Shown: positions 1 to 56,638 of the stretch, piece after piece
Numbering within the stretch: position 1 is the first letter of the stretch
Layout of the letters: the number at the start of each line of letters is the position of its first letter
Origin: Actinomycetota bacterium
Lineage (GTDB): Bacteria; Actinomycetota; Actinomycetes; Nanopelagicales; Nanopelagicaceae
Assembly: GCA_026393015.1 (NCBI GenBank)
Contig: JAPLBA010000114.1
Span: 1-56,638, forward strand
Direction: 5' to 3'
Length of the DNA: 56,638 nt
Made by a program: the position numbers and the translations under genes
Notes under the pieces: model-generated
Seen by the model: the letters and a program-made list of their open reading frames with translations, nothing else
The model's database searches: none
What the model was told of the DNA's origin: nothing

Positions 1-2
1 AA

Positions 3-227
3 CCGCTGAGCACCAATCTCGCCGGTCGCCAGAAGCGCTATTTCATCAGCATGATGATTCGTACCGGTTGCTTTCTTTTGACCGTTATCGTGCCAAGCCC
101 GTGGAGATGGATCTTCTTCGTGGGGGCCTTCACACTCCCCTACATCGCGGTAGTCGTCGCCAACGCCGGACGCGAGCGAGAAACTGCACCCACCGCACCT
201 GTAATTTCTCGGGAATTGGGTTCCTAA
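3..227 (+). CDS. DUF3099 family membrane protein, 3' part
   Basis: Only the last 74 residues are in the window; the gene enters from the left edge. The visible protein has a basic stretch (GRQKRYF) followed by two hydrophobic segments, roughly residues 15-31 and 33-51, separated by a short PSPWRW turn, then a charged tail ending RELGS. This layout, a short protein with two helices and a conserved turn, fits the actinobacterial DUF3099 family, whose function is unknown. Its stop codon overlaps the end of the convergent moaA gene by 4 bases. Family assignment is from memory of the pattern, so moderate confidence. Confidence 0.6.
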   Translation, partial: PLSTNLAGRQKRYFISMMIRTGCFLLTVIVPSPWRWIFFVGAFTLPYIAVVVANAGRERETAPTAPVISRELGS

Positions 228-1222
228 CCACCGATCGCTGACATTGGGCGGATGGGCTGTACAAAATCGGGCTCGCCGATTCCATGACCCTTCTTCTTCT
301 TGAGAACAGAGTGAAAGAGCACCGCAGCGACTCTCTCATCAATATCTGCCGTACCCGAACGCAAAATCTCACGAACAGAATCTTCTTCGGTGGCAAAGAG
401 ACAATTCCGAATTTGTCCATCAGCCGTCAATCTGATGCGATCACAGTCCGCACAGAAGGGTCTTGTCACACTACCGATGATGCCAACCGTTGCAGGTCCA
501 CCATCAACCAGGAACTCCTCGGCCGGTGCGGAGCCTCGTTGCTCTTTTGTTAGTGGCGTCAATACAAAATCTGTCGAAAGATTCTCGATGATCTGATCGG
601 CAGTCAACATAGTCTCGCGTTGCCAACCATGTTGTGCGTCAAGTGGCATCTGCTCGATGAACCGAAGGCGAATGTCATTCTTAAGCGCCCATCTCAAGAG
701 ATCAGGAGCCTCATCATCATTCACACCACGCATCAAGACTGAGTTAACTTTTATCGGAGCAAGTGAAGTGCGTTGAGCGGCTTGTAGTCCGGCTATCACA
801 TCGTCGAATCGATCGCGATGAGTGAGTTCTTTGAATCGCGCCGGCTGCAAGGTATCTAGTGAGACATTGACCCGAGTAAGTCCAGCTTCCGCTAACGGTG
901 CCGCAAGGTGGGCTAATCCAATTCCATTCGTTGTGAGTGCGATGTCTGGGCGAGGAAGCAACTTCGACATCCGTCCCACAATGTCAATTAAATTGGGGCG
1001 AAGCAGAGGCTCACCACCGGTAAGGCGCAATTTGGTAATACCGTGGTCTACCGCAATCTTGGCAACCCGAACTATTTCATCATCAGTAAGAATTTCAGGT
1101 TGCGGTATCCACGGCAGACCCTCAGGTGGCATGCAGTACGAACACCGCAAATTGCAGCGATCGGTCAGCGAGATCCGTAGATCCCGCTTGACTCGCCCAA
1201 AGGTGTCTCGAAGATGCGCCAT
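224..1222 (-). CDS. moaA: GTP 3',8-cyclase MoaA (molybdenum cofactor biosynthesis)
   Basis: Radical-SAM enzyme that converts GTP to the cyclic precursor used in the first step of molybdopterin synthesis. The 332-residue protein has the N-terminal cluster motif CNLRCSYC (cysteines near 23, 27, 30), the TGGEPLL segment near 70, a C-terminal second-cluster region CADCDRIRL with a further Cys in RNCLF, and the C-terminal Gly-Gly typical of MoaA. I chose the ATG at 1222 because homology begins at MAHLRDTFGR; the longer reading frame upstream runs antisense into SURF1. No other moa gene is in the window. It is divergent from SURF1 with only 27 bp between the start codons, and its 3' end overlaps the DUF3099 gene by 4 bp. 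Confidence 0.93.
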   Translation of the reverse strand: MAHLRDTFGRVKRDLRISLTDRCNLRCSYCMPPEGLPWIPQPEILTDDEIVRVAKIAVDHGITKLRLTGGEPLLRPNLIDIVGRMSKLLPRPDIALTTNGIGLAHLAAPLAEAGLTRVNVSLDTLQPARFKELTHRDRFDDVIAGLQAAQRTSLAPIKVNSVLMRGVNDDEAPDLLRWALKNDIRLRFIEQMPLDAQHGWQRETMLTADQIIENLSTDFVLTPLTKEQRGSAPAEEFLVDGGPATVGIIGSVTRPFCADCDRIRLTADGQIRNCLFATEEDSVREILRSGTADIDERVAAVLFHSVLKKKKGHGIGEPDFVQPIRPMSAIGG

Positions 1223-1233
1223 AGTAAGTAGAG

Positions 1234-1243
1234 ACGATACCTT
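1234..1243. promoter_or_regulatory. Shared divergent -10 element, moaA / SURF1
   Basis: The 10 bases ACGATACCTT read as TACCTT on the plus strand and TATCGT on the minus strand, sharing the central TA. TACCTT ends 6 nt before the SURF1 ATG, the spacing expected for a leaderless transcript. TATCGT ends 11 nt before the moaA ATG, leaving a leader of only a few bases. The intergenic gap is only 27 bp, so both promoters must lie here or inside the genes. No convincing -35 boxes were seen. Confidence 0.45.
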
Positions 1244-1249
1244 CGGGCC

Positions 1250-2023
1250 ATGAAGCGCGCCATTTTCGGACTCAAATCGATTGCGCTCACCCTCACTGCC
1301 ATCCTGCTCATCCTGGGGTGTTTCGAACTCGCCCAATGGCAGTGGGACCGAAAGAGCGCCAGAGATGTAGCTAACTCGCTGATCGAACGGAACATAGACC
1401 AAGTGCCAGCGCCGATAAGCGAACTCCTCAAAGTCGACAATGCCCCCGATCCAGAGGTGCGTTGGCGCCATGCTGAGGTAAGTGGAACCCTGGGTGAGTA
1501 CCTGTTGATGCGCACTCGTTACTCGTTTGGCAAGTATGGATACGGCGTGATCGCCCCGATCACCACATCTAGCGGTGATCGCTACTGGATCGATCTTGGA
1601 TGGATCCCGGCTGGTCTGAGCGCAACTGATCTCCCCCAAATTTCGCTACCCACCGCCTCTATCAGCGTCCTGGGGCGGATTCGTGGCGGCGATACTTTGG
1701 ACCGGCCAGGACCTCGCGGATCGCTCTTTGGAATGAGCAGAGAAGATTTCAGCGCTGTAGCAAAGACCATCAATAAGAAACGCATGGCAAGCGATGGTGG
1801 AGGTTATCTAGAAGCCGAGACCATCACACCTACTTCGACATCCATGCCCATACCGATGCCCGCACCGGAGATCTCATCAGGCCCGCATGCCGCCTACGCA
1901 GTGCAATGGTTCGTCTTTGCGATATTGATCGGCCTGGGAAGATTCTTACTACTCCGAGAGGACGTTAGGAATTCGAAAACTGCAGCTCGTAAAGCTCGCG
2001 ATAAAGGCCAGGATCTTTCATAA
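1250..2023 (+). CDS. SURF1 family cytochrome c oxidase assembly protein
   Basis: SURF1 proteins help insert heme A into subunit I of aa3-type cytochrome oxidase. The 257-residue protein has the family layout: an N-terminal membrane helix (about residues 7-25) ending in the QWQWDRK region, a periplasmic domain containing a WRHAEVSGT strand and a DLGWIPAG segment, and a second helix near 215-232 preceded by the signature GPHAAYAVQWF. The basic tail ends near KARDKGQDLS. The gene sits in the same window as ctaA and ctaB, which make heme A, but on a separate transcript. Its 3' end runs 59 bp into the convergent ABC exporter gene. Start ATG at 1250 has no clear Shine-Dalgarno and fits leaderless translation. 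Confidence 0.9.
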   Translation: MKRAIFGLKSIALTLTAILLILGCFELAQWQWDRKSARDVANSLIERNIDQVPAPISELLKVDNAPDPEVRWRHAEVSGTLGEYLLMRTRYSFGKYGYGVIAPITTSSGDRYWIDLGWIPAGLSATDLPQISLPTASISVLGRIRGGDTLDRPGPRGSLFGMSREDFSAVAKTINKKRMASDGGGYLEAETITPTSTSMPIPMPAPEISSGPHAAYAVQWFVFAILIGLGRFLLLREDVRNSKTAARKARDKGQDLS

Positions 2024-3812
2024 GTGAATCGTGTGTTCCACGTGCCACAATCTCGCCGTTATCAATAACTAGGATCTGGTGAGCCTCGCGGATCGTGGAG
2101 AGCCGGTGTGCAATGACAATACTTGTTCGCCCAGATAACGCGCTTCCTAAGGCCTGTTGTACTGCAGCTTCATTTTCCGAGTCTAGATGCGCAGTGGCCT
2201 CATCGAGAATGACGACACCTGGATCCTTAAGTAACAAACGCGCTATAGCGATGCGTTGCTTCTCCCCCCCAGAGAGTCGATGACCACGATCGCCCACCAC
2301 GGTATCTAGCCCGTCCGGAAGAGATTGAATCAGGTCCCAAATTTGCGCACCCTTGCAAGCATCTACTATTTCCTCTTCTGTGGCATCCGGTTGGGCGTAG
2401 CGAAGGTTTGCCTCGATGGAATCGTGGAAAAGATGCGCATCCTGGGTGACCACACCTACGAGATCTCGCAAACTTTCTAAAGTGATTGAACGTAAATCTC
2501 GGCTATCAACCTCGATACTTCCAGCGGTGACATCGTAGAGGCGGGGTAAAAGAGATGTGATGGTCGTCTTACCGGCTCCCGATGGCCCCACTAGTGCCAC
2601 CATCTCGCCAGGTCCGACATCAAACGAAATACCCTTGAGAATCTCTCCGCCCGTGTAGGTTTCCGGCTTTGCGACCGCCTCAAGTGAGGCCAGTGACACA
2701 TCTGCGGCTGCTGGATAACCAAAGTGAACATCTTGGAAAGCGATACGGGGTGGAGCTTTTCGAATCGGCGTTGCTCCAGGTTCATCCTTGATACTTGGTT
2801 GTAAATCAAGTACTTCAAAGACTCTCTCGAACGAGACAAGCGCAGTCATGACGTCTACCCGAACACTCGATAACGCAGTTAATGGTCCGTAAAGTCTCGT
2901 CAAAAGGGTTGTGAGAGCTAACAAAGTACCGAGTGTGAGAGCACCGTCGATACTTAGATGTCCGCCGATTCCGTAAACGATGGCTGTTGCTACGGATGCG
3001 ATGAGTGTCAGGGAGGTGAAGAAGAGACGATTGAAAAGGGCGATTTGAATTCCGTTGTCCGCAACCCGCCTTGCCTTAGCCGCAAAGTGTTCAGACTCAA
3101 CTCTTGGTCTGCCAAAAAGGGCTACTAAAAGTGCTCCCGAAACGTTGAAGCGCTCCGTCATGGTGGATGACATTTCGCTATTCAAATGCATCGTCGAGCG
3201 CGTCATCCTCTGAAGCTTTCTACCCACCCACTTCGTTGGAAGAAGAAATATAGGTACAAGAATGAGTGCTACCAAAGTGACTTGCCACGATAGATAAAAC
3301 ATAGTGGCGGCCACAAGTACGAGGCTCACCACGTTACTCACCAGCCCAGACAGAGTAGATGTGAATGCTTGTTGAGCTCCGATCACGTCAGAATTTAGCC
3401 GTGAGATAAGGGCTCCGGTCTGGGTACGCACGAAGAATGCGATGGGTTGTCGTTGGACATGAGTGAAAACCTTGACGCGAAGGTCGTATATAAGTCCCTC
3501 ACCAATTCTTGAAGAGTACCAGCGTCCAAAAAGCGTAAGACCAGCATCAAATATTGCAAGGCCGCCGACCAAAAGAGCTAGGGAAGTTACAAGGTTCGCG
3601 TTTTGTTTCAAAACCCCCTTGTCGATCAACTCGCGTAGCACCAACGGAGTGATGATGATAAGAATTGACTCAACCACCACAGTGCTGAGATAAATAACAA
3701 TTGAACTCCGGTAGGGCGTAGCAAAACTCCCAATCCGTTTGAGAGTTCCTTTAGTGAGCTTCTTATCCTTCACTGAGTTATCCTGCGTAAGGGCTCGATA
3801 GCTCATCCACAT
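1965..3812 (-). CDS. ABC exporter half-transporter (fused membrane and ATPase domains)
   Basis: A 615-residue type IV (ABCB-like) exporter subunit. Six membrane helices lie in the first ~310 residues, followed by a nucleotide-binding domain with Walker A GPSGAGKTT, signature LSGGEKQRIAIARLL, Walker B VVILDEATAHLD and the H-loop IAHRLSTI. Substrate cannot be read from the sequence; such half-transporters work as dimers exporting lipids, drugs or peptides. It is the last gene of the minus-strand run that starts with sufR. I place the start at the ATG at 3812 (MWMSYRALTQ); the ATG at 3806 is equally possible, and the start at 3875 would overlap the preceding gene by 56 bp without homology support. 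Its 3' end overlaps SURF1 by 59 bp. Confidence 0.85.
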   Translation of the reverse strand: MWMSYRALTQDNSVKDKKLTKGTLKRIGSFATPYRSSIVIYLSTVVVESILIIITPLVLRELIDKGVLKQNANLVTSLALLVGGLAIFDAGLTLFGRWYSSRIGEGLIYDLRVKVFTHVQRQPIAFFVRTQTGALISRLNSDVIGAQQAFTSTLSGLVSNVVSLVLVAATMFYLSWQVTLVALILVPIFLLPTKWVGRKLQRMTRSTMHLNSEMSSTMTERFNVSGALLVALFGRPRVESEHFAAKARRVADNGIQIALFNRLFFTSLTLIASVATAIVYGIGGHLSIDGALTLGTLLALTTLLTRLYGPLTALSSVRVDVMTALVSFERVFEVLDLQPSIKDEPGATPIRKAPPRIAFQDVHFGYPAAADVSLASLEAVAKPETYTGGEILKGISFDVGPGEMVALVGPSGAGKTTITSLLPRLYDVTAGSIEVDSRDLRSITLESLRDLVGVVTQDAHLFHDSIEANLRYAQPDATEEEIVDACKGAQIWDLIQSLPDGLDTVVGDRGHRLSGGEKQRIAIARLLLKDPGVVILDEATAHLDSENEAAVQQALGSALSGRTSIVIAHRLSTIREAHQILVIDNGEIVARGTHDSLMKDPGLYRELYELQFSNS

Positions 3813-3819
3813 TGAATGG

Positions 3820-4557
3820 TTAGTCACCGAGCATTCCCCGAAGTAAGGCTGTCTGTTCCCGGCGTTCTGCCACAAATTGCTTATCGCGAGTCCGCACCTG
3901 GTTAAAAAGACGTTTGACAGCCCGAAGCGCCGGTTCCTGCATCGCCATCAAACTCTCCACGTATGAATCAACCGCCGTAGCGAGATCTTCTGCTGGAACT
4001 GACTGCAGCGCTATACCAATATGGACAGCTTCCGCTGCTTCCACAAATCTACCTGTCGTGGAAATATCAAGTGCTCTCGAATATCCCACGAGTTGCATCA
4101 ACGAATATGTACCGGTGAGATCCGAAACCAATCCGAGAGAAATCTCTTTCATGGCGAAGCTAGCGTTGTCAGCGATGATTCGTTGGTCACATGCAAGAGC
4201 CAACTGAAATCCAGCACCAATCGCATGACCCTGAACTTGTGCAACCGTGATGGCATCACACTCTTGCCACCAGCGAAAAGCTTCCTGGAAAACAGCAATG
4301 CGATCTTGCATCTCTTCGTTTGTGCCTTGAAGCATCTCCTGGAGATTGGGATTTGCCTCACCTGTAAAGACTCGCTTGTCGAGGCCAGCAGAGAAGGACT
4401 CCCCCTCAGCGCGCAACACGACTACGCGGGTCCGCGGATCTAGATCGCGACCGATACGGGCTAATTCAATCCATGTCTCTTCAGTCTGCGCATTCCGGCG
4501 CTCAGGAGCGCTCAGGATGACATCTACTCTGGCTCCACTACGTTCTACCTTGATCAT
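3820..4557 (-). CDS. Enoyl-CoA hydratase/isomerase family protein
   Basis: A 245-residue crotonase-fold protein. Recognisable features are the N-terminal strand pair, the oxyanion-hole segment SFSAGLD near residue 55, and the second oxyanion region QGHAIGAGFQLALACD near 110-125, followed by SFAMKEISLGLVSDLTGTYSL. Crotonases act on acyl-CoA thioesters, but the exact reaction (hydratase, isomerase or other) cannot be assigned. The position of the usual catalytic glutamates is ambiguous: the second hydratase Glu appears replaced by Asp in LVSDLTG, which is more like isomerase or decarboxylase members. It follows the ABC-F gene by 4 bp and precedes the ABC exporter by 7 bp, so it is co-transcribed. 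Confidence 0.85.
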   Translation of the reverse strand: MIKVERSGARVDVILSAPERRNAQTEETWIELARIGRDLDPRTRVVVLRAEGESFSAGLDKRVFTGEANPNLQEMLQGTNEEMQDRIAVFQEAFRWWQECDAITVAQVQGHAIGAGFQLALACDQRIIADNASFAMKEISLGLVSDLTGTYSLMQLVGYSRALDISTTGRFVEAAEAVHIGIALQSVPAEDLATAVDSYVESLMAMQEPALRAVKRLFNQVRTRDKQFVAERREQTALLRGMLGD

Positions 4558-4561
4558 AAGG

Positions 4562-6160
4562 TCATGCTAGAGCAATGAGATCGAGATAGTCGGGTCGCCA
4601 GAGATCCTCTACGCCATCTGGCAGAAGTAGAACGCGCTCAGGATTAAGGGCCTCCACTGCGCCGTCATCATGTGTGACAAGCACCACTGCGCCCTCATAC
4701 CTGCTGAGTGCTTCAAGAATCTCTGCTCTGCTTGCGGGATCTAGGTTATTCGTAGGTTCATCCAGTAGGAGCACATTTGCACCAGAGACCACTAGGCAAG
4801 CAAGCGCCAGTCGAGTCTTCTCACCTCCTGATAACACACCGGCGGGTTTGAAAACGTCATCGCCGATGAAGAGAAATGAGCCAAGGAGTGAACGCACTTG
4901 GGATTCCGCAAGATCTGGCGACGCTGATTGCATATTTTCTAGGACGGTACGTGTGACATCTAACGTTTCGTGCTCTTGAGCGTAATAGCCGAGACGCGCG
5001 CCATGCCCCAACTCCACCTCACCCGTATCTCCAGGTTCTATACCCGAGAGCAACCGTAATAGCGTGGTCTTACCCGCTCCATTTAAACCAAGGATCACCA
5101 CTCGCGACCCCCGGTCGATCGCCAGATCCACATCGGTAAAGATTTCTGAAGAACCGTAACTCTTAGAGAGTCCGTGCGCCATGAGGGGCGTCTTCCCACA
5201 CTTCACTGGATCGGGGAAACGAATACGCGCTACCTTCTCGCGCCCACCACCTTCCACAATCGAATCTAAGATACGAGCAGCCCGCTTATCCATGCTTTGT
5301 GCCGCTCGCGCCTTAGTCGCCTTGTACCTCATCCGATCGGCCTGCGCCTTTAACGCGCCTGCTTGCTTCTCAGCACTTGCTTGCTCACGCTTACGACGAC
5401 GCTCATCTATTTCGCGTTGCTGCAAGTATGCACTCCAACCAAGGTTGTAGATATCAACGGTTGAACGGTTGGCGTCGAGGTAGAAGATCTTGTTGGCGCA
5501 CTTGTTGAGGAGCGCCGCATCGTGACTAATGACGATTAACCCGCCTTTGTAGGCGGCAAGAAATTCTTTGAGCCAAGCGATGGAATCAGCATCGAGGTGG
5601 TTGGTGGGTTCATCGAGTAGCAACGTACTGGAACCTTGAAAGAGAATTCGTGCCAGCTCAACGCGACGACGCTGGCCACCAGAGAGAGTCTCAAGAGGTT
5701 GATCTAGGACTTTGGCCGCCAGACCCAGACTCAAGGCAATGGATCCGGCTTCACTCTCTGCGGAGTAGCCCCCCTCACGATGGAAATCTTCATCAAGAGC
5801 GGTCCACCGACGGCCAGCCTTCTCGGCCACATCTTTATCCGACGAGGCCATCCGCTCCTCGGCCAGACGCATATCAGCCATGATTTGATCGAGTCCCCGA
5901 GCGGAGAGAATGCGGTCCTTTGCAAGTACATGCAAATCCCCCGTACGCGGATCTTGTGGTAGATATCCAACGTGGCCACTACGGGTTACTTCACCTGATG
6001 TGGGCAGACCTTCACCTGCGAGTATTTTTGTTAACGTAGTTTTACCTGCGCCATTTCTGCCTACTAACCCGATACGGTCTCCAGGGTTGACAGTAAAAGA
6101 ACATGGCGCCAGAAGAAGACGAGCACCGAGTCGTATTTCAACTTCGCGTGCAGTAATCAG
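4562..6160 (-). CDS. ABC-F family ATPase, apparent CTG start
   Basis: Soluble protein with two ABC ATPase domains and no membrane segments, the layout of ABC-F proteins that act at the ribosome. The first domain has GRNGAGKTTL, LSGGQRRRVELARI and LLLDEPTNHLD. The second has NGAGKTTLLRLL, LSGGEKTRLALACL and LLLDEPTNNLD. A charged linker (about QREIDERRRKREQASAEKQ) joins them. Actinobacterial homologues start MITA..., and that alignment places the start at the CTG at 6160, giving 532 residues. CTG overlaps the TGA stop of the preceding gene (CTGA), mirroring the ATGA overlaps elsewhere. The next in-frame ATG, GTG or TTG would cut off the first Walker A. Whether it is a resistance or housekeeping member is unclear. 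Confidence 0.85.
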   Translation of the reverse strand: MITAREVEIRLGARLLLAPCSFTVNPGDRIGLVGRNGAGKTTLTKILAGEGLPTSGEVTRSGHVGYLPQDPRTGDLHVLAKDRILSARGLDQIMADMRLAEERMASSDKDVAEKAGRRWTALDEDFHREGGYSAESEAGSIALSLGLAAKVLDQPLETLSGGQRRRVELARILFQGSSTLLLDEPTNHLDADSIAWLKEFLAAYKGGLIVISHDAALLNKCANKIFYLDANRSTVDIYNLGWSAYLQQREIDERRRKREQASAEKQAGALKAQADRMRYKATKARAAQSMDKRAARILDSIVEGGGREKVARIRFPDPVKCGKTPLMAHGLSKSYGSSEIFTDVDLAIDRGSRVVILGLNGAGKTTLLRLLSGIEPGDTGEVELGHGARLGYYAQEHETLDVTRTVLENMQSASPDLAESQVRSLLGSFLFIGDDVFKPAGVLSGGEKTRLALACLVVSGANVLLLDEPTNNLDPASRAEILEALSRYEGAVVLVTHDDGAVEALNPERVLLLPDGVEDLWRPDYLDLIALA

Positions 6161-6474
6161 ACCGTGAACCCCAAAGCTCGCAATTGTTCACGGCCAGAAT
6201 CCGTGATCTTGTCGGGGCCCCATGGTGGCATCCAGACCCAGTTGATTCGAACGTCAGATACCAAACCAGCGAGGGCAGCACGAGTCTGATCCTCAATAAC
6301 ATCAGTTAACGGGCAAGCCGCAGAGGTCAGTGTCATATCCAATGTGGCAATCTCGTGGTCGTCAACGTGCACACCATAAACAAGACCTAGGTCAACTACA
6401 TTGATCCCCAACTCAGGATCGACAACATCCTTCATTGCCTCTTCTACATCGGCTACCTTGGCTTCGTTACTCAT
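6157..6474 (-). CDS. MIP18/DUF59 family Fe-S assembly protein (SufT-like)
   Basis: Small 105-residue protein of the DUF59 family, which supports Fe-S cluster maturation in SUF systems. Typical features are the DVVDPELGINVVDLGLVY segment near residues 15-32, the TLTSAACPLTDVI segment with the conserved cysteine near 60, and the C-terminal WMPPWGPDKITD motif near 85. The start ATG at 6474 lies inside the end of sufU (8-bp overlap), and the stop overlaps the presumed CTG start of the ABC-F gene. Last clear SUF component of the operon. Family membership is secure; the SufT label is inferred from context. Confidence 0.88.
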   Translation of the reverse strand: MSNEAKVADVEEAMKDVVDPELGINVVDLGLVYGVHVDDHEIATLDMTLTSAACPLTDVIEDQTRAALAGLVSDVRINWVWMPPWGPDKITDSGREQLRALGFTV

Positions 6475-6919
6475 TAAGCTCCCCCGGCTCTCGTGATATT
6501 GCATCCTTTAACGCCATCCATCCAAGCAGTGCACACTTTACTCGAGCGGGGTAGAGAGCCACGCCGGCAAAAGCCAGGCCATCCTCCAAAACCTCATCTG
6601 CTTCGGTCGTAACTCCCTTGCTTTGCATGAGAGAAAGGAATTGAGCAGCTAACGCTAAGGAGTGGTGCAAGGAAGCGCCTTGCGCGAGCCCCGCCATGAC
6701 AGATGTAGACGCCTGGGATATTGAACAACCCAAACCATCCCAGGTGACCGACACAACTACTCCATCAACTACCCGGGCACGAAGCGTTACTTCGTCTCCA
6801 CAAGTGGGATTGACATGATGAACCTCAACGGCTCCGCTATCAAGCGGTGCTAATTTTTTCTGTTGAGGATGCTTGTAATGATCCAAAATGATCTCTTGAT
6901 ACATCTTTTCTAAATTCAT
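6467..6919 (-). CDS. sufU: SufU, Fe-S assembly sulfur-transfer protein
   Basis: A 150-residue IscU/SufU-type protein. In Gram-positive SUF systems, SufU binds zinc and accepts persulfide sulfur from SufS. The three conserved cysteines are visible in NPTCGD (near 40), GLGCSIS (near 65) and RVKCALL (near 127), together with the zinc-ligand Asp after the first. The insertion between the second and third cysteines that marks SufU rather than IscU is present. It overlaps sufS by 4 bp and the following DUF59 gene by 8 bp, so translation is probably coupled. Confidence 0.93.
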   Translation of the reverse strand: MNLEKMYQEIILDHYKHPQQKKLAPLDSGAVEVHHVNPTCGDEVTLRARVVDGVVVSVTWDGLGCSISQASTSVMAGLAQGASLHHSLALAAQFLSLMQSKGVTTEADEVLEDGLAFAGVALYPARVKCALLGWMALKDAISREPGELNE

Positions 6920-8166
6920 GATGCTGACCCAAAGAACCTCTGCGCCCGCTCAACCCCAGCGATGAGAGCACGCACATCGTCTTCCGTGTTATATAGATAA
7001 AAGGTTGCTCGAGTGGTGGCCGCAACCCCAAAACGCCTCATGAGGGGCCATGCGCAATGATGACCAACCCTCACAGCGACTCCGTCGTCATCGAGTACTT
7101 GTCCGACGTCGTGAGGATGAATTCCGTCGACCAGAAAAGAAACCGCACCTCCCCGTGGGCCGGCTGGACCCAGAATACGTACGCCCGGCAACGCCTCAAG
7201 TCCAGAAATAGCTTTCGTGACGAGATCAACCTCGTGTTGTGCGACCGCATCCATACCTACAGAAGTGAGGTATTTGACGGCCGCCGCAAGCCCCACGGCT
7301 TGCGCCATATTGGGGACGCCTGCTTCAAAGCGTTTGGGTGGCAGGGAATATGTAGCACTTTCGAGCGTGACCACTTCAATCATCGAGCCACCAGTCAAGA
7401 ACGGTGGCATAGATTCCAGAAGATCGAAACGCCCCCAGAGCACACCTACCCCAGTTGGTCCAAGCATCTTATGTCCAGAAAAAGTCATGAGGTCTACGCC
7501 AAGAGCAACCACATCAATGGCCTCGTGCGGAACCGATTGACACGCATCAAGAACCACAACGGCGCCCACAGAGTGAGCTAGATCTGCCAATAAACGAACT
7601 GGATTAGTTGTTCCTAGGACATTTGATGCATGGGTGAAAGAGAGGATGCGAGTTCGCTCACCAATGAGAGTGTTGATATTAGTGAGATCTAGAAGTCCTT
7701 CATCAGTGACCGGGATAAAACGCAAGATTGCACCAGTGCGTTTAGCCATCTCTTGCCATGGAATGAGATTGGCGTGATGTTCCATCTCGGTGAGCAAGAC
7801 CTCATCGCCAGGACTCCATTGAATCGGAGAATCAGCTGAAGAGAGTGAGTAGGCGACGAGATTTATTGACTCAGTTGCGCTCTTGGTGAAAACCACCTCA
7901 CGGGAGTGCGCTCCAATGAATTGTGCAACCACCGCACGCGCGTTTTCGAAAGCCTCGGTCGCCTCTTCGGCTAACTGATGAGCGCCTCTATGTGCGGCCG
8001 CGTTGTGATTCTCGTAGAAGTCTCGCTCGGCATCTAGCACCACACGTGGCTTTTGGCTGGTGGCACCGGAATCCAAATAGACCAACTGTTTTCCGCCCCG
8101 AACGGTGCGCTCTAGAAGCGGAAAATCCTTCTTGAGGAGTTCCGCGTTGAGCTTCGGTTCGGGCAT
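6916..8166 (-). CDS. sufS: Cysteine desulfurase SufS
   Basis: PLP enzyme of 416 residues that takes sulfur from cysteine for Fe-S assembly. Visible landmarks are YLDSGATSQKP at the N terminus, EMEHHANLIPWQ with the PLP-stacking His, VLDACQS with the PLP Asp, the Schiff-base lysine in SGHKMLGPTG (near 230), and the catalytic cysteine in RVGHHCAWPLM (near 370). The short active-site loop marks it as group II (SufS) rather than IscS. It follows sufC by 4 bp and overlaps sufU, its usual acceptor, by 4 bp. Confidence 0.95.
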   Translation of the reverse strand: MPEPKLNAELLKKDFPLLERTVRGGKQLVYLDSGATSQKPRVVLDAERDFYENHNAAAHRGAHQLAEEATEAFENARAVVAQFIGAHSREVVFTKSATESINLVAYSLSSADSPIQWSPGDEVLLTEMEHHANLIPWQEMAKRTGAILRFIPVTDEGLLDLTNINTLIGERTRILSFTHASNVLGTTNPVRLLADLAHSVGAVVVLDACQSVPHEAIDVVALGVDLMTFSGHKMLGPTGVGVLWGRFDLLESMPPFLTGGSMIEVVTLESATYSLPPKRFEAGVPNMAQAVGLAAAVKYLTSVGMDAVAQHEVDLVTKAISGLEALPGVRILGPAGPRGGAVSFLVDGIHPHDVGQVLDDDGVAVRVGHHCAWPLMRRFGVAATTRATFYLYNTEDDVRALIAGVERAQRFFGSAS

Positions 8167-8170
8167 GGGT

Positions 8171-8923
8171 CTACTTTGTCGCGTATTCTGCGTAGCCTTG
8201 AGCTTCGAGGCGATCAGCTAATTCCGAACCACCTTGTTCGACGATGCGTCCGGCAGAGAAAACGTGCACAAAATCAGGTTTGATATGACGCAGAATGCGT
8301 GTGTAGTGAGTGATGAGAAGCACTCCGAGATCGCCATTGGCAGCAATCCGATTCACACCCTCGGACACAACACGTAATGCATCTACATCGAGCCCTGAGT
8401 CTGTCTCATCAAGGATCGCCATTTTTGGCTTAAGTAATTCCATTTGCAAGATCTCGTGACGCTTCTTCTCGCCACCAGAGAATCCCTCGTTAACGTTTCG
8501 CTCGGAAAAAGCTGGATCCATAGACAGCGCCGTCATAGCTGCTTTGACCTCGCCGACCCACGTGCGCAACTTTGGCGCTTCGCCTCGGATTGCGGTAGCC
8601 GCGGTACGCAAGAAGTTAGAAACGCTGACACCCGGAACCTCAACTGGATACTGCATCGCCAAGAAGAGCCCGGCACGAGCACGCTGATCTACGGTCATTT
8701 CAAGGACATCAATACCGTCGAGATGAACGGAGCCCGAAGTGACTTGATACTTAGGGTGCCCTGCAATCGAGTAAGCCAAAGTACTCTTGCCAGAGCCATT
8801 TGGTCCCATGATCGCGTGGATCTCACCGGAGTTTACCGTGAGGTCTACACCCTTAAGAATTTCCTTTGGACCGTCTTCAGTCTCGACGCTTACGTGAAGG
8901 CCGCGGATTACTAATGTACTCAT
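8171..8923 (-). CDS. sufC: SufC, Fe-S assembly ATPase
   Basis: ABC-type ATPase of 250 residues that works with SufB and SufD in the SufBC2D scaffold. It has Walker A GPNGSGKST, the SufC-type signature FSGGEKKRHEILQ, Walker B MAILDETDSGLDVDAL (the DETDSGLD form is diagnostic of SufC) and the H-loop LLITHYTRIL. I prefer the ATG at 8923, which has GGAAG a few bases upstream, over an in-frame GTG at 8929 that overlaps the stop of the Rieske gene. It lies between the Rieske gene and sufS. Confidence 0.95.
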   Translation of the reverse strand: MSTLVIRGLHVSVETEDGPKEILKGVDLTVNSGEIHAIMGPNGSGKSTLAYSIAGHPKYQVTSGSVHLDGIDVLEMTVDQRARAGLFLAMQYPVEVPGVSVSNFLRTAATAIRGEAPKLRTWVGEVKAAMTALSMDPAFSERNVNEGFSGGEKKRHEILQMELLKPKMAILDETDSGLDVDALRVVSEGVNRIAANGDLGVLLITHYTRILRHIKPDFVHVFSAGRIVEQGGSELADRLEAQGYAEYATK

Positions 8924-8925
8924 AT

Positions 8926-9237
8926 TCACTTCCGGTTTTCTGGGAGAGAGATTGTGACGGTGTCGCCGTCACGCGAGGTTACATACACAGGAATTGCAGT
9001 GGTTGCTGGAAATGACTCCGGCTCCCCTGTGCGTAGATCGAAACGTGAGCCATGAAGCCAACATTCAATAAAGTGATCATCTATTTCGCCTTCAGAGAGC
9101 GATACATCGGCATGTGAGCAGAGATCTCCCACAGCAAACACCTCTTCGCCTACCCTTGCGAGACAGATATCTTGACCGTCGAGGTTAACTTTCGTTGGTC
9201 GTCCAGGAATCAGTGAAGTAAAGGAGACTTCAAGCAT
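8926..9237 (-). CDS. Rieske [2Fe-2S] ferredoxin in the suf operon
   Basis: A 103-residue soluble Rieske protein. The cluster ligands are seen as C-S-H in DLCSHADVSL (near 41-43) and C-x2-H in ECWLHGSRFD (near 59-62), with the loop spacing of the ferredoxin components of dioxygenases. There is no membrane helix, so it is not the bc1-complex subunit. It lies between sufD and sufC, overlapping sufD by 8 bp, the usual place in actinobacterial suf operons. Its likely job is electron supply or a cluster-linked role in assembly, but that is inference from position. Confidence 0.9.
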   Translation of the reverse strand: MLEVSFTSLIPGRPTKVNLDGQDICLARVGEEVFAVGDLCSHADVSLSEGEIDDHFIECWLHGSRFDLRTGEPESFPATTAIPVYVTSRDGDTVTISLPENRK

Positions 9238-10297
9238 TGGACGCCTCTAGTGCGGCGTCGATGACACCCAGAAGGCGCTCTTCCAGATCAGCGATACCGA
9301 TCTTGGTGATGAGTTCAGCAAAGAACCCACGTACGACAAGCTTTCGAGCTTCATGCTCTGGTATTCCTCGGGATTGGAGGTAAAAGAGTTGCTCATCATC
9401 AAAACGTCCAGTCGCACTTGCATGCCCGGCACCAACAATTTCTCCGGTCTCGATCTCAAGGTTAGGTACCGAATCTGCTCTGGCGTGATCGCTGAGGACG
9501 AGATTTCGATTGAGCTCATACGTGTCTGTACCTTCAGCCACCGCACGAATTGCCACATCACCTATCCAGACGGTGTGAGCGCCTTCACCATCAAGGGCAC
9601 CCTTGTAGGTCACTCGCGACTTACAGTGCGAAACATCGTGCTCGACATGTAGACGGTGCTCAAGGTGCTGGCCGGTGTTTGCGAAGTAGAGCCCGTTGAG
9701 CTCTGCGCTGCCACCAGTTGCCAAATAATCGACACGGGGAGAGATTCGTACTACCGAACCGCCCATCGTGAAATGAGTAGCAGCAAGCAGGGCATTTCTG
9801 CCCAATTCAAATCGGTGTCTAGCGACATGCACTGCCGTGGGTGCCCACTCTTGTGTGGAGATGAACTGCACATTAGCTTCATCTGCGATGCGCAACTCAA
9901 TCTCCTCTGCCAGAGAGATATCGCCAAAATTCTCCATGACTATGGAAACCTTCGAATGCTTCCCAACGGCGATGAGGGTGCGAGCAAAGAGAGAACCACC
10001 CAGACCATTTCGCACGATGCGAACGATGCCCGAGGAGTTAGCAGGGATATCAATAAAGTCGACGTTCTCTACTCTCGTTCTCGCATGCAACGCAACCGCA
10101 TCAGTGGTTTCGTCCTTGGGAAGAACACGAGGATCGATTGCCGGCAAAGATTTATGTTCACCTATTGCGTCACCAGATATCTCAAAGCCTAGTGTCCCTG
10201 TATTCGCCGCGCTTCCATCGTGCAATCCACCTAAACGATTGAGAGGCGTGAATCGCCATGCCTCTTCCCTGCCGGTTGGTGTGGTAATTGTGCTCAT
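9230..10297 (-). CDS. sufD: SufD, Fe-S assembly scaffold subunit
   Basis: A 355-residue SufB/SufD-family protein forming the right-handed beta-helix scaffold with SufB. The N terminus carries REEAWRFTPL, typical of SufD. The core has many short beta repeats, and the C-terminal segment has GHASATGRFDDEQLFYLQSRGIPE, followed by a helical end with RGFFAELI. The conserved His in GAGHASATG fits the SufD metal-site histidine. Start ATG at 10297 overlaps the sufB stop by one base (TAATG). Confidence 0.95.
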   Translation of the reverse strand: MSTITTPTGREEAWRFTPLNRLGGLHDGSAANTGTLGFEISGDAIGEHKSLPAIDPRVLPKDETTDAVALHARTRVENVDFIDIPANSSGIVRIVRNGLGGSLFARTLIAVGKHSKVSIVMENFGDISLAEEIELRIADEANVQFISTQEWAPTAVHVARHRFELGRNALLAATHFTMGGSVVRISPRVDYLATGGSAELNGLYFANTGQHLEHRLHVEHDVSHCKSRVTYKGALDGEGAHTVWIGDVAIRAVAEGTDTYELNRNLVLSDHARADSVPNLEIETGEIVGAGHASATGRFDDEQLFYLQSRGIPEHEARKLVVRGFFAELITKIGIADLEERLLGVIDAALEASNA

Positions 10298-11709
10298 TAA
10301 CCGACAGCGCCTTCCATTTGGAGTTCGATCAAGCGATTAAGTTCAAGCGCATACTCCATAGGGAGTTCGCGAGCAATTGGCTCGATAAAGCCGCGAACAA
10401 TCATGGCCATTGCTTCATCTTCGGTCATGCCGCGAGACATTAAATAAAAGAGCTGATCATCGCTCACCTTGGAGACCGTAGCCTCGTGACCCATTGAAAC
10501 ATCATCCTCGCGAACGTCGACATAAGGATATGTATCAGAACGACTAATGGTGTCTACCAGGAGGGCATCACACTTTACGGTGCTCTTTGAATGGTGTGCG
10601 CCTTCTTGAATTTGGACCAAACCTCGATAAGAGGTGCGACCGCCACCGCGAGCGACCGATTTCGAAATGATGGTCGAGGACGTGTATGGCGCAGCGTGCA
10701 CCATTTTTGCGCCGGCATCTTGATGTTGACCCTCGCCCGCAAATGCAATCGATAGCGTCTCGCCCTTGGCATGAGGACCCATGAGATAAACCGCTGGGTA
10801 CTTCATAGTGACCTTAGAGCCGATATTTCCGTCAATCCACTCCATGGTTGCACCCGCTTCACAAATAGCGCGCTTAGTCACCAAGTTATAAACGTTATTC
10901 GACCAATTCTGAATCGTGGTGTATCGCACTCGAGCGTCTTTCTTCACGATGATTTCTACCACCGCAGAATGTAGCGAGTCAGAGCTGTAGATCGGCGCAG
11001 TGCAACCCTCGACGTAATGCACGTACGAGCCCTCGTCGGCGATGATAAGGGTGCGCTCGAACTGGCCCATATTCTCTGTATTAATCCGGAAATAGGCTTG
11101 CAACGGAATGTCTACGTGTACACCCTTAGGCACATAGATAAATGATCCTCCGGACCAGACGGAAGTGTTGAGCGCAGCGAACTTATTGTCACCCACTGGA
11201 ATGACGGTTCCAAAGTACTCTTTAAAGATTTCTGGGTGCGTCTTAAGTGCGGTATCTGTGTCTAGGAAAATCACGCCCTGCTCTTCGAGATCTTCCCTAA
11301 TCTGGTGGTAGACAACCTCGGACTCATATTGAGCGGCCACACCAGAAACCAGACGCTTCTTCTCAGCCTCTGGAATTCCGAGTCGGTCATAGGTGTTTTT
11401 GATTTCCTCCGGAAGTTCTTCCCAGGTCGTGGCTTGCTTCTCGGTAGAACGAACAAAGTATTTGATTGTGTCGAAGAAAATGCCAGTGAGATCTGATCCC
11501 CACGTGGGCATCGGCTTCTTTTCAAAAAGTCTCAAACCTTTGAGGCGCGTCTCCAGCATCCACTCTGGCTCACTCTTCTTAGCCGAGATGTCGCGCACTA
11601 CTTCCTCATTGATGCCACGGCGCGCGTTCGCACCAGCCTTGTCAGAATCTGACCAACCAAATTCATAAGTGCCGATTCCGTCGAGCTCTGGATGCGCGGT
11701 AGTAGTCAC
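10297..11709 (-). CDS. sufB: SufB, Fe-S assembly scaffold subunit
   Basis: A 470-residue SufB protein, the main scaffold on which the nascent cluster is built. Clear SufB segments are [45 protein letters not shown] and the C-terminal [21 protein letters not shown]. Cys in EGCTAP and the C-terminal Cys in KCDALLVD are candidate sulfur-handling residues. The start is GTG at 11709 with a GAGG Shine-Dalgarno. It follows sufR by 15 bp, and sufD follows with a 1-bp overlap. Confidence 0.96.
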
Positions 11710-11724
11710 AGTTGTGCCTCTCGT

Positions 11725-12429
11725 TTACTTGATCTCTGATGGTGTGCGGATAGTGAGTGGTGCTGGGATATATGTGGTGCAGACGCCATCACCATGTGCG
11801 ATGGTTGCTAAGCGTTGTACGTGGGAACCTAAAATTCTGGAGAGTGCTGCGGTTTCGGCTTCACAGATCTCTGGGAACTCAGCCGCGACGTGAGCTACTG
11901 GACAATGGTGTTGACAGAGTTGATCACCATTACCGAGAGAGGCAGCGGAGGCCGCGTACCCTTCAGCAGAGAGCGCCTCGACGAGAACTGGAAGACGATC
12001 TTCCACTTTGAGATGGCCGAGGGAGATGCGACGTTCCAAATCAATAGCCCGACTCTGTGCGAAACCTTCTAACGCCGCTGCTCCACCTTGGGTCCTTAAA
12101 TATCGCAGGGCGGCAGCGGCAAGATCATCGTATGACTGCGCAAAGTGGGCTCGGCCGGCATCGGTCACCACAAAGACTTTTGCGGGGCGACCACGTCCAC
12201 GGGTGATCAGCCGTGGCTCGCGAGCTTCCAAGATGCCTTGCGCCACCAAAGTGTCGAGGTGGCGGCGAATACCTGCAGGGGTGAGGCCCAACCGCTCCCC
12301 CAGTACAACTGCGGTCGAGGGCCCGTTCTCAAGTACCGAACGCGCCACCCACTCCCGGGTCGATTCATCCTCATTCTTGCTCCCCTCCACCGGGGAGGTG
12401 GGGGTGGTGATCGAGGCGGTGTTTTTCAC
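11725..12429 (-). CDS. sufR: SufR-type Fe-S-sensing transcriptional regulator
   Basis: A 234-residue winged-helix regulator leading the suf operon. The DNA-binding domain (about residues 25-95) has the helix-turn-helix GERLGLTPAGIRRHLDTL and the wing ending in GRGRPAKVF. The C-terminal half carries four cysteines spaced C-x3-C-x12-C-x27-C (from LCQHHC to DGVC), the expected ligands of an Fe-S cluster. SufR homologues repress suf genes when cluster supply is adequate. The start is taken as GTG at 12429; an internal GTG about 15 codons later (PVEGSK) is a less likely alternative. A short inverted repeat overlaps the start codon and could be its own operator. Confidence 0.88.
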   Translation of the reverse strand: MKNTASITTPTSPVEGSKNEDESTREWVARSVLENGPSTAVVLGERLGLTPAGIRRHLDTLVAQGILEAREPRLITRGRGRPAKVFVVTDAGRAHFAQSYDDLAAAALRYLRTQGGAAALEGFAQSRAIDLERRISLGHLKVEDRLPVLVEALSAEGYAASAASLGNGDQLCQHHCPVAHVAAEFPEICEAETAALSRILGSHVQRLATIAHGDGVCTTYIPAPLTIRTPSEIK

Positions 12430-12441
12430 AACACTATTGTG
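12427..12441. promoter_or_regulatory. Candidate SufR operator and promoter at the sufR start
   Basis: CACAA-N5-TTGTG is a perfect 5-bp inverted repeat that includes the sufR start codon. The nested ACAC-N4-GTGT at 12431-12442 is also perfect. On the minus strand, CACAAT lies 6 nt before the GTG and is a weak match to a leaderless -10. Autorepression by SufR at this site is inference from position; I cannot confirm that either repeat matches an experimentally known SufR box. Confidence 0.35.
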
Positions 12442-12492
12442 TCTTAATTCTTCTGGCCCCGCAAACGGATCGCCGACCTCTGAACTGAGGAT

Positions 12493-12498
12493 TACTGT
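12493..12498 (+). promoter_or_regulatory. -10 element for ctaA
   Basis: TACTGT ends exactly 6 nt before the GTG start at 12505. The same spacing recurs at other first genes in the window and supports both a leaderless transcript and this GTG as the real start. No clear -35 box. Confidence 0.45.
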
Positions 12499-12504
12499 TG
12501 AGGG

Positions 12505-13446
12505 GTGACACTCTGGGAAACCTTCTCCACATACAAGCGACGTGCCTGGCGCACTTTTCTCGTCTTACAGGTGAAACTCAAGGCATCCTTCTCCGTATAC
12601 GAGCGACGTGCTTGGCGTACCTTTCTCGTCTTCCAGGTGGGTCTCATGCTCACCGGAGGCGCAGTACGCCTGACAAAGTCCGGCCTTGGCTGCCCCGAAT
12701 GGCCCGACTGCGTCCAGGGATCAATCGGTCCTCAACCGAGTCAAATAGAAGGAATTCATAGTTGGATCGAATTTGGCAACCGCTTGCTCACCATCCTTTT
12801 AGTTCTCAACCTCTCCTATGTATTCCTCGCTTCTCGAGTGAATGGACGACTTCGAAAACTAGCAATGATGCAATTAGGCGGATTGATCGCTCAAATTGTG
12901 CTCGGTGGGATCACAGTATGGACAAAACTCAATCCCTTAGCAGTTGCCGGGCATTACTTACTTTCAACCATTCTGATTGCTGGCATTGTTCGCGCCCTTC
13001 ATCAACTCAATAAGGAACGCACAGCGATAAATGTCAAGCGGGAGATCTTCCTGCTGAGTCGAGTCCTCGTCGGCCTCACCGCCATTGTTCTTATCGTGGG
13101 TACTTTCGTGACGGGTAGTGGGCCGCATGCTGGTGACGACAAGGCGCCGCGTTATCCGTTTGATGCTGCCAGGCTTGCCGTCTTCCACGCTGATCTCGTT
13201 ATTGCACTCGTTGTGGGAACTATTTCACTATGGCTGCTCTTGCGAGTTACCAAAAGACCAGTGCCACGTGCCTACTTCTACTTTGTAGGAGCGATAATGC
13301 TGCAAGGCCTCATAGGATACCTACAATATTTCACTGGATTGCCAGAGGTTTTGGTCGCCATTCATCTGTTGGGATCAGGGCTCGTGTGGAGTGCGGCGAA
13401 CTTCCTCTTTTACAGTTTTGAAAAAGAGATCCTTACAAACGATTAA
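12505..13446 (+). CDS. ctaA: Heme A synthase CtaA with duplicated N-terminal segment
   Basis: Membrane enzyme of 313 residues that oxidises heme O to heme A for cytochrome oxidase. It has about eight helices, the TGGAVRLTKSGLGCPEWPDC segment with the paired extracellular cysteines near residues 63 and 69, and conserved heme-ligand histidines in GIHSWIEFGNR, AGHYLLST, VFHADLV and AIHLLGS. The N terminus is odd: a 22-residue unit (YKRRAWRTFLVLQV, then YERRAWRTFLVFQV) occurs twice in tandem. Only the second copy fits the normal start of helix 1, so the protein has one extra unit. The GTG at 12505 is supported by a -10 element 6 nt upstream; a GTG at 12571 between the copies is an alternative. 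The gene converges on ctaB with a 4-bp overlap. Confidence 0.92.
   Translation: MTLWETFSTYKRRAWRTFLVLQVKLKASFSVYERRAWRTFLVFQVGLMLTGGAVRLTKSGLGCPEWPDCVQGSIGPQPSQIEGIHSWIEFGNRLLTILLVLNLSYVFLASRVNGRLRKLAMMQLGGLIAQIVLGGITVWTKLNPLAVAGHYLLSTILIAGIVRALHQLNKERTAINVKREIFLLSRVLVGLTAIVLIVGTFVTGSGPHAGDDKAPRYPFDAARLAVFHADLVIALVVGTISLWLLLRVTKRPVPRAYFYFVGAIMLQGLIGYLQYFTGLPEVLVAIHLLGSGLVWSAANFLFYSFEKEILTND
12521..12652 (+). repeat. 66-bp tandem duplication inside ctaA
   Basis: Two direct copies, 12521-12586 and 12587-12652, with a period of 66 bp (22 codons), so the frame is kept. The first 53 bases match at 46 positions. Of six changed codons, three are synonymous (Ala, Arg, Thr) and three change the residue (Thr/Val, Lys/Glu, Leu/Phe). 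The last part of the unit has diverged. The divergence indicates an old event rather than an assembly slip. Confidence 0.85.
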
Positions 13447-14351
13447 AGCAATGCGTCGATGGCAACTGCAAGAAATAGTAATGATAAATACGAGATGGAT
13501 CCATGAAATAGACGCATTGGCTTGGGATCAACACCGCGCCTTACTCTGCTGGCAATCGCGTGTGACTCAAAAATAAATGCACCACCTAAGACAACCGCGC
13601 TGCCTGAGTACAACCAATTCATCTTCGCTACAGGAATAAGCATGAGGGAAACAAGGACCATGATCCAGGAGTAGATCACGATGCGCTTCGCAACATTTTG
13701 CAAGGTAGCGATCACTGGCAACATGGGAACGGAAGCCGCGGCGTATTCGTCTTTGTACTTAATGGCCAAAGGCCAATAGTGCGGAGGGGTCCAGAAGAAG
13801 ATGATAAGAAAAAGTACGACTGGCACAAGGGAGAGCGAATTAGTGACTGCTGCCCAACCGATCAAGACGGGCATGCAACCAGCGGCGCCTCCCCACACGA
13901 TATTCTCTGCCGTGCGACGTTTCAAAACTATGGTGTACCCCAGGACGTAAAGCAGAATCGCCACCAATGCGAGGATTCCCGTCAGCGGATTAGCCAGCAC
14001 CCAGAGCAGAAGTATTGAGATAAACCCGAGTACTGATGCAAAAGCAAAAGCTGCGCGAACAGAGATCTCTCCACGAGGCATCGGACGGTGCATGGTGCGC
14101 TCCATTAGAGCGTCGATATCCCTATCAATAATAGAGTTGAAGGAGTTGGCACTGGCCGCCGCGAAGGTGCCACCCACCAAGGTAATCACCGTGATGGAAA
14201 GCGATGGCCACCCCGTCGAAGCGAGAAAGAGGGTCGGTACCGTGGTGACCAGGAGAAGTTCTATGATGCGTGGCTTAGTAAGCGCTAGATAGCGAGCAAA
14301 GACTCCACGGGGCGCGCGTGCTGCCGCAACTTTGAGAGTTTCGCTCCTCAT
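13443..14351 (-). CDS. ctaB: Protoheme IX farnesyltransferase (heme O synthase) CtaB
   Basis: UbiA-family membrane prenyltransferase of 302 residues that adds a farnesyl group to heme B, making heme O, the substrate of CtaA. Diagnostic segments are LTKPRIIELLL near the N terminus, the first aspartate motif NSFNSIIDRDIDALMERT followed by HRPMPRG, and the later WTPPHYWPLAIKYKDEY. About nine hydrophobic helices are visible. It faces ctaA tail to tail with a 4-bp overlap and is divergent from tkt. TAGACT lies 8 nt before the ATG. Confidence 0.95.
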   Translation of the reverse strand: MRSETLKVAAARAPRGVFARYLALTKPRIIELLLVTTVPTLFLASTGWPSLSITVITLVGGTFAAASANSFNSIIDRDIDALMERTMHRPMPRGEISVRAAFAFASVLGFISILLLWVLANPLTGILALVAILLYVLGYTIVLKRRTAENIVWGGAAGCMPVLIGWAAVTNSLSLVPVVLFLIIFFWTPPHYWPLAIKYKDEYAAASVPMLPVIATLQNVAKRIVIYSWIMVLVSLMLIPVAKMNWLYSGSAVVLGGAFIFESHAIASRVRRGVDPKPMRLFHGSISYLSLLFLAVAIDALL

Positions 14352-14359
14352 AGGTGGCG

Positions 14360-14365
14360 AGTCTA
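14360..14365 (-). promoter_or_regulatory. -10 element for ctaB
   Basis: TAGACT on the minus strand ends 8 nt before the ctaB ATG at 14351, consistent with a leaderless or nearly leaderless transcript. The element is separate from the tkt -10 in the same 53-bp gap. Confidence 0.35.
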
Positions 14366-14392
14366 GTCAGTAATTCCAAGCACCTCTCGGGA

Positions 14393-14398
14393 TAGGGT
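14393..14398 (+). promoter_or_regulatory. -10 element for tkt-tal-pgi
   Basis: TAGGGT ends exactly 6 nt before the GTG start of tkt at 14405, matching the leaderless spacing seen at other operon heads here. No good -35 box is evident. Confidence 0.45.
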
Positions 14399-14404
14399 GG
14401 TGTT

Positions 14405-16444
14405 GTGTCTGACACCCTTAATTACACCGAGAATGACTACCGAGCAATCGCATATGCGCGCGCACTGGCCGCCGATGCCGTGCAGAAGGTAGGCAACGGA
14501 CACCCAGGCACGGCGATGGCACTTGCCCCCGTGGCTTACCTGCTCTTCCAGAAACACTTACGCCACAACCCAGCGGATCCGTCGTGGCTCGCCCGCGATC
14601 GCTTCATCTTGAGTTGCGGACACTCAAGCCTCACCCTGTACATCCAACTCTTTCTCTCCGGCTATGGGGTTGAGATGACAGATTTACAGAGTTTTCGCAC
14701 GTGGGGAGCGCTCACCCCGGGCCATCCGGAATTTGGTCACACCGCCGGAGTCGAGACCACCACGGGGCCGCTAGGACAAGGCCTCGCAAATGGAGTGGGT
14801 ATGGCAATGGCCGCTCGCTACACCCACGGATTGTTGGAACCCGAAACTCCCCTCTCCCAGGGACTTTTTGACCACCACGTGTACGTCCTCTGTTCTGACG
14901 GAGATCTCCAAGAGGGGGTAAGCGCTGAAGCCTCCTCGCTGGCCGGAACCCAAGAGCTCGCAAATCTTGTAGTGATCTATGACGATAACCGTATTTCCAT
15001 TGAAGGAGATACTCATATTGCCTTCACCGAGGACGTCTCAGCACGTTATCGCTCGTACGGTTGGGATGTTTATGAAGTCGATCGATTAGCGGATGGCAAT
15101 ATTGATCTTGTAACACTAAACTCGGCAATTAAGAAAGCTAAATCGAGTTCCAAAGCGCCTTCACTGATCAGACTCAAAACTGTGATCGCGTGGCCTGCGC
15201 CCAAAGCCCGCGGATCAGCTAAATCACACGGATCGGCTCTCGGCGCCGAGGAAGTGGCCGCAACGAAGGTAGCGCTCGGTCTCAACCCGGAGGAATCATT
15301 CGCTATGCCCGCAGAGGTGCTCGCGCATGCTCGCAATGTGAAAGAGCGCGGCGCGGCAATGCACGCGTTATGGCAGCACGACTTTGATAAGTGGAGCGCC
15401 GCTCATCCAGATCGTGCAGGATTACTTGCGCGAATCCTTTCTCATCAATTGCCTCAATTGGATCCGCCCACGTTCCCAGCCGGAAAAGATCTCTCCACTC
15501 GCAAAGCTTCAGGTGATGTCATTCAATATTTGGCGTCAGTGATGCCAGAGATATGGGGCGGATCGGCTGATCTCGCCGATAGCAATAACACCACCATCGA
15601 AGGTTCACCCTCCTTCTTGCCTGCGACATCTCACATGAAGAACGCGAGTCCATTCGGACGCTTAATTCACTTCGGTATTCGCGAACATGCAATGGGCGCC
15701 ATTCTCAATGGCATGGCATTGCATGGTTTAACTCGTTCATTTGCTGGAACATTTCTGGTGTTTAGCGATTACATGCGTGGGTCTGTGCGATTGAGCGCCC
15801 TCATGAATTTGCCCGTTACTTACGTGTGGAGCCATGACTCAATCGGTTTAGGGGAAGACGGACCGACGCACCAACCTGTCGAACACGCCGCCGCCCTGCG
15901 AGCTATTCCAAATCTGGCAGTCGTGAGGCCAGCAGATGCTAATGAAGTAGCCATTTGCTGGATAGAGATCCTGAAACGTCGCGGGCCCGCCGGCATGCTT
16001 CTTACACGCCAAAACGTGCCAGTTTTTGATCGCAACACGTGCGCTCCGGCCAGTAATTCAGTCCGCGGAGCCTATGTGCTTTCAGAGGGCGCCTCCCCTA
16101 CACAAGGAATCATTATCGCCACCGGATCTGAAGTTCACCTCGCACTTGAAGCCCAAGAATTGCTTGCTACCGAGGGCATTGCAGTGCGCGTGGTGAGTGC
16201 CCCGTGTCTCGAGTGGTTTGAGGAGCAAGATGAGGCTTACCGAGAATCGGTGCTCCCCCGACACGTGCGAGTACGAGTCAGTGTGGAAGCTGGAGTTGCA
16301 CAAAATTGGCATCGTTACGTGGGAGATCAAGGTTCATGCGTTTCGCTAGAACACTTTGGTGCTTCGGCAAGTGCGCCCGAACTCTTTGAGAAGTTCGGTT
16401 TCTCTGCTGCCAATATTGCAACGAGGGTCAAGAGCCTGCTTTGA
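14405..16444 (+). CDS. tkt: Transketolase
   Basis: Thiamine-diphosphate enzyme of 679 residues moving two-carbon units in the pentose phosphate pathway. The thiamine-binding region shows GHPGTAMALAP, GPLGQGLANGVGMA and the metal-binding CSDGDLQEG; the pyrimidine domain shows FGIREHAMGAILNGMALHG and HDSIGLGEDGPTHQP; a C-terminal domain follows with IIIATGSEVHLAL. It begins at GTG 14405 and leads the tkt-tal-pgi set. Its TGA overlaps the TTG start of tal. Confidence 0.96.
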   Translation: MSDTLNYTENDYRAIAYARALAADAVQKVGNGHPGTAMALAPVAYLLFQKHLRHNPADPSWLARDRFILSCGHSSLTLYIQLFLSGYGVEMTDLQSFRTWGALTPGHPEFGHTAGVETTTGPLGQGLANGVGMAMAARYTHGLLEPETPLSQGLFDHHVYVLCSDGDLQEGVSAEASSLAGTQELANLVVIYDDNRISIEGDTHIAFTEDVSARYRSYGWDVYEVDRLADGNIDLVTLNSAIKKAKSSSKAPSLIRLKTVIAWPAPKARGSAKSHGSALGAEEVAATKVALGLNPEESFAMPAEVLAHARNVKERGAAMHALWQHDFDKWSAAHPDRAGLLARILSHQLPQLDPPTFPAGKDLSTRKASGDVIQYLASVMPEIWGGSADLADSNNTTIEGSPSFLPATSHMKNASPFGRLIHFGIREHAMGAILNGMALHGLTRSFAGTFLVFSDYMRGSVRLSALMNLPVTYVWSHDSIGLGEDGPTHQPVEHAAALRAIPNLAVVRPADANEVAICWIEILKRRGPAGMLLTRQNVPVFDRNTCAPASNSVRGAYVLSEGASPTQGIIIATGSEVHLALEAQELLATEGIAVRVVSAPCLEWFEEQDEAYRESVLPRHVRVRVSVEAGVAQNWHRYVGDQGSCVSLEHFGASASAPELFEKFGFSAANIATRVKSLL

Positions 16445-17535
16445 ATCCCCTGCAATCCCTCTCAGCTGAGGGCACCAGTATTTGGCTCGACGATCTCTCT
16501 CGAGAGAGGTTGACTATCGATTCACCGTCTTCATTGAAGAGCCTGATCTCCAGCCACTCGGTGGTAGGGGTCACCACGAATCCATCAATATTTCAACAGG
16601 CGATCACGCACTCTGATTTGTACACACCTGCAATCGCTCAGTGCCGAGGTAAAACCCCAGAGGAAGTGATTACGGCACTCACCTCTGAAGATGTTCAACA
16701 TGCGTGTGACATCTTGCACCCAATTTTTTTGGCTTCAGGAGGCAAGGATGGACGCGTGAGTATCGAGGTAGATCCGAGGCTGGCTCACGATACGGAGAAA
16801 ACCGTTATTCAGGCGCATGAATTGTGGAATTCGATTAATCGCCCGAACTTGTTGATCAAAGTGCCAGCTACCCTCGCTGGTCTTCCTGCGATCACTTCGC
16901 TGATCTCTGCCGGCATCAGCGTGAATGTCACTCTGATTTTTTCTGTGGATCGCTATACAGAAGTGCTCGAGTCTTACTTTAAAGGGCTACAAGCACGGGT
17001 AAGCGCGAAAGAACCCATCGAACACATTCACTCGGTTGCCTCGTTCTTCATATCCCGAGTTGATACTGCAATCGATCCACTCTTAGAGAAAATTGGCACT
17101 GCGGAGGCTTTAGCTTTGCGAGGGGTAGCTGCCATCGCTAACGCGAAAATCGCCTACGAAATATTCGAGAACTCTTTGAACTCACCTGCCTGGGATCGGC
17201 TCGCGGCGCACGGCGCGCATCCTCAGCGTCCGCTTTGGGCCTCCACTGGCGTTAAGAACCCTGCTTACAACAAGACGCGTTATGTTGTTGAATTAATCGC
17301 CCCACACACAGTCAACACTATGCCTGAAGCAACCTTGCTCGCGGTGGGTGAGATGGCCGAACCTCGCGGAAACACCATGTCAGAAAGTTTCGAAGAAGCG
17401 CGCGCACACCTCGCCGCGCTCTCACGACTAGGAGTAGACCTTCCTTCGATCCTGAACGAACTTGAACGAGATGGTGTTGCAAAGTTTGAGGCATCTTGGA
17501 ACGATCTCATTTCCGTAGTCGCTGCCCAACTATGA
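16441..17535 (+). CDS. tal: Transaldolase
   Basis: Transfers a three-carbon unit between sugar phosphates in the non-oxidative pentose phosphate pathway. The 364-residue protein has GVTTNPSIFQ near the N terminus, the Schiff-base lysine in LLIKVPAT (near 142), GISVNVTLIFSVDRY and the late WASTGVKNPAYNKTRY. Length and sequence fit the longer actinobacterial type. The start codon is TTG overlapping the tkt stop (TTGA); the stop overlaps the pgi ATG (ATGA). Both overlaps indicate coupled translation. Confidence 0.95.
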   Translation: MNPLQSLSAEGTSIWLDDLSRERLTIDSPSSLKSLISSHSVVGVTTNPSIFQQAITHSDLYTPAIAQCRGKTPEEVITALTSEDVQHACDILHPIFLASGGKDGRVSIEVDPRLAHDTEKTVIQAHELWNSINRPNLLIKVPATLAGLPAITSLISAGISVNVTLIFSVDRYTEVLESYFKGLQARVSAKEPIEHIHSVASFFISRVDTAIDPLLEKIGTAEALALRGVAAIANAKIAYEIFENSLNSPAWDRLAAHGAHPQRPLWASTGVKNPAYNKTRYVVELIAPHTVNTMPEATLLAVGEMAEPRGNTMSESFEEARAHLAALSRLGVDLPSILNELERDGVAKFEASWNDLISVVAAQL

Positions 17536-19043
17536 TAAAAATACGCACCAAGGAGATTCCCTCACACATCATCGAAGAGATGAATGTGTTCGCCCTGCTT
17601 CTTTCTGTGAAAGATAAATCTCTCTGGGGTGAAGCCGCATCAGCTGACGCAGAAGAGCGATTAGGTTGGCTCGACTTGCCTCAATCATCGCGCAATCTCC
17701 TACCAGCCATCGATTTTCTAGCCGCTTGGGCAAGGAGCAAGAAACTGGAGAACGTGATTCTCTCCGGCATGGGTGGATCTTCACTTGCACCGGAGGTGAT
17801 CTGTGCCTTTGAACACAAGAGCATCGAAATTCTCGACTCGACAGATCCGCACCATGTAGCGCGAGTTCTTGACATGGACTTAAGCCACAGCGTTATTGTG
17901 CTCGCATCGAAATCGGGTACCACCATCGAAACACTTGTGCATCGCTCAGCACTTGAAGAACGCCTGCGCGATTTAGGAATGAATCCCGCAGATCACTTCG
18001 TCATCATCAGCGATCCAGACTCGCCACTCTCCGCGTATGCCACATCAGCGGGGTATCGCCTACTCAATTCTGATCCGCATGTAGGCGGTCGATTCAGCGC
18101 GCTCGGAGCCTCAGGTTTACTTCCGAGTGCACTTGCCGGGGTTGATGTTTCAGAGCTTCTTGACGATGCTCAAAGTGCGGCACTGCTCTTTCCCCAATCT
18201 GGTTCGCCAGCCGTCCTACTCGCAGCTGCCCTAGCAAGTCACGTACAAGAATCTCCTTTCGTAGAAATTGCCGCTCCGCACGGTCTAGGTGATTGGATCG
18301 AACAACTTCTTGCAGAATCGACGGGAAAAGAAGGTAAAGGTCTGCTACCTATAGTCGTTCCCGCGCTTGGAAGCAGACGAGCGAACGTGCTTGCTATTGC
18401 ACTTAACGGCGAACCTGGAGACGTCGAAATTTCCGCGAGCCTCGGTGAACATTTCTTACTCTGGGAGTGGGCCACCGCCTTGCTCTGCGCATACCTGCAA
18501 GTAAACGCCTTTGATCAACCAAATGTGGCTGAAGCAAAGGAACGCGCGAATACAATTCTTGAATCTCCCGAAGTAACATCCCACGGTCATATCGACAGAA
18601 ATATCGAAGTTGTCGGTGAAGCGAGTTCTGTAGAGCAAGCCATACAGATATTTCTAGATCAAAGCCATGGCTATATCGGAGTGATGGCCTTTCTCGATCG
18701 AGAAAAGGATTCACGGGCTAAAATCTTGCGAACACTTCTTGAACGTGCCAGCGGGACTCCGACCACTTTCGGGTGGGGACCTCGTTTCCTGCACAGCACC
18801 GGACAATTTCACAAGGGTGGGCCACTTATTGGATCATTCTTGCAAATCACGACAGCACGCGACCATGACGTAGCTATTCCTGGGAGTCAATTTACTTTTC
18901 ACCAATTGCAACTTGCCCAAGCCGCAGGTGATGAATTAGCGCTGAGATCGCGTCATTTAAATTTCCTGCACTTGCACCTACACGAAGGTGGTTTAGATCA
19001 GCTTGTTGAGACGCTGATTAATCTTCCCCGCGTAACTTCTTAA
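17532..19043 (+). CDS. pgi: Glucose-6-phosphate isomerase
   Basis: Interconverts glucose-6-phosphate and fructose-6-phosphate. The 503-residue protein has the two sugar-isomerase domains: LSGMGGSSLAPEV near 80 and SKSGTTIETL near 130 in the first; DWIEQLLAESTGKEGKG near 265 with the catalytic Glu, and LHSTGQFHKGG near 425, in the second. It is the divergent type found next to tal in actinobacteria. I start at the ATG at 17532, which overlaps the tal stop; a 12-codon longer frame has no support. In many actinobacteria zwf, opcA and pgl also lie in this cluster; they are absent here. The 3' end overlaps rbpA by 26 bp. Confidence 0.9.
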   Translation: MIKIRTKEIPSHIIEEMNVFALLLSVKDKSLWGEAASADAEERLGWLDLPQSSRNLLPAIDFLAAWARSKKLENVILSGMGGSSLAPEVICAFEHKSIEILDSTDPHHVARVLDMDLSHSVIVLASKSGTTIETLVHRSALEERLRDLGMNPADHFVIISDPDSPLSAYATSAGYRLLNSDPHVGGRFSALGASGLLPSALAGVDVSELLDDAQSAALLFPQSGSPAVLLAAALASHVQESPFVEIAAPHGLGDWIEQLLAESTGKEGKGLLPIVVPALGSRRANVLAIALNGEPGDVEISASLGEHFLLWEWATALLCAYLQVNAFDQPNVAEAKERANTILESPEVTSHGHIDRNIEVVGEASSVEQAIQIFLDQSHGYIGVMAFLDREKDSRAKILRTLLERASGTPTTFGWGPRFLHSTGQFHKGGPLIGSFLQITTARDHDVAIPGSQFTFHQLQLAQAAGDELALRSRHLNFLHLHLHEGGLDQLVETLINLPRVTS

Positions 19044-19359
19044 GCGCCTCTTGCAGGATGGCAGCGCCGTCAACTTCTGACCGACGCTCTTTCACATATG
19101 CCAAGTGGGTTTTATATGGCTCATTTTTCGGTGCTGCAGGTGGATTATCTTTATCTAGTCCGGCAGGAAGACCACACCGCGGACAATCCCACTCGGTTGG
19201 TGGTGTGACCGTACCGTCATCTGCAAAAGATGGTTTTGTTTCATGACCGCGTTCGCACCAGTAGGAGAGACGAAAACGTGGAGCAGCTTCACCGCGTTCG
19301 GCTTCGCCCATGGGACCTGCGCCGACTCGGCTTCCTCTGATTGCGCTTCCACTTGCCAT
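19018..19359 (-). CDS. rbpA: RNA polymerase-binding protein RbpA
   Basis: Actinobacteria-specific general transcription factor of 113 residues that stabilises open complexes with the main sigma factor. It has the basic N-terminal tail GSAIRGSRVG, the zinc-binding core with Cys/His in YWCERGHE and CPRCG, and the C-terminal sigma-interaction helix region HLAYVKERRS. The start ATG at 19359 has a good AAGGAG Shine-Dalgarno. It follows secG by 57 bp, at the end of the long minus-strand set that includes gap-pgk-tpiA. It overlaps the end of pgi tail to tail. Confidence 0.94.
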   Translation of the reverse strand: MASGSAIRGSRVGAGPMGEAERGEAAPRFRLSYWCERGHETKPSFADDGTVTPPTEWDCPRCGLPAGLDKDNPPAAPKNEPYKTHLAYVKERRSEVDGAAILQEALKKLRGED

Positions 19360-19416
19360 GATCGCTCCTTGTATTTAGTCCAGGAAATTAATCGAGGACG
19401 GAATTAAATCTGGGAC

Positions 19417-19644
19417 TTACTTGAGCCAGAGACCGAGAGCAACCACACTGGCAAACCAGAGTGCGCCCACCACGATGGTGATGCGATCAAGGTTTCGTTC
19501 CACGACAGTCGAACCACCATATGAGGAGGAGACCCCACCGCCAAAGAGATCAGAGAGGCCGCTGCCTTTACCTTTGTGAAGAAGCACCAACATGACCATC
19601 AAGACGCTGGTGATCACCAGCAGAATCGAAAGCGCCAAAACCAT
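19417..19644 (-). CDS. secG: Preprotein translocase subunit SecG
   Basis: A 75-residue membrane protein of the SecYEG protein-export channel. It has two hydrophobic helices (about residues 3-22 and 53-73) joined by LLHKGKGSGLSDLFGGG, the conserved SecG loop. The ATG at 19644 is preceded by GAGGAG. It lies between tpiA and rbpA, the usual order in actinobacteria. A hairpin stands 22 bp upstream. Confidence 0.92.
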   Translation of the reverse strand: MVLALSILLVITSVLMVMLVLLHKGKGSGLSDLFGGGVSSSYGGSTVVERNLDRITIVVGALWFASVVALGLWLK

Positions 19645-19666
19645 CAGAAATCACTCCTCGCGTGGA

Positions 19667-19686
19667 CTGGGTTAAGGATAACCCAG
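19667..19686 (-). other. Intercistronic hairpin between tpiA and secG
   Basis: CTGGGTTA-N4-TAACCCAG is a perfect 8-bp stem in the 122-bp gap between tpiA and secG. No T-run follows it on the minus strand, so it is not a standard terminator. Just 5' of it on the RNA, CAGAATC and GATTCTG could also pair over a longer distance. It may be a processing or stability element, or a leaky terminator lowering secG-rbpA expression. Confidence 0.5.
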
Positions 19687-19766
19687 CCGGGGGCGGATTA
19701 TTCCCAGAATCGACCTCTCCAGGCAGGAACGCGTGCCCTAGATGATTCTGCCCGAGCTTTTTTCGG

Positions 19767-20564
19767 TTACTTAATGCCCGCGTTAAAGGCCATCACAACC
19801 GGGAAACGGGCAATCTTGGCAAATCCCTCGGCCTCAAGGCTCGCCCCACCGATGAGCGCCCCATCTATATCGGCCTGCTCCATGATCTCCACAACGTTGC
19901 TCGCCTTCACGGAACCGCCATAGAGGATGCGCATGGCGTCGGCCACATCTCCCGGATAGAGCTCAGCCAAGCGATTACGAATAGCGGAGCAGACTTCCTG
20001 AGCATCTTCTGGGGTAGCGACCTTGCCAGTGCCAATAGCCCAGATGGGTTCGTATGCAATAACTACATTCTTCGGATCAACAATGCCTGAGAGCGCAGCT
20101 TCTAATTGTGCGATCACATAAGGGACGTGATTACCTGACTCTCGAATCTCCAGATTCTCACCTATGCAAAGGATGGGAGAAAGGTGCGCAGCCAGGGCTG
20201 CCCTCACTTTCCGGTTGATTAAATCATCACTCTCAGCGTGGTACTCGCGCCGCTCGCTATGCCCTACCACCGCGAAGGAACAACCTAAGCGTGAGAGCAT
20301 CGCGGCAGAAATGTCTCCGGTAAAGGCGCCATTGCCCTCAGGTGAGAGATCCTGCGCGCCATATCGAATTCGTAATTTATCCCCATCGACCAGAGTTTGA
20401 ATTGAGCGAATATCTGTAAAGGGTGGCAGTACCACCACATCGACTGCATCATGATCTTTATCGTCGAGCGAGAACGCCAATTTTTGCACCAGCCCAATAG
20501 CCTCGAGGTGGTTGATATTCATCTTCCAATTGCCCGCCATCAATGGCTTACGCGCTGTCGACAT
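19767..20564 (-). CDS. tpiA: Triosephosphate isomerase
   Basis: Glycolytic enzyme of 265 residues interconverting dihydroxyacetone phosphate and glyceraldehyde-3-phosphate. Key parts: AGNWKMN with the catalytic Lys (near 13), [10 protein letters not shown] with the electrophile His, [17 protein letters not shown] with the catalytic Glu and flexible loop 6, and [12 protein letters not shown] plus GALIGGASL for phosphate binding. It overlaps the pgk stop by one base (TAATG), so gap-pgk-tpiA is one coupled unit. Confidence 0.97.
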
Positions 20565-21769
20565 TACTGCTCCAATACCGTGATACCAGGGAGCGCCTTG
20601 CCCTCTAGATATTCAAGAGAGGCTCCGCCACCCGTTGAAATATAACCGAACTCTTCGTCCCTAAAACCTAGCCGACGAACCGCTGCAGCCGAGTCTCCGC
20701 CACCCACGACCGTGAAGCCATCGAGATCAGCCAGTGCCTGCCCAACAGCCTGAGTACCCGCGGCAAAGGCGGCGAATTCAAAGACTCCCATGGGGCCATT
20801 CCAGAAGACGGTCTTGCAGGTAGCGATCGCCTCCGCGAAAGCCACCGCTGAAGCTGGTCCAATATCCAATCCCATCTGTCCCTTGGGTATCTCATGAGCC
20901 GCGACCAAAGTCGCGGGTGCATCAGGAGCAAACTCTGGAGCAACCACGATATCCGTTGGCAACACAATCCTGACGCCCAAACTCTCCGCCTGACTTATCA
21001 AAGCCCGCACCTTCTCTAATTGATCGACTTCCAAGAGGGAGGTGCCCACGTCATAGCCCTGAGCGGCGAGGAAAGTAAAGACCATGCCGCCGCCGATAGC
21101 CAAGAGATCTACCTTGTCGAGCAAATGCTCAATGACGCCTAACTTGTCACTCACCTTAGAACCGCCCAGTATCACTCCATAGGGCCGGGCTGGATTAACT
21201 GTAAGTCTCTTAAGTACGTCAATCTCTGCGGAGATGAGAAAGCCTGCGTAATGGGGCAACAACTGAGCCACGTCAAAAACAGAAGCATGCTTGCGATGGA
21301 CAGCTCCGAACCCGTCACTGACAAAGATGTCTCCCAGTAAAGCCAAGTCACGAGCAAAAGCTCGTCGCTCTTCGTCGATCTTGCTAGTTTCATCGGCTTC
21401 AAATCTCACGTTCTCCAAGAGCGCGACATCTCCACCCCTTAATTCAGCAAGGGTCGACAGAGCATTCCCTCCCCGGTACTCAGGGATGAAGGTCACTTCA
21501 CTTCCCAGCAATTGCGCGAGGCGAACCGAAACTGGTGCGAGAGACATTTCGGGGATGCGCTCCCCTTTCGGCCTACCCAAGTGCGCCATGACTACAACAA
21601 CTGCTCCAAGGGCACGTAAATGGTTGATCGTCGGTAACGAGGCGCGAATGCGTCCATCATCTGTAATGACCCCGTCCTTCATCGGAACGTTCAAGTCGCT
21701 ACGTAGGAGCACCCGCTTGCCGACTAGATCGGGAATCGAGGCAAGCGTGGGAAGTGTGGCAGATGACAT
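20564..21769 (-). CDS. pgk: Phosphoglycerate kinase
   Basis: Makes ATP from 1,3-bisphosphoglycerate in glycolysis. The 401-residue protein has [16 protein letters not shown] near the N terminus, [20 protein letters not shown], the hinge-region [12 protein letters not shown], and the nucleotide-binding end [11 protein letters not shown] and [10 protein letters not shown]. It directly abuts gap and overlaps tpiA by one base. Confidence 0.97.
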
Positions 21770-22789
<1,020 letters not shown>

Positions 22790-22837
22790 TCAGGGCGCAT
22801 AGGAAGCGGACTGATTCATGCGCGATCTATTAAAACT

Positions 22838-23815
22838 TTACCCCAACATGTCGGGAGTTAAACCTGCCTCAGTATCTGGAATTCCGAGATCTTGGGCACG
22901 CTTATCTGCCATCGCCAAGAGGCGTCTGATACGTCCCGCCACCGCATCTTTCGTGAGTGGTGGGTTAGCCAGGGAACCTAGCTCCTCAAGACTTGCCTGA
23001 CCATGCTCGATCCGCAATTTCCCAGCCTCTTGCAGGTGGTCCGGAATTTCCGCCCCCAAGATTTCTAAGGCACGCGCAACTCGAGCAGAGGCAGCCACCG
23101 CAGCCCGTGCAGAGCGACGAAGATTCGCATCGTCGAAATTCGCTAAGCGATTCGCAGTTGCTCGCACTTCTCGGCGCATGCGTCGCTCTTCCCATGCAAG
23201 CACAGCCTCGTGTGCGCCAAGACGCGTCAACATGATTGCAATTGCATCGCCATCACGAATAACAACTCGGTCAACGCCACGCACTTCACGAGCCTTTGCA
23301 ACCACCCCAAGGCGTCGAGCAGCACCCACAAGTGCCAGCGCTGCTTCAGGGCCAGGGCACGTTACCTCGAGTGCGCAGGAACGGCCAGGTTCCGTAAGCG
23401 ATCCATGAGCGAGAAAAGCACCACGCCAAGCGGCCTGTGCATCGCAGAGAGAGGCTGAAACAACTTGAGGAGGTAATCCCCGGACTGGACGGCCGCGGCC
23501 ATCGATGAGTCCAGTCTGACGTGCTAACGATTCTCCATCTTTGGTAGAGCGAATAAGATAGCGACTCGCTTTGCGCAATCCACCGGGAGCAATCACCGTT
23601 AAATCTGTTTCCTGAGAAAAAACATCAAAGATATCTTTGCGCACTCGTCGGGCAGTGGCTGCCGTATCCACTTCGGCCTCTACGACGATCCGGCCGCTGA
23701 CCACATGAAGGCCACCGGAGAATCGCAAGATGGCCGAAACTTCGGACTTGCGGCAACACGCTTTGGAGATCTTGAGACGAGCTAACTCGTCCTTGACCGC
23801 TGCTGTCATTGCCAT
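22838..23815 (-). CDS. whiA: WhiA family DNA-binding regulator
   Basis: A 325-residue protein with a homing-endonuclease-like (LAGLIDADG-fold) N-terminal half and a C-terminal helix-turn-helix; in Streptomyces it controls sporulation septation and in other Gram-positives cell division. The N terminus [14 protein letters not shown] and [19 protein letters not shown] are typical. The C-terminal part has [25 protein letters not shown] chose the ATG at 23815; the longer frame upstream would run into yvcK. In this apparently non-sporulating setting its target is unknown. It follows yvcK by 40 bp. Confidence 0.93.
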
Positions 23816-23855
23816 AGAGGTGATCTTTCCAGGAATTGAGCTACTCCGTACAACT

Positions 23856-24800
23856 TTAGGAAAAAATCTTGGAGAAGAGCGCAGCCAACTTCTCTGGGTC
23901 ATGGTGAAGCGAACCGGCCCCACTGGCTACATCTGCGACGATGAGTTGACTACCTTCGGTCGCGAGACGAGCTGCCAGCTCGTTCGAGTGCGGCAGGGAT
24001 TGCGGGTCAACAATGACAACGTCGAAGTGTAGATCAGGGGCGTGCGCGCTCAAAAGTGCGAGATGCTCACCGGCAGTGAGTCCAATGGCCTCTCCCGGCT
24101 CCCCCTCAGGAGTTCCGGAATTCTGCCCCGCATCGAGGTTCATGACAAGGACTCTGTTAGCGGGCGAAGCGCGAAGCGCACTGAGTTGCGCCGGCACTAA
24201 AAGGTGAGGCAGAACACTGGAGTACCACGATCCTGGGCCCAGAATGACCCACTCGGCATCTCTAATAGCGTCCAAAGCTGCCTGCGTGGCTGGTGGATTT
24301 TGCGGGTTCAACTGAACCGCGAGCACCCGTCCATTAGTGGTAGCAACCGCTACCTGCCCCACTACGGTGCTCACCCGTCCTTCATGACGTACTTCGGCTT
24401 GAATGGTAAGTGGTTCCGAAGACATGGGGAGCACCCGACCGATGATTTTAAGGAGTGCACCCATCCGATCCAAGCCGGTGACCACATCGCCAGTAACATC
24501 CCACAACGCAGAAAGCATCAGGTTTCCTAACGAGTGTCCACCCACTTCTCCTTCGCCCGGGAAGCGATATTGCACTGCATCAGCCCAACTTCGTCCCCAC
24601 TCGTCATCAGAGCAGAGCGCTGCGAGAGCCATGCGAAGATCACCCGGAGGCATCACTCCGAGTTCGGAACGTAGTCGACCACTCGATCCACCGTCATCTG
24701 CCACTGTCACAATCGCGGTGATATTAGGTGTGATTCGACGTAGCGCGGAGAGCGTGGCGGCTAATCCATGCCCGCCACCGAGTGCCACAACTCGTGTCAT
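23856..24800 (-). CDS. YvcK/CofD-like gluconeogenesis factor
   Basis: A 314-residue member of the YvcK family, which in Bacillus and mycobacteria binds UDP-sugars and affects cell-wall precursor supply. It has the Rossmann start [29 protein letters not shown] and LGNLMLSAL, plus the phosphate-binding [15 protein letters not shown] near 190. It overlaps the rapZ stop by one base and precedes whiA, the standard rapZ-yvcK-whiA trio. Confidence 0.93.
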
Positions 24801-25657
24801 TACTCCCGACCAAGATCACGATGGGTTGTAGAGGCCAGCATTCCATGTGCGGAGAGCTGCTTCGCCAATTCCTCTACTACTGCCACCGATCGGTGCTTGC
24901 CGCCCGTGCATCCGACACCGATCGTGAGATAGCGCTTGCCTTCGCGTTGGTAGGAGGGCGCAAGTCGCAACAACAAATTTGCGTAATCTTCAATGAAACC
25001 GGAGACCTCTGGGGCCGCCAATACATAAGCCCTTACACCGGCATCTTTGCCCGTGTGATCTCGCAGTTCTGGAATCCAATGTGGATTGGAAATGAAACGA
25101 ACGTCAATCACAAAGTCTGCGTCATATGGAATTCCATACTTAAAACCGAAAGAGAGGACGGTAGTACGCAATTCTGGTATCGATGATCCACCCAGGGTGC
25201 TCTCGATGCGCTCCTTTAGTTGATGTACGTTGAGCGCACTTGTGTCGATGACTAGATCAGCAGCAGCCCGTAAATCGCCAAGCAATTCCCGTTCTCTTGC
25301 AATACCGTCAAGAATGCGTCCCTCTTCTTGCAACGGATGAGGGCGACGAGTGGACTCAAATCGACGGACCAACTCGTCATCGCTGGCTTCCAAGAAAAGA
25401 ACTTGCACCTGCTCAGGCAATTCTTTGAGAGCCACCCGTAACTCTTTGAAGAAAGCTCGGCTTCGAACATCGATAACCGCAGCAATTCGCGGCGCACCGT
25501 GCATGCCATCCTTCTCAGGTAGTGAAGTCAGACTTGAAAGTAGCGCAGGTGGCAAATTATCGACAACGTACCAACCTAAATCTTCGAGCACGTGTGCAGC
25601 CGTACTGCGTCCAGCGCCGGACATGCCGGTGATAACGAGAATCTGCTCAGGGGCCAC
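24800..25657 (-). CDS. rapZ: RapZ-family nucleotide-binding protein (RNase adapter in enterics)
   Basis: A 285-residue P-loop protein. Walker A is GMSGAGRST, with Arg in place of the usual Lys, as is common in actinobacterial members. Other conserved parts are the EDLGWYVVDNLPP segment, LFLEASDDELVRRFESTRRPHPL and the C-terminal domain IGVGCTGGKHRSVAVVEEL. In E. coli RapZ steers RNase E against small RNAs; in actinobacteria its role is less clear. It lies 17 bp after uvrC. Confidence 0.93.
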   Translation of the reverse strand: MAPEQILVITGMSGAGRSTAAHVLEDLGWYVVDNLPPALLSSLTSLPEKDGMHGAPRIAAVIDVRSRAFFKELRVALKELPEQVQVLFLEASDDELVRRFESTRRPHPLQEEGRILDGIARERELLGDLRAAADLVIDTSALNVHQLKERIESTLGGSSIPELRTTVLSFGFKYGIPYDADFVIDVRFISNPHWIPELRDHTGKDAGVRAYVLAAPEVSGFIEDYANLLLRLAPSYQREGKRYLTIGVGCTGGKHRSVAVVEELAKQLSAHGMLASTTHRDLGRE

Positions 25658-25674
25658 AGGAGAACTCTACGCGA

Positions 25675-27597
25675 CTAAGTGAGGATCTCCCCTGTGCCCA
25701 TATCGATCGCGCTCGGTTCTTCGCGCGCCGCTTCTGCGGCGAACCAGGCAACGATGCGCGCCGCTATCGCCGGCCCCACCCCGGGTACTTGCGAGATCTC
25801 CCCTTCAGATGCGAGACGCAACGACTTCATTGAAGTGAAATGTTGCAATAGAGCCGCTCGACGCCCCTCACCCAACCCTGGAATCTCATCGAGTACGGAT
25901 TCAATCATTGCCCGACCACGCTTGCTTCGGTGGTAAGTAATGGCAAAACGATGCGACTCATCTCGCAACCGTTGCAATAGAAATAGGGATTCACTCTTGC
26001 GCGGCAGAATTACTGGACGCCCACCTTCAGACGGCCAAATTTCTTCGAGTCGCTTTGCCAGACCAATAAGCGAAATATCTGCAAATCCTTCACTCTGCAA
26101 CACCTTACGAGCAGCTTCTACCTGCGTCCGACCTCCGTCTACGACAATGAGTTGAGGTCGGTAGGAGAACCTACGCGCTTGAAGGCCCGCAGCAATCTCT
26201 TCCGCCCGGTCCACTGATTCCTCGTCTCGCAACCGCCTGAGGCGTCGAGTGAGCACCTCCGACATCGAGGCGAGATCATCTCCGCCACCCTCACGAATTT
26301 CGAATCTACGATATTCACTCTTTCGCGGGGATCCATCTTCAAAGACCACCATCGACCCCACTGCATGCGTCCCCTGAATGTGCGAGATGTCGTAGCATTC
26401 GATTCGTAGAGGTGCGTTCGGCAACGAAAGAGCATCCTGTAACTCTGAGAGTGCTTGAGCACGTTTAGAGATATCGCTACTTCGCGTCAACTGGTGGCGC
26501 AGCAACGCCTCGGCAGCATTGCGGTTCACAATTTCTAACAGCGCCACCTTGTCACCACGTTGCGGAACCTTGAAAGACGCCCTCTCCCCACGTGACAGGT
26601 GGAACCACTCTTCCAAATCCCTCACGCCATCAGGTAGCTCGGGCAGGCAAATCTCTCGGGGAATCTCCTGAGTCAAATCCGAATAGATGTCCTGAACAAG
26701 TTGGCGATACAACTCACCCGCACTCTTATCAAAATCTCGTTCCATCACGACACTGCGCTGCCCACGAATACGCCCATTTCGAACCGAGAAGATGGATGCT
26801 CCGATCTCAATTTCCCCTTCAACAAGTGAGATAAAATCAGCATCCGTATCATCGGGAAGAACCACAGTGCTTGTTTCAAGCGCAGATTCCAGTGCGATGA
26901 GGTCGTCTCGCAACTTTGCTGCCTTCTCAAATTGCTCAGCTGCCGACGCCGACTCCATCTCTTTCTGGACTCTGCGAATGTAAGGAGCTGGGTCTCTGGA
27001 AAAGAAGGAGATGAATTCACCGACCTTCTTCTTGTGCTCCTCCACCGAAATAAGGTTGACACACGGCGCGGAGCACTTCTCAATATGGCCCAAAAGACAA
27101 GGGCGCCCACTCGCTACTGCTTGTCTGAGCACACCGGGCGCGCACGTTCGGACAGGGAAGGTGCGTAGAACTTGATCAATGACCTGGCGGAGCGCTCCGG
27201 CATTTGGAAAGGGGCCTAAATAGCGAACGCCCTTCTTCTTAGGGGCGCGAGCGACCATCACACGAGGAATACTCTCTCCGGTTGTGATGGCTAGATACGG
27301 ATAAGACTTATCGTCCTTGAAACGAACGTTGTACTTTGGATTCTCCGATTTAATCCAAGTCCACTCAAGCTGCAAGGCATCAACCTCTGTGGCAACAATC
27401 GTCCAATCAACAGAGGTGGCTTCATGGACCATCCGGGTAGTGCGCTCGTGAAGGTTCTCCTGAAAATATGACGTGAGTCGGGCGCGAATATTCTTCGCCT
27501 TCCCCACGTATATCACGCGACCTTCAGCATTTCTAAAGCGATATACGCCTGGGTCTTCCGGAATTTCTGAGGTTCGCGGACGTTCTTCGGGCTTCAT
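25675..27597 (-). CDS. uvrC: Excinuclease ABC subunit C (UvrC)
   Basis: Makes both incisions in nucleotide excision repair. The 640-residue protein has an N-terminal GIY-YIG nuclease domain (GVYRFRNAEGRVIYVGKAKN, near 15-35), a Cys-rich stretch including CLLGHIEKCSAPC, a UVR segment for UvrB contact near 205-240, an RNase H-like nuclease domain starting at IECYDISHIQG, and tandem helix-hairpin-helix motifs at the end (IPGLGEGRRAALL, VPGVGPAIAARIV). I start at the ATG at 27597, one base into the uvrA stop (TGATG). Confidence 0.97.
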   Translation of the reverse strand: MKPEERPRTSEIPEDPGVYRFRNAEGRVIYVGKAKNIRARLTSYFQENLHERTTRMVHEATSVDWTIVATEVDALQLEWTWIKSENPKYNVRFKDDKSYPYLAITTGESIPRVMVARAPKKKGVRYLGPFPNAGALRQVIDQVLRTFPVRTCAPGVLRQAVASGRPCLLGHIEKCSAPCVNLISVEEHKKKVGEFISFFSRDPAPYIRRVQKEMESASAAEQFEKAAKLRDDLIALESALETSTVVLPDDTDADFISLVEGEIEIGASIFSVRNGRIRGQRSVVMERDFDKSAGELYRQLVQDIYSDLTQEIPREICLPELPDGVRDLEEWFHLSRGERASFKVPQRGDKVALLEIVNRNAAEALLRHQLTRSSDISKRAQALSELQDALSLPNAPLRIECYDISHIQGTHAVGSMVVFEDGSPRKSEYRRFEIREGGGDDLASMSEVLTRRLRRLRDEESVDRAEEIAAGLQARRFSYRPQLIVVDGGRTQVEAARKVLQSEGFADISLIGLAKRLEEIWPSEGGRPVILPRKSESLFLLQRLRDESHRFAITYHRSKRGRAMIESVLDEIPGLGEGRRAALLQHFTSMKSLRLASEGEISQVPGVGPAIAARIVAWFAAEAAREEPSAIDMGTGEILT

Positions 27598-30500
27598 CAG
27601 ACCAGAGCTTTCGAACTCTTCTTCTTCGGTACGACCTTTACCGCCTTTGGCATAGCTGGTCGCTTGCCGGCTAGAAGCGGTGCCAAGAACGTACCGGTAT
27701 AACTCGCCTTCGCTTTGGCCACTTGCTCGGGCGTACCTTCGGCAATCACCATGCCACCACCCGATCCACCTTCTGGACCCATGTCTATCACCCAATCTGC
27801 GCACTTGATCACGTCAAGATTGTGCTCGATGACAATCACCGTGTTCCCACTATCAACAAGTCGCGAAAGGACACCTAGAAGTTTGCGAGTATCTTCGAAA
27901 TGTAAACCCGTGGTTGGTTCATCAAGCACATAAATGGTTCTGCCAGTAGACCTGCGTTGTAATTCGGTAGCTAACTTAACTCTTTGCGCCTCTCCCCCGG
28001 AGAGCGTGGGCGCGGACTGTCCGAGCCTCACATATCCGAGACCCACATCGTTGAGGGTCTTCAAATGGCGCGAGATCGAAGGCACCGCCTCGAAGAATGT
28101 TGCTGCTTCCTCGATCGGCATATCGAGAACCTGGGCGATCGTTTTTCCCTTGAAGTGAACTTCGAGAGTCTCACGGTTGTAGCGCGCTCCATGGCATACC
28201 TCGCATGGAACGTACACATCGGGTAAGAAGTTCATCTCAATGGTGATGGTGCCATCACCACTACACGACTCGCATCGACCACCCTTGACGTTGAACGAGA
28301 AACGGCCCTGTAGGTAACCACGAATCTTGGCTTCAGTAGTTTCCGCGAAAAGCTTCCGTATGTTGTCAAAGACTCCCGTGTACGTTGCTGGATTGGAACG
28401 TGGAGTTCGACCAATAGGCGACTGATCGACGTGCACCACTTTGTCTAGTTGGTCTACTCCCGTGACAGTTCGGTGACGACCAGGAACTATCCGAGCACCA
28501 TTGAGTTTGTTCGCCAAAGTGCTGTACAAAATATCGTTAACCAATGTGGATTTACCAGATCCGCTGACGCCCGTCACAGCCACAAAACAACCGAGCGGAA
28601 AAGTCACGTCAATATTGCGAAGATTATTCTCTCGCGCACCCTTCACCACGAGGGACCGCTTGAGATCAATAGGGCGGCGAATCTCTGGCATCTCTATCTG
28701 GCGACGTCCCGATACGTAAGCCCCCGTAATGGATTCTTCACTCGCCTCAAGATCTGCAAGCGACCCAGAGACGACCACGCGCCCGCCGTGTTCACCAGCC
28801 CCAGGGCCAATATCGACGATCCAATCAGCTGAACGTATGGTGTCTTCATCATGCTCAACGACAATTAAAGTGTTCCCCAAGTTGCGCAAACGGGTCAATG
28901 TATCGATTAGACGTCTGTTATCGCGTTGGTGAAGACCGATACTCGGTTCATCTAACACATAAAGCACACCGACAAGACCCGAGCCAATTTGAGTGGCAAG
29001 CCGAATACGTTGAGCTTCCCCGCCCGACAATGTTCCCGCTGGACGATCAAGCGAAAGATAGTCAAGGCCCACATCGAGGAGGAAGCCAAGGCGGGCATGT
29101 ACCTCTTTCAATACTCGTTCAGCGATTTGTTTCTCGCGATTGTTCAGATGCAATCCTGAAAGAAATTCATCAGCCTCTCTGATGGTGAGCTCACAGACTT
29201 GGGCTATCGACTTCTTTCCGAGAGTTACTGCCAGTACCTCAGGCTTTAGCCGGGCACCCTTGCAGGTCGGACATGGAACCTCGCGCATGAATTGCTCATA
29301 GCGATCTCGACTCCACTCAGATTCGGTCTCACCGTGTTTTCGTTCCAAAAATGGTAAGACACCTTCGAAACCGGTCGTGTACTGACGGGTGCGACCGTAC
29401 CGATTCTTAAACTTGACGGAGACCTCGTACTCCCAGCCATTGAGAATCGCTTCCTTGGCCTTCGCGGAGACCTTCTTCCAAGGAGTATCTAATGAAAACT
29501 TTACTTCGTCCGTGAGCGCTTCTAGCAGGCGCAAAAAATACTCACTACTCGTACCAATAGACCAAGGTGCGATTGCCCCATCGTTGATGCTTAACTCATC
29601 GTCGGGAATCACCAACTCTGGGTCTACTTCTAGCCGGTTTCCGAGACCAGTGCACTCAGGGCAAGCGCCAAAGGGCGAATTGAATGAAAAGGATCGTGGC
29701 TCAAGTTCTTCAAATGAGAGATCGCATCTGTGACAAGCAAGGTGTTCGCTAAATGTGCGTTCACGCTCGGGACCTTGGATGTCTACAAATTCCAATACCA
29801 CTAGTCCCGAGCCAAGAACCAGCGCAGTTTCAATAGAGTCGGTAAGGCGTTGTTTGGCGTTGGACTTCACAGCAAGACGATCGACTACTACTTCGATGGT
29901 GTGCTTTTCTTGCTTCTTGAGTTTTGGTACGTCTTCGAGGGCGAAAACTTCACCATCGACTCTTGCCCGTGAATACCCCTTCAGCCCAAGTTCCTTGAAG
30001 AGATCAAGAAACTCTCCTTTGCGACCACGAACGACCGGAGCCAGAACTTGGAACTTCTCGCCATCTTCTAGAGCCAGGATCTGATCAACGATGTTCTGCG
30101 GCGACTGCCTCGCGACAGGGTCGCCACATTGTGGGCAATGAGGCCGGCCAGCACGTGCAAAGAGCAGCCGAAGATAGTCGTAGACCTCGGTAATGGTTCC
30201 TACCGTAGAACGCGGGTTTCGATTTGTAGACTTTTGATCTATGGAAACAGCTGGCGAAAGTCCTTCAATGAAGTCTACGTCCGGCTTATCCATCTGTCCG
30301 AGAAATTGGCGCGCATAAGAGCTGAGTGATTCGACATAACGTCGCTGCCCCTCCGCAAAGATGGTGTCGAAAGCTAGGCTTGATTTACCAGAACCCGAAA
30401 GTCCGGTAAACACAATGAGTGAGTTTCGGGGGAGATCTAATGAGATGTCTTTGAGATTGTGCTCGCGAGCACCTCTTACGATAAGTCGATCACCCTGCAT
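27597..30500 (-). CDS. uvrA: Excinuclease ABC subunit A (UvrA)
   Basis: Damage-recognition ATPase of nucleotide excision repair, 967 residues. Two ABC ATPase modules are visible: Walker [13 protein letters not shown] near 32 and [12 protein letters not shown] near 645, signatures [13 protein letters not shown] and [13 protein letters not shown], and Walker B with [11 protein letters not shown] and [11 protein letters not shown]. Zinc-binding Cys pairs appear in [14 protein letters not shown] and [14 protein letters not shown]. It follows terC by 3 bp and precedes uvrC with a 1-bp overlap. Confidence 0.98.
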
Positions 30501-30503
30501 GCG

Positions 30504-31403
30504 CTAATCCCCGGATTGACGTGTTTTTAGGACGCTGGCCACTGTAGTCACTGCCAGCACGCTGACAATTACGACGAGGCTCACCGTGGTACCAATCTCT
30601 GGTAGTTCAAATGAGCCAAACTTATTCCAATGGACTCCGTGTGCGGCTTCAAGTATCAACTTGACTCCAATGAAAGCTAAAATGACTGCGAGGCCCTTAG
30701 AGAGATAAACGAGCCTGTTCGTTAAGGCACCTAAAAGGAAATAGAGCTGACGCAGTCCCAACAAAGCAAATGCATTTGCAGTGAAAACAATGAAAGCTTC
30801 GCGCGTAAGACCAAAAATCGCAGGTATGGAGTCCACCGCGAAAAGCACATCAGTTATACCAAGAGCAATGATGGAAAGGCCAAAGGTTGAAAGTCCCTTA
30901 CTTTTGAAGTATCCAAGCACTCTCCCCTCATGCCAATCGTCATCCCCGCCACCTCCTCTACCAAGATGGTATGCGGTGTAAAGAAGAAACGCTCCAAAAA
31001 GAAAAAACACCGCCACAAACCGATGGATAACAAAGGCGCCAACACCGATAAAGATTGCTCTAAAGAAGAGGGCTAACGCAATCCCAGCCATCAATGCGGC
31101 TTGCTCGCGCTCCTTTGGTAATTTGAGTGCGCCAAAGATGATGATAAAAATAAAGAGGTTATCGATAGAGAGCGAATACTCCGTAAGCCACCCTGCCAAG
31201 AATTCGTTGCTTGCCTGTGCTCCCACTTCTTGCGCCAAGAAAATCGCGAAGCCGAGCGCTAAAGCTATATAAAAGATTGTCCAAAGCGCCGCCTCAACGG
31301 GCTTTACCTCACGAGGCTTGCGTCGCGCATTAATGAAATCAAATAAAAAGAGAAAACCAATAATGCCCAGGGAGATCCCCCAGGTTTGCCCACTGATATT
31401 CAT
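30504..31403 (-). CDS. TerC family integral membrane protein
   Basis: A 299-residue membrane protein with about nine helices. It has the TerC signatures [15 protein letters not shown] near residue 80 and [16 protein letters not shown] near 190; the membrane-embedded acidic residues suggest metal-ion handling, and some TerC members export manganese. A Gly/Asp-rich cytoplasmic loop ([13 protein letters not shown]) is present. It sits between uvrB and uvrA, overlapping uvrB by 4 bp. That position is common in actinobacteria, but no functional link with repair is shown by the sequence. Confidence 0.93.
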
Positions 31404-33457
31404 CTCGCGCCTTCCATGCCACGCAATTCCTTCTTCAACTCCGAAATTTCATCGCGAAGCCTTGCCGCTACTTCAAAGGCCAGTGAGGCCGCCGCTAGGT
31501 GCATCTGCTCAGTCAGGGAGGCTATCAGTTCAAAGAGCTCCTTGCTCGGCAGATTTGCGAGGTCGCGAGCATGCTTACCGACCTCGGCTCTAGCCCCCGC
31601 AAGGAGTTCCTCAGTGTCGAGATCCTCCCGAACAATCGAATCTGTGATGTCGGCGATCCGCTTACGCAATGGTTGAGGATCCACACCTCTTTCGGTGTTG
31701 TAGCGAACCTGCTTCTCTCTACGGCGGTTGGTCTCATCAATCGCTTTTGTCATCGAAGCGGTGATGTTATCCGCATACATGTGAACCTCACCCGACACAT
31801 TTCGAGCGGCTCGACCAATAGTTTGGATGAGTGATGTGGCCGACCGCAAAAATCCTTCTTTGTCGGCATCCAAGATTGCCACGAGCGATACTTCAGGTAG
31901 ATCGAGACCCTCTCGCAAGAGGTTGATACCAACAAGGACGTCGTATGTACCCATTCGCAATTCTCGAAGCAACTCAATTCGACGGAGCGTGTCAACCTCA
32001 GAGTGCAGATAGCGAACTCGCATCTTATTTTCAAGTAAGTATTCAGTCAGATCTTCTGCCATTTTCTTAGTTAGAGTTGTCACCAGTACGCGCTCGCTCT
32101 TGGCCGCACGTTCCTTAATCTCTCCCATCAAATCATCGATCTGCCCTCGAGATGGTTTGATGATGATCTTCGGGTCAATGAGTCCGGTAGGTCGAATAAC
32201 TTGCTCGACGACTCCGTTCACTGCCTTTCCTAGTTCATAAGGACCGGGGGTAGCCGAGAGGTACACGGCCTGCCCCATGCGCTCTTGGAACTCAACCCAC
32301 TTAAGCGGGCGATTATCGAGAGCGCTAGGCAACCTAAATCCATGCTCCACCAACGTGCGCTTTCTTGATGAATCTCCTTCATACATGGCACCGATCTGAG
32401 GTACCGTGACGTGAGATTCATCAATGACCAACAAGAAGTCTTCGGGGAAATAGTCAATGAGGCAGTTGGGCGCTGAACCCGCTTCGCGACCATCTATATG
32501 ACGCGAGTAGTTTTCAATTCCAGAACAGAAACCCACCTGACGCATCATCTCGATGTCGTATGTTGTTCGCATTCGCAAGCGTTGAGCTTCAAGAAGCTTG
32601 CCTTGGCGTTCGAAGTTCTCCAACTGTTCGCCGAGTTCAATTTCGATTCCGGCAATAGCTTTTTCCATCCGTTCTGGACCCGCCACATAATGAGAGGCAG
32701 GGAAGACATAGATTTCTTGCTCATCCCTGATCACCTCTCCAGTGAGTGGGTGCAACGTCAGCAGTCGCTCGATCTGGTCGCCAAACATTTCAATGCGAAC
32801 GGCATACTCTTCATAGACTGGAATGATTTCTACCGTGTCACCGCGCACCCGGAAAGTTCCACGGGCAAAAGCAATGTCATTTCTGGCGTACTGAATATCT
32901 ACAAATTTCCGTAAGAGTGCATTCCGTTCTATCTCTTCTCCTACCCGTAAACGCACCATTCGGTCGACATATTCTTGTGGTGTTCCTAGACCATAGATAC
33001 ACGAGACGGACGCCACTACAATTACGTCGCGGCGGGTCAAGAGAGAATTAGTGGCCGAGTGGCGAAGTCTCTCCACCTCGGCATTTACGGATGAGTCCTT
33101 CTCGATGAAAGTATCAGTTTGCGGAACGTATGCTTCGGGTTGGTAATAGTCGTAGTAGGAAACGAAGTACTCGACCGCATTCTTTGGAAGCAATTCACGA
33201 AATTCGTTGGCTAGCTGAGCCGCAAGGGTCTTATTTGGCGCCATCACCAATGTAGGTCTTTGTAAACGTTCGATAAGCCAGGCCGTTGTGGCCGACTTTC
33301 CCGTACCCGTGGCACCTAGCAATACAACGTTCTGCTCGCCTCGCTCGATGCGACGAACCAGGTCCTCAATCGCCTCCGGTTGATCGCCCGCAGGAACAAA
33401 ATCGCTAATGACCTCGAAGGGATCAACCCGTCGCTGCAAATCCGAAATCGGCCTCAC
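31400..33457 (-). CDS. uvrB: Excinuclease ABC subunit B (UvrB)
   Basis: Helicase-like core of the repair complex, 685 residues. Walker A is [11 protein letters not shown] near 45; the damage-probing beta-hairpin is in [18 protein letters not shown]-like motif VIDESHVT, motif V-VI region [12 protein letters not shown] and QTIGRAARN; a UVR domain at the C terminus contacts UvrC. I start at the GTG at 33457, giving [10 protein letters not shown], because it matches family N termini and overlaps the coaE stop (GTGA); a 13-codon longer ATG frame is not conserved. Confidence 0.97.
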
Positions 33458-34293
33458 TGCAACGTCCGAAGTCGTACTACTCGACCAGGATCGCAACTGG
33501 TGTATCCGCCTAACGCGTGCACAAATCCCATCCTTAAAAAGGCGTCGTCTTCATTATTGATCTCAATAATGTTTTCTGTGAAGTGAGTAGCTGGCGAGAT
33601 CGCATTTACCCGTTCCAGAACCCGCTCGAACGCCGCTTCCTCGGATAGTTCATTGGGGCAATGGTGGCCGGGTTGAGCCGCAGTTTCTGCGGCGAGGTGA
33701 GCAGCGAAGGGTAGAAATCGATGCTCCATCAACTCGGTCGCAATTAATGCAATCGCCGAATCTGATCCATCATTGTTGAGCACAATGTCAGCCACTTTGC
33801 GTCGCTCTTCATCACTTGCCTGATTCTGCATGCGTGTTCTTGCCAACTCGGGAGACAACCCGCGCCTTTCCAAACGTTTGAGTCGATTCTCCATGCTCGC
33901 TTCGATCATGACAACAAGTTGATAGCGATCTTGCGCCCCCGTCTCCACCAGAAGGGGAACATCATGAACGATGACCGTCCCCGGCGTAGCCTGCTGCACG
34001 CGCTCTTGAAAGATCCGGACGATGCGAGGGTGCGTGATACGTTCAAGATCTGCTCTGGCGTTTTCATCAGTAAAGACAATGTTGGCTAGCGCGGCCCGAT
34101 TGAGGGAACCATCGGCATTCAATACTTCGTGACCAAAGCGTAATTGGATCTCGGTGAGACCTGGAGTCCCCACCGCAACGACGTCACGGGCAATCACATC
34201 AGAGTCAATGATCTCAGCTCCCGCCCGGGCGAAGGCCTCGCACGCCAGCGACTTCCCGGCACCAATGCCGCCGCTAAGTCCAATAAGAAGCAT
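33454..34293 (-). CDS. coaE: Dephospho-CoA kinase CoaE with extra C-terminal segment
   Basis: Phosphorylates dephospho-CoA in the last step of coenzyme A synthesis. The kinase part (about residues 1-200) has P-loop [11 protein letters not shown], the [10 protein letters not shown] substrate region and [10 protein letters not shown]. The family is normally near 200 residues; this protein has 279. The extra ~80 residues begin near [13 protein letters not shown] and end with [14 protein letters not shown]. Mycobacterial CoaE carries a C-terminal GrpB/UPF0157 domain with a similar DPGR end, so this may be a reduced GrpB domain; that is inference. TAGGCT lies 6 nt before the ATG, indicating its own leaderless promoter just after the rpsA terminator. 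Confidence 0.92.
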
Positions 34294-34299
34294 GGAATG

Positions 34300-34305
34300 A
34301 GCCTA
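34300..34305 (-). promoter_or_regulatory. -10 element for the coaE-uvrB operon
   Basis: TAGGCT on the minus strand ends exactly 6 nt before the coaE ATG at 34293. It lies immediately downstream of the rpsA terminator, so the coaE-uvrB-terC-uvrA-uvrC run can start independently with a leaderless transcript. The same hexamer and spacing occur at pdtaR and at the 40462 thioesterase. Confidence 0.55.
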
Positions 34306-34313
34306 GACGGGAA

Positions 34314-34338
34314 AAGGGGCGGTCAGCGACCGCCCCTT
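34314..34338 (-). terminator. rpsA terminator
   Basis: A perfect 11-bp stem, AAGGGGCGGTC and GACCGCCCCTT, with a 3-nt loop, 20 bp after the rpsA stop. On the minus strand the stem is followed by TTTTCCC, a short T-run. The strongest terminator-like structure in the window. Confidence 0.8.
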
Positions 34339-34358
34339 CCCATAAGTTACCCGTAGGC

Positions 34359-35741
34359 TTATTCGGCAACAGCCTCTTCAGCAACAATGGGTGTCGCCTC
34401 AGCAGGTGCAGCTCCAGCGCCTTCGGCTTCAGCCGCACGAGCCTCAGCGGCTTGCTTGCGGTGAGCTTCAAAGCGCTTCTGGGCCTCGGCATATTGGCTC
34501 TCCCACTCTTCGCGAGCGGTTTCAAAGCCTGGCTTCCACTCATTGGTGTCAGAGTCGAAACCTTCTGGGTAGATGTAATTGCCACTCTCATCGTAATGAG
34601 CTGGCATTCCATACTGAGTGGGGTCAAACGCCTCAACAACGGTGTCGCCGTTCTCATTCGCTTGCTTCAGAGAGAGCGAAATACGACGACGCTCGAGATC
34701 GATATCAATGACCTTAACGAAGAGTTCATCGCCGACCTGAACAACTTGCTCAGGAATCTCTACGTGACGCTCGGCCAACTCAGAGATGTGAACGAGTCCT
34801 TCAATGCCTTCATGAACACGAACGAAAGCACCAAACGGTACGAGCTTGGTGACGTTACCCGGAACCACCTGATTGATGGTGTGCGTGCGGGCGAAGTGTT
34901 GCCAAGGATCTTCTTGGGTCGCCTTCAACGAGAGCGACACACGCTCGCGCTCGAAGTCAACATCGAGAACCTCAACGGTTACTTCAGTACCAACTTCAAC
35001 AACTTCGCTTGGGTGGTCAATGTGCTTCCATGAAAGTTCAGAAACGTGGACCAGACCATCTACGCCACCAAGATCAACGAATGCGCCGAAGTTGACGATA
35101 GAGGAAACCACACCACTGCGAACTTGACCCTTTTGGAGTTGATTAAGGAAGGTTGTGCGAGTTTGTGATTGTGTTTGCTCGAGCCAAGCCCGACGAGAGA
35201 GCACCACATTGTTGCGGTTCTTATCCAGCTCGATGATCTTCGCATCGAGTTCCTTACCGATATAAGGAAGGAGATCGCGCACGCGGCGCATTTCAACAAG
35301 CGAGGCAGGAAGGAAGCCACGTAGCCCGATATCAACGATGAGACCACCCTTGACAACTTCAATGACTGTTCCAGTAACAACTTCGTCGCGTTCTTTCTTG
35401 CCTTCGATAGTTCCCCATGCGCGCTCGTACTGCGCACGCTTCTTGGAAAGAATGAGTCGACCTTCTTTATCTTCCTTCTGGAGCACAAGTGCTTCGACAA
35501 CGTCGCCGGTCTTGACGACCTCACTTGGATCAACATCGTGTTTGATGGAGAGCTCACGAGATGGGATAACACCTTCGGTTTTGTAACCAATATCGAGAAG
35601 GACTTCGTCGCGATCAACCTTGACCACGATTCCGGAAACGATGTCTCCGTCGTTAAAATATTTAATAGTGCCGTCAATGGCGGCGAGGAAATCTTCTGCA
35701 GTGCCAATGTCATTTACTGCTACAACTGGGCTAGTAGACAC
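34359..35741 (-). CDS. rpsA: 30S ribosomal protein S1
   Basis: A 460-residue RNA-binding ribosomal protein. Four S1 (OB-fold) repeats are visible: [29 protein letters not shown] near 30-60, [27 protein letters not shown] near 120-145, [33 protein letters not shown] near 205-235, and [32 protein letters not shown] near 290-320. An acidic, Ala/Glu-rich tail ends the protein. Four repeats is the usual actinobacterial number, against six in E. coli. The start is GTG at 35741 with a GGAG Shine-Dalgarno. It has a structured leader of about 100 nt and its own terminator. Confidence 0.97.
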   Translation of the reverse strand: [460 protein letters not shown]

Positions 35742-35785
35742 AATTCTCCGTAGGGATAGAAAGTAGTAGTTCGCTCATCTCCGGC

Positions 35786-35828
35786 TCCTGATTTCACTCA
35801 GGACACCCCCTCCTCGGTCTGAGGGAGC
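35786..35828 (-). promoter_or_regulatory. Hairpins in the rpsA 5' leader
   Basis: Within the inferred ~100-nt leader there is a perfect 6-bp stem, TCCTGA-N6-TCAGGA (35786-35803), and next to it a second short stem from CCTC and GAGG near 35812-35824. Ribosomal protein S1 represses its own translation in E. coli through structured leader RNA; a similar role here is only a suggestion. Confidence 0.4.
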
Positions 35829-35847
35829 ATAGGCAGATGAACCCCAG

Positions 35848-35877
35848 ACGATACGGTGGTGTCGTGATAAGGGTCAA
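35848..35877. promoter_or_regulatory. rpsA promoter, -10 shared with the divergent methyltransferase
   Basis: On the minus strand TTGACC (35877-35872) and TATCGT (35853-35848) are separated by 18 bp, a good sigma-70-type promoter for rpsA. On the plus strand the same site reads TACGGT at 35852-35857, sharing the central TA, and would start a transcript about 38 nt before the methyltransferase GTG. The 10-bp core is ACGATACGGT. Confidence 0.6.
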
Positions 35878-35901
35878 TTTGACGGCGCGGGAGGAGCGAG
35901 C

Positions 35902-36651
35902 GTGATTGAGCGTGGATCGGTGAGCCCTGCGAGCGCAGCTGCCGCCCACCGGAGATGGTGGGATGAAAATGCCCAGAGCTATCTAGCTGACCATGGGAAG
36001 ACTCTTGCTGGCAGCCTGCAATGGGGTCCAGAAGGGGTGACCGAAGGCGATCTCAGGCTCATGGGGGAAGTGGCCGGGCGAACCATTCTCGAGGTCGGCA
36101 GTGGCGCTGGACAGTGCAGCCAATGGCTCCGCTCCCAAGGCGCCCATTGCATTAGCTCAGATCTCTCCCTGGAGATGCTCAAAGCCGGCGATCCGGCTCT
36201 CATCCGCGTCCAAGCAGACGGCTATCAGCTTCCTTTCGCAGACCGTAGCTTTGACATCACCTTCTCCTCTTACGGCGCGCTCCCCTTCCTGCCCGACGCC
36301 CCAGCTGTGCTTCGGGAGTGGGCACGAGTCACTCGAGATCTGGTGATCTTCTCGGTCACACATCCAATTCGCTGGGCTATGCGAGACGACCCTGCGGATC
36401 TGACCATCTCTCGAAGTTACTTCGACCGAAGCACCTACATTGAACGCGACGACCAGAACCAGGTGACCTACACAGAACACCATCGCACCATCGGCGATTG
36501 GGTGGGCGCGATCGTGACCGCGGGGATGTCTGTCGCAGAGATCGTGGAGCCTGAGTGGCCCGCATGGAATAGTGAAACATGGGGCGCATGGAGCCCGAGC
36601 CGTGGAAAGTTGATACCAGGTACCGCAATTTTCGTTGCTAAGGTGCCGTAG
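35902..36651 (+). CDS. Class I SAM-dependent methyltransferase
   Basis: A 249-residue methyltransferase with the SAM-binding motif ILEVGSGAGQCSQWL near residues 62-76, an acidic residue after strand 2 in ISSDLSLEML, and a motif IV-like FDITFSSYGALPFL near 125. The N-terminal AHRRWWDENAQSYLADHG is a pattern I associate with actinobacterial methyltransferases of unknown substrate. The GTG start at 35902 has a strong GGAGGAG Shine-Dalgarno. The next gene, an MFS transporter, overlaps by one base, so the two are co-transcribed. Substrate unknown. Confidence 0.88.
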   Translation: MIERGSVSPASAAAAHRRWWDENAQSYLADHGKTLAGSLQWGPEGVTEGDLRLMGEVAGRTILEVGSGAGQCSQWLRSQGAHCISSDLSLEMLKAGDPALIRVQADGYQLPFADRSFDITFSSYGALPFLPDAPAVLREWARVTRDLVIFSVTHPIRWAMRDDPADLTISRSYFDRSTYIERDDQNQVTYTEHHRTIGDWVGAIVTAGMSVAEIVEPEWPAWNSETWGAWSPSRGKLIPGTAIFVAKVP

Positions 36652-37886
36652 TGCGCCAATATCTCAGAATTCTTCGAACAAGAGAAGCACGGCGCCTACT
36701 CCTCAGCACCATGCCAGCGCGCCTTGCATACTCGATGGTGGGGCTATCACTCTTCTTCCACGTGTTACAAACCTCTGATTCGCTCACCAGAGCCGGACTC
36801 ACCATTGGTGTCAACGGAATCTGCGGCGCTGTGAGTGCGGGGGTCCGCGGCTCGTTGATGGATCGCTACGGGCAGACCTGGTTGCTTTATATCCTCGTCC
36901 CCTCCTATACCGCGATGCTATTAGTAGTGAGTTTCTCCGCTAACTCTTCCCTTCTTCTCGCGGCAGCCGCCGTACTCGGTATTACTGCGCCACCGATCAA
37001 TATGTCTTCTAGGCCACTCTGGAAAATCGCTGTCACTCCAGATCTGTTGCGCTCCTCCTATGCACTTGACGTAATGGCACTCCATAGCATGACTATCTTC
37101 GGACCGATTTTGTCGAGCACCATTTCGTTGGGACTTAGCGGGAGCTGGGCGCTTCGCACCTGTGCGCTACTCATTTTTATCGGCGGCATGGCTCTTGCCA
37201 CTTCTCCAGTTTCGCGTCGTTGGATTCCAGAAGAGAAAGTGCCGGGTGCAGTCTCACTCTGGAAATCCCCAGGGATTCAACTCCTCATGCTCGAAGGAGC
37301 TTTCATCGGTTTTGGCTGGGGCGCCTTTGATGTGGGGCTGCCAGCTAGTGCCACTTTGGCCGATAAAGCACACCTCGCTGGACCCATCTTCGCCTGCATG
37401 GGAGTAGGCACCGTCCTCGGCGTGAGTTTTGCCGGCGTTATTTCCAAGAAAGTCTCATCTCTTCGAGCAATGATCGTGAGCTATGGAATCTGGGTGCTGT
37501 CTGTCCTCCCCTTGCTCTTTATTTTCCGCCCCTCGCCAGCGCTCTTCGTCGTCGCCTTTCTCGTCGGCCTTGCCGGCGGTCCGCTCCCTGTCTTCTATTG
37601 GGAAGTTCTTGATGCAGTAAGACCCATGGGAAGCGCCGTCGCTGCACTTGCCTGGATCTGGGCCTTTGAAGGCGCGTTTGCATCCGCCGGCGCGGCCGTT
37701 GCCGGTCATATCGCCGAAACGTGGGGGGCAAGGTACGCCTTAGCCATCACGCCACTTGCTGTCCTCTGTGGCTTCATGTTGATTCTCTTCGGTCGTCGCA
37801 TACTCGGCGCCGCAGACAGAATTCCTACCGAGGAAGAAGTAGGCGACGCATTAGTCGAGAGCGAAGACGCCCGAACTAACGGCTAG
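36651..37886 (+). CDS. MFS family transporter
   Basis: A 411-residue membrane protein with about twelve hydrophobic helices. The loop after helix 2 reads GSLMDRYGQTWLLY, a version of the MFS motif A (G-x-L-x-D-R-x-G). The second half begins after a central loop near RRWIPEEKVPG. The pattern fits drug or metabolite exporters but gives no substrate. The start GTG at 36651 overlaps the methyltransferase TAG by one base. The 3' end overlaps polA by 4 bp tail to tail. Confidence 0.85.
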   Translation: MRQYLRILRTREARRLLLSTMPARLAYSMVGLSLFFHVLQTSDSLTRAGLTIGVNGICGAVSAGVRGSLMDRYGQTWLLYILVPSYTAMLLVVSFSANSSLLLAAAAVLGITAPPINMSSRPLWKIAVTPDLLRSSYALDVMALHSMTIFGPILSSTISLGLSGSWALRTCALLIFIGGMALATSPVSRRWIPEEKVPGAVSLWKSPGIQLLMLEGAFIGFGWGAFDVGLPASATLADKAHLAGPIFACMGVGTVLGVSFAGVISKKVSSLRAMIVSYGIWVLSVLPLLFIFRPSPALFVVAFLVGLAGGPLPVFYWEVLDAVRPMGSAVAALAWIWAFEGAFASAGAAVAGHIAETWGARYALAITPLAVLCGFMLILFGRRILGAADRIPTEEEVGDALVESEDARTNG

Positions 37887-40438
37887 TGGGCGCCTTCATC
37901 CCAGTTCTTACCAACACCCACGTTCACATCTAACGTGACATCGAGCAGATAAGCGCCCTCCATTTCGCGAGTCACAATCTCTCGAACGCGATCCACTTCC
38001 CCGGGGGCCACTTCAATAATCAGCTCATCATGCACCTGAAGCAAGAGACGCGACCGCAACTTAGCTGCCGATAATTCTCGGTCAACGGCCAGCATTGCAA
38101 GTTTCACAATGTCTGCCGCTGTTCCTTGAATGGGTGCATTGAGCGCCATACGTTCGGCCATCTCGCGGCGTTGGCGATTATCGCTGGCTAAATCTGGAAG
38201 GAAACGTTTCCGTCCTAGAAGCGTTTCGGTATATCCCTTCTTTCGGGCCTCCACCACAACTTCGCGCAAGTAATCTCGCACGCCACCAAAACGTTCAAAA
38301 TAGTTCTCCATTAAATTTCGCGCATCACCGTCGGAAATTCCTAGTTGACCAGCTAAGCCGTATGCGGATAGGCCATACGCCAAGCCATAGGACATCGCCT
38401 TAATCTGGCGACGCATTTCAGGAGTCACCGCAGATGCATCCACGCTAAAGACTTGGCATGCCACAGTGGTGTGCAAATCTTCTCCTGATGCAAAAGCTGC
38501 TATGAGACCGGCGTCTTTTGAGAGGTGGGCCATGATGCGCATTTCGATCTGACTGTAGTCCGCAGTGAGTAGGGACTCGAAGCCTTCACCGGCAATAAAT
38601 GCTGCTCGGATCCTCCTGCCCTCTTCAGTTCTTACCGGAATATTCTGCAGATTTGGATCAACCGAGGAGAGCCGGCCGGTGGCTGTGACAGTTTGCGCAA
38701 GAGTGGTGTGAATGCGACCGTCATCAGCAATCGCGCGCTCTAGCCCTTCAACAATCGATTTGAGTTTTGAAAAATCACGATGGGTCCGGATGATCTCCAA
38801 GAAAGGATGCTGACTCTGAGTGCGTAACCAATCAATCGCATCGGAGTCTGTGGTGAACCCAGTTTTATTCTTCTTCGTTTTGGGAAGGTTGAGTTCGTCA
38901 AAGAGCACAACTTGTAATTGTTTAGGAGAGGCAAGATTAACTTCGTGACCCACCATCGAGGCCCCTTCTTCGGATGCCCGTTGTGCGATTCCCGCAAAGT
39001 TGCTGGAAAGCTCCGCTAACAGTTGACGAGATACCGCAACGCCCACTGACTCCATTCGATAAAGGAGAGCGGTGAGAGGCATTTCAAGGGTGTTATCCAA
39101 TTCGGCCAATCCCGCTCGCTCAATCTCTGGCTCGAGCACCTTCGCCAACGCAAGGACCGCTTCAGCTTCGGCGATGAGTGGACCATCCGTACCATCGAGG
39201 TCGAGCGCTAATTCGTCGCTTTCTGTCTCCACTGGATAGCCCAAATATCGTTCACAGAGTTCTGAGAGGTCTTCTACCCTCTGTCCGGGATTGACGAGGT
39301 ATGCCGAAATGGCGGTATCTCGATACACGCCGCTGATGTCATACCCATGCAATGCATGCATTAATGACTTGGCATTGTGCGCAATTTTCTTCTCCGACCC
39401 ATCGGCGAGCCATCCCTTGAACTCCGCCAAGGTGCCCACTTCAGTGCCCGCATTCGAGATTCGCGCCATGCGCTCTCCCCTGACGGCAATCGCGCTGCCT
39501 ACAAGCTCCACGCTCGTTCTAGATGAAATAGGTCGAGAAGTTTCTAAGATCTGCTCACCCACAATCAGGAGAGGCTTCACTCGCTCTCGAAGCGCCTTGA
39601 ACTCAAGCAGATCAAAAAGTTCGTGCACCGGCGTCGACTCCGCTGGCTTCTGAAGCAAATCTTGGATGCTGTACTCAAGCGGCACATCATGGCGAAGGGC
39701 TGTCAGATCTCGATTGAGTCTGACTTGTTCATATGCATCGCGAAGAGCGATGCCTACTTTCCCAGGGACCTGCTCACGCGACTCTAAAAGTTTTGAGAGT
39801 GATCCATACTCTTGAATCCACTTAGCCGCCGTCTTCTCCCCCACTCCCGGAATGCCAGGGAGGTTATCGCTGGGATCTCCTCGCAGCGCGGCATAATCCG
39901 GATATTGCAAGGGAGTGAGCCCATACTTCTCCTCAAGCGCTGCTGGTGTCATCCGCACTAAGTCACTTACACCTTTGCGCGGATAGAGCACTGTGGTGTG
40001 GTCGTCTATGAGTTGAAAAGAGTCGCGATCGCCGGTCGAGATAACGATGTCCATCTCGTGGGCATCAGCTTGAACTTTAAGGGTGGCGATGATGTCATCT
40101 GCTTCAAAACCCGGGATAGCAAGAGACTTCACATTGAGGGCGGTCAACACATCCCGAATGAGCTCCACTTGCCCCTTGAACTCTGCAGGAGTCGCCGCGC
40201 GCGTGGCCTTGTACTCCGGAAAGACTTCCGTGCGAAAGGTAACCCTCGATACGTCAAAGGCAACCGCCACATGGGTGGGCTTTTCATCCTTCATGAGATT
40301 GATGAACATTGTCGTGAAGCCGTAGACCGCATTCGTCACTTGCCCTGATGAGGTAGTGAAATTCTCAGGTGGCAACCCGTAAAAGGCGCGATACGCCAAG
40401 GAGTGGCCATCGAGGAGGAGGAGTTTTTGCCGGGTCAC
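37883..40438 (-). CDS. polA: DNA polymerase I
   Basis: An 851-residue repair and Okazaki-fragment polymerase. The N-terminal 5'-3' exonuclease (about 1-290) has LLLDGHSLAYRAFYGLP, FEADDIIATL, STGDRDSFQLI and LPGIPGVGEKTA. The middle domain (about 300-470) lacks the aspartate/glutamate pattern of a working 3'-5' proofreading site, as is usual in actinobacteria. The polymerase domain has motif A DYSQIEMRI, motif B RRQIKAMSYGLAYG, and motif C QVHDELIIE. The start is GTG at 40438, with TAGGAT 7 nt upstream. It is divergent from a thioesterase with 23 bp between them. Confidence 0.97.
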   Translation of the reverse strand: MTRQKLLLLDGHSLAYRAFYGLPPENFTTSSGQVTNAVYGFTTMFINLMKDEKPTHVAVAFDVSRVTFRTEVFPEYKATRAATPAEFKGQVELIRDVLTALNVKSLAIPGFEADDIIATLKVQADAHEMDIVISTGDRDSFQLIDDHTTVLYPRKGVSDLVRMTPAALEEKYGLTPLQYPDYAALRGDPSDNLPGIPGVGEKTAAKWIQEYGSLSKLLESREQVPGKVGIALRDAYEQVRLNRDLTALRHDVPLEYSIQDLLQKPAESTPVHELFDLLEFKALRERVKPLLIVGEQILETSRPISSRTSVELVGSAIAVRGERMARISNAGTEVGTLAEFKGWLADGSEKKIAHNAKSLMHALHGYDISGVYRDTAISAYLVNPGQRVEDLSELCERYLGYPVETESDELALDLDGTDGPLIAEAEAVLALAKVLEPEIERAGLAELDNTLEMPLTALLYRMESVGVAVSRQLLAELSSNFAGIAQRASEEGASMVGHEVNLASPKQLQVVLFDELNLPKTKKNKTGFTTDSDAIDWLRTQSQHPFLEIIRTHRDFSKLKSIVEGLERAIADDGRIHTTLAQTVTATGRLSSVDPNLQNIPVRTEEGRRIRAAFIAGEGFESLLTADYSQIEMRIMAHLSKDAGLIAAFASGEDLHTTVACQVFSVDASAVTPEMRRQIKAMSYGLAYGLSAYGLAGQLGISDGDARNLMENYFERFGGVRDYLREVVVEARKKGYTETLLGRKRFLPDLASDNRQRREMAERMALNAPIQGTAADIVKLAMLAVDRELSAAKLRSRLLLQVHDELIIEVAPGEVDRVREIVTREMEGAYLLDVTLDVNVGVGKNWDEGAH

Positions 40439-40445
40439 CTGATTG

Positions 40446-40455
40446 ATCCTAGGCT
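40446..40455. promoter_or_regulatory. Shared divergent -10 element, polA / thioesterase
   Basis: The bases ATCCTAGGCT read TAGGCT on the plus strand, ending 6 nt before the thioesterase ATG, and TAGGAT on the minus strand, ending 7 nt before the polA GTG. Both hexamers use the same central TA. The whole gap is 23 bp, which leaves no room for separate promoters or leaders, so both transcripts should be leaderless. Confidence 0.6.
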
Positions 40456-40461
40456 GAAGCC

Positions 40462-40887
40462 ATGAATAATTCAGACGATAACTCAGGGAGTCTCACTTTG
40501 GCGGAAGCTATCGCCGGAGACTTAGTGGGAAAGAAGCTCGGGATGAAACTCCTTGAAGCTTCGGCCTCTCGTATCGTGGCGACAATGCCCGTCGAGGGAA
40601 ACACGCAACCTTTTGGCTTACTTCATGGCGGGGCGTCGGTGGCGTTAGCTGAATCGCTGGGGTCTTACGGTGCGGCGATTCATGCCGGCCCAGGTAAAGC
40701 CATCGTGGGGCTCGACATCAACGCCACTCACCATCGCGCCGGCAAAGCTGGATTAGTGACCGCAGTGGCAACCGCTATAGCGTTGGGGCGAACCATCGTC
40801 AGTTATGAAGTAATCATCAGTGACGAAGAAGGTAAGCGACTCTGCACGGCGCGCATCACCTGCATGATCCGCGAATTAACGAAGTAA
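40462..40887 (+). CDS. PaaI-type hotdog-fold thioesterase
   Basis: A 141-residue hotdog-fold protein. The active-site helix region is NTQPFGLLHGGASVALAESLGSYGA (near 47-71), matching the HGG motif of PaaI/DHNA-CoA-type acyl-CoA thioesterases, followed by VGLDINATHHRAGKAG. Members with this pattern hydrolyse aromatic or short acyl-CoA esters, including DHNA-CoA in menaquinone synthesis; the substrate here cannot be assigned. It is monocistronic and ends 11 bp from the convergent livF. Confidence 0.87.
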   Translation: MNNSDDNSGSLTLAEAIAGDLVGKKLGMKLLEASASRIVATMPVEGNTQPFGLLHGGASVALAESLGSYGAAIHAGPGKAIVGLDINATHHRAGKAGLVTAVATAIALGRTIVSYEVIISDEEGKRLCTARITCMIRELTK

Positions 40888-40898
40888 TTGCGAAAGAA

Positions 40899-41612
40899 CT
40901 AGCCGCCGAGGTAGGCCTTCGTCACTTCATCGTTTGAAGCCAACTCACTTGCGTTGCCTGACATCTTGACGGAGCCAGATTCGAGAACATAAGCACGATC
41001 AGCCACATCAAGAGCCGCAAGCGCATTCTGCTCCACCAAAAGAATGGTGGTGCCTTGTTCGCGAATTTTTACAATCGTTTCGAAGATCAATTCCACGAGA
41101 ACGGGTGCAAGACCCATCGAAGGCTCATCGAGAAGCAAGAGCTCTGGCCGACCCATCATCGCGCGTGCAACCGCGAGCATTTGTTGTTCGCCACCGCTCA
41201 TCGTTCCCGCTTTTTGGGCGAGGCGTTCACGCAGGCGCGGGAAGAGTTCTAGGACGCGATCGAAATCTGCCGCGATCTCACTCTTGTCGTTGCGAAGGAA
41301 CGCACCTAGGTCGAGGTTCTCTGAAACAGTCATACGTGGAAAGATGCGACGACCTTCAGGAGATTGCGTAATCCCCTTTTTGACCACATCGTGACCCTGC
41401 AGGCCACTAATCTGCTCACCCTTGAATATGATCGTGCCACTCTTTGGGGCGAGCAGACCCGAAATCGTGCGCAACGTAGTTGACTTACCGGCGCCGTTCG
41501 AGCCGATCAACGTGACGATCTCACCCTTATCAACGTTAAAAGAAATGCCCTTAACGGCGATAATTTTTCCGTAGGCAACGCTGAGATCATTTACTTCGAG
41601 GAGAGTGCTCAC
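40899..41612 (-). CDS. livF: Branched-chain amino acid ABC transporter ATPase LivF
   Basis: A 237-residue ATPase, one of two that power the Liv transporter. Walker A is GSNGAGKSTTLR near 38, the signature is MSGGEQQMLAVARAM, and Walker B is LLLDEPSMGLAPVL, whose SMGLAP form is typical of LivF. It is last in livKHMGF and overlaps livG by 4 bp. Confidence 0.94.
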   Translation of the reverse strand: MSTLLEVNDLSVAYGKIIAVKGISFNVDKGEIVTLIGSNGAGKSTTLRTISGLLAPKSGTIIFKGEQISGLQGHDVVKKGITQSPEGRRIFPRMTVSENLDLGAFLRNDKSEIAADFDRVLELFPRLRERLAQKAGTMSGGEQQMLAVARAMMGRPELLLLDEPSMGLAPVLVELIFETIVKIREQGTTILLVEQNALAALDVADRAYVLESGSVKMSGNASELASNDEVTKAYLGG

Positions 41613-42406
41613 TTCCCTCTCCCTTCGCTCGCGGCCTTACCGAGGTAGGCCTCAATGACTCTTTGATTGCTTCGGATCTCTTCTGGAGATCCTTCTGCGA
41701 TCTTCTCACCACGATCAAGAACTGTGATGCGCTCCGAGACACTCATGACAACACTCATGTCGTGTTCAATCAGCAGGATCGCTACATCGCGAGCATCGCG
41801 TACCCGGTGCACGAAATCAACGAAGACACTGGACTCTTGCGGGTTCATTCCAGCAGTGGGCTCATCGAGAAGCAAGATCTCTGGCTTTAGTGCAAGCGCA
41901 CGTGCAACTTCAAGCCTGCGTTGATCTCCGTAGGAAAGATTACGCGCATACTCTGAAGCCCATTTGCCGATACCCACAAAATCAAGAATTTCGCGAGCTG
42001 AATCAAGCGCTTCTTTCTCTTCCTTGCGTTGACGAGGAGTGCGCAGGATGGTGGAGGTAATGCCCGACTTAAGGTGAGAGTGCATCGCGACCAACAAGTT
42101 CTCTTCAGCAGTCATCAACCCGAAGAGTCGAATATTCTGGAAAGTGCGAGCCAAGCCGATGGAAGCGATCTTATGTGGAGGAAGGTCGGTGATCTCTCGA
42201 TCTCCGAACATCACCTTTCCTTCGGATGGCTTGTAGAGACCTGTGAGGACGTTGAAGAAAGTGGTCTTACCTGCACCATTAGGACCAATGAGAGAGACCA
42301 CCGACTTCTTTGGGATGTTAAATGAAACATCATTTACGGCAAGAAGCCCACCGAATTGCACGCTGATATTGGAAGCATCTAATACCAACTCACTTGAGAG
42401 AGCCAT
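41609..42406 (-). CDS. livG: Branched-chain amino acid ABC transporter ATPase LivG
   Basis: A 265-residue ATPase with Walker A GPNGAGKTTFFN near 42, the LivG-type signature LSYGDQRRLEVARAL, and Walker B LLLDEPTAGMNPQE. The AGMNPQE form separates LivG from LivF. It directly abuts livM and overlaps livF by 4 bp. Confidence 0.94.
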   Translation of the reverse strand: MALSSELVLDASNISVQFGGLLAVNDVSFNIPKKSVVSLIGPNGAGKTTFFNVLTGLYKPSEGKVMFGDREITDLPPHKIASIGLARTFQNIRLFGLMTAEENLLVAMHSHLKSGITSTILRTPRQRKEEKEALDSAREILDFVGIGKWASEYARNLSYGDQRRLEVARALALKPEILLLDEPTAGMNPQESSVFVDFVHRVRDARDVAILLIEHDMSVVMSVSERITVLDRGEKIAEGSPEEIRSNQRVIEAYLGKAASEGRGK

Positions 42407-43606
42407 CTACTTCTCCTCCTCGTGTGCCGGCTTCATTTCTTCGTCGGCATCACCCTCGTGGAGGACCATGCGTAAACGCGATTCTGGAATGAGACCCTCA
42501 CGTTTAAAGAGAATCATCAGGATAAGAACTAGCCCGAAGAGGAGGAACGTAAAGGAAGGAAAATCGATATCTGTGCCAAATTGCGTATTAAAGGTATCGC
42601 CCAGCGCAGGCAATCCAGTGGAGTTGATCCAGGAAAGAATAAAGGCTCCCAGGATGACTCCCCACACATTACCCATTCCGCCAAGCACCACCATCGCAAG
42701 TAAGAAGATGGAGATCGAGAAGTTGAAACGCTCCGCATAAACACCGTCAACGTGCGTAGCGAAAGCCACACCCCCGATGCCACCGGCTACTGCACCGACG
42801 GCGTATGAAGCGAGTTTGGTGCGCATCAAGGGCACACCCATCATGCTGGCAGCGAGCTCGTCTTCGCGAATAGCGAGCCAAGCGCGACCGAGTCGACCTC
42901 GGCGCAGTTGAAGAGAAATGAAAACCATGAGTGCAGCCAAGAGAACAAAGATAACGAACTTTGAGCCAAAGTCGAAAGGACCCAGATCTTTCACACCAGT
43001 GGGAATCGGATCCAGCCGAGTGATTCCCTTCGTACCGTTTGAAAGGTTAAAGCCATTGATATCTTCACCATTAAAGAAAATTTGCGGAATTATTTCACCA
43101 AATCCGAGAGTAACCAGGGCTAGGTAATCGCTCTTGAGACGAAGTGTTGGAGCACCGATGACTACACCGAAGAATGCACAAACGGCCCCACCTATTACTA
43201 GTACTAACCAAAAGTTAATGTGGAGACCTGGCTCGGTGGAAGCCACCGAGGAGAGTCCGTGAAAATTCCACTGCTCGAAGAAGTTGGACATGAACCAACC
43301 AGCGCAGTAGCCCCCAATAGCCCAGAAAGCGACATAACCTAAATCGAGAAGTCCTGCGTATCCCACTACGACGTTGAGGCCAAGTGCGCAAATGACATAG
43401 ACAAGCGCTTCATTAATTGAGGTTGGCGGCAACCAGAGTTGCAAGAAATCATAAATAGGAAGCGGCAAGCCCTCCCAAGGAAGAGCATATTGGTAGACCA
43501 CAAAAATCACTGTGGCGACCGCGAGATAACCGAGCGCCCAAGTGCGGTGTGAGGCAGGTCTTCTGGTGGCCTTCTTTGCTTTCCGTGCTGCCCGGGTAGC
43601 CATCAT
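42407..43606 (-). CDS. livM: Branched-chain amino acid ABC transporter permease LivM
   Basis: A 399-residue permease with an N-terminal basic stretch, about ten helices, and the LivM segments ALGLNVVVGYAGLLDLGYVAFWAIGGY and LRLKSDYLALVTLGFGEI. The EAA-like cytoplasmic loop GRAWLAIREDELAASMMGV is near 245. An acidic tail (GDADEEMKPAHEEE) closes it. Its GC content and codon use look like its neighbours. It overlaps livH by one base. Confidence 0.93.
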   Translation of the reverse strand: MMATRAARKAKKATRRPASHRTWALGYLAVATVIFVVYQYALPWEGLPLPIYDFLQLWLPPTSINEALVYVICALGLNVVVGYAGLLDLGYVAFWAIGGYCAGWFMSNFFEQWNFHGLSSVASTEPGLHINFWLVLVIGGAVCAFFGVVIGAPTLRLKSDYLALVTLGFGEIIPQIFFNGEDINGFNLSNGTKGITRLDPIPTGVKDLGPFDFGSKFVIFVLLAALMVFISLQLRRGRLGRAWLAIREDELAASMMGVPLMRTKLASYAVGAVAGGIGGVAFATHVDGVYAERFNFSISIFLLAMVVLGGMGNVWGVILGAFILSWINSTGLPALGDTFNTQFGTDIDFPSFTFLLFGLVLILMILFKREGLIPESRLRMVLHEGDADEEMKPAHEEEK

Positions 43607-44670
43607 TACACCTTCTCTGTCGTTGACTTGCCAAGCAAACCAGCTGGTTTAAAGACCATAATGAGAATCAAAATAGTGAAGACCACGGTCTGAGACCACT
43701 TCTGTCCAAGGGCGATTGGCAGACCATCATTGAGACCTTGAATAATTCCAATGAGCACAGCGCCAAGAACAGCCCCGTTAAGATTGCCAATTCCACCAAG
43801 TACTGCGGAAGTAAACGCGATCAATCCCAACTGAAATCCCAGATTGTAATTTGTAGTGCCGGTGGTCTGTTGATAGAGCAGCCCTGCCGCGCCAGCCAAT
43901 GCGCCACCTATGGCAAAAGTGAACGAGATCGTACGATTCACATCGATGCCCATGAGGCGAGCAGCATCTTGATCTTGCGCAGTAGCACGCATAGCTTTGC
44001 CTTGACGAGTCTTGGTGACCACCCAAGTCAACAAGAGCAAGAGTGGTACTGCAACGAGCAGAAGAATGACGGTGTTCCAAGCGATATGTACTCCGCCTAT
44101 GGTGAATTCTGATTGGGGCAATACTTTCGGCCAGTTACGTGGCGTCGAGCCGTTCCACTTGATACCAACGAATTGAAGAATAAATGACACTCCCACTGCA
44201 GTAATGAGCGGCGCGATCTTTGGCGCTCGACGCAACCTGCGATAGGCAAAACGTTCAATCAAAATATTGAGGCCACCACAAAAAGCCATCGCGGCGATCA
44301 AAGCCGCTAGGAAGGTGAGCCAACCTGCGAGATTTGACTTCTCTTGTCCAAACCACACAGTGATGAAATAAGACGCAAAGAGCGCACCCAACATGAAGAG
44401 ATCTCCATGGGCAAAGTTGATGAGTTCAATAATGCCGTACACGAGGGTGTAGCCAAGTGCGATAAGGGCATAGAGCAACCCGTTACGAAAGCCAAGGATG
44501 AAAACCTGAGCAAATTGAGTGGGAGAGTTGATGATGTTGGTAACGATCCAGACCATGGCAAGCGAGCCAAGAACTGCTCCGGCCGTCAATTCAATACGGC
44601 GCCGTCTGACTTGACCGGGAGTTCCTTTGTACTGTCGCACCGCGACTTTCTCAACAGCTGCTTGAGTCAC
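43606..44670 (-). CDS. livH: Branched-chain amino acid ABC transporter permease LivH
   Basis: A 354-residue permease forming the channel with LivM. Visible parts are LIALGYTLVYGIIELINFAHGDLFMLGA near 75-100, the cytoplasmic loop RQGKAMRATAQDQDAARLMGI, and a conserved end including FKPAGLLGK. The GTG start at 44670 has GGAAGAGG upstream. It is separated from livK by 136 bp holding a hairpin, a layout often used to make more binding protein than permease. Confidence 0.93.
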   Translation of the reverse strand: MTQAAVEKVAVRQYKGTPGQVRRRRIELTAGAVLGSLAMVWIVTNIINSPTQFAQVFILGFRNGLLYALIALGYTLVYGIIELINFAHGDLFMLGALFASYFITVWFGQEKSNLAGWLTFLAALIAAMAFCGGLNILIERFAYRRLRRAPKIAPLITAVGVSFILQFVGIKWNGSTPRNWPKVLPQSEFTIGGVHIAWNTVILLLVAVPLLLLLTWVVTKTRQGKAMRATAQDQDAARLMGIDVNRTISFTFAIGGALAGAAGLLYQQTTGTTNYNLGFQLGLIAFTSAVLGGIGNLNGAVLGAVLIGIIQGLNDGLPIALGQKWSQTVVFTILILIMVFKPAGLLGKSTTEKV

Positions 44671-44737
44671 TTTGCCTCTTCCATTGTTACTTTCCCCTGA
44701 CGAAAATCTTCTCGAAAGGGAGCGTACTTAGTGTAAT

Positions 44738-44772
44738 GCGGGTGGTCCCAGAATATCTCTGAGACCACCCGC
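44738..44772 (-). other. Intercistronic hairpin between livK and livH
   Basis: GCGGGTGGTC and GACCACCCGC form a perfect 10-bp stem, extended inward past a 1x1 mismatch by CAGA/TCTG. It sits 35 bp after the livK stop on the minus strand. No T-run follows, so it is more likely a stabilising 3' end or leaky terminator than a full terminator. It could raise LivK over LivHMGF. Confidence 0.65.
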
Positions 44773-44806
44773 ACCCTATTACTAATACTTACTACTTTTT
44801 ACTTGA

Positions 44807-46048
44807 CTACTTAACCGTGATGACCTTGAGGCCAACTTCGGCGCCACCTTGAACGATTTCAATGGTGATGTCCTTATTCATGGTGTCACCATTCTTGTCG
44901 AAGGAGATTGCCTTACCAACAACCGACTTAGCAGCCGAGATCTTGACAGAGCTTGCCTTCTTGTAGACATCTACGCGAGTACCATTTGAGCGAGAAATCG
45001 CATCCATGATTGACTGCATAGCTGCGGCACCGTAAACGGAGAACGCACCTGTTGGCTCGTGCTTGTACTCCTTCTTGTAATCAGCAAGGAACTTAGCTGC
45101 AGCTCCAGCCTTAGGGAAGAAGTCGATTGCAAGACCAGTGAAGGAGAGGTAAGCGCCATCGGCTTCCTTGAGAGCAAGGAAGTCTGGGTAACCGGTGAAG
45201 CCATCTGGTGCCATCAACTTAACGGCCTTGTTGTCGCCAAGGATTTTGACCTTGTCTTTCACAAGTTGTCCGCCGTTGAGGTCGAAGATTCCACCGATGT
45301 AGATCATGTCAGGCGAAAGAGCCTTGATCTTGGTGAAGAGGGCTTCGTAGTTAGGTTGCTTGTCATCCCAGCCTTCGCCAGCGGTGCCATCAGAGAGAAC
45401 GGTAAGACCGATCTTCTTAGCTTCAGTGGTGAATGCTTGGGCAACGCCTTGACCATAGGTTTGACGATCGTTGAGAACGTAAACCTTCTTGACACCGACG
45501 CTCATCGCAAAGTTAGCAGCAGCTGATCCTTGGTTGTCATCAGTGGTGACAACTCGGAAGTAGTTGCGCTTGCCAGTTGGGTAGTACTTCTCTGGCTCGC
45601 CTGGGTTCCATGGCTTAGTGAGGCCTGGGTTGGTGTTGGCGTTAGAAATCATGAGCATTGGACCCTTTGGATCTTGGTTCAACACTGGAACGATGATCTT
45701 TGCGCAACCTGAGTTGTAGGTACCCATGACAGCAACTTCGCTGCGAGCAGCAACGTGTGCTTGTGCGTTCTTTGCACATTGTGCGTCATCCCATGAGCCC
45801 TTGGCCGCGGTGGAATTGTCGTAATACTTGAGTTTGATGTTGTACTTGCCGGCTTTGCCGCCAGCTTGCTTGAGAAGAAGAGCAACTGCTTCGTTAGTGG
45901 TATCACTCTGGTCCTTCGAGCCACCCTGCAGAGGTAGATCGGTAGCGACCACGAGAGTGGTTGCGCCCTGTGCTTGAGTCGTCATCACAACGCTCATGGC
46001 AACAGCAACTGCACCAACTGCAGCAAGCGCCTTGAGTTTCTTTGTCAT
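44807..46048 (-). CDS. livK: Branched-chain amino acid-binding protein LivK
   Basis: A 413-residue substrate-binding protein for the Liv transporter. The N terminus MTKKLKALAAVGAVAVAMSVV is a signal sequence, with TTQAQGA following as a plausible signal peptidase I site; no lipobox cysteine is present, which is unusual because Gram-positive binding proteins are normally lipoproteins. The periplasmic-binding fold type I is recognisable in VVATDLPLQGGSKDQS, VAVMGTYNSGCAKIIVPVLNQ and VKKVYVLNDRQTYGQGVAQ. I start at the ATG at 46048, with GGAAGG upstream, rather than the longer frame. Specific ligand not proven. Confidence 0.92.
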   Translation of the reverse strand: MTKKLKALAAVGAVAVAMSVVMTTQAQGATTLVVATDLPLQGGSKDQSDTTNEAVALLLKQAGGKAGKYNIKLKYYDNSTAAKGSWDDAQCAKNAQAHVAARSEVAVMGTYNSGCAKIIVPVLNQDPKGPMLMISNANTNPGLTKPWNPGEPEKYYPTGKRNYFRVVTTDDNQGSAAANFAMSVGVKKVYVLNDRQTYGQGVAQAFTTEAKKIGLTVLSDGTAGEGWDDKQPNYEALFTKIKALSPDMIYIGGIFDLNGGQLVKDKVKILGDNKAVKLMAPDGFTGYPDFLALKEADGAYLSFTGLAIDFFPKAGAAAKFLADYKKEYKHEPTGAFSVYGAAAMQSIMDAISRSNGTRVDVYKKASSVKISAAKSVVGKAISFDKNGDTMNKDITIEIVQGGAEVGLKVITVK

Positions 46049-46278
46049 ATGTTCCCTTCCGGAAGTGGCGATGTGATTCCTAACCAGGGGCCGTGAGGTG
46101 ACTTTGCACCACACGTTCACATCATTGGTAGGGAAAGTATGCCAAAGGAAGTCAAAAAGACCACCTTTGAACTTCTACGATGGTGTCGACCTTTACTTTA
46201 TATAGGCCATATCGGACATATAACCTATTTATCACTTTAAAGTCGGACAATTCCCGGGAGAGTGGCCAAGCCAGCTCG
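46049..46278 (-). promoter_or_regulatory. livK upstream region, no gene seen
   Basis: This 230-bp gap separates pdtaR from livK and is AT-rich between about 46150 and 46250. On the minus strand TTGTCC-N17-TAGGTT near 46225-46255 is one candidate promoter, and other TA-rich hexamers follow; I cannot choose. Nothing else is recognisable. A leader of over 100 nt is possible, with GGAAGG as ribosome-binding site. Confidence 0.4.
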
Positions 46279-46875
46279 TCAACTTCCGTACTCCTCGATC
46301 AGGCTCTTTGCAACCTCTCCCATGGTCGAGCGCTGGTCCATCGCCCGCCGTTGGATCGTCTTAAATGACTCTGACTCGGAGAGCTGCTGATGTTCCATGA
46401 GGATCGCCTTAGCACGATCGATATCTTTCCGAGCGGCCAATCGCTCCCCGAGATCGGCCACCTCGCCTTCCAGCGCGATGATCTCTTGATGTCTGGTCAC
46501 GGCGATCTCGATCGCCGGAACTAAATCGGGCAACGAAAAAGGCTTCACCAGGTATGCCATCGCGCCGGCATCTCGCGCACGTTCCACTAATTCACTCTGA
46601 CTAAATGCAGTCAACATGAGAACTGGCGCAATGCGCGCAGCCACGATCTGCTCGGCTGCCGTAATGCCATCCATCACAGGCATTTTCACGTCCAAGATGA
46701 CCAGGTCGGGTCGCAATTCAAAGGCAAGTGCAAGAGCGGCCTCGCCATCTGCCGCCTGGCCGACTACGTCGTATCCGGCCTCGGTCAGCATTTCCACGAG
46801 ATCTAGCCGAATCAACGCTTCATCTTCGGCCACCACAACGCGATGGCGAGATGCACGCTCAGGATTCAATTGCAC
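46279..46875 (-). CDS. pdtaR: PdtaR-type response regulator with ANTAR RNA-binding domain
   Basis: A 198-residue regulator. The receiver domain (about 10-130) has the acidic pair AEDEALIR, the phospho-acceptor Asp in VILDVKMPVMDG (near 62), TAFS and the conserved Lys in LVKPFS. The C-terminal ANTAR domain (about 140-198) has RKDIDRAKAILMEHQQLSESES and AMDQRSTMGEVA. ANTAR proteins bind paired hairpins in target transcripts and block termination. The GTG start at 46875 has TAGGCT 6 nt upstream, so it is probably leaderless and monocistronic. The partner histidine kinase is not in the window. Confidence 0.94.
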   Translation of the reverse strand: MQLNPERASRHRVVVAEDEALIRLDLVEMLTEAGYDVVGQAADGEAALALAFELRPDLVILDVKMPVMDGITAAEQIVAARIAPVLMLTAFSQSELVERARDAGAMAYLVKPFSLPDLVPAIEIAVTRHQEIIALEGEVADLGERLAARKDIDRAKAILMEHQQLSESESFKTIQRRAMDQRSTMGEVAKSLIEEYGS

Positions 46876-46881
46876 GGTGCC

Positions 46882-46887
46882 AGCCTA
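46882..46887 (-). promoter_or_regulatory. -10 element for pdtaR
   Basis: TAGGCT on the minus strand ends exactly 6 nt before the GTG start at 46875. Hexamer and spacing are identical to coaE and the thioesterase at 40462. Confidence 0.55.
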
Positions 46888-46941
46888 CGCGGGCGGAGTG
46901 GGATTTAGCGGGAGCCACGGGACAGTAAAGTAGCCTTCGAA

Positions 46942-46959
46942 GTTGGGTGAGAACCCAAC
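46942..46959 (+). other. Short perfect hairpin upstream of the tRNA gene
   Basis: GTTGGGT-GAGA-ACCCAAC is a perfect 7-bp stem with a GNRA tetraloop, ending 7 bp before the tRNA. If the tRNA starts from TAAAGT at 46926-46931, the hairpin would lie in its 5' leader and be cut off by RNase P. It is not followed by a T-run in either direction. Confidence 0.55.
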
Positions 46960-46966
46960 ATCACCA

Positions 46967-47039
46967 GCCTCGGTACTCCAACGGTAGAGAGGGCGGTCTC
47001 AAACACCGCACAGTGTCGGTTCGAATCCGACTCGGGGCA
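46967..47039 (+). tRNA. tRNA-Leu (anticodon CAA) with short variable loop
   Basis: A 73-nt cloverleaf: acceptor GCCTCGG paired with TCGGGGC (including G-T pairs), discriminator A; a 3-bp D stem CTC/GAG with 10-nt loop containing GGTAGA; anticodon stem GCGGT/ACCGC with loop CTCAAAC, so anticodon CAA at 47000-47002; variable loop ACAGT; T arm GTCGG-TTCGAAT-CCGAC. CAA reads UUG, leucine. A73, A14, the A15-U48 pair and the 3-bp D stem are leucine-like, but leucine tRNAs normally have a long variable arm and this one has 5 nt. CCA is not encoded. Low-scoring or misfolded alternatives (Glu, Ser) fit worse. Confidence 0.8.
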
Positions 47040-47068
47040 CTTCAGATTTACGCACTACGCACCTACGC

Positions 47069-48529
47069 CTACCTATAGGCAGGGGCGACACCGCTGACCG
47101 CATCGCCCACGCAATGGACGCGCATGGCGTTGGTCGATCCAGGAATGCCCGGCGGGGAGCCAGCCACGATCACAATTAAATCGCCCACGACTGCGCGTTT
47201 GGACTCAAGCAACACTGAATCAATCTGTTTCACCATTTGATCGGTGTGCTCAACCGAAGGCACAAGAAGCGGTTCGACGCCCCACGAGAGCGCTAAACGA
47301 TTGAAGGTACCCACCTCGGGAGTCAACGCGAGTAGCGGAATAGCAGAGCGCAGGCGCGACATTCGACGAGCGGAATCCCCTGATTGCGTAAACGCCACCA
47401 GAAACTTCGAGTTAGTCACAGCACCGACTTCGACTGCGGCCTTCGTAATGGCGCCACCTTTACTACGTGGATTGTGCTGAAGCGGTTTTACTGATGCAAG
47501 TGCCACTAATTCGGTTTTCGCGATAATGCGACTCATCGTTTCCACCGCTTCAACAGCGAATGCCCCTACAGCAGTTTCGCCAGAGAGCATCAGCGCATCA
47601 GCGCCGTCGAGTACCGCATTCGCACAATCCGTCGCCTCAGCACGCGTGGGTCGGGCAGAAATAATCATTGAATCGAGCATTTGTGTAGCCACGATGACTG
47701 GCTTTGCATTCTCACGCGCGATCGTGATGCACCGCTTTTGCACGAGGGGTACATCCTCAATGGGAAGTTCTACGCCAAGATCCCCACGCGCCACCATAAT
47801 CGCATCAAAAGCCAAGACGATTTCTTCCAGATTCTCGACAGCTTGTGGTTTCTCAATCTTCGCAATAACTGGAATGCGGCGCCCCACCTCATCCATAATA
47901 CGATGTACATCTTTGATGTCTTCAGCCGTGCGCACAAACGAGAGCGCGATCCAATCTGCCCCCGCTCCTAATGCCCAACGCAAGTCTGCTTTATCTTTCT
48001 CCGACAATGCAGGTACCGACACTGCCACTCCGGGCAGATTAATTCCTTTGTTATTACTCACCTCACCGGCGTATATAACACGCGTGACAACATTCGCGCC
48101 CTCTACCTCGGTGACCTCAAGAGAGACTTTGCCGTCGTCGATCAAAATAGGATCGCCCACTCGAACGTCTCCAGCCAGGCCTTTATATGTAGTCGAGCAC
48201 CTCTCTTTGGTGCCTTCGACATCATCTGTCGTAATAGTAAATACATCGCCTTTAGCCAGCGCGTGTGGACCGTTCTCGAAGCGGCCAAGACGAATCTTTG
48301 GACCTTGCAAATCAGCAAGAATGGCAACCGCTCGTCCGGCGGCTGCTGCAGCGCGCCGCACTTCGGTGAGTCGGCGTTGGTGTTCGGCATGATCGCCGTG
48401 AGAGAGATTAAGACGGGCCACATCCATGCCAGCAGCAACTAGGCGATCTACTTGTTCGGCGCTTTCACTCGCCGGGCCGATAGTGCACACGATCTTGGCG
48501 CGTCTGACTCGGACATGTGGGGTACTCAT
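47069..48529 (-). CDS. pyk: Pyruvate kinase
   Basis: Final ATP-forming step of glycolysis, 486 residues. Landmarks are AKIVCTIGPASE near 12, MDVARLNLSHGDH, LADLQGPKIRLG, the active-site PVIAKIEKPQAVENL with catalytic Lys, VARGDLGVELP, and TQMLDSMI. The C-terminal allosteric domain ends near AYR. I start at the ATG at 48529 (MSTPHVRVRR), which has GAGAGG upstream; nine more codons upstream are not conserved. It lies 57 bp after gltD, probably in the same transcript. Confidence 0.97.
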   Translation of the reverse strand: MSTPHVRVRRAKIVCTIGPASESAEQVDRLVAAGMDVARLNLSHGDHAEHQRRLTEVRRAAAAAGRAVAILADLQGPKIRLGRFENGPHALAKGDVFTITTDDVEGTKERCSTTYKGLAGDVRVGDPILIDDGKVSLEVTEVEGANVVTRVIYAGEVSNNKGINLPGVAVSVPALSEKDKADLRWALGAGADWIALSFVRTAEDIKDVHRIMDEVGRRIPVIAKIEKPQAVENLEEIVLAFDAIMVARGDLGVELPIEDVPLVQKRCITIARENAKPVIVATQMLDSMIISARPTRAEATDCANAVLDGADALMLSGETAVGAFAVEAVETMSRIIAKTELVALASVKPLQHNPRSKGGAITKAAVEVGAVTNSKFLVAFTQSGDSARRMSRLRSAIPLLALTPEVGTFNRLALSWGVEPLLVPSVEHTDQMVKQIDSVLLESKRAVVGDLIVIVAGSPPGIPGSTNAMRVHCVGDAVSGVAPAYR

Positions 48530-48586
48530 GCAACACATCCTCTCACAGTGGTTCAAGAACCTTCGGTTCGTAAGTGATGGCGCTCC

Positions 48587-50041
48587 TTAGATAGTGAGCG
48601 GACGAGCGCTGGGAAGAATCGGCACCGGCAAGAGTGTGCGACCAGTGAGGAAATGATCTACTCCTGCCGCTGCTGCCCTTCCTTCAGCTATGGCCCACAC
48701 AATCAGAGATTGACCTCGCCCGGCGTCACCACACACAAACACTCCGGGAACATTGGTTGAATAATCTTCGGCTCGACTGATGTTTCCACGTTCATCCAAC
48801 TCAACTTCCAATTGTGGAATGAGCTCTGACTTCTCTGGACCCACAAAACCCATCGCAAGCAGTACAAAATCCGCAGGCAAGACCCGATCAGTTCCGGGAA
48901 GGGTCTCAAATTTGCCACCAGAAAGTTCAACTTCAGAAATCTTCAATCCAGTTAGCACTCCCTGATCTCCAATGAACTCGGAAGTATTCACTGCAAAGAT
49001 GCGTTCACCACCTTCTTCATGAGCACTCGAAGTTCGAAAGATCATCGGATATGTCGGCCAAGGCTGCGCGCTGGGACGCTCCTCGCTGGGGCGCGGCAGG
49101 ATTTCCAGTTGCGTGATGGAAGCGGCGCCTTGGCGCAATGCTGTTCCCAAACAATCAGCGCCAGTATCGCCCCCACCAATGATCACCACATTCTTACCAG
49201 CTACATTGATGGCCGGTTCGCCTTCAAGTTCTCCGAGTCCTTGTCGATTTCCCCACGGCAGATACTCCATCGCTTGATAAATTCCGCGGTACTCACGACC
49301 CGGAATCGTGAGATCGCGCGCCGAAGTGGCGCCCACCGCGAGCACTACTGCGTCATAACGAGACCGGAGTTGTTGTCCGGTGATATCGACTCCGGCTTCA
49401 ACGCTGGTACGAAAGCGGGTTCCTTCGGCTGTCATTTGCGCTAATCGACGATCCAAAATGTTCTTCTCCATTTTGAATTCGGGAATTCCATAACGCAATA
49501 ATCCGCCCACCTTGTCAGCCCGTTCAAAGACCGCGACCGTGTGACCAGCACGCGTAAGTTGCTGCGCAACAGCGAGACCAGCAGGCCCAGACCCAATGAC
49601 GGCAACGGTTTTACCTGTGAGTCGATCTGGCGGAAGGGGAACAACTGCGCCACTCCCCCAGGCATCTTCTATGGTCCGTAGTTCAATTTGCTTTATGGTG
49701 ACGGATTCACCCGAGATGGCGAGGACACATGCAGTTTCACAGGGTGCAGGACAAAGCCGTCCAGTGAACTCGGGAAAGTTATTTGTAGCGTGTAGTCGAT
49801 CAATAGCTTCGGCTTTATCGCCACGCCACATTAAATCGTTCCACTCAGGAATCAAATTTCCAAGTGGACAACCCTGATGACAGAAAGGAATTCCACAATC
49901 CATGCAACGACCAGCTTGGTGCTGCAACGCCTCTAGAGGTTGGACTTCATACACTTCACGCCAATCTCTGATTCGGATATCTACCGGCCGACGCTTTGGC
50001 GTTTCGCGGTCAGTTGTCATAAAGCCTCTTGGGTCAGACAC
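48587..50041 (-). CDS. gltD: Glutamate synthase small subunit
   Basis: NAD(P)H-oxidising subunit of glutamate synthase, passing electrons to GltB; 484 residues. The N-terminal Fe-S ligands are in [17 protein letters not shown] and [10 protein letters not shown], the FAD site is [13 protein letters not shown] near 150, and the NAD(P) site is [18 protein letters not shown] near 290. The GTG start at 50041 gives MSDPRGF, the usual actinobacterial start, and overlaps gltB by 8 bp; the ATG at 50020 is an alternative. Confidence 0.96.
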
Positions 50042-53000
50042 GAGATGCCTCCATTACTGCCTCTTCAACAGAACGTCCTTCAGCCTCTGCACGAGCCATG
50101 GCGGCCAGCACTCGCGCGTAATCCCTAGGCATCACCATAGTGAACCTGCCTATCTCGAAGTGATCAAGTAAACCTTGAGCAAGTGGTGAATCTGTCTCCG
50201 AAAAATGTTTGGAAATCAGGCCCTTAAGAACTTCGACTTGATCCGTCGGAACGGGAAGTAGGTCAACCATCTCTATATTCACCTTGGCTTCGTCTAGGTC
50301 AAGAATGAATGCTCGTCCCCCTGACATGCCAGCGGCAAAGTTTCTACCGGTACTTCCGAGGACCACAACTGTGCCGACGGTCATGTACTCGCATGCGTGA
50401 TCACTGACGCCTTCAACTACCGCGCTGGCTCCGGAGTTTCGAACACAGAAGCGCTCTCCCACCTTCCCTCGCAGGTATATCTCTCCGCTCGTTGCTCCGT
50501 ACCCAATCACATTGCCAGCAATGATGTTCTGACTGGAATCAAAGGCTGAATTCTCATCAGGACGAACCACAATCTTTCCTCCTGAAAGACCCTTGCCTAC
50601 ATAATCGTTGCTATCACCGAAGAGGCGAATAGTGACACCTTGTGGAAGAAAAGCGCCGAGTGATTGGCCTGCTGAACCATGCAAAGTCAGTGAAATGGTG
50701 TCGGGCGGTAGACCGCGTCCACCAAATCGTTTTGTGACCGAACTTCCTAACATCGTTCCTACCGTGCGATTGACATTGCGCACAGGCAAGGAAATCTCGA
50801 CAGGTGTGCCATCTCGCAGGGCTACTTCTGCAAGGTGAATGATTTCTCTATCGAGAGCCTTGTCTAGACCGTGATCTTGCTTCTGCGTGTTGAGTCTGGC
50901 AGATCCTGCGGGCATCGTCGGCAAGTGCAGTAATGGCGTGAGATCAAGTCCGCTTGCCTTCCAATGATCAATTGCCTTAGTGGTTTCCAAAACCTCTACC
51001 TGCCCAACCGCCTCAGCTAGGGTTCGAAATCCTAAAGTTGCCAAGAGCTCGCGCACCTCTTCCGCGATGTACTCAAAGAAGGTTTCAACAAACTCTGGCT
51101 TACCTGAGAACTTGGCTCGCAGTTCGGGGTTTTGCGTAGCGACTCCGACAGGACATGTATCCAAATGACAGACTCGCATCATGATGCAACCTGATACCAC
51201 CAGCGGAGCAGTAGCAAAACCAAATTCCTCTGCGCCAAGGAGTGCGGCAATTACGACATCGCGGCCTGTCTTCATCTGACCATCAGCCTGTACCACGATG
51301 CGATCACGAAGATTATTGAGCAAGAGCGTCTGCTGAGCTTCCGCCAAACCTAATTCCCAAGGCGCACCCGCGTGCTTAAGAGAAGTAAGCGGCGAAGCTC
51401 CAGTTCCGCCATCGTGCCCGGAAATAAGCACCACATCAGCGTGTGCCTTACTCACGCCGGCCGCTACCGTGCCTACGCCCACCTCGGCTACCAATTTCAC
51501 GTGAATACGGGCGTCGGGATTTGAATTCTTCAAATCGTGAATGAGTTGAGCTAAATCTTCGATTGAATAAATATCGTGATGAGGCGGCGGAGAGATGAGT
51601 CCGACACCCGGAGTTGAGTGCCGAGTCTTTGCTATCGACGGATAAACCTTATTCCCCGGTAATTGCCCACCTTCACCGGGCTTTGCCCCTTGCGACATCT
51701 TTATCTGCAGATCATCAGCATTGACCAGGTACTCACTGGTAACACCAAAACGCCCTGAAGCCACTTGCTTAATGGCAGAGCGCTTTGAATCACCATTTGC
51801 CAACGGAAGAAAACGCTCGGGATCTTCGCCGCCTTCACCTGTGTTTGATTTCCCGCCAATTCGATTCATAGCAATCGCTAAGGTCTCGTGTGCCTCTTGG
51901 GAAATGGATCCATAAGACATCGCCCCGGTAGAGAAGCGCTTTACGATCTCGGAGACACTTTCGACTTCATCAATCGATACCGCCGTACGCGACTTAAACG
52001 CGAATAGTCCGCGAAGTGTCATGAGGCGTTCGGATTGCTCGTCCACACGATCTGTATAACGCTTGAAGATCTCATAGCGCCGATTGCGAGTCGCGTGCTG
52101 AAGTAAGAAGACCGTGTCCGGGTCGAAGAGGTGTGGCTCGCCATCTCGGCGCCATTGATATTCACCGCCCACTGGAAGGCGAACAGTGTTCGGAACTCCA
52201 CCATCGGTGGGATAAGCGATGTGATGTCGAGCAATCGCCTCGTCGGCGATGACATCAAGGTTAACTCCGCCTAAGCGCGAAACGGTGCCAGCAAAATATT
52301 CAGAAACGAGCTCTTCATCGAGTCCGATCGCCTCAAAAACTTGCGCACCTGTATAGGAGGCCACCGTGCTAATGCCCATCTTGGACATTACCTTGAGGAC
52401 TCCTTTACCAAGCGCTTTGATTAAGTTGCGCACAGCTTTTTCAGGAGTGATCCCTGGGAGTTTGCCTTGATGCACTAAGTCTTCAGCGCTCTCCATCGCT
52501 AGATAAGGATTAACCGCAGCTGCGCCAAATCCGATGAGGAGCGCAACATGATGCACCTCTCGAACATCGCCTGCTTCTACAACTAGGCCCACTTTCGTGC
52601 GAGTCTTCTCTCGAATGAGGTGATGATGGACGGCAGAAGTAAGAAGCAACGAAGGAATCGGTGCATGGTCTGCGTCCCCATCACGATCAGAGAGAACAAC
52701 TATGCGGGCACCTTCAGCAATCGCGATGGATACCTCGCTTCGAATCTCTTCAATACGCTGACGCAAGGCGGTTCCACCACCTGCAATCGGAAAGAGCCCG
52801 CGAACCCGATGCGATGCAAGCCCTGGCAAATCACCATCAGCGTTCACATGGACAATCTTGGCCAACTCGTCGTTATCAATGACCGGAAATGGAAGCACGA
52901 TTTGGCGACAAGATGCGGCGCTGGCGTGGAGAAGATTGTTTTCAGGGCCAATACTTCCCGAAAGTGAGGTGACCAATTCTTCACGAATCGCGTCTAACGG

Positions 53001-54575
53001 TGGGTTCGTCACCTGGGCAAAGAGTTGAGAGAAGTAGTCAAAGAGCAATCGAGGCCTCTTGGAGAGAACAGCTATGGGGGTATCCGTTCCCATAGATCCC
53101 AATGGTTCGCCACCCATTTTTGCCATGGGTGAGACCAAAATACGAATCTCTTCTTCCGTATAACCGAATGCACGTTGACGGCGTTGCACCGAAGCATGCG
53201 GATAGACAATGTGCTCGCGTGCAGGAAGATCTTCCAGACGTATGAGTCCAGCATGCAACCACTCCGCATATGGCGCGGAAGATGCTAATTCTGCCTTGAT
53301 CTCTTCGTCAGGGATGATCCGACCAGCTGCGGTATCTACGAGGAACATCTTCCCTGGTTGCAACCGACCCTTGCTGACCACATCTGCTGGGGCGATATCG
53401 AGAACTCCCACTTCGCTAGCAAGCACAACCCGATCCTTAGTGATCCAATATCGAGCTGGACGCAATCCATTGCGGTCGAGGACGGCACCAATTTGGGTGC
53501 CATCTGTGAAGGTGACGCAGGCAGGTCCATCCCAGGGTTCCATAAGCGCCCCATTGAAGGCATAAAAGTCTCGTTGCTCTTGAGGCATCGTGAGGTTGTT
53601 CTCCCAGGCTTCTGGAATCATCATTAAAATTGAGTGCGGGAGTGATCGTCCGCCTAAGTGAAGTAACTCGAGGACCTCATCGAATGAGGCCGAGTCACTC
53701 CCCCCTTCTGCGCAAATGGGAAAGATACGCGTGATGTCGCCAGGAAGAATGTCGCTAGCTAAGAGTGCTTCACGAGCGCGCATCCAATTCCTATTTCCCT
53801 TTACCGTATTGATCTCTCCATTGTGTGCGATAAAACGGTAAGGGTGGGCCAGCGGCCATGAAGGAAACGTGTTGGTGGAGAACCGCGAGTGCACGAGAGC
53901 GAGTGGTGATTCCATGCGCTCATCCGAAAGTTCCGGAAAGAACGATTCAAGTTGCCCTGTAGTGAGCATGCCCTTGTAGACAATGGTGCGCGCGGAGAGT
54001 GACGGGAAATACACCTTCAGCTCGTGCTCAATTCTCTTACGAGCAACGAATGCGATTCGATCTAGTGCAATATCGCTTTCGCCATGTTTACCAACAACAA
54101 AGACTTGTTTGAATTCGGGCATCACCGATTTTGCGGTGGCGCCCACCCCCGTGGGGTCGATCGTGACATCGCGCCAGCCGAGAACATCCATGCCCTCTTC
54201 TTTAAGAATCGCGTCAATTTTTTCGATTGTTGAAACGCCACTCCCCTGCGGCAAGAAAGCAATCCCGGTGGCATACGCGCCCGCAATCGGCAACGACATT
54301 CTGGTGACAGCTCTGAAGTAAGCATCAGGAATAGAAATCAAAATGCCTGCACCATCACCACTATCTGGTTCGGCGCCAGAGGCGCCTCGGTGCTCAAGGT
54401 TTCGAAGCGCCGTAAGGGCATCAGCAATGATGGCGTGCGAAGCTTGGCCGTTAAGCGCGGCTACAAATGCAACTCCGCAGGCATCCTTTTCAAAATCTGA
54501 ACGGTAGAGCCCTTGGGAACGTGGAAGATCGCGAAGGAATACGCCATCGTGAGATTCTGAAACATGTGTACGCAC
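50034..54575 (-). CDS. gltB: Glutamate synthase large subunit
   Basis: Converts glutamine and 2-oxoglutarate to glutamate; 1513 residues. The amidotransferase domain begins at the cysteine in [10 protein letters not shown] (residue 33), which is exposed after removal of a 32-residue propeptide. The central and FMN synthase domains follow; the latter has the 3Fe-4S cysteines in [15 protein letters not shown] and [13 protein letters not shown]. The C-terminal GXGXG beta-helix domain has repeated glycine turns. The GTG at 54575 has AAGGAG 8 nt upstream; the 30 codons of open frame before it are not conserved. It follows lgt by 67 bp. Confidence 0.97.
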
Positions 54576-54642
54576 GGCGTTGTCTCCTTGAATCGACCTT
54601 AGGGAAAGGCGGGTGGGACAACGCTGGCCCAGATGAAATATA

Positions 54643-55473
54643 TCAAATCTTCGTGGAAATTCCATTTTCTGGCCGCGGTCGACGCCGCAGGAGAAACGCC
54701 GCGGCCCCTACCCCCACGAGGACACTTACCCACACATTCAATCGAAGTCCGGCAATGTGGTGGGCTTGATCGATTCGTAGCGCTTCAATCCAGAGGCGGC
54801 CGAGACAGTACAGCGCCACATAGAGGGCAAATACTTTGCCTGGAGTGCGCACTCGGTCTGTTGAATCGAGCCAGAGGAGTAGAAAGGCGATGCCGACGCA
54901 CCAGAGTGATTCATAGAGGAAAGTGGGTTGGAAGGTGAGGTACTGAGAAAAGCCCGCAGGACGGAGTTCTACAGGAACTTCGAGCGCCCACGGCAGGGTT
55001 GAGGGCTTACCGAAGAGTTCAACATTGAACCAATTCCCCCACCGACCGATGGCTTGTGCCAGCAGTAACCCCGGCGCAATCGCATCGGCAAAGTCAGCGA
55101 AGGCGAGACCTCCGGAAGATTTCCGGCGAAAGGCAATCCACGCCCCTAACGCGCCGATGGAAATTGCGCCCCAGATTCCTAACCCGCCCTCCCAGATTTT
55201 GATGATATCCAGGGGATGACCGCCAGCCCCAAAATACTTCTCGGGAGTAGTGATGACGTGATAAATGCGACCGCCAATGATGCCAACCGGAACTGCAACC
55301 ACGGCAACATCGCTCACAAAACCGACTTCACCACCGCGAGCAATCCAACGACGTTCAGTAAGACGAAGCGCGACTACTATGCCCAGCAAAATGCAAAGCG
55401 CGTAGAAATGAATCTTAAGCGGCCCTAACGAAATAAATGAAACTGTAGGCGATGGGATAAACGCCGAAATCAT
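54643..55473 (-). CDS. lgt: Prolipoprotein diacylglyceryl transferase
   Basis: Membrane enzyme of 276 residues that attaches diacylglycerol to the lipobox cysteine of prelipoproteins. It has about seven helices, the family signature [16 protein letters not shown] near 140-155, GGLGIWGA and a late [19 protein letters not shown]. The catalytic region HVITTPEKY with its His is near 80. It overlaps the DsbA-like gene by 4 bp. Its usual trp neighbours are not visible within the window. Confidence 0.95.
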
Positions 55474-56225
55474 TTCACGCCAGCGTCAGCCAGTGCCTTC
55501 TTGAAGAGTACTGCATCAATATAAGTGCCAGCATTCCGATCAATTTCTTTTCCATTGATCAAGACCGTGGGGGTTTGATTGATATTATTCTTTGCGCCAT
55601 CAGCACCAATAGTGTCTACCCACTTCGCAAACTTCCCGCTCTTCACGCATGACTTGAATGAGCTCTCGTTGAGGCCAGCAGCCACCCCAGCAGCCGTTAC
55701 GCGATTAAGTCCCCAGTAACCAGAATTCTCAGGTTTTTGGTTCTTGAAAAGGTAATCATGAAATTCCAAGAATTTACTTTCATCAGCCGCACATGCACCA
55801 GCGTTTGCCAAAATGACGGATTCAGCACCCAGGAAAGAGAGTGAGTGAAAGATCACGCGCGCTTTTCCAGTGGCAGCCAAGGTGTGCACAGTTGCGCCGT
55901 TGGCTTCTTCAAAATTCTTGCATGCAGGACATTGGAAGTCCTCCCACACATCAATTTGTGCCTTAGATTTATCATTAAAAACTAAGCCGTACCCATTCAT
56001 TTTCGAAGCGATCAATGGTGCGGTTACCGTGCTATCAACCTTGCTCTTCACAAGAGAGATAGAGACACCAACTATCACGACGAGCAGAATCGGAGCAATC
56101 ACGGCGAGTGAGACGAGGACGCGACCTCTGCGGGCTTTTTTGGCAGCAGCCTCGGCGAGCGCCTTGCGCTCTGCAGCAGCTGCTAAACGCGCCTGTGATC
56201 GGCTCTCTTTCGACTCTTCCGCCAT
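55470..56225 (-). CDS. DsbA-like thiol-disulfide oxidoreductase, membrane-anchored
   Basis: A 251-residue protein with a charged Ala-rich cytoplasmic stretch (about 1-33), one membrane helix (about 36-58) and an extracellular thioredoxin-fold domain. The active site is CPAC at 99-102 in WEDFQCPACKNFEEANG, and the cis-proline is in QTPTVLINGKEI. Two further cysteines (GACAADE, KSCVKSG) may form a second disulfide. It probably folds exported proteins. It lies 3 bp after a MauE-like gene and overlaps lgt, so redox partner and lipoprotein maturation are co-expressed. Confidence 0.9.
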   Translation of the reverse strand: MAEESKESRSQARLAAAAERKALAEAAAKKARRGRVLVSLAVIAPILLVVIVGVSISLVKSKVDSTVTAPLIASKMNGYGLVFNDKSKAQIDVWEDFQCPACKNFEEANGATVHTLAATGKARVIFHSLSFLGAESVILANAGACAADESKFLEFHDYLFKNQKPENSGYWGLNRVTAAGVAAGLNESSFKSCVKSGKFAKWVDTIGADGAKNNINQTPTVLINGKEIDRNAGTYIDAVLFKKALADAGVK

Positions 56226-56228
56226 CGT

Positions 56229-56638
56229 CTAGCCTTCCTTCTCGTCATATTCGGACTCATCTTCGTAAAGATCTGCCGTTATTCTGCCACTCCCCAACGA
56301 ATCCAGTGACCAGCGCGTGCCAGGACGCCAGAGTAAGAATGCCCCACAGATGAAGAAGAGGACGTCCCTCGCAATTTCGCTGGCGTAAGCGGTCTTCGAA
56401 GGATCCACCGCACCGCCGCCACCAAAGCAACCGCAATCAATGCTGAGGCCTCGGGGCCACGCAGAACCCACTCCAATGATGAAGATCAACATCATGCCCG
56501 CTCCGAGTAGTGCACCTAGTCGAATATAGAGACCGAGAAGGAGGATGAGACCGACACCAATCTCTATCCAGGGAAGGGTAAAGCCCACCGGATTAGCCAC
56601 CGAGACGGGAAGTAATTCGTAGGCACGCACGGCCGCGG
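56229..56638 (-). CDS. MauE/DoxX-like membrane protein, 5' end cut off
   Basis: The gene enters from the right edge, so the N terminus is missing; at least 135 residues are visible. It has four hydrophobic segments and the sequence DCGCFGGGGAVD, with the conserved Cys pair of MauE-type quinone-linked disulfide partners. The start seen as GTG at 56630 is likely internal because the frame is open to the edge and the family continues further upstream. Located before a DsbA-like gene, it is a candidate electron acceptor for it in place of DsbB or VKOR. Confidence 0.8.
   Translation of the reverse strand, partial: AAVRAYELLPVSVANPVGFTLPWIEIGVGLILLLGLYIRLGALLGAGMMLIFIIGVGSAWPRGLSIDCGCFGGGGAVDPSKTAYASEIARDVLFFICGAFLLWRPGTRWSLDSLGSGRITADLYEDESEYDEKEG

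Follow-up and report, generated by a model that had tools for sequence, protein, structure and literature searches.

The window analysed here is the 56,638-nucleotide contig JAPLBA010000114.1 from a member of the Nanopelagicaceae (assembly GCA_026393015.1). Its single tRNA gene (46967-47039/47040, forward strand), which ARAGORN and Rfam RF00005 agree is complete, lies between pdtaR and pyk, where the preliminary description had placed it and where the open reading frames of the window confirm it. The locus holds the following features.

46279..46875, - strand: pdtaR-like response regulator, divergent neighbour (ORF); marks the orthologous locus across the class
46967..47039, + strand: tRNA-Leu(CAA), short-armed (class I); called by ARAGORN, Rfam, fold and family conservation
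46976..46991, + strand: D arm, 3-bp stem CUC/GAG, loop CAACGGUAGA, with leucine-type A14, A15, G18 G19 and A20a
47000..47002, + strand: anticodon CAA, predicted to read UUG, in the loop CTCAAAC; starts at gene position 34
47010..47014, + strand: variable loop ACAGU, 5 nt, U48 facing A15 (from the sequence)
47069..48556, - strand: pyruvate kinase (pyk), convergent neighbour (ORF); shared at the locus in many genomes

The gene is 73 nt long and forms a complete cloverleaf with no mismatch in any stem. Its acceptor stem, GCCUCGG/UCGGGGC, has 7 pairs, with the wobbles U4-G69 and G7-U66 as its only irregularities, and is followed by U8 and A9, the D stem and the 10-nt D loop CAACGGUAGA, an anticodon stem GCGGU/ACCGC closing the loop CUCAAAC, a T stem GUCGG/CCGAC and the discriminator A73; CCA is absent from the gene. 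ARAGORN, Rfam and a direct parse bear out the preliminary description in its 73-nt cloverleaf with anticodon CAA, 3-bp D stem, 10-nt D loop, A73 and A15-U48 pair, and the sequence likewise agrees with its 5-nt variable loop ACAGT and with its claim that the acceptor stem holds G-T wobbles and nothing worse. The RF00005 score of 50.7 bits (E 5.9e-8) is above the gathering score of 29. The minimum-free-energy fold is the cloverleaf with a z of -1.4, so that energy by itself is weak evidence, and we take conservation, rather than fold energy, to be the strong evidence for this tRNA. Promoter and terminator scans of the flanks found nothing, which says little for actinobacteria. Class II tRNAs have a variable region of at least 10 nt; here it has 5 nt, within the 4-5 nt of class I, and core positions 9, 12-23 and 13 are also of a non-class-II kind. 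The bacterial leucine identity set of A73, A14, A15-U48, G18G19 and A20a (PMC9976931) is present, the anticodon is a leucine anticodon and UUG is used for leucine in the organism. None of the marks of a pseudogene, namely broken stems, no conservation and a redundant functional copy, applies to it.

In the genome to which the window belongs (1.81 Mb, 163 contigs, 99.87% complete), 45 tRNA matches were found and then read with ARAGORN. Three leucine tRNAs are long-armed (CAG, 85 nt; GAG, 87 nt; UAG, 84 nt), and both UUR tRNAs, the UAA tRNA of 75 nt with variable loop ACAGA and the CAA tRNA of the window, are short-armed, with no long-armed UUR tRNA among the 45 matches. This absence is weak alone, with 163 contigs and with Lys-UUU and Arg-ACG also not seen, and because the assembly is fragmented the claim leans on complete relatives. 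In the single-contig family genomes G018 and G031 the only long-armed tRNAs are Leu UAG, Leu GAG, Ser GGA, UGA and GCU, and Tyr, and no canonical UUR tRNA was found in either; pattern searches for long-armed UAA or CAA genes matched in 0 of the 8 family genomes tested. We thus set aside a second, canonical CAA gene, none being found in the gene's own genome or in its complete relatives. Exactly this 73-nt sequence recurs in 3 other genomes of the genus, and 35 of the 36 other family genomes have the gene at 92-100% identity (92-96% outside those three). Two further observations concern tRNAs elsewhere in this genome. In its short tRNA-Leu(UAA) (L063, complement 152-226 of G000:C85) A48 faces A15, a broken Levitt pair, and among the parsed short genes only L189 (A15-C48) is similarly odd. 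A weak Gly-like tRNA of 38.5 bits (L072, G000:C163:700-772), for which ARAGORN gives no full anticodon, may be a pseudogene or an odd tRNA.

The short form extends well beyond this family. A pattern that combines a UUR anticodon with a downstream 5-nt variable loop matched in 249 of 297 genomes of the class, some of these matches being due to chance, as is one of the three in the genome of the window. In a set of 80 representative genomes from the class, 51 have a short tRNA-Leu(CAA) and 21 a long one, 47 have a short tRNA-Leu(UAA) and 10 a long one, no genome has both forms for either anticodon, and in 28 both UUR tRNAs are short; these counts come from the listed matches, exclude G232 for UAA (an eleventh long match, not tRNA-like) and G293 for CAA (no tRNA there), and depend on a long-armed pattern that requires an AGAC motif, which atypical genes could escape. 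In all 107 parsed short UUR tRNAs the variable loop is 5 nt. Named carriers of short genes are Mycobacterium asiaticum, Nocardia, Gordonia, Rhodococcus and Corynebacterium, and further Bifidobacterium, Streptomyces lincolnensis, Micromonospora, Salinispora and Planktophila versatilis. When 149 genomes sampled from the phylum were searched with a stricter pattern, 34 matched, and the majority of these lie outside the class. Short genes also occur in single metagenome-assembled genomes (MAGs) of Rokubacteria, Deltaproteobacteria, Planctomycetota, Chloroflexaceae, Christensenellaceae and Gemmobacter, among which binning errors are possible; the Rokubacteria MAG has a long-armed UAA gene as well, and in the first three the short gene follows tRNA-Cys. 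The glyW-cysT-leuZ genes of E. coli have the order Gly-Cys-Leu(UAA), which matches the arrangement in these three MAGs.

Short-armed CUN tRNA-Leu genes are present in 13 of the 80 genomes, mostly with UAG and in G163 and G089 also with CAG or GAG (including L410-L414), and with these the idea of a loss restricted to UUR tRNAs was discarded: arm loss is mostly, not exclusively, a matter of UUR tRNAs. About 30 tRNA genes, many of them off-consensus and with 2 short and 2 long tRNA-Leu among them, are clustered on one stretch of a Chloroflexaceae MAG contig (L309), which has the look of a tRNA array of phage or mobile origin. The short tRNA-Leu(UAA) at L191 (G098:C5:214941-215130), with the loop CTTAAAA, was called tRNA-Phe(AAA) by ARAGORN, and short-armed leucine tRNAs can therefore be misannotated.

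The architecture of the short form was compared in 160 distinct short-armed genes and 42 long-armed leucine tRNAs. A73, A14, G18, A20a, U8 and G1 are invariant in the 160 short genes, and their 15-48 pair is A15-U48 in 155 and G15-C48 in 3, a covarying tertiary pair. Position 9 is A in 157 of the 160 short genes and G in all 42 long ones, pair 12-23 is C-G in 160/160 short genes against G12 in 41/42 and C23 in 42/42 long ones, and position 13 is C in 157 of 160 short genes against G in 37 of 42 long ones. Stem cells are paired in 3172 of 3200 cases (99.1%), and compensatory double changes occur at 17 of the 20 stem pairs, with identical sequences counted once and relatedness uncorrected. The short form is thus more than a long form with its arm cut out, the core having been rebuilt in the style of class I. 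Four short tRNA-Leu(CAA) genes form a subgroup in family f20 (L116, L118, L184 and L186, from G124, G232, G195 and G076), with the D arm GGCAAATTGGCAAAGCC, the acceptor sequence GGCCCGG and the variable loop TGTGT or TGTTT, and are possibly a second, independent short form. On trees of the tRNAs, which with about 60 columns are poorly resolved, the free topology needs 8 class changes, and a tree constrained to keep all short genes in one group, with the trait columns removed, reaches a better likelihood than the free one and passes without rejection (p-AU 0.56). With so few columns, a single origin of the short genes is allowed but not proven.

Long-armed CAA genes are at most a few hundred bases away from pdtaR at 11 of the 11 loci tested (G048, G123, G140, G038, G061, G144, G259, G251, G163, G066 and G161), and so are short-armed CAA genes at 9 of the 9 loci fetched with flanks (G054, G039, G047, G037, G097, G058, G064, G169 and G073), often with pyk and gltD further along; among the named genomes, pdtaR is also near the short CAA gene in Mycobacterium, Streptomyces, Bifidobacterium and Salinispora. 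Because genes of both forms adjoin pdtaR, one orthologous locus carries either class. The class switches inside families and even inside genus g35, whose genomes are Streptomyces-like (6-11 Mb, with a bldA-like long UAA tRNA) and have a short CAA tRNA in G054, G074 and G185 and a long one in G123. Long and short UAA genes, examined less closely, share neighbours too, as at L396 and L395 versus L391, L392, L111 and L074.

The meaning of the codons was read from leucyl-tRNA synthetase (LeuRS) itself, aligned from 8 family genomes and 22 genomes of other families, in columns where a single residue makes up at least 90% of the sequences from other families and the family itself has UUA or UUG. The conserved residue is leucine at 73 of 74 positions with UUA and 65 of 68 with UUG, similar to the CUN codons, and in the longer open reading frames of the window UUA and UUG make up 513 of 1889 leucine codons (27%). 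Reassignment of UUG is thus unsupported, UUG standing at conserved leucine columns, and since UUR codons occupy such positions and only short-armed UUR tRNAs were found, the short tRNAs must deliver leucine. Bacterial-type LeuRS has one locus per genome in the 80 genomes (two partial matches in the fragmented G043), and very probably this single enzyme charges the short UUR tRNAs. Such charging would agree with work on E. coli LeuRS, which uses A73, A15-U48, G18G19, A20a and D/T-loop contacts and for which the anticodon and the long arm are dispensable, truncated variants without the long arm staying active (PMC9976931). LeuRS similarity is independent of tRNA class (78.6-85.9% within g35). 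Two LeuRS columns split the groups when all sequences were pooled, and contrasts within families broke the association, so that co-change of LeuRS was discarded; within-family comparisons found no residue that tracks the switch between long and short, a negative result which nevertheless fits a LeuRS that seems to tolerate both arm forms.

We propose, with a probability of about 0.88, that the gene in the window encodes a leucine tRNA which functions with an alternative, short-armed architecture, reads UUG and, together with the short tRNA-Leu(UAA), covers all UUR decoding. In this model the tRNA would be expressed, and LeuRS would read A73 and the elbow (A14, A15-U48, G18G19 and A20a), not the variable arm, which would be dispensable once the core had been rebuilt in class I style with A9, the C12-G23 pair and C13. 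The broken Levitt pair (A15/A48) of the genome's own UAA tRNA counts against this model. The preliminary description had suggested a reduced leucine tRNA in a streamlined genome, of which the working reduced tRNA stands, backed by family conservation, by the failure to find another CAA gene of canonical form, by stems that are intact and show compensatory changes, and by UUG read as leucine, whereas streamlining fails as its cause, the short arm being present in the large genomes of Streptomyces, Mycobacterium, Nocardia and Micromonospora, in tRNA-Leu(UAA) and sporadically in other phyla. Its suggestion of a decayed copy, which could be extended to an assembly artefact with a deleted arm, has the missing arm in its favour and nothing more, and with a sequence identical in 3 genomes, conservation in all but one of the other family members, compensatory changes and no canonical gene in complete genomes we regard its probability as negligible. 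Charging by another synthetase with another amino acid, with UUG mistranslated or the tRNA in non-ribosomal use, draws on a variable loop outside the usual description of leucine tRNAs, on an anticodon that shares A35A36 with tRNA-Phe and C34A35 with tRNA-Met, and on the genome's own tRNA-Met ranking second after tRNA-Leu(UAA) in pairwise alignment scores; the window tRNA would, however, be the main decoder of UUG, a codon found at conserved leucine positions, its leucine elbow and A73 are invariant, and its nearest relative in the genome is tRNA-Leu(UAA), all of which makes this reading highly improbable.

As for how the short form reached its loci, the arm may have been lost many times independently with leucine function unchanged, the shared A9, C12-G23 and C13 being convergence imposed by class I geometry, and the mosaic within one genus and family, the 8 class changes on the free tree and the sporadic short genes in Rokubacteria, Deltaproteobacteria, Planctomycetota, Chloroflexi and Christensenellaceae MAGs (in the first three after tRNA-Cys) speak for such losses. 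The better likelihood of the tree with all short genes together and the core differences, which at four sites are nearly absolute and leave hardly any intermediates, speak against them, and we hold this history to be a serious possibility at somewhat less than even odds. One origin at a fixed locus would imply that the gene was replaced in place. In our model the pdtaR-tRNA-Leu(CAA) locus would be orthologous across Actinomycetes and would have switched several times between long and short forms, probably through replacement by members of one short lineage (recombination or gene conversion) and not through simple deletion of the arm. A broader version, which we offer only tentatively and think rather doubtful, is that short-armed leucine tRNAs are a separate, old bacterial lineage that has repeatedly replaced the long gene in place at fixed loci by these means, perhaps to escape SerRS, tRNA-cleaving toxins or phage nucleases, or through special control of UUR decoding as with bldA in Streptomyces.

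The rule that bacterial tRNA-Leu belongs to class II underlies textbooks, identity reviews, tRNA-seq pipelines and gene callers, and the exception described here is class-wide, covers medically and industrially important genera and switches at one orthologous locus, even within a genus. It offers a natural experiment on the purpose of the long arm and on the tolerance of a single synthetase for two architectures of its tRNA. It has consequences for annotation, as the tRNA-Phe call of a short tRNA-Leu(UAA) by ARAGORN illustrates, and for control through UUA of the bldA kind, since Streptomyces-like genomes keep a long UAA tRNA and mostly have a short CAA tRNA. A 2023 review gives the long arm to leucine tRNAs everywhere but in animal mitochondria, a 2020 review of non-canonical tRNAs places tRNA-Leu in class II (PMC7609411) and a microbiome tRNA-seq pipeline handles Leu as type II (PMC6297222), while a mycobacterial study reports, in a tRNA cluster, a tRNA-Leu(UAG) with a short loop unlike the larger one expected (PMC6582537). 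We found no description of a bacterial short-armed tRNA-Leu class in the open-access literature; the short genes are surely already in tRNA databases, and priority for the class-wide observation is uncertain.

The window tRNA shares with the class II tRNA-Leu of bacteria, such as E. coli leuX (CAA) and leuZ (UAA), its anticodon, A73, 3-bp D stem, A14, A15-U48, G18G19 and A20a, and differs from them in a variable loop of 5 nt instead of 13-17 nt and in A9, C12-G23 and C13 instead of G9, G12-C23 and G13. With the long-armed tRNA-Leu(CAA) of related actinomycetes it shares the chromosomal locus. A mutated tRNA-Met copy, thought to be silenced, resembles it in having a CAA anticodon and no long arm, but the window tRNA keeps its leucine features and is required by decoding logic. 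The mycobacterial tRNA-Leu(UAG) with a short variable loop is likewise a short-armed leucine tRNA of an actinobacterium, although it is a cluster copy with a normal isoacceptor elsewhere (PMC6582537), whereas in the present case UUR codons have no decoders other than the short genes. Finally, animal mitochondrial tRNA-Leu(UUR) is also a leucine tRNA without a long arm, its identity resting on A73 and A14 (PMC9976931), but the tRNA described here forms a full cloverleaf in which the D and T loops are canonical, and it belongs to free-living bacteria, where it is presumably served by an ordinary bacterial LeuRS.
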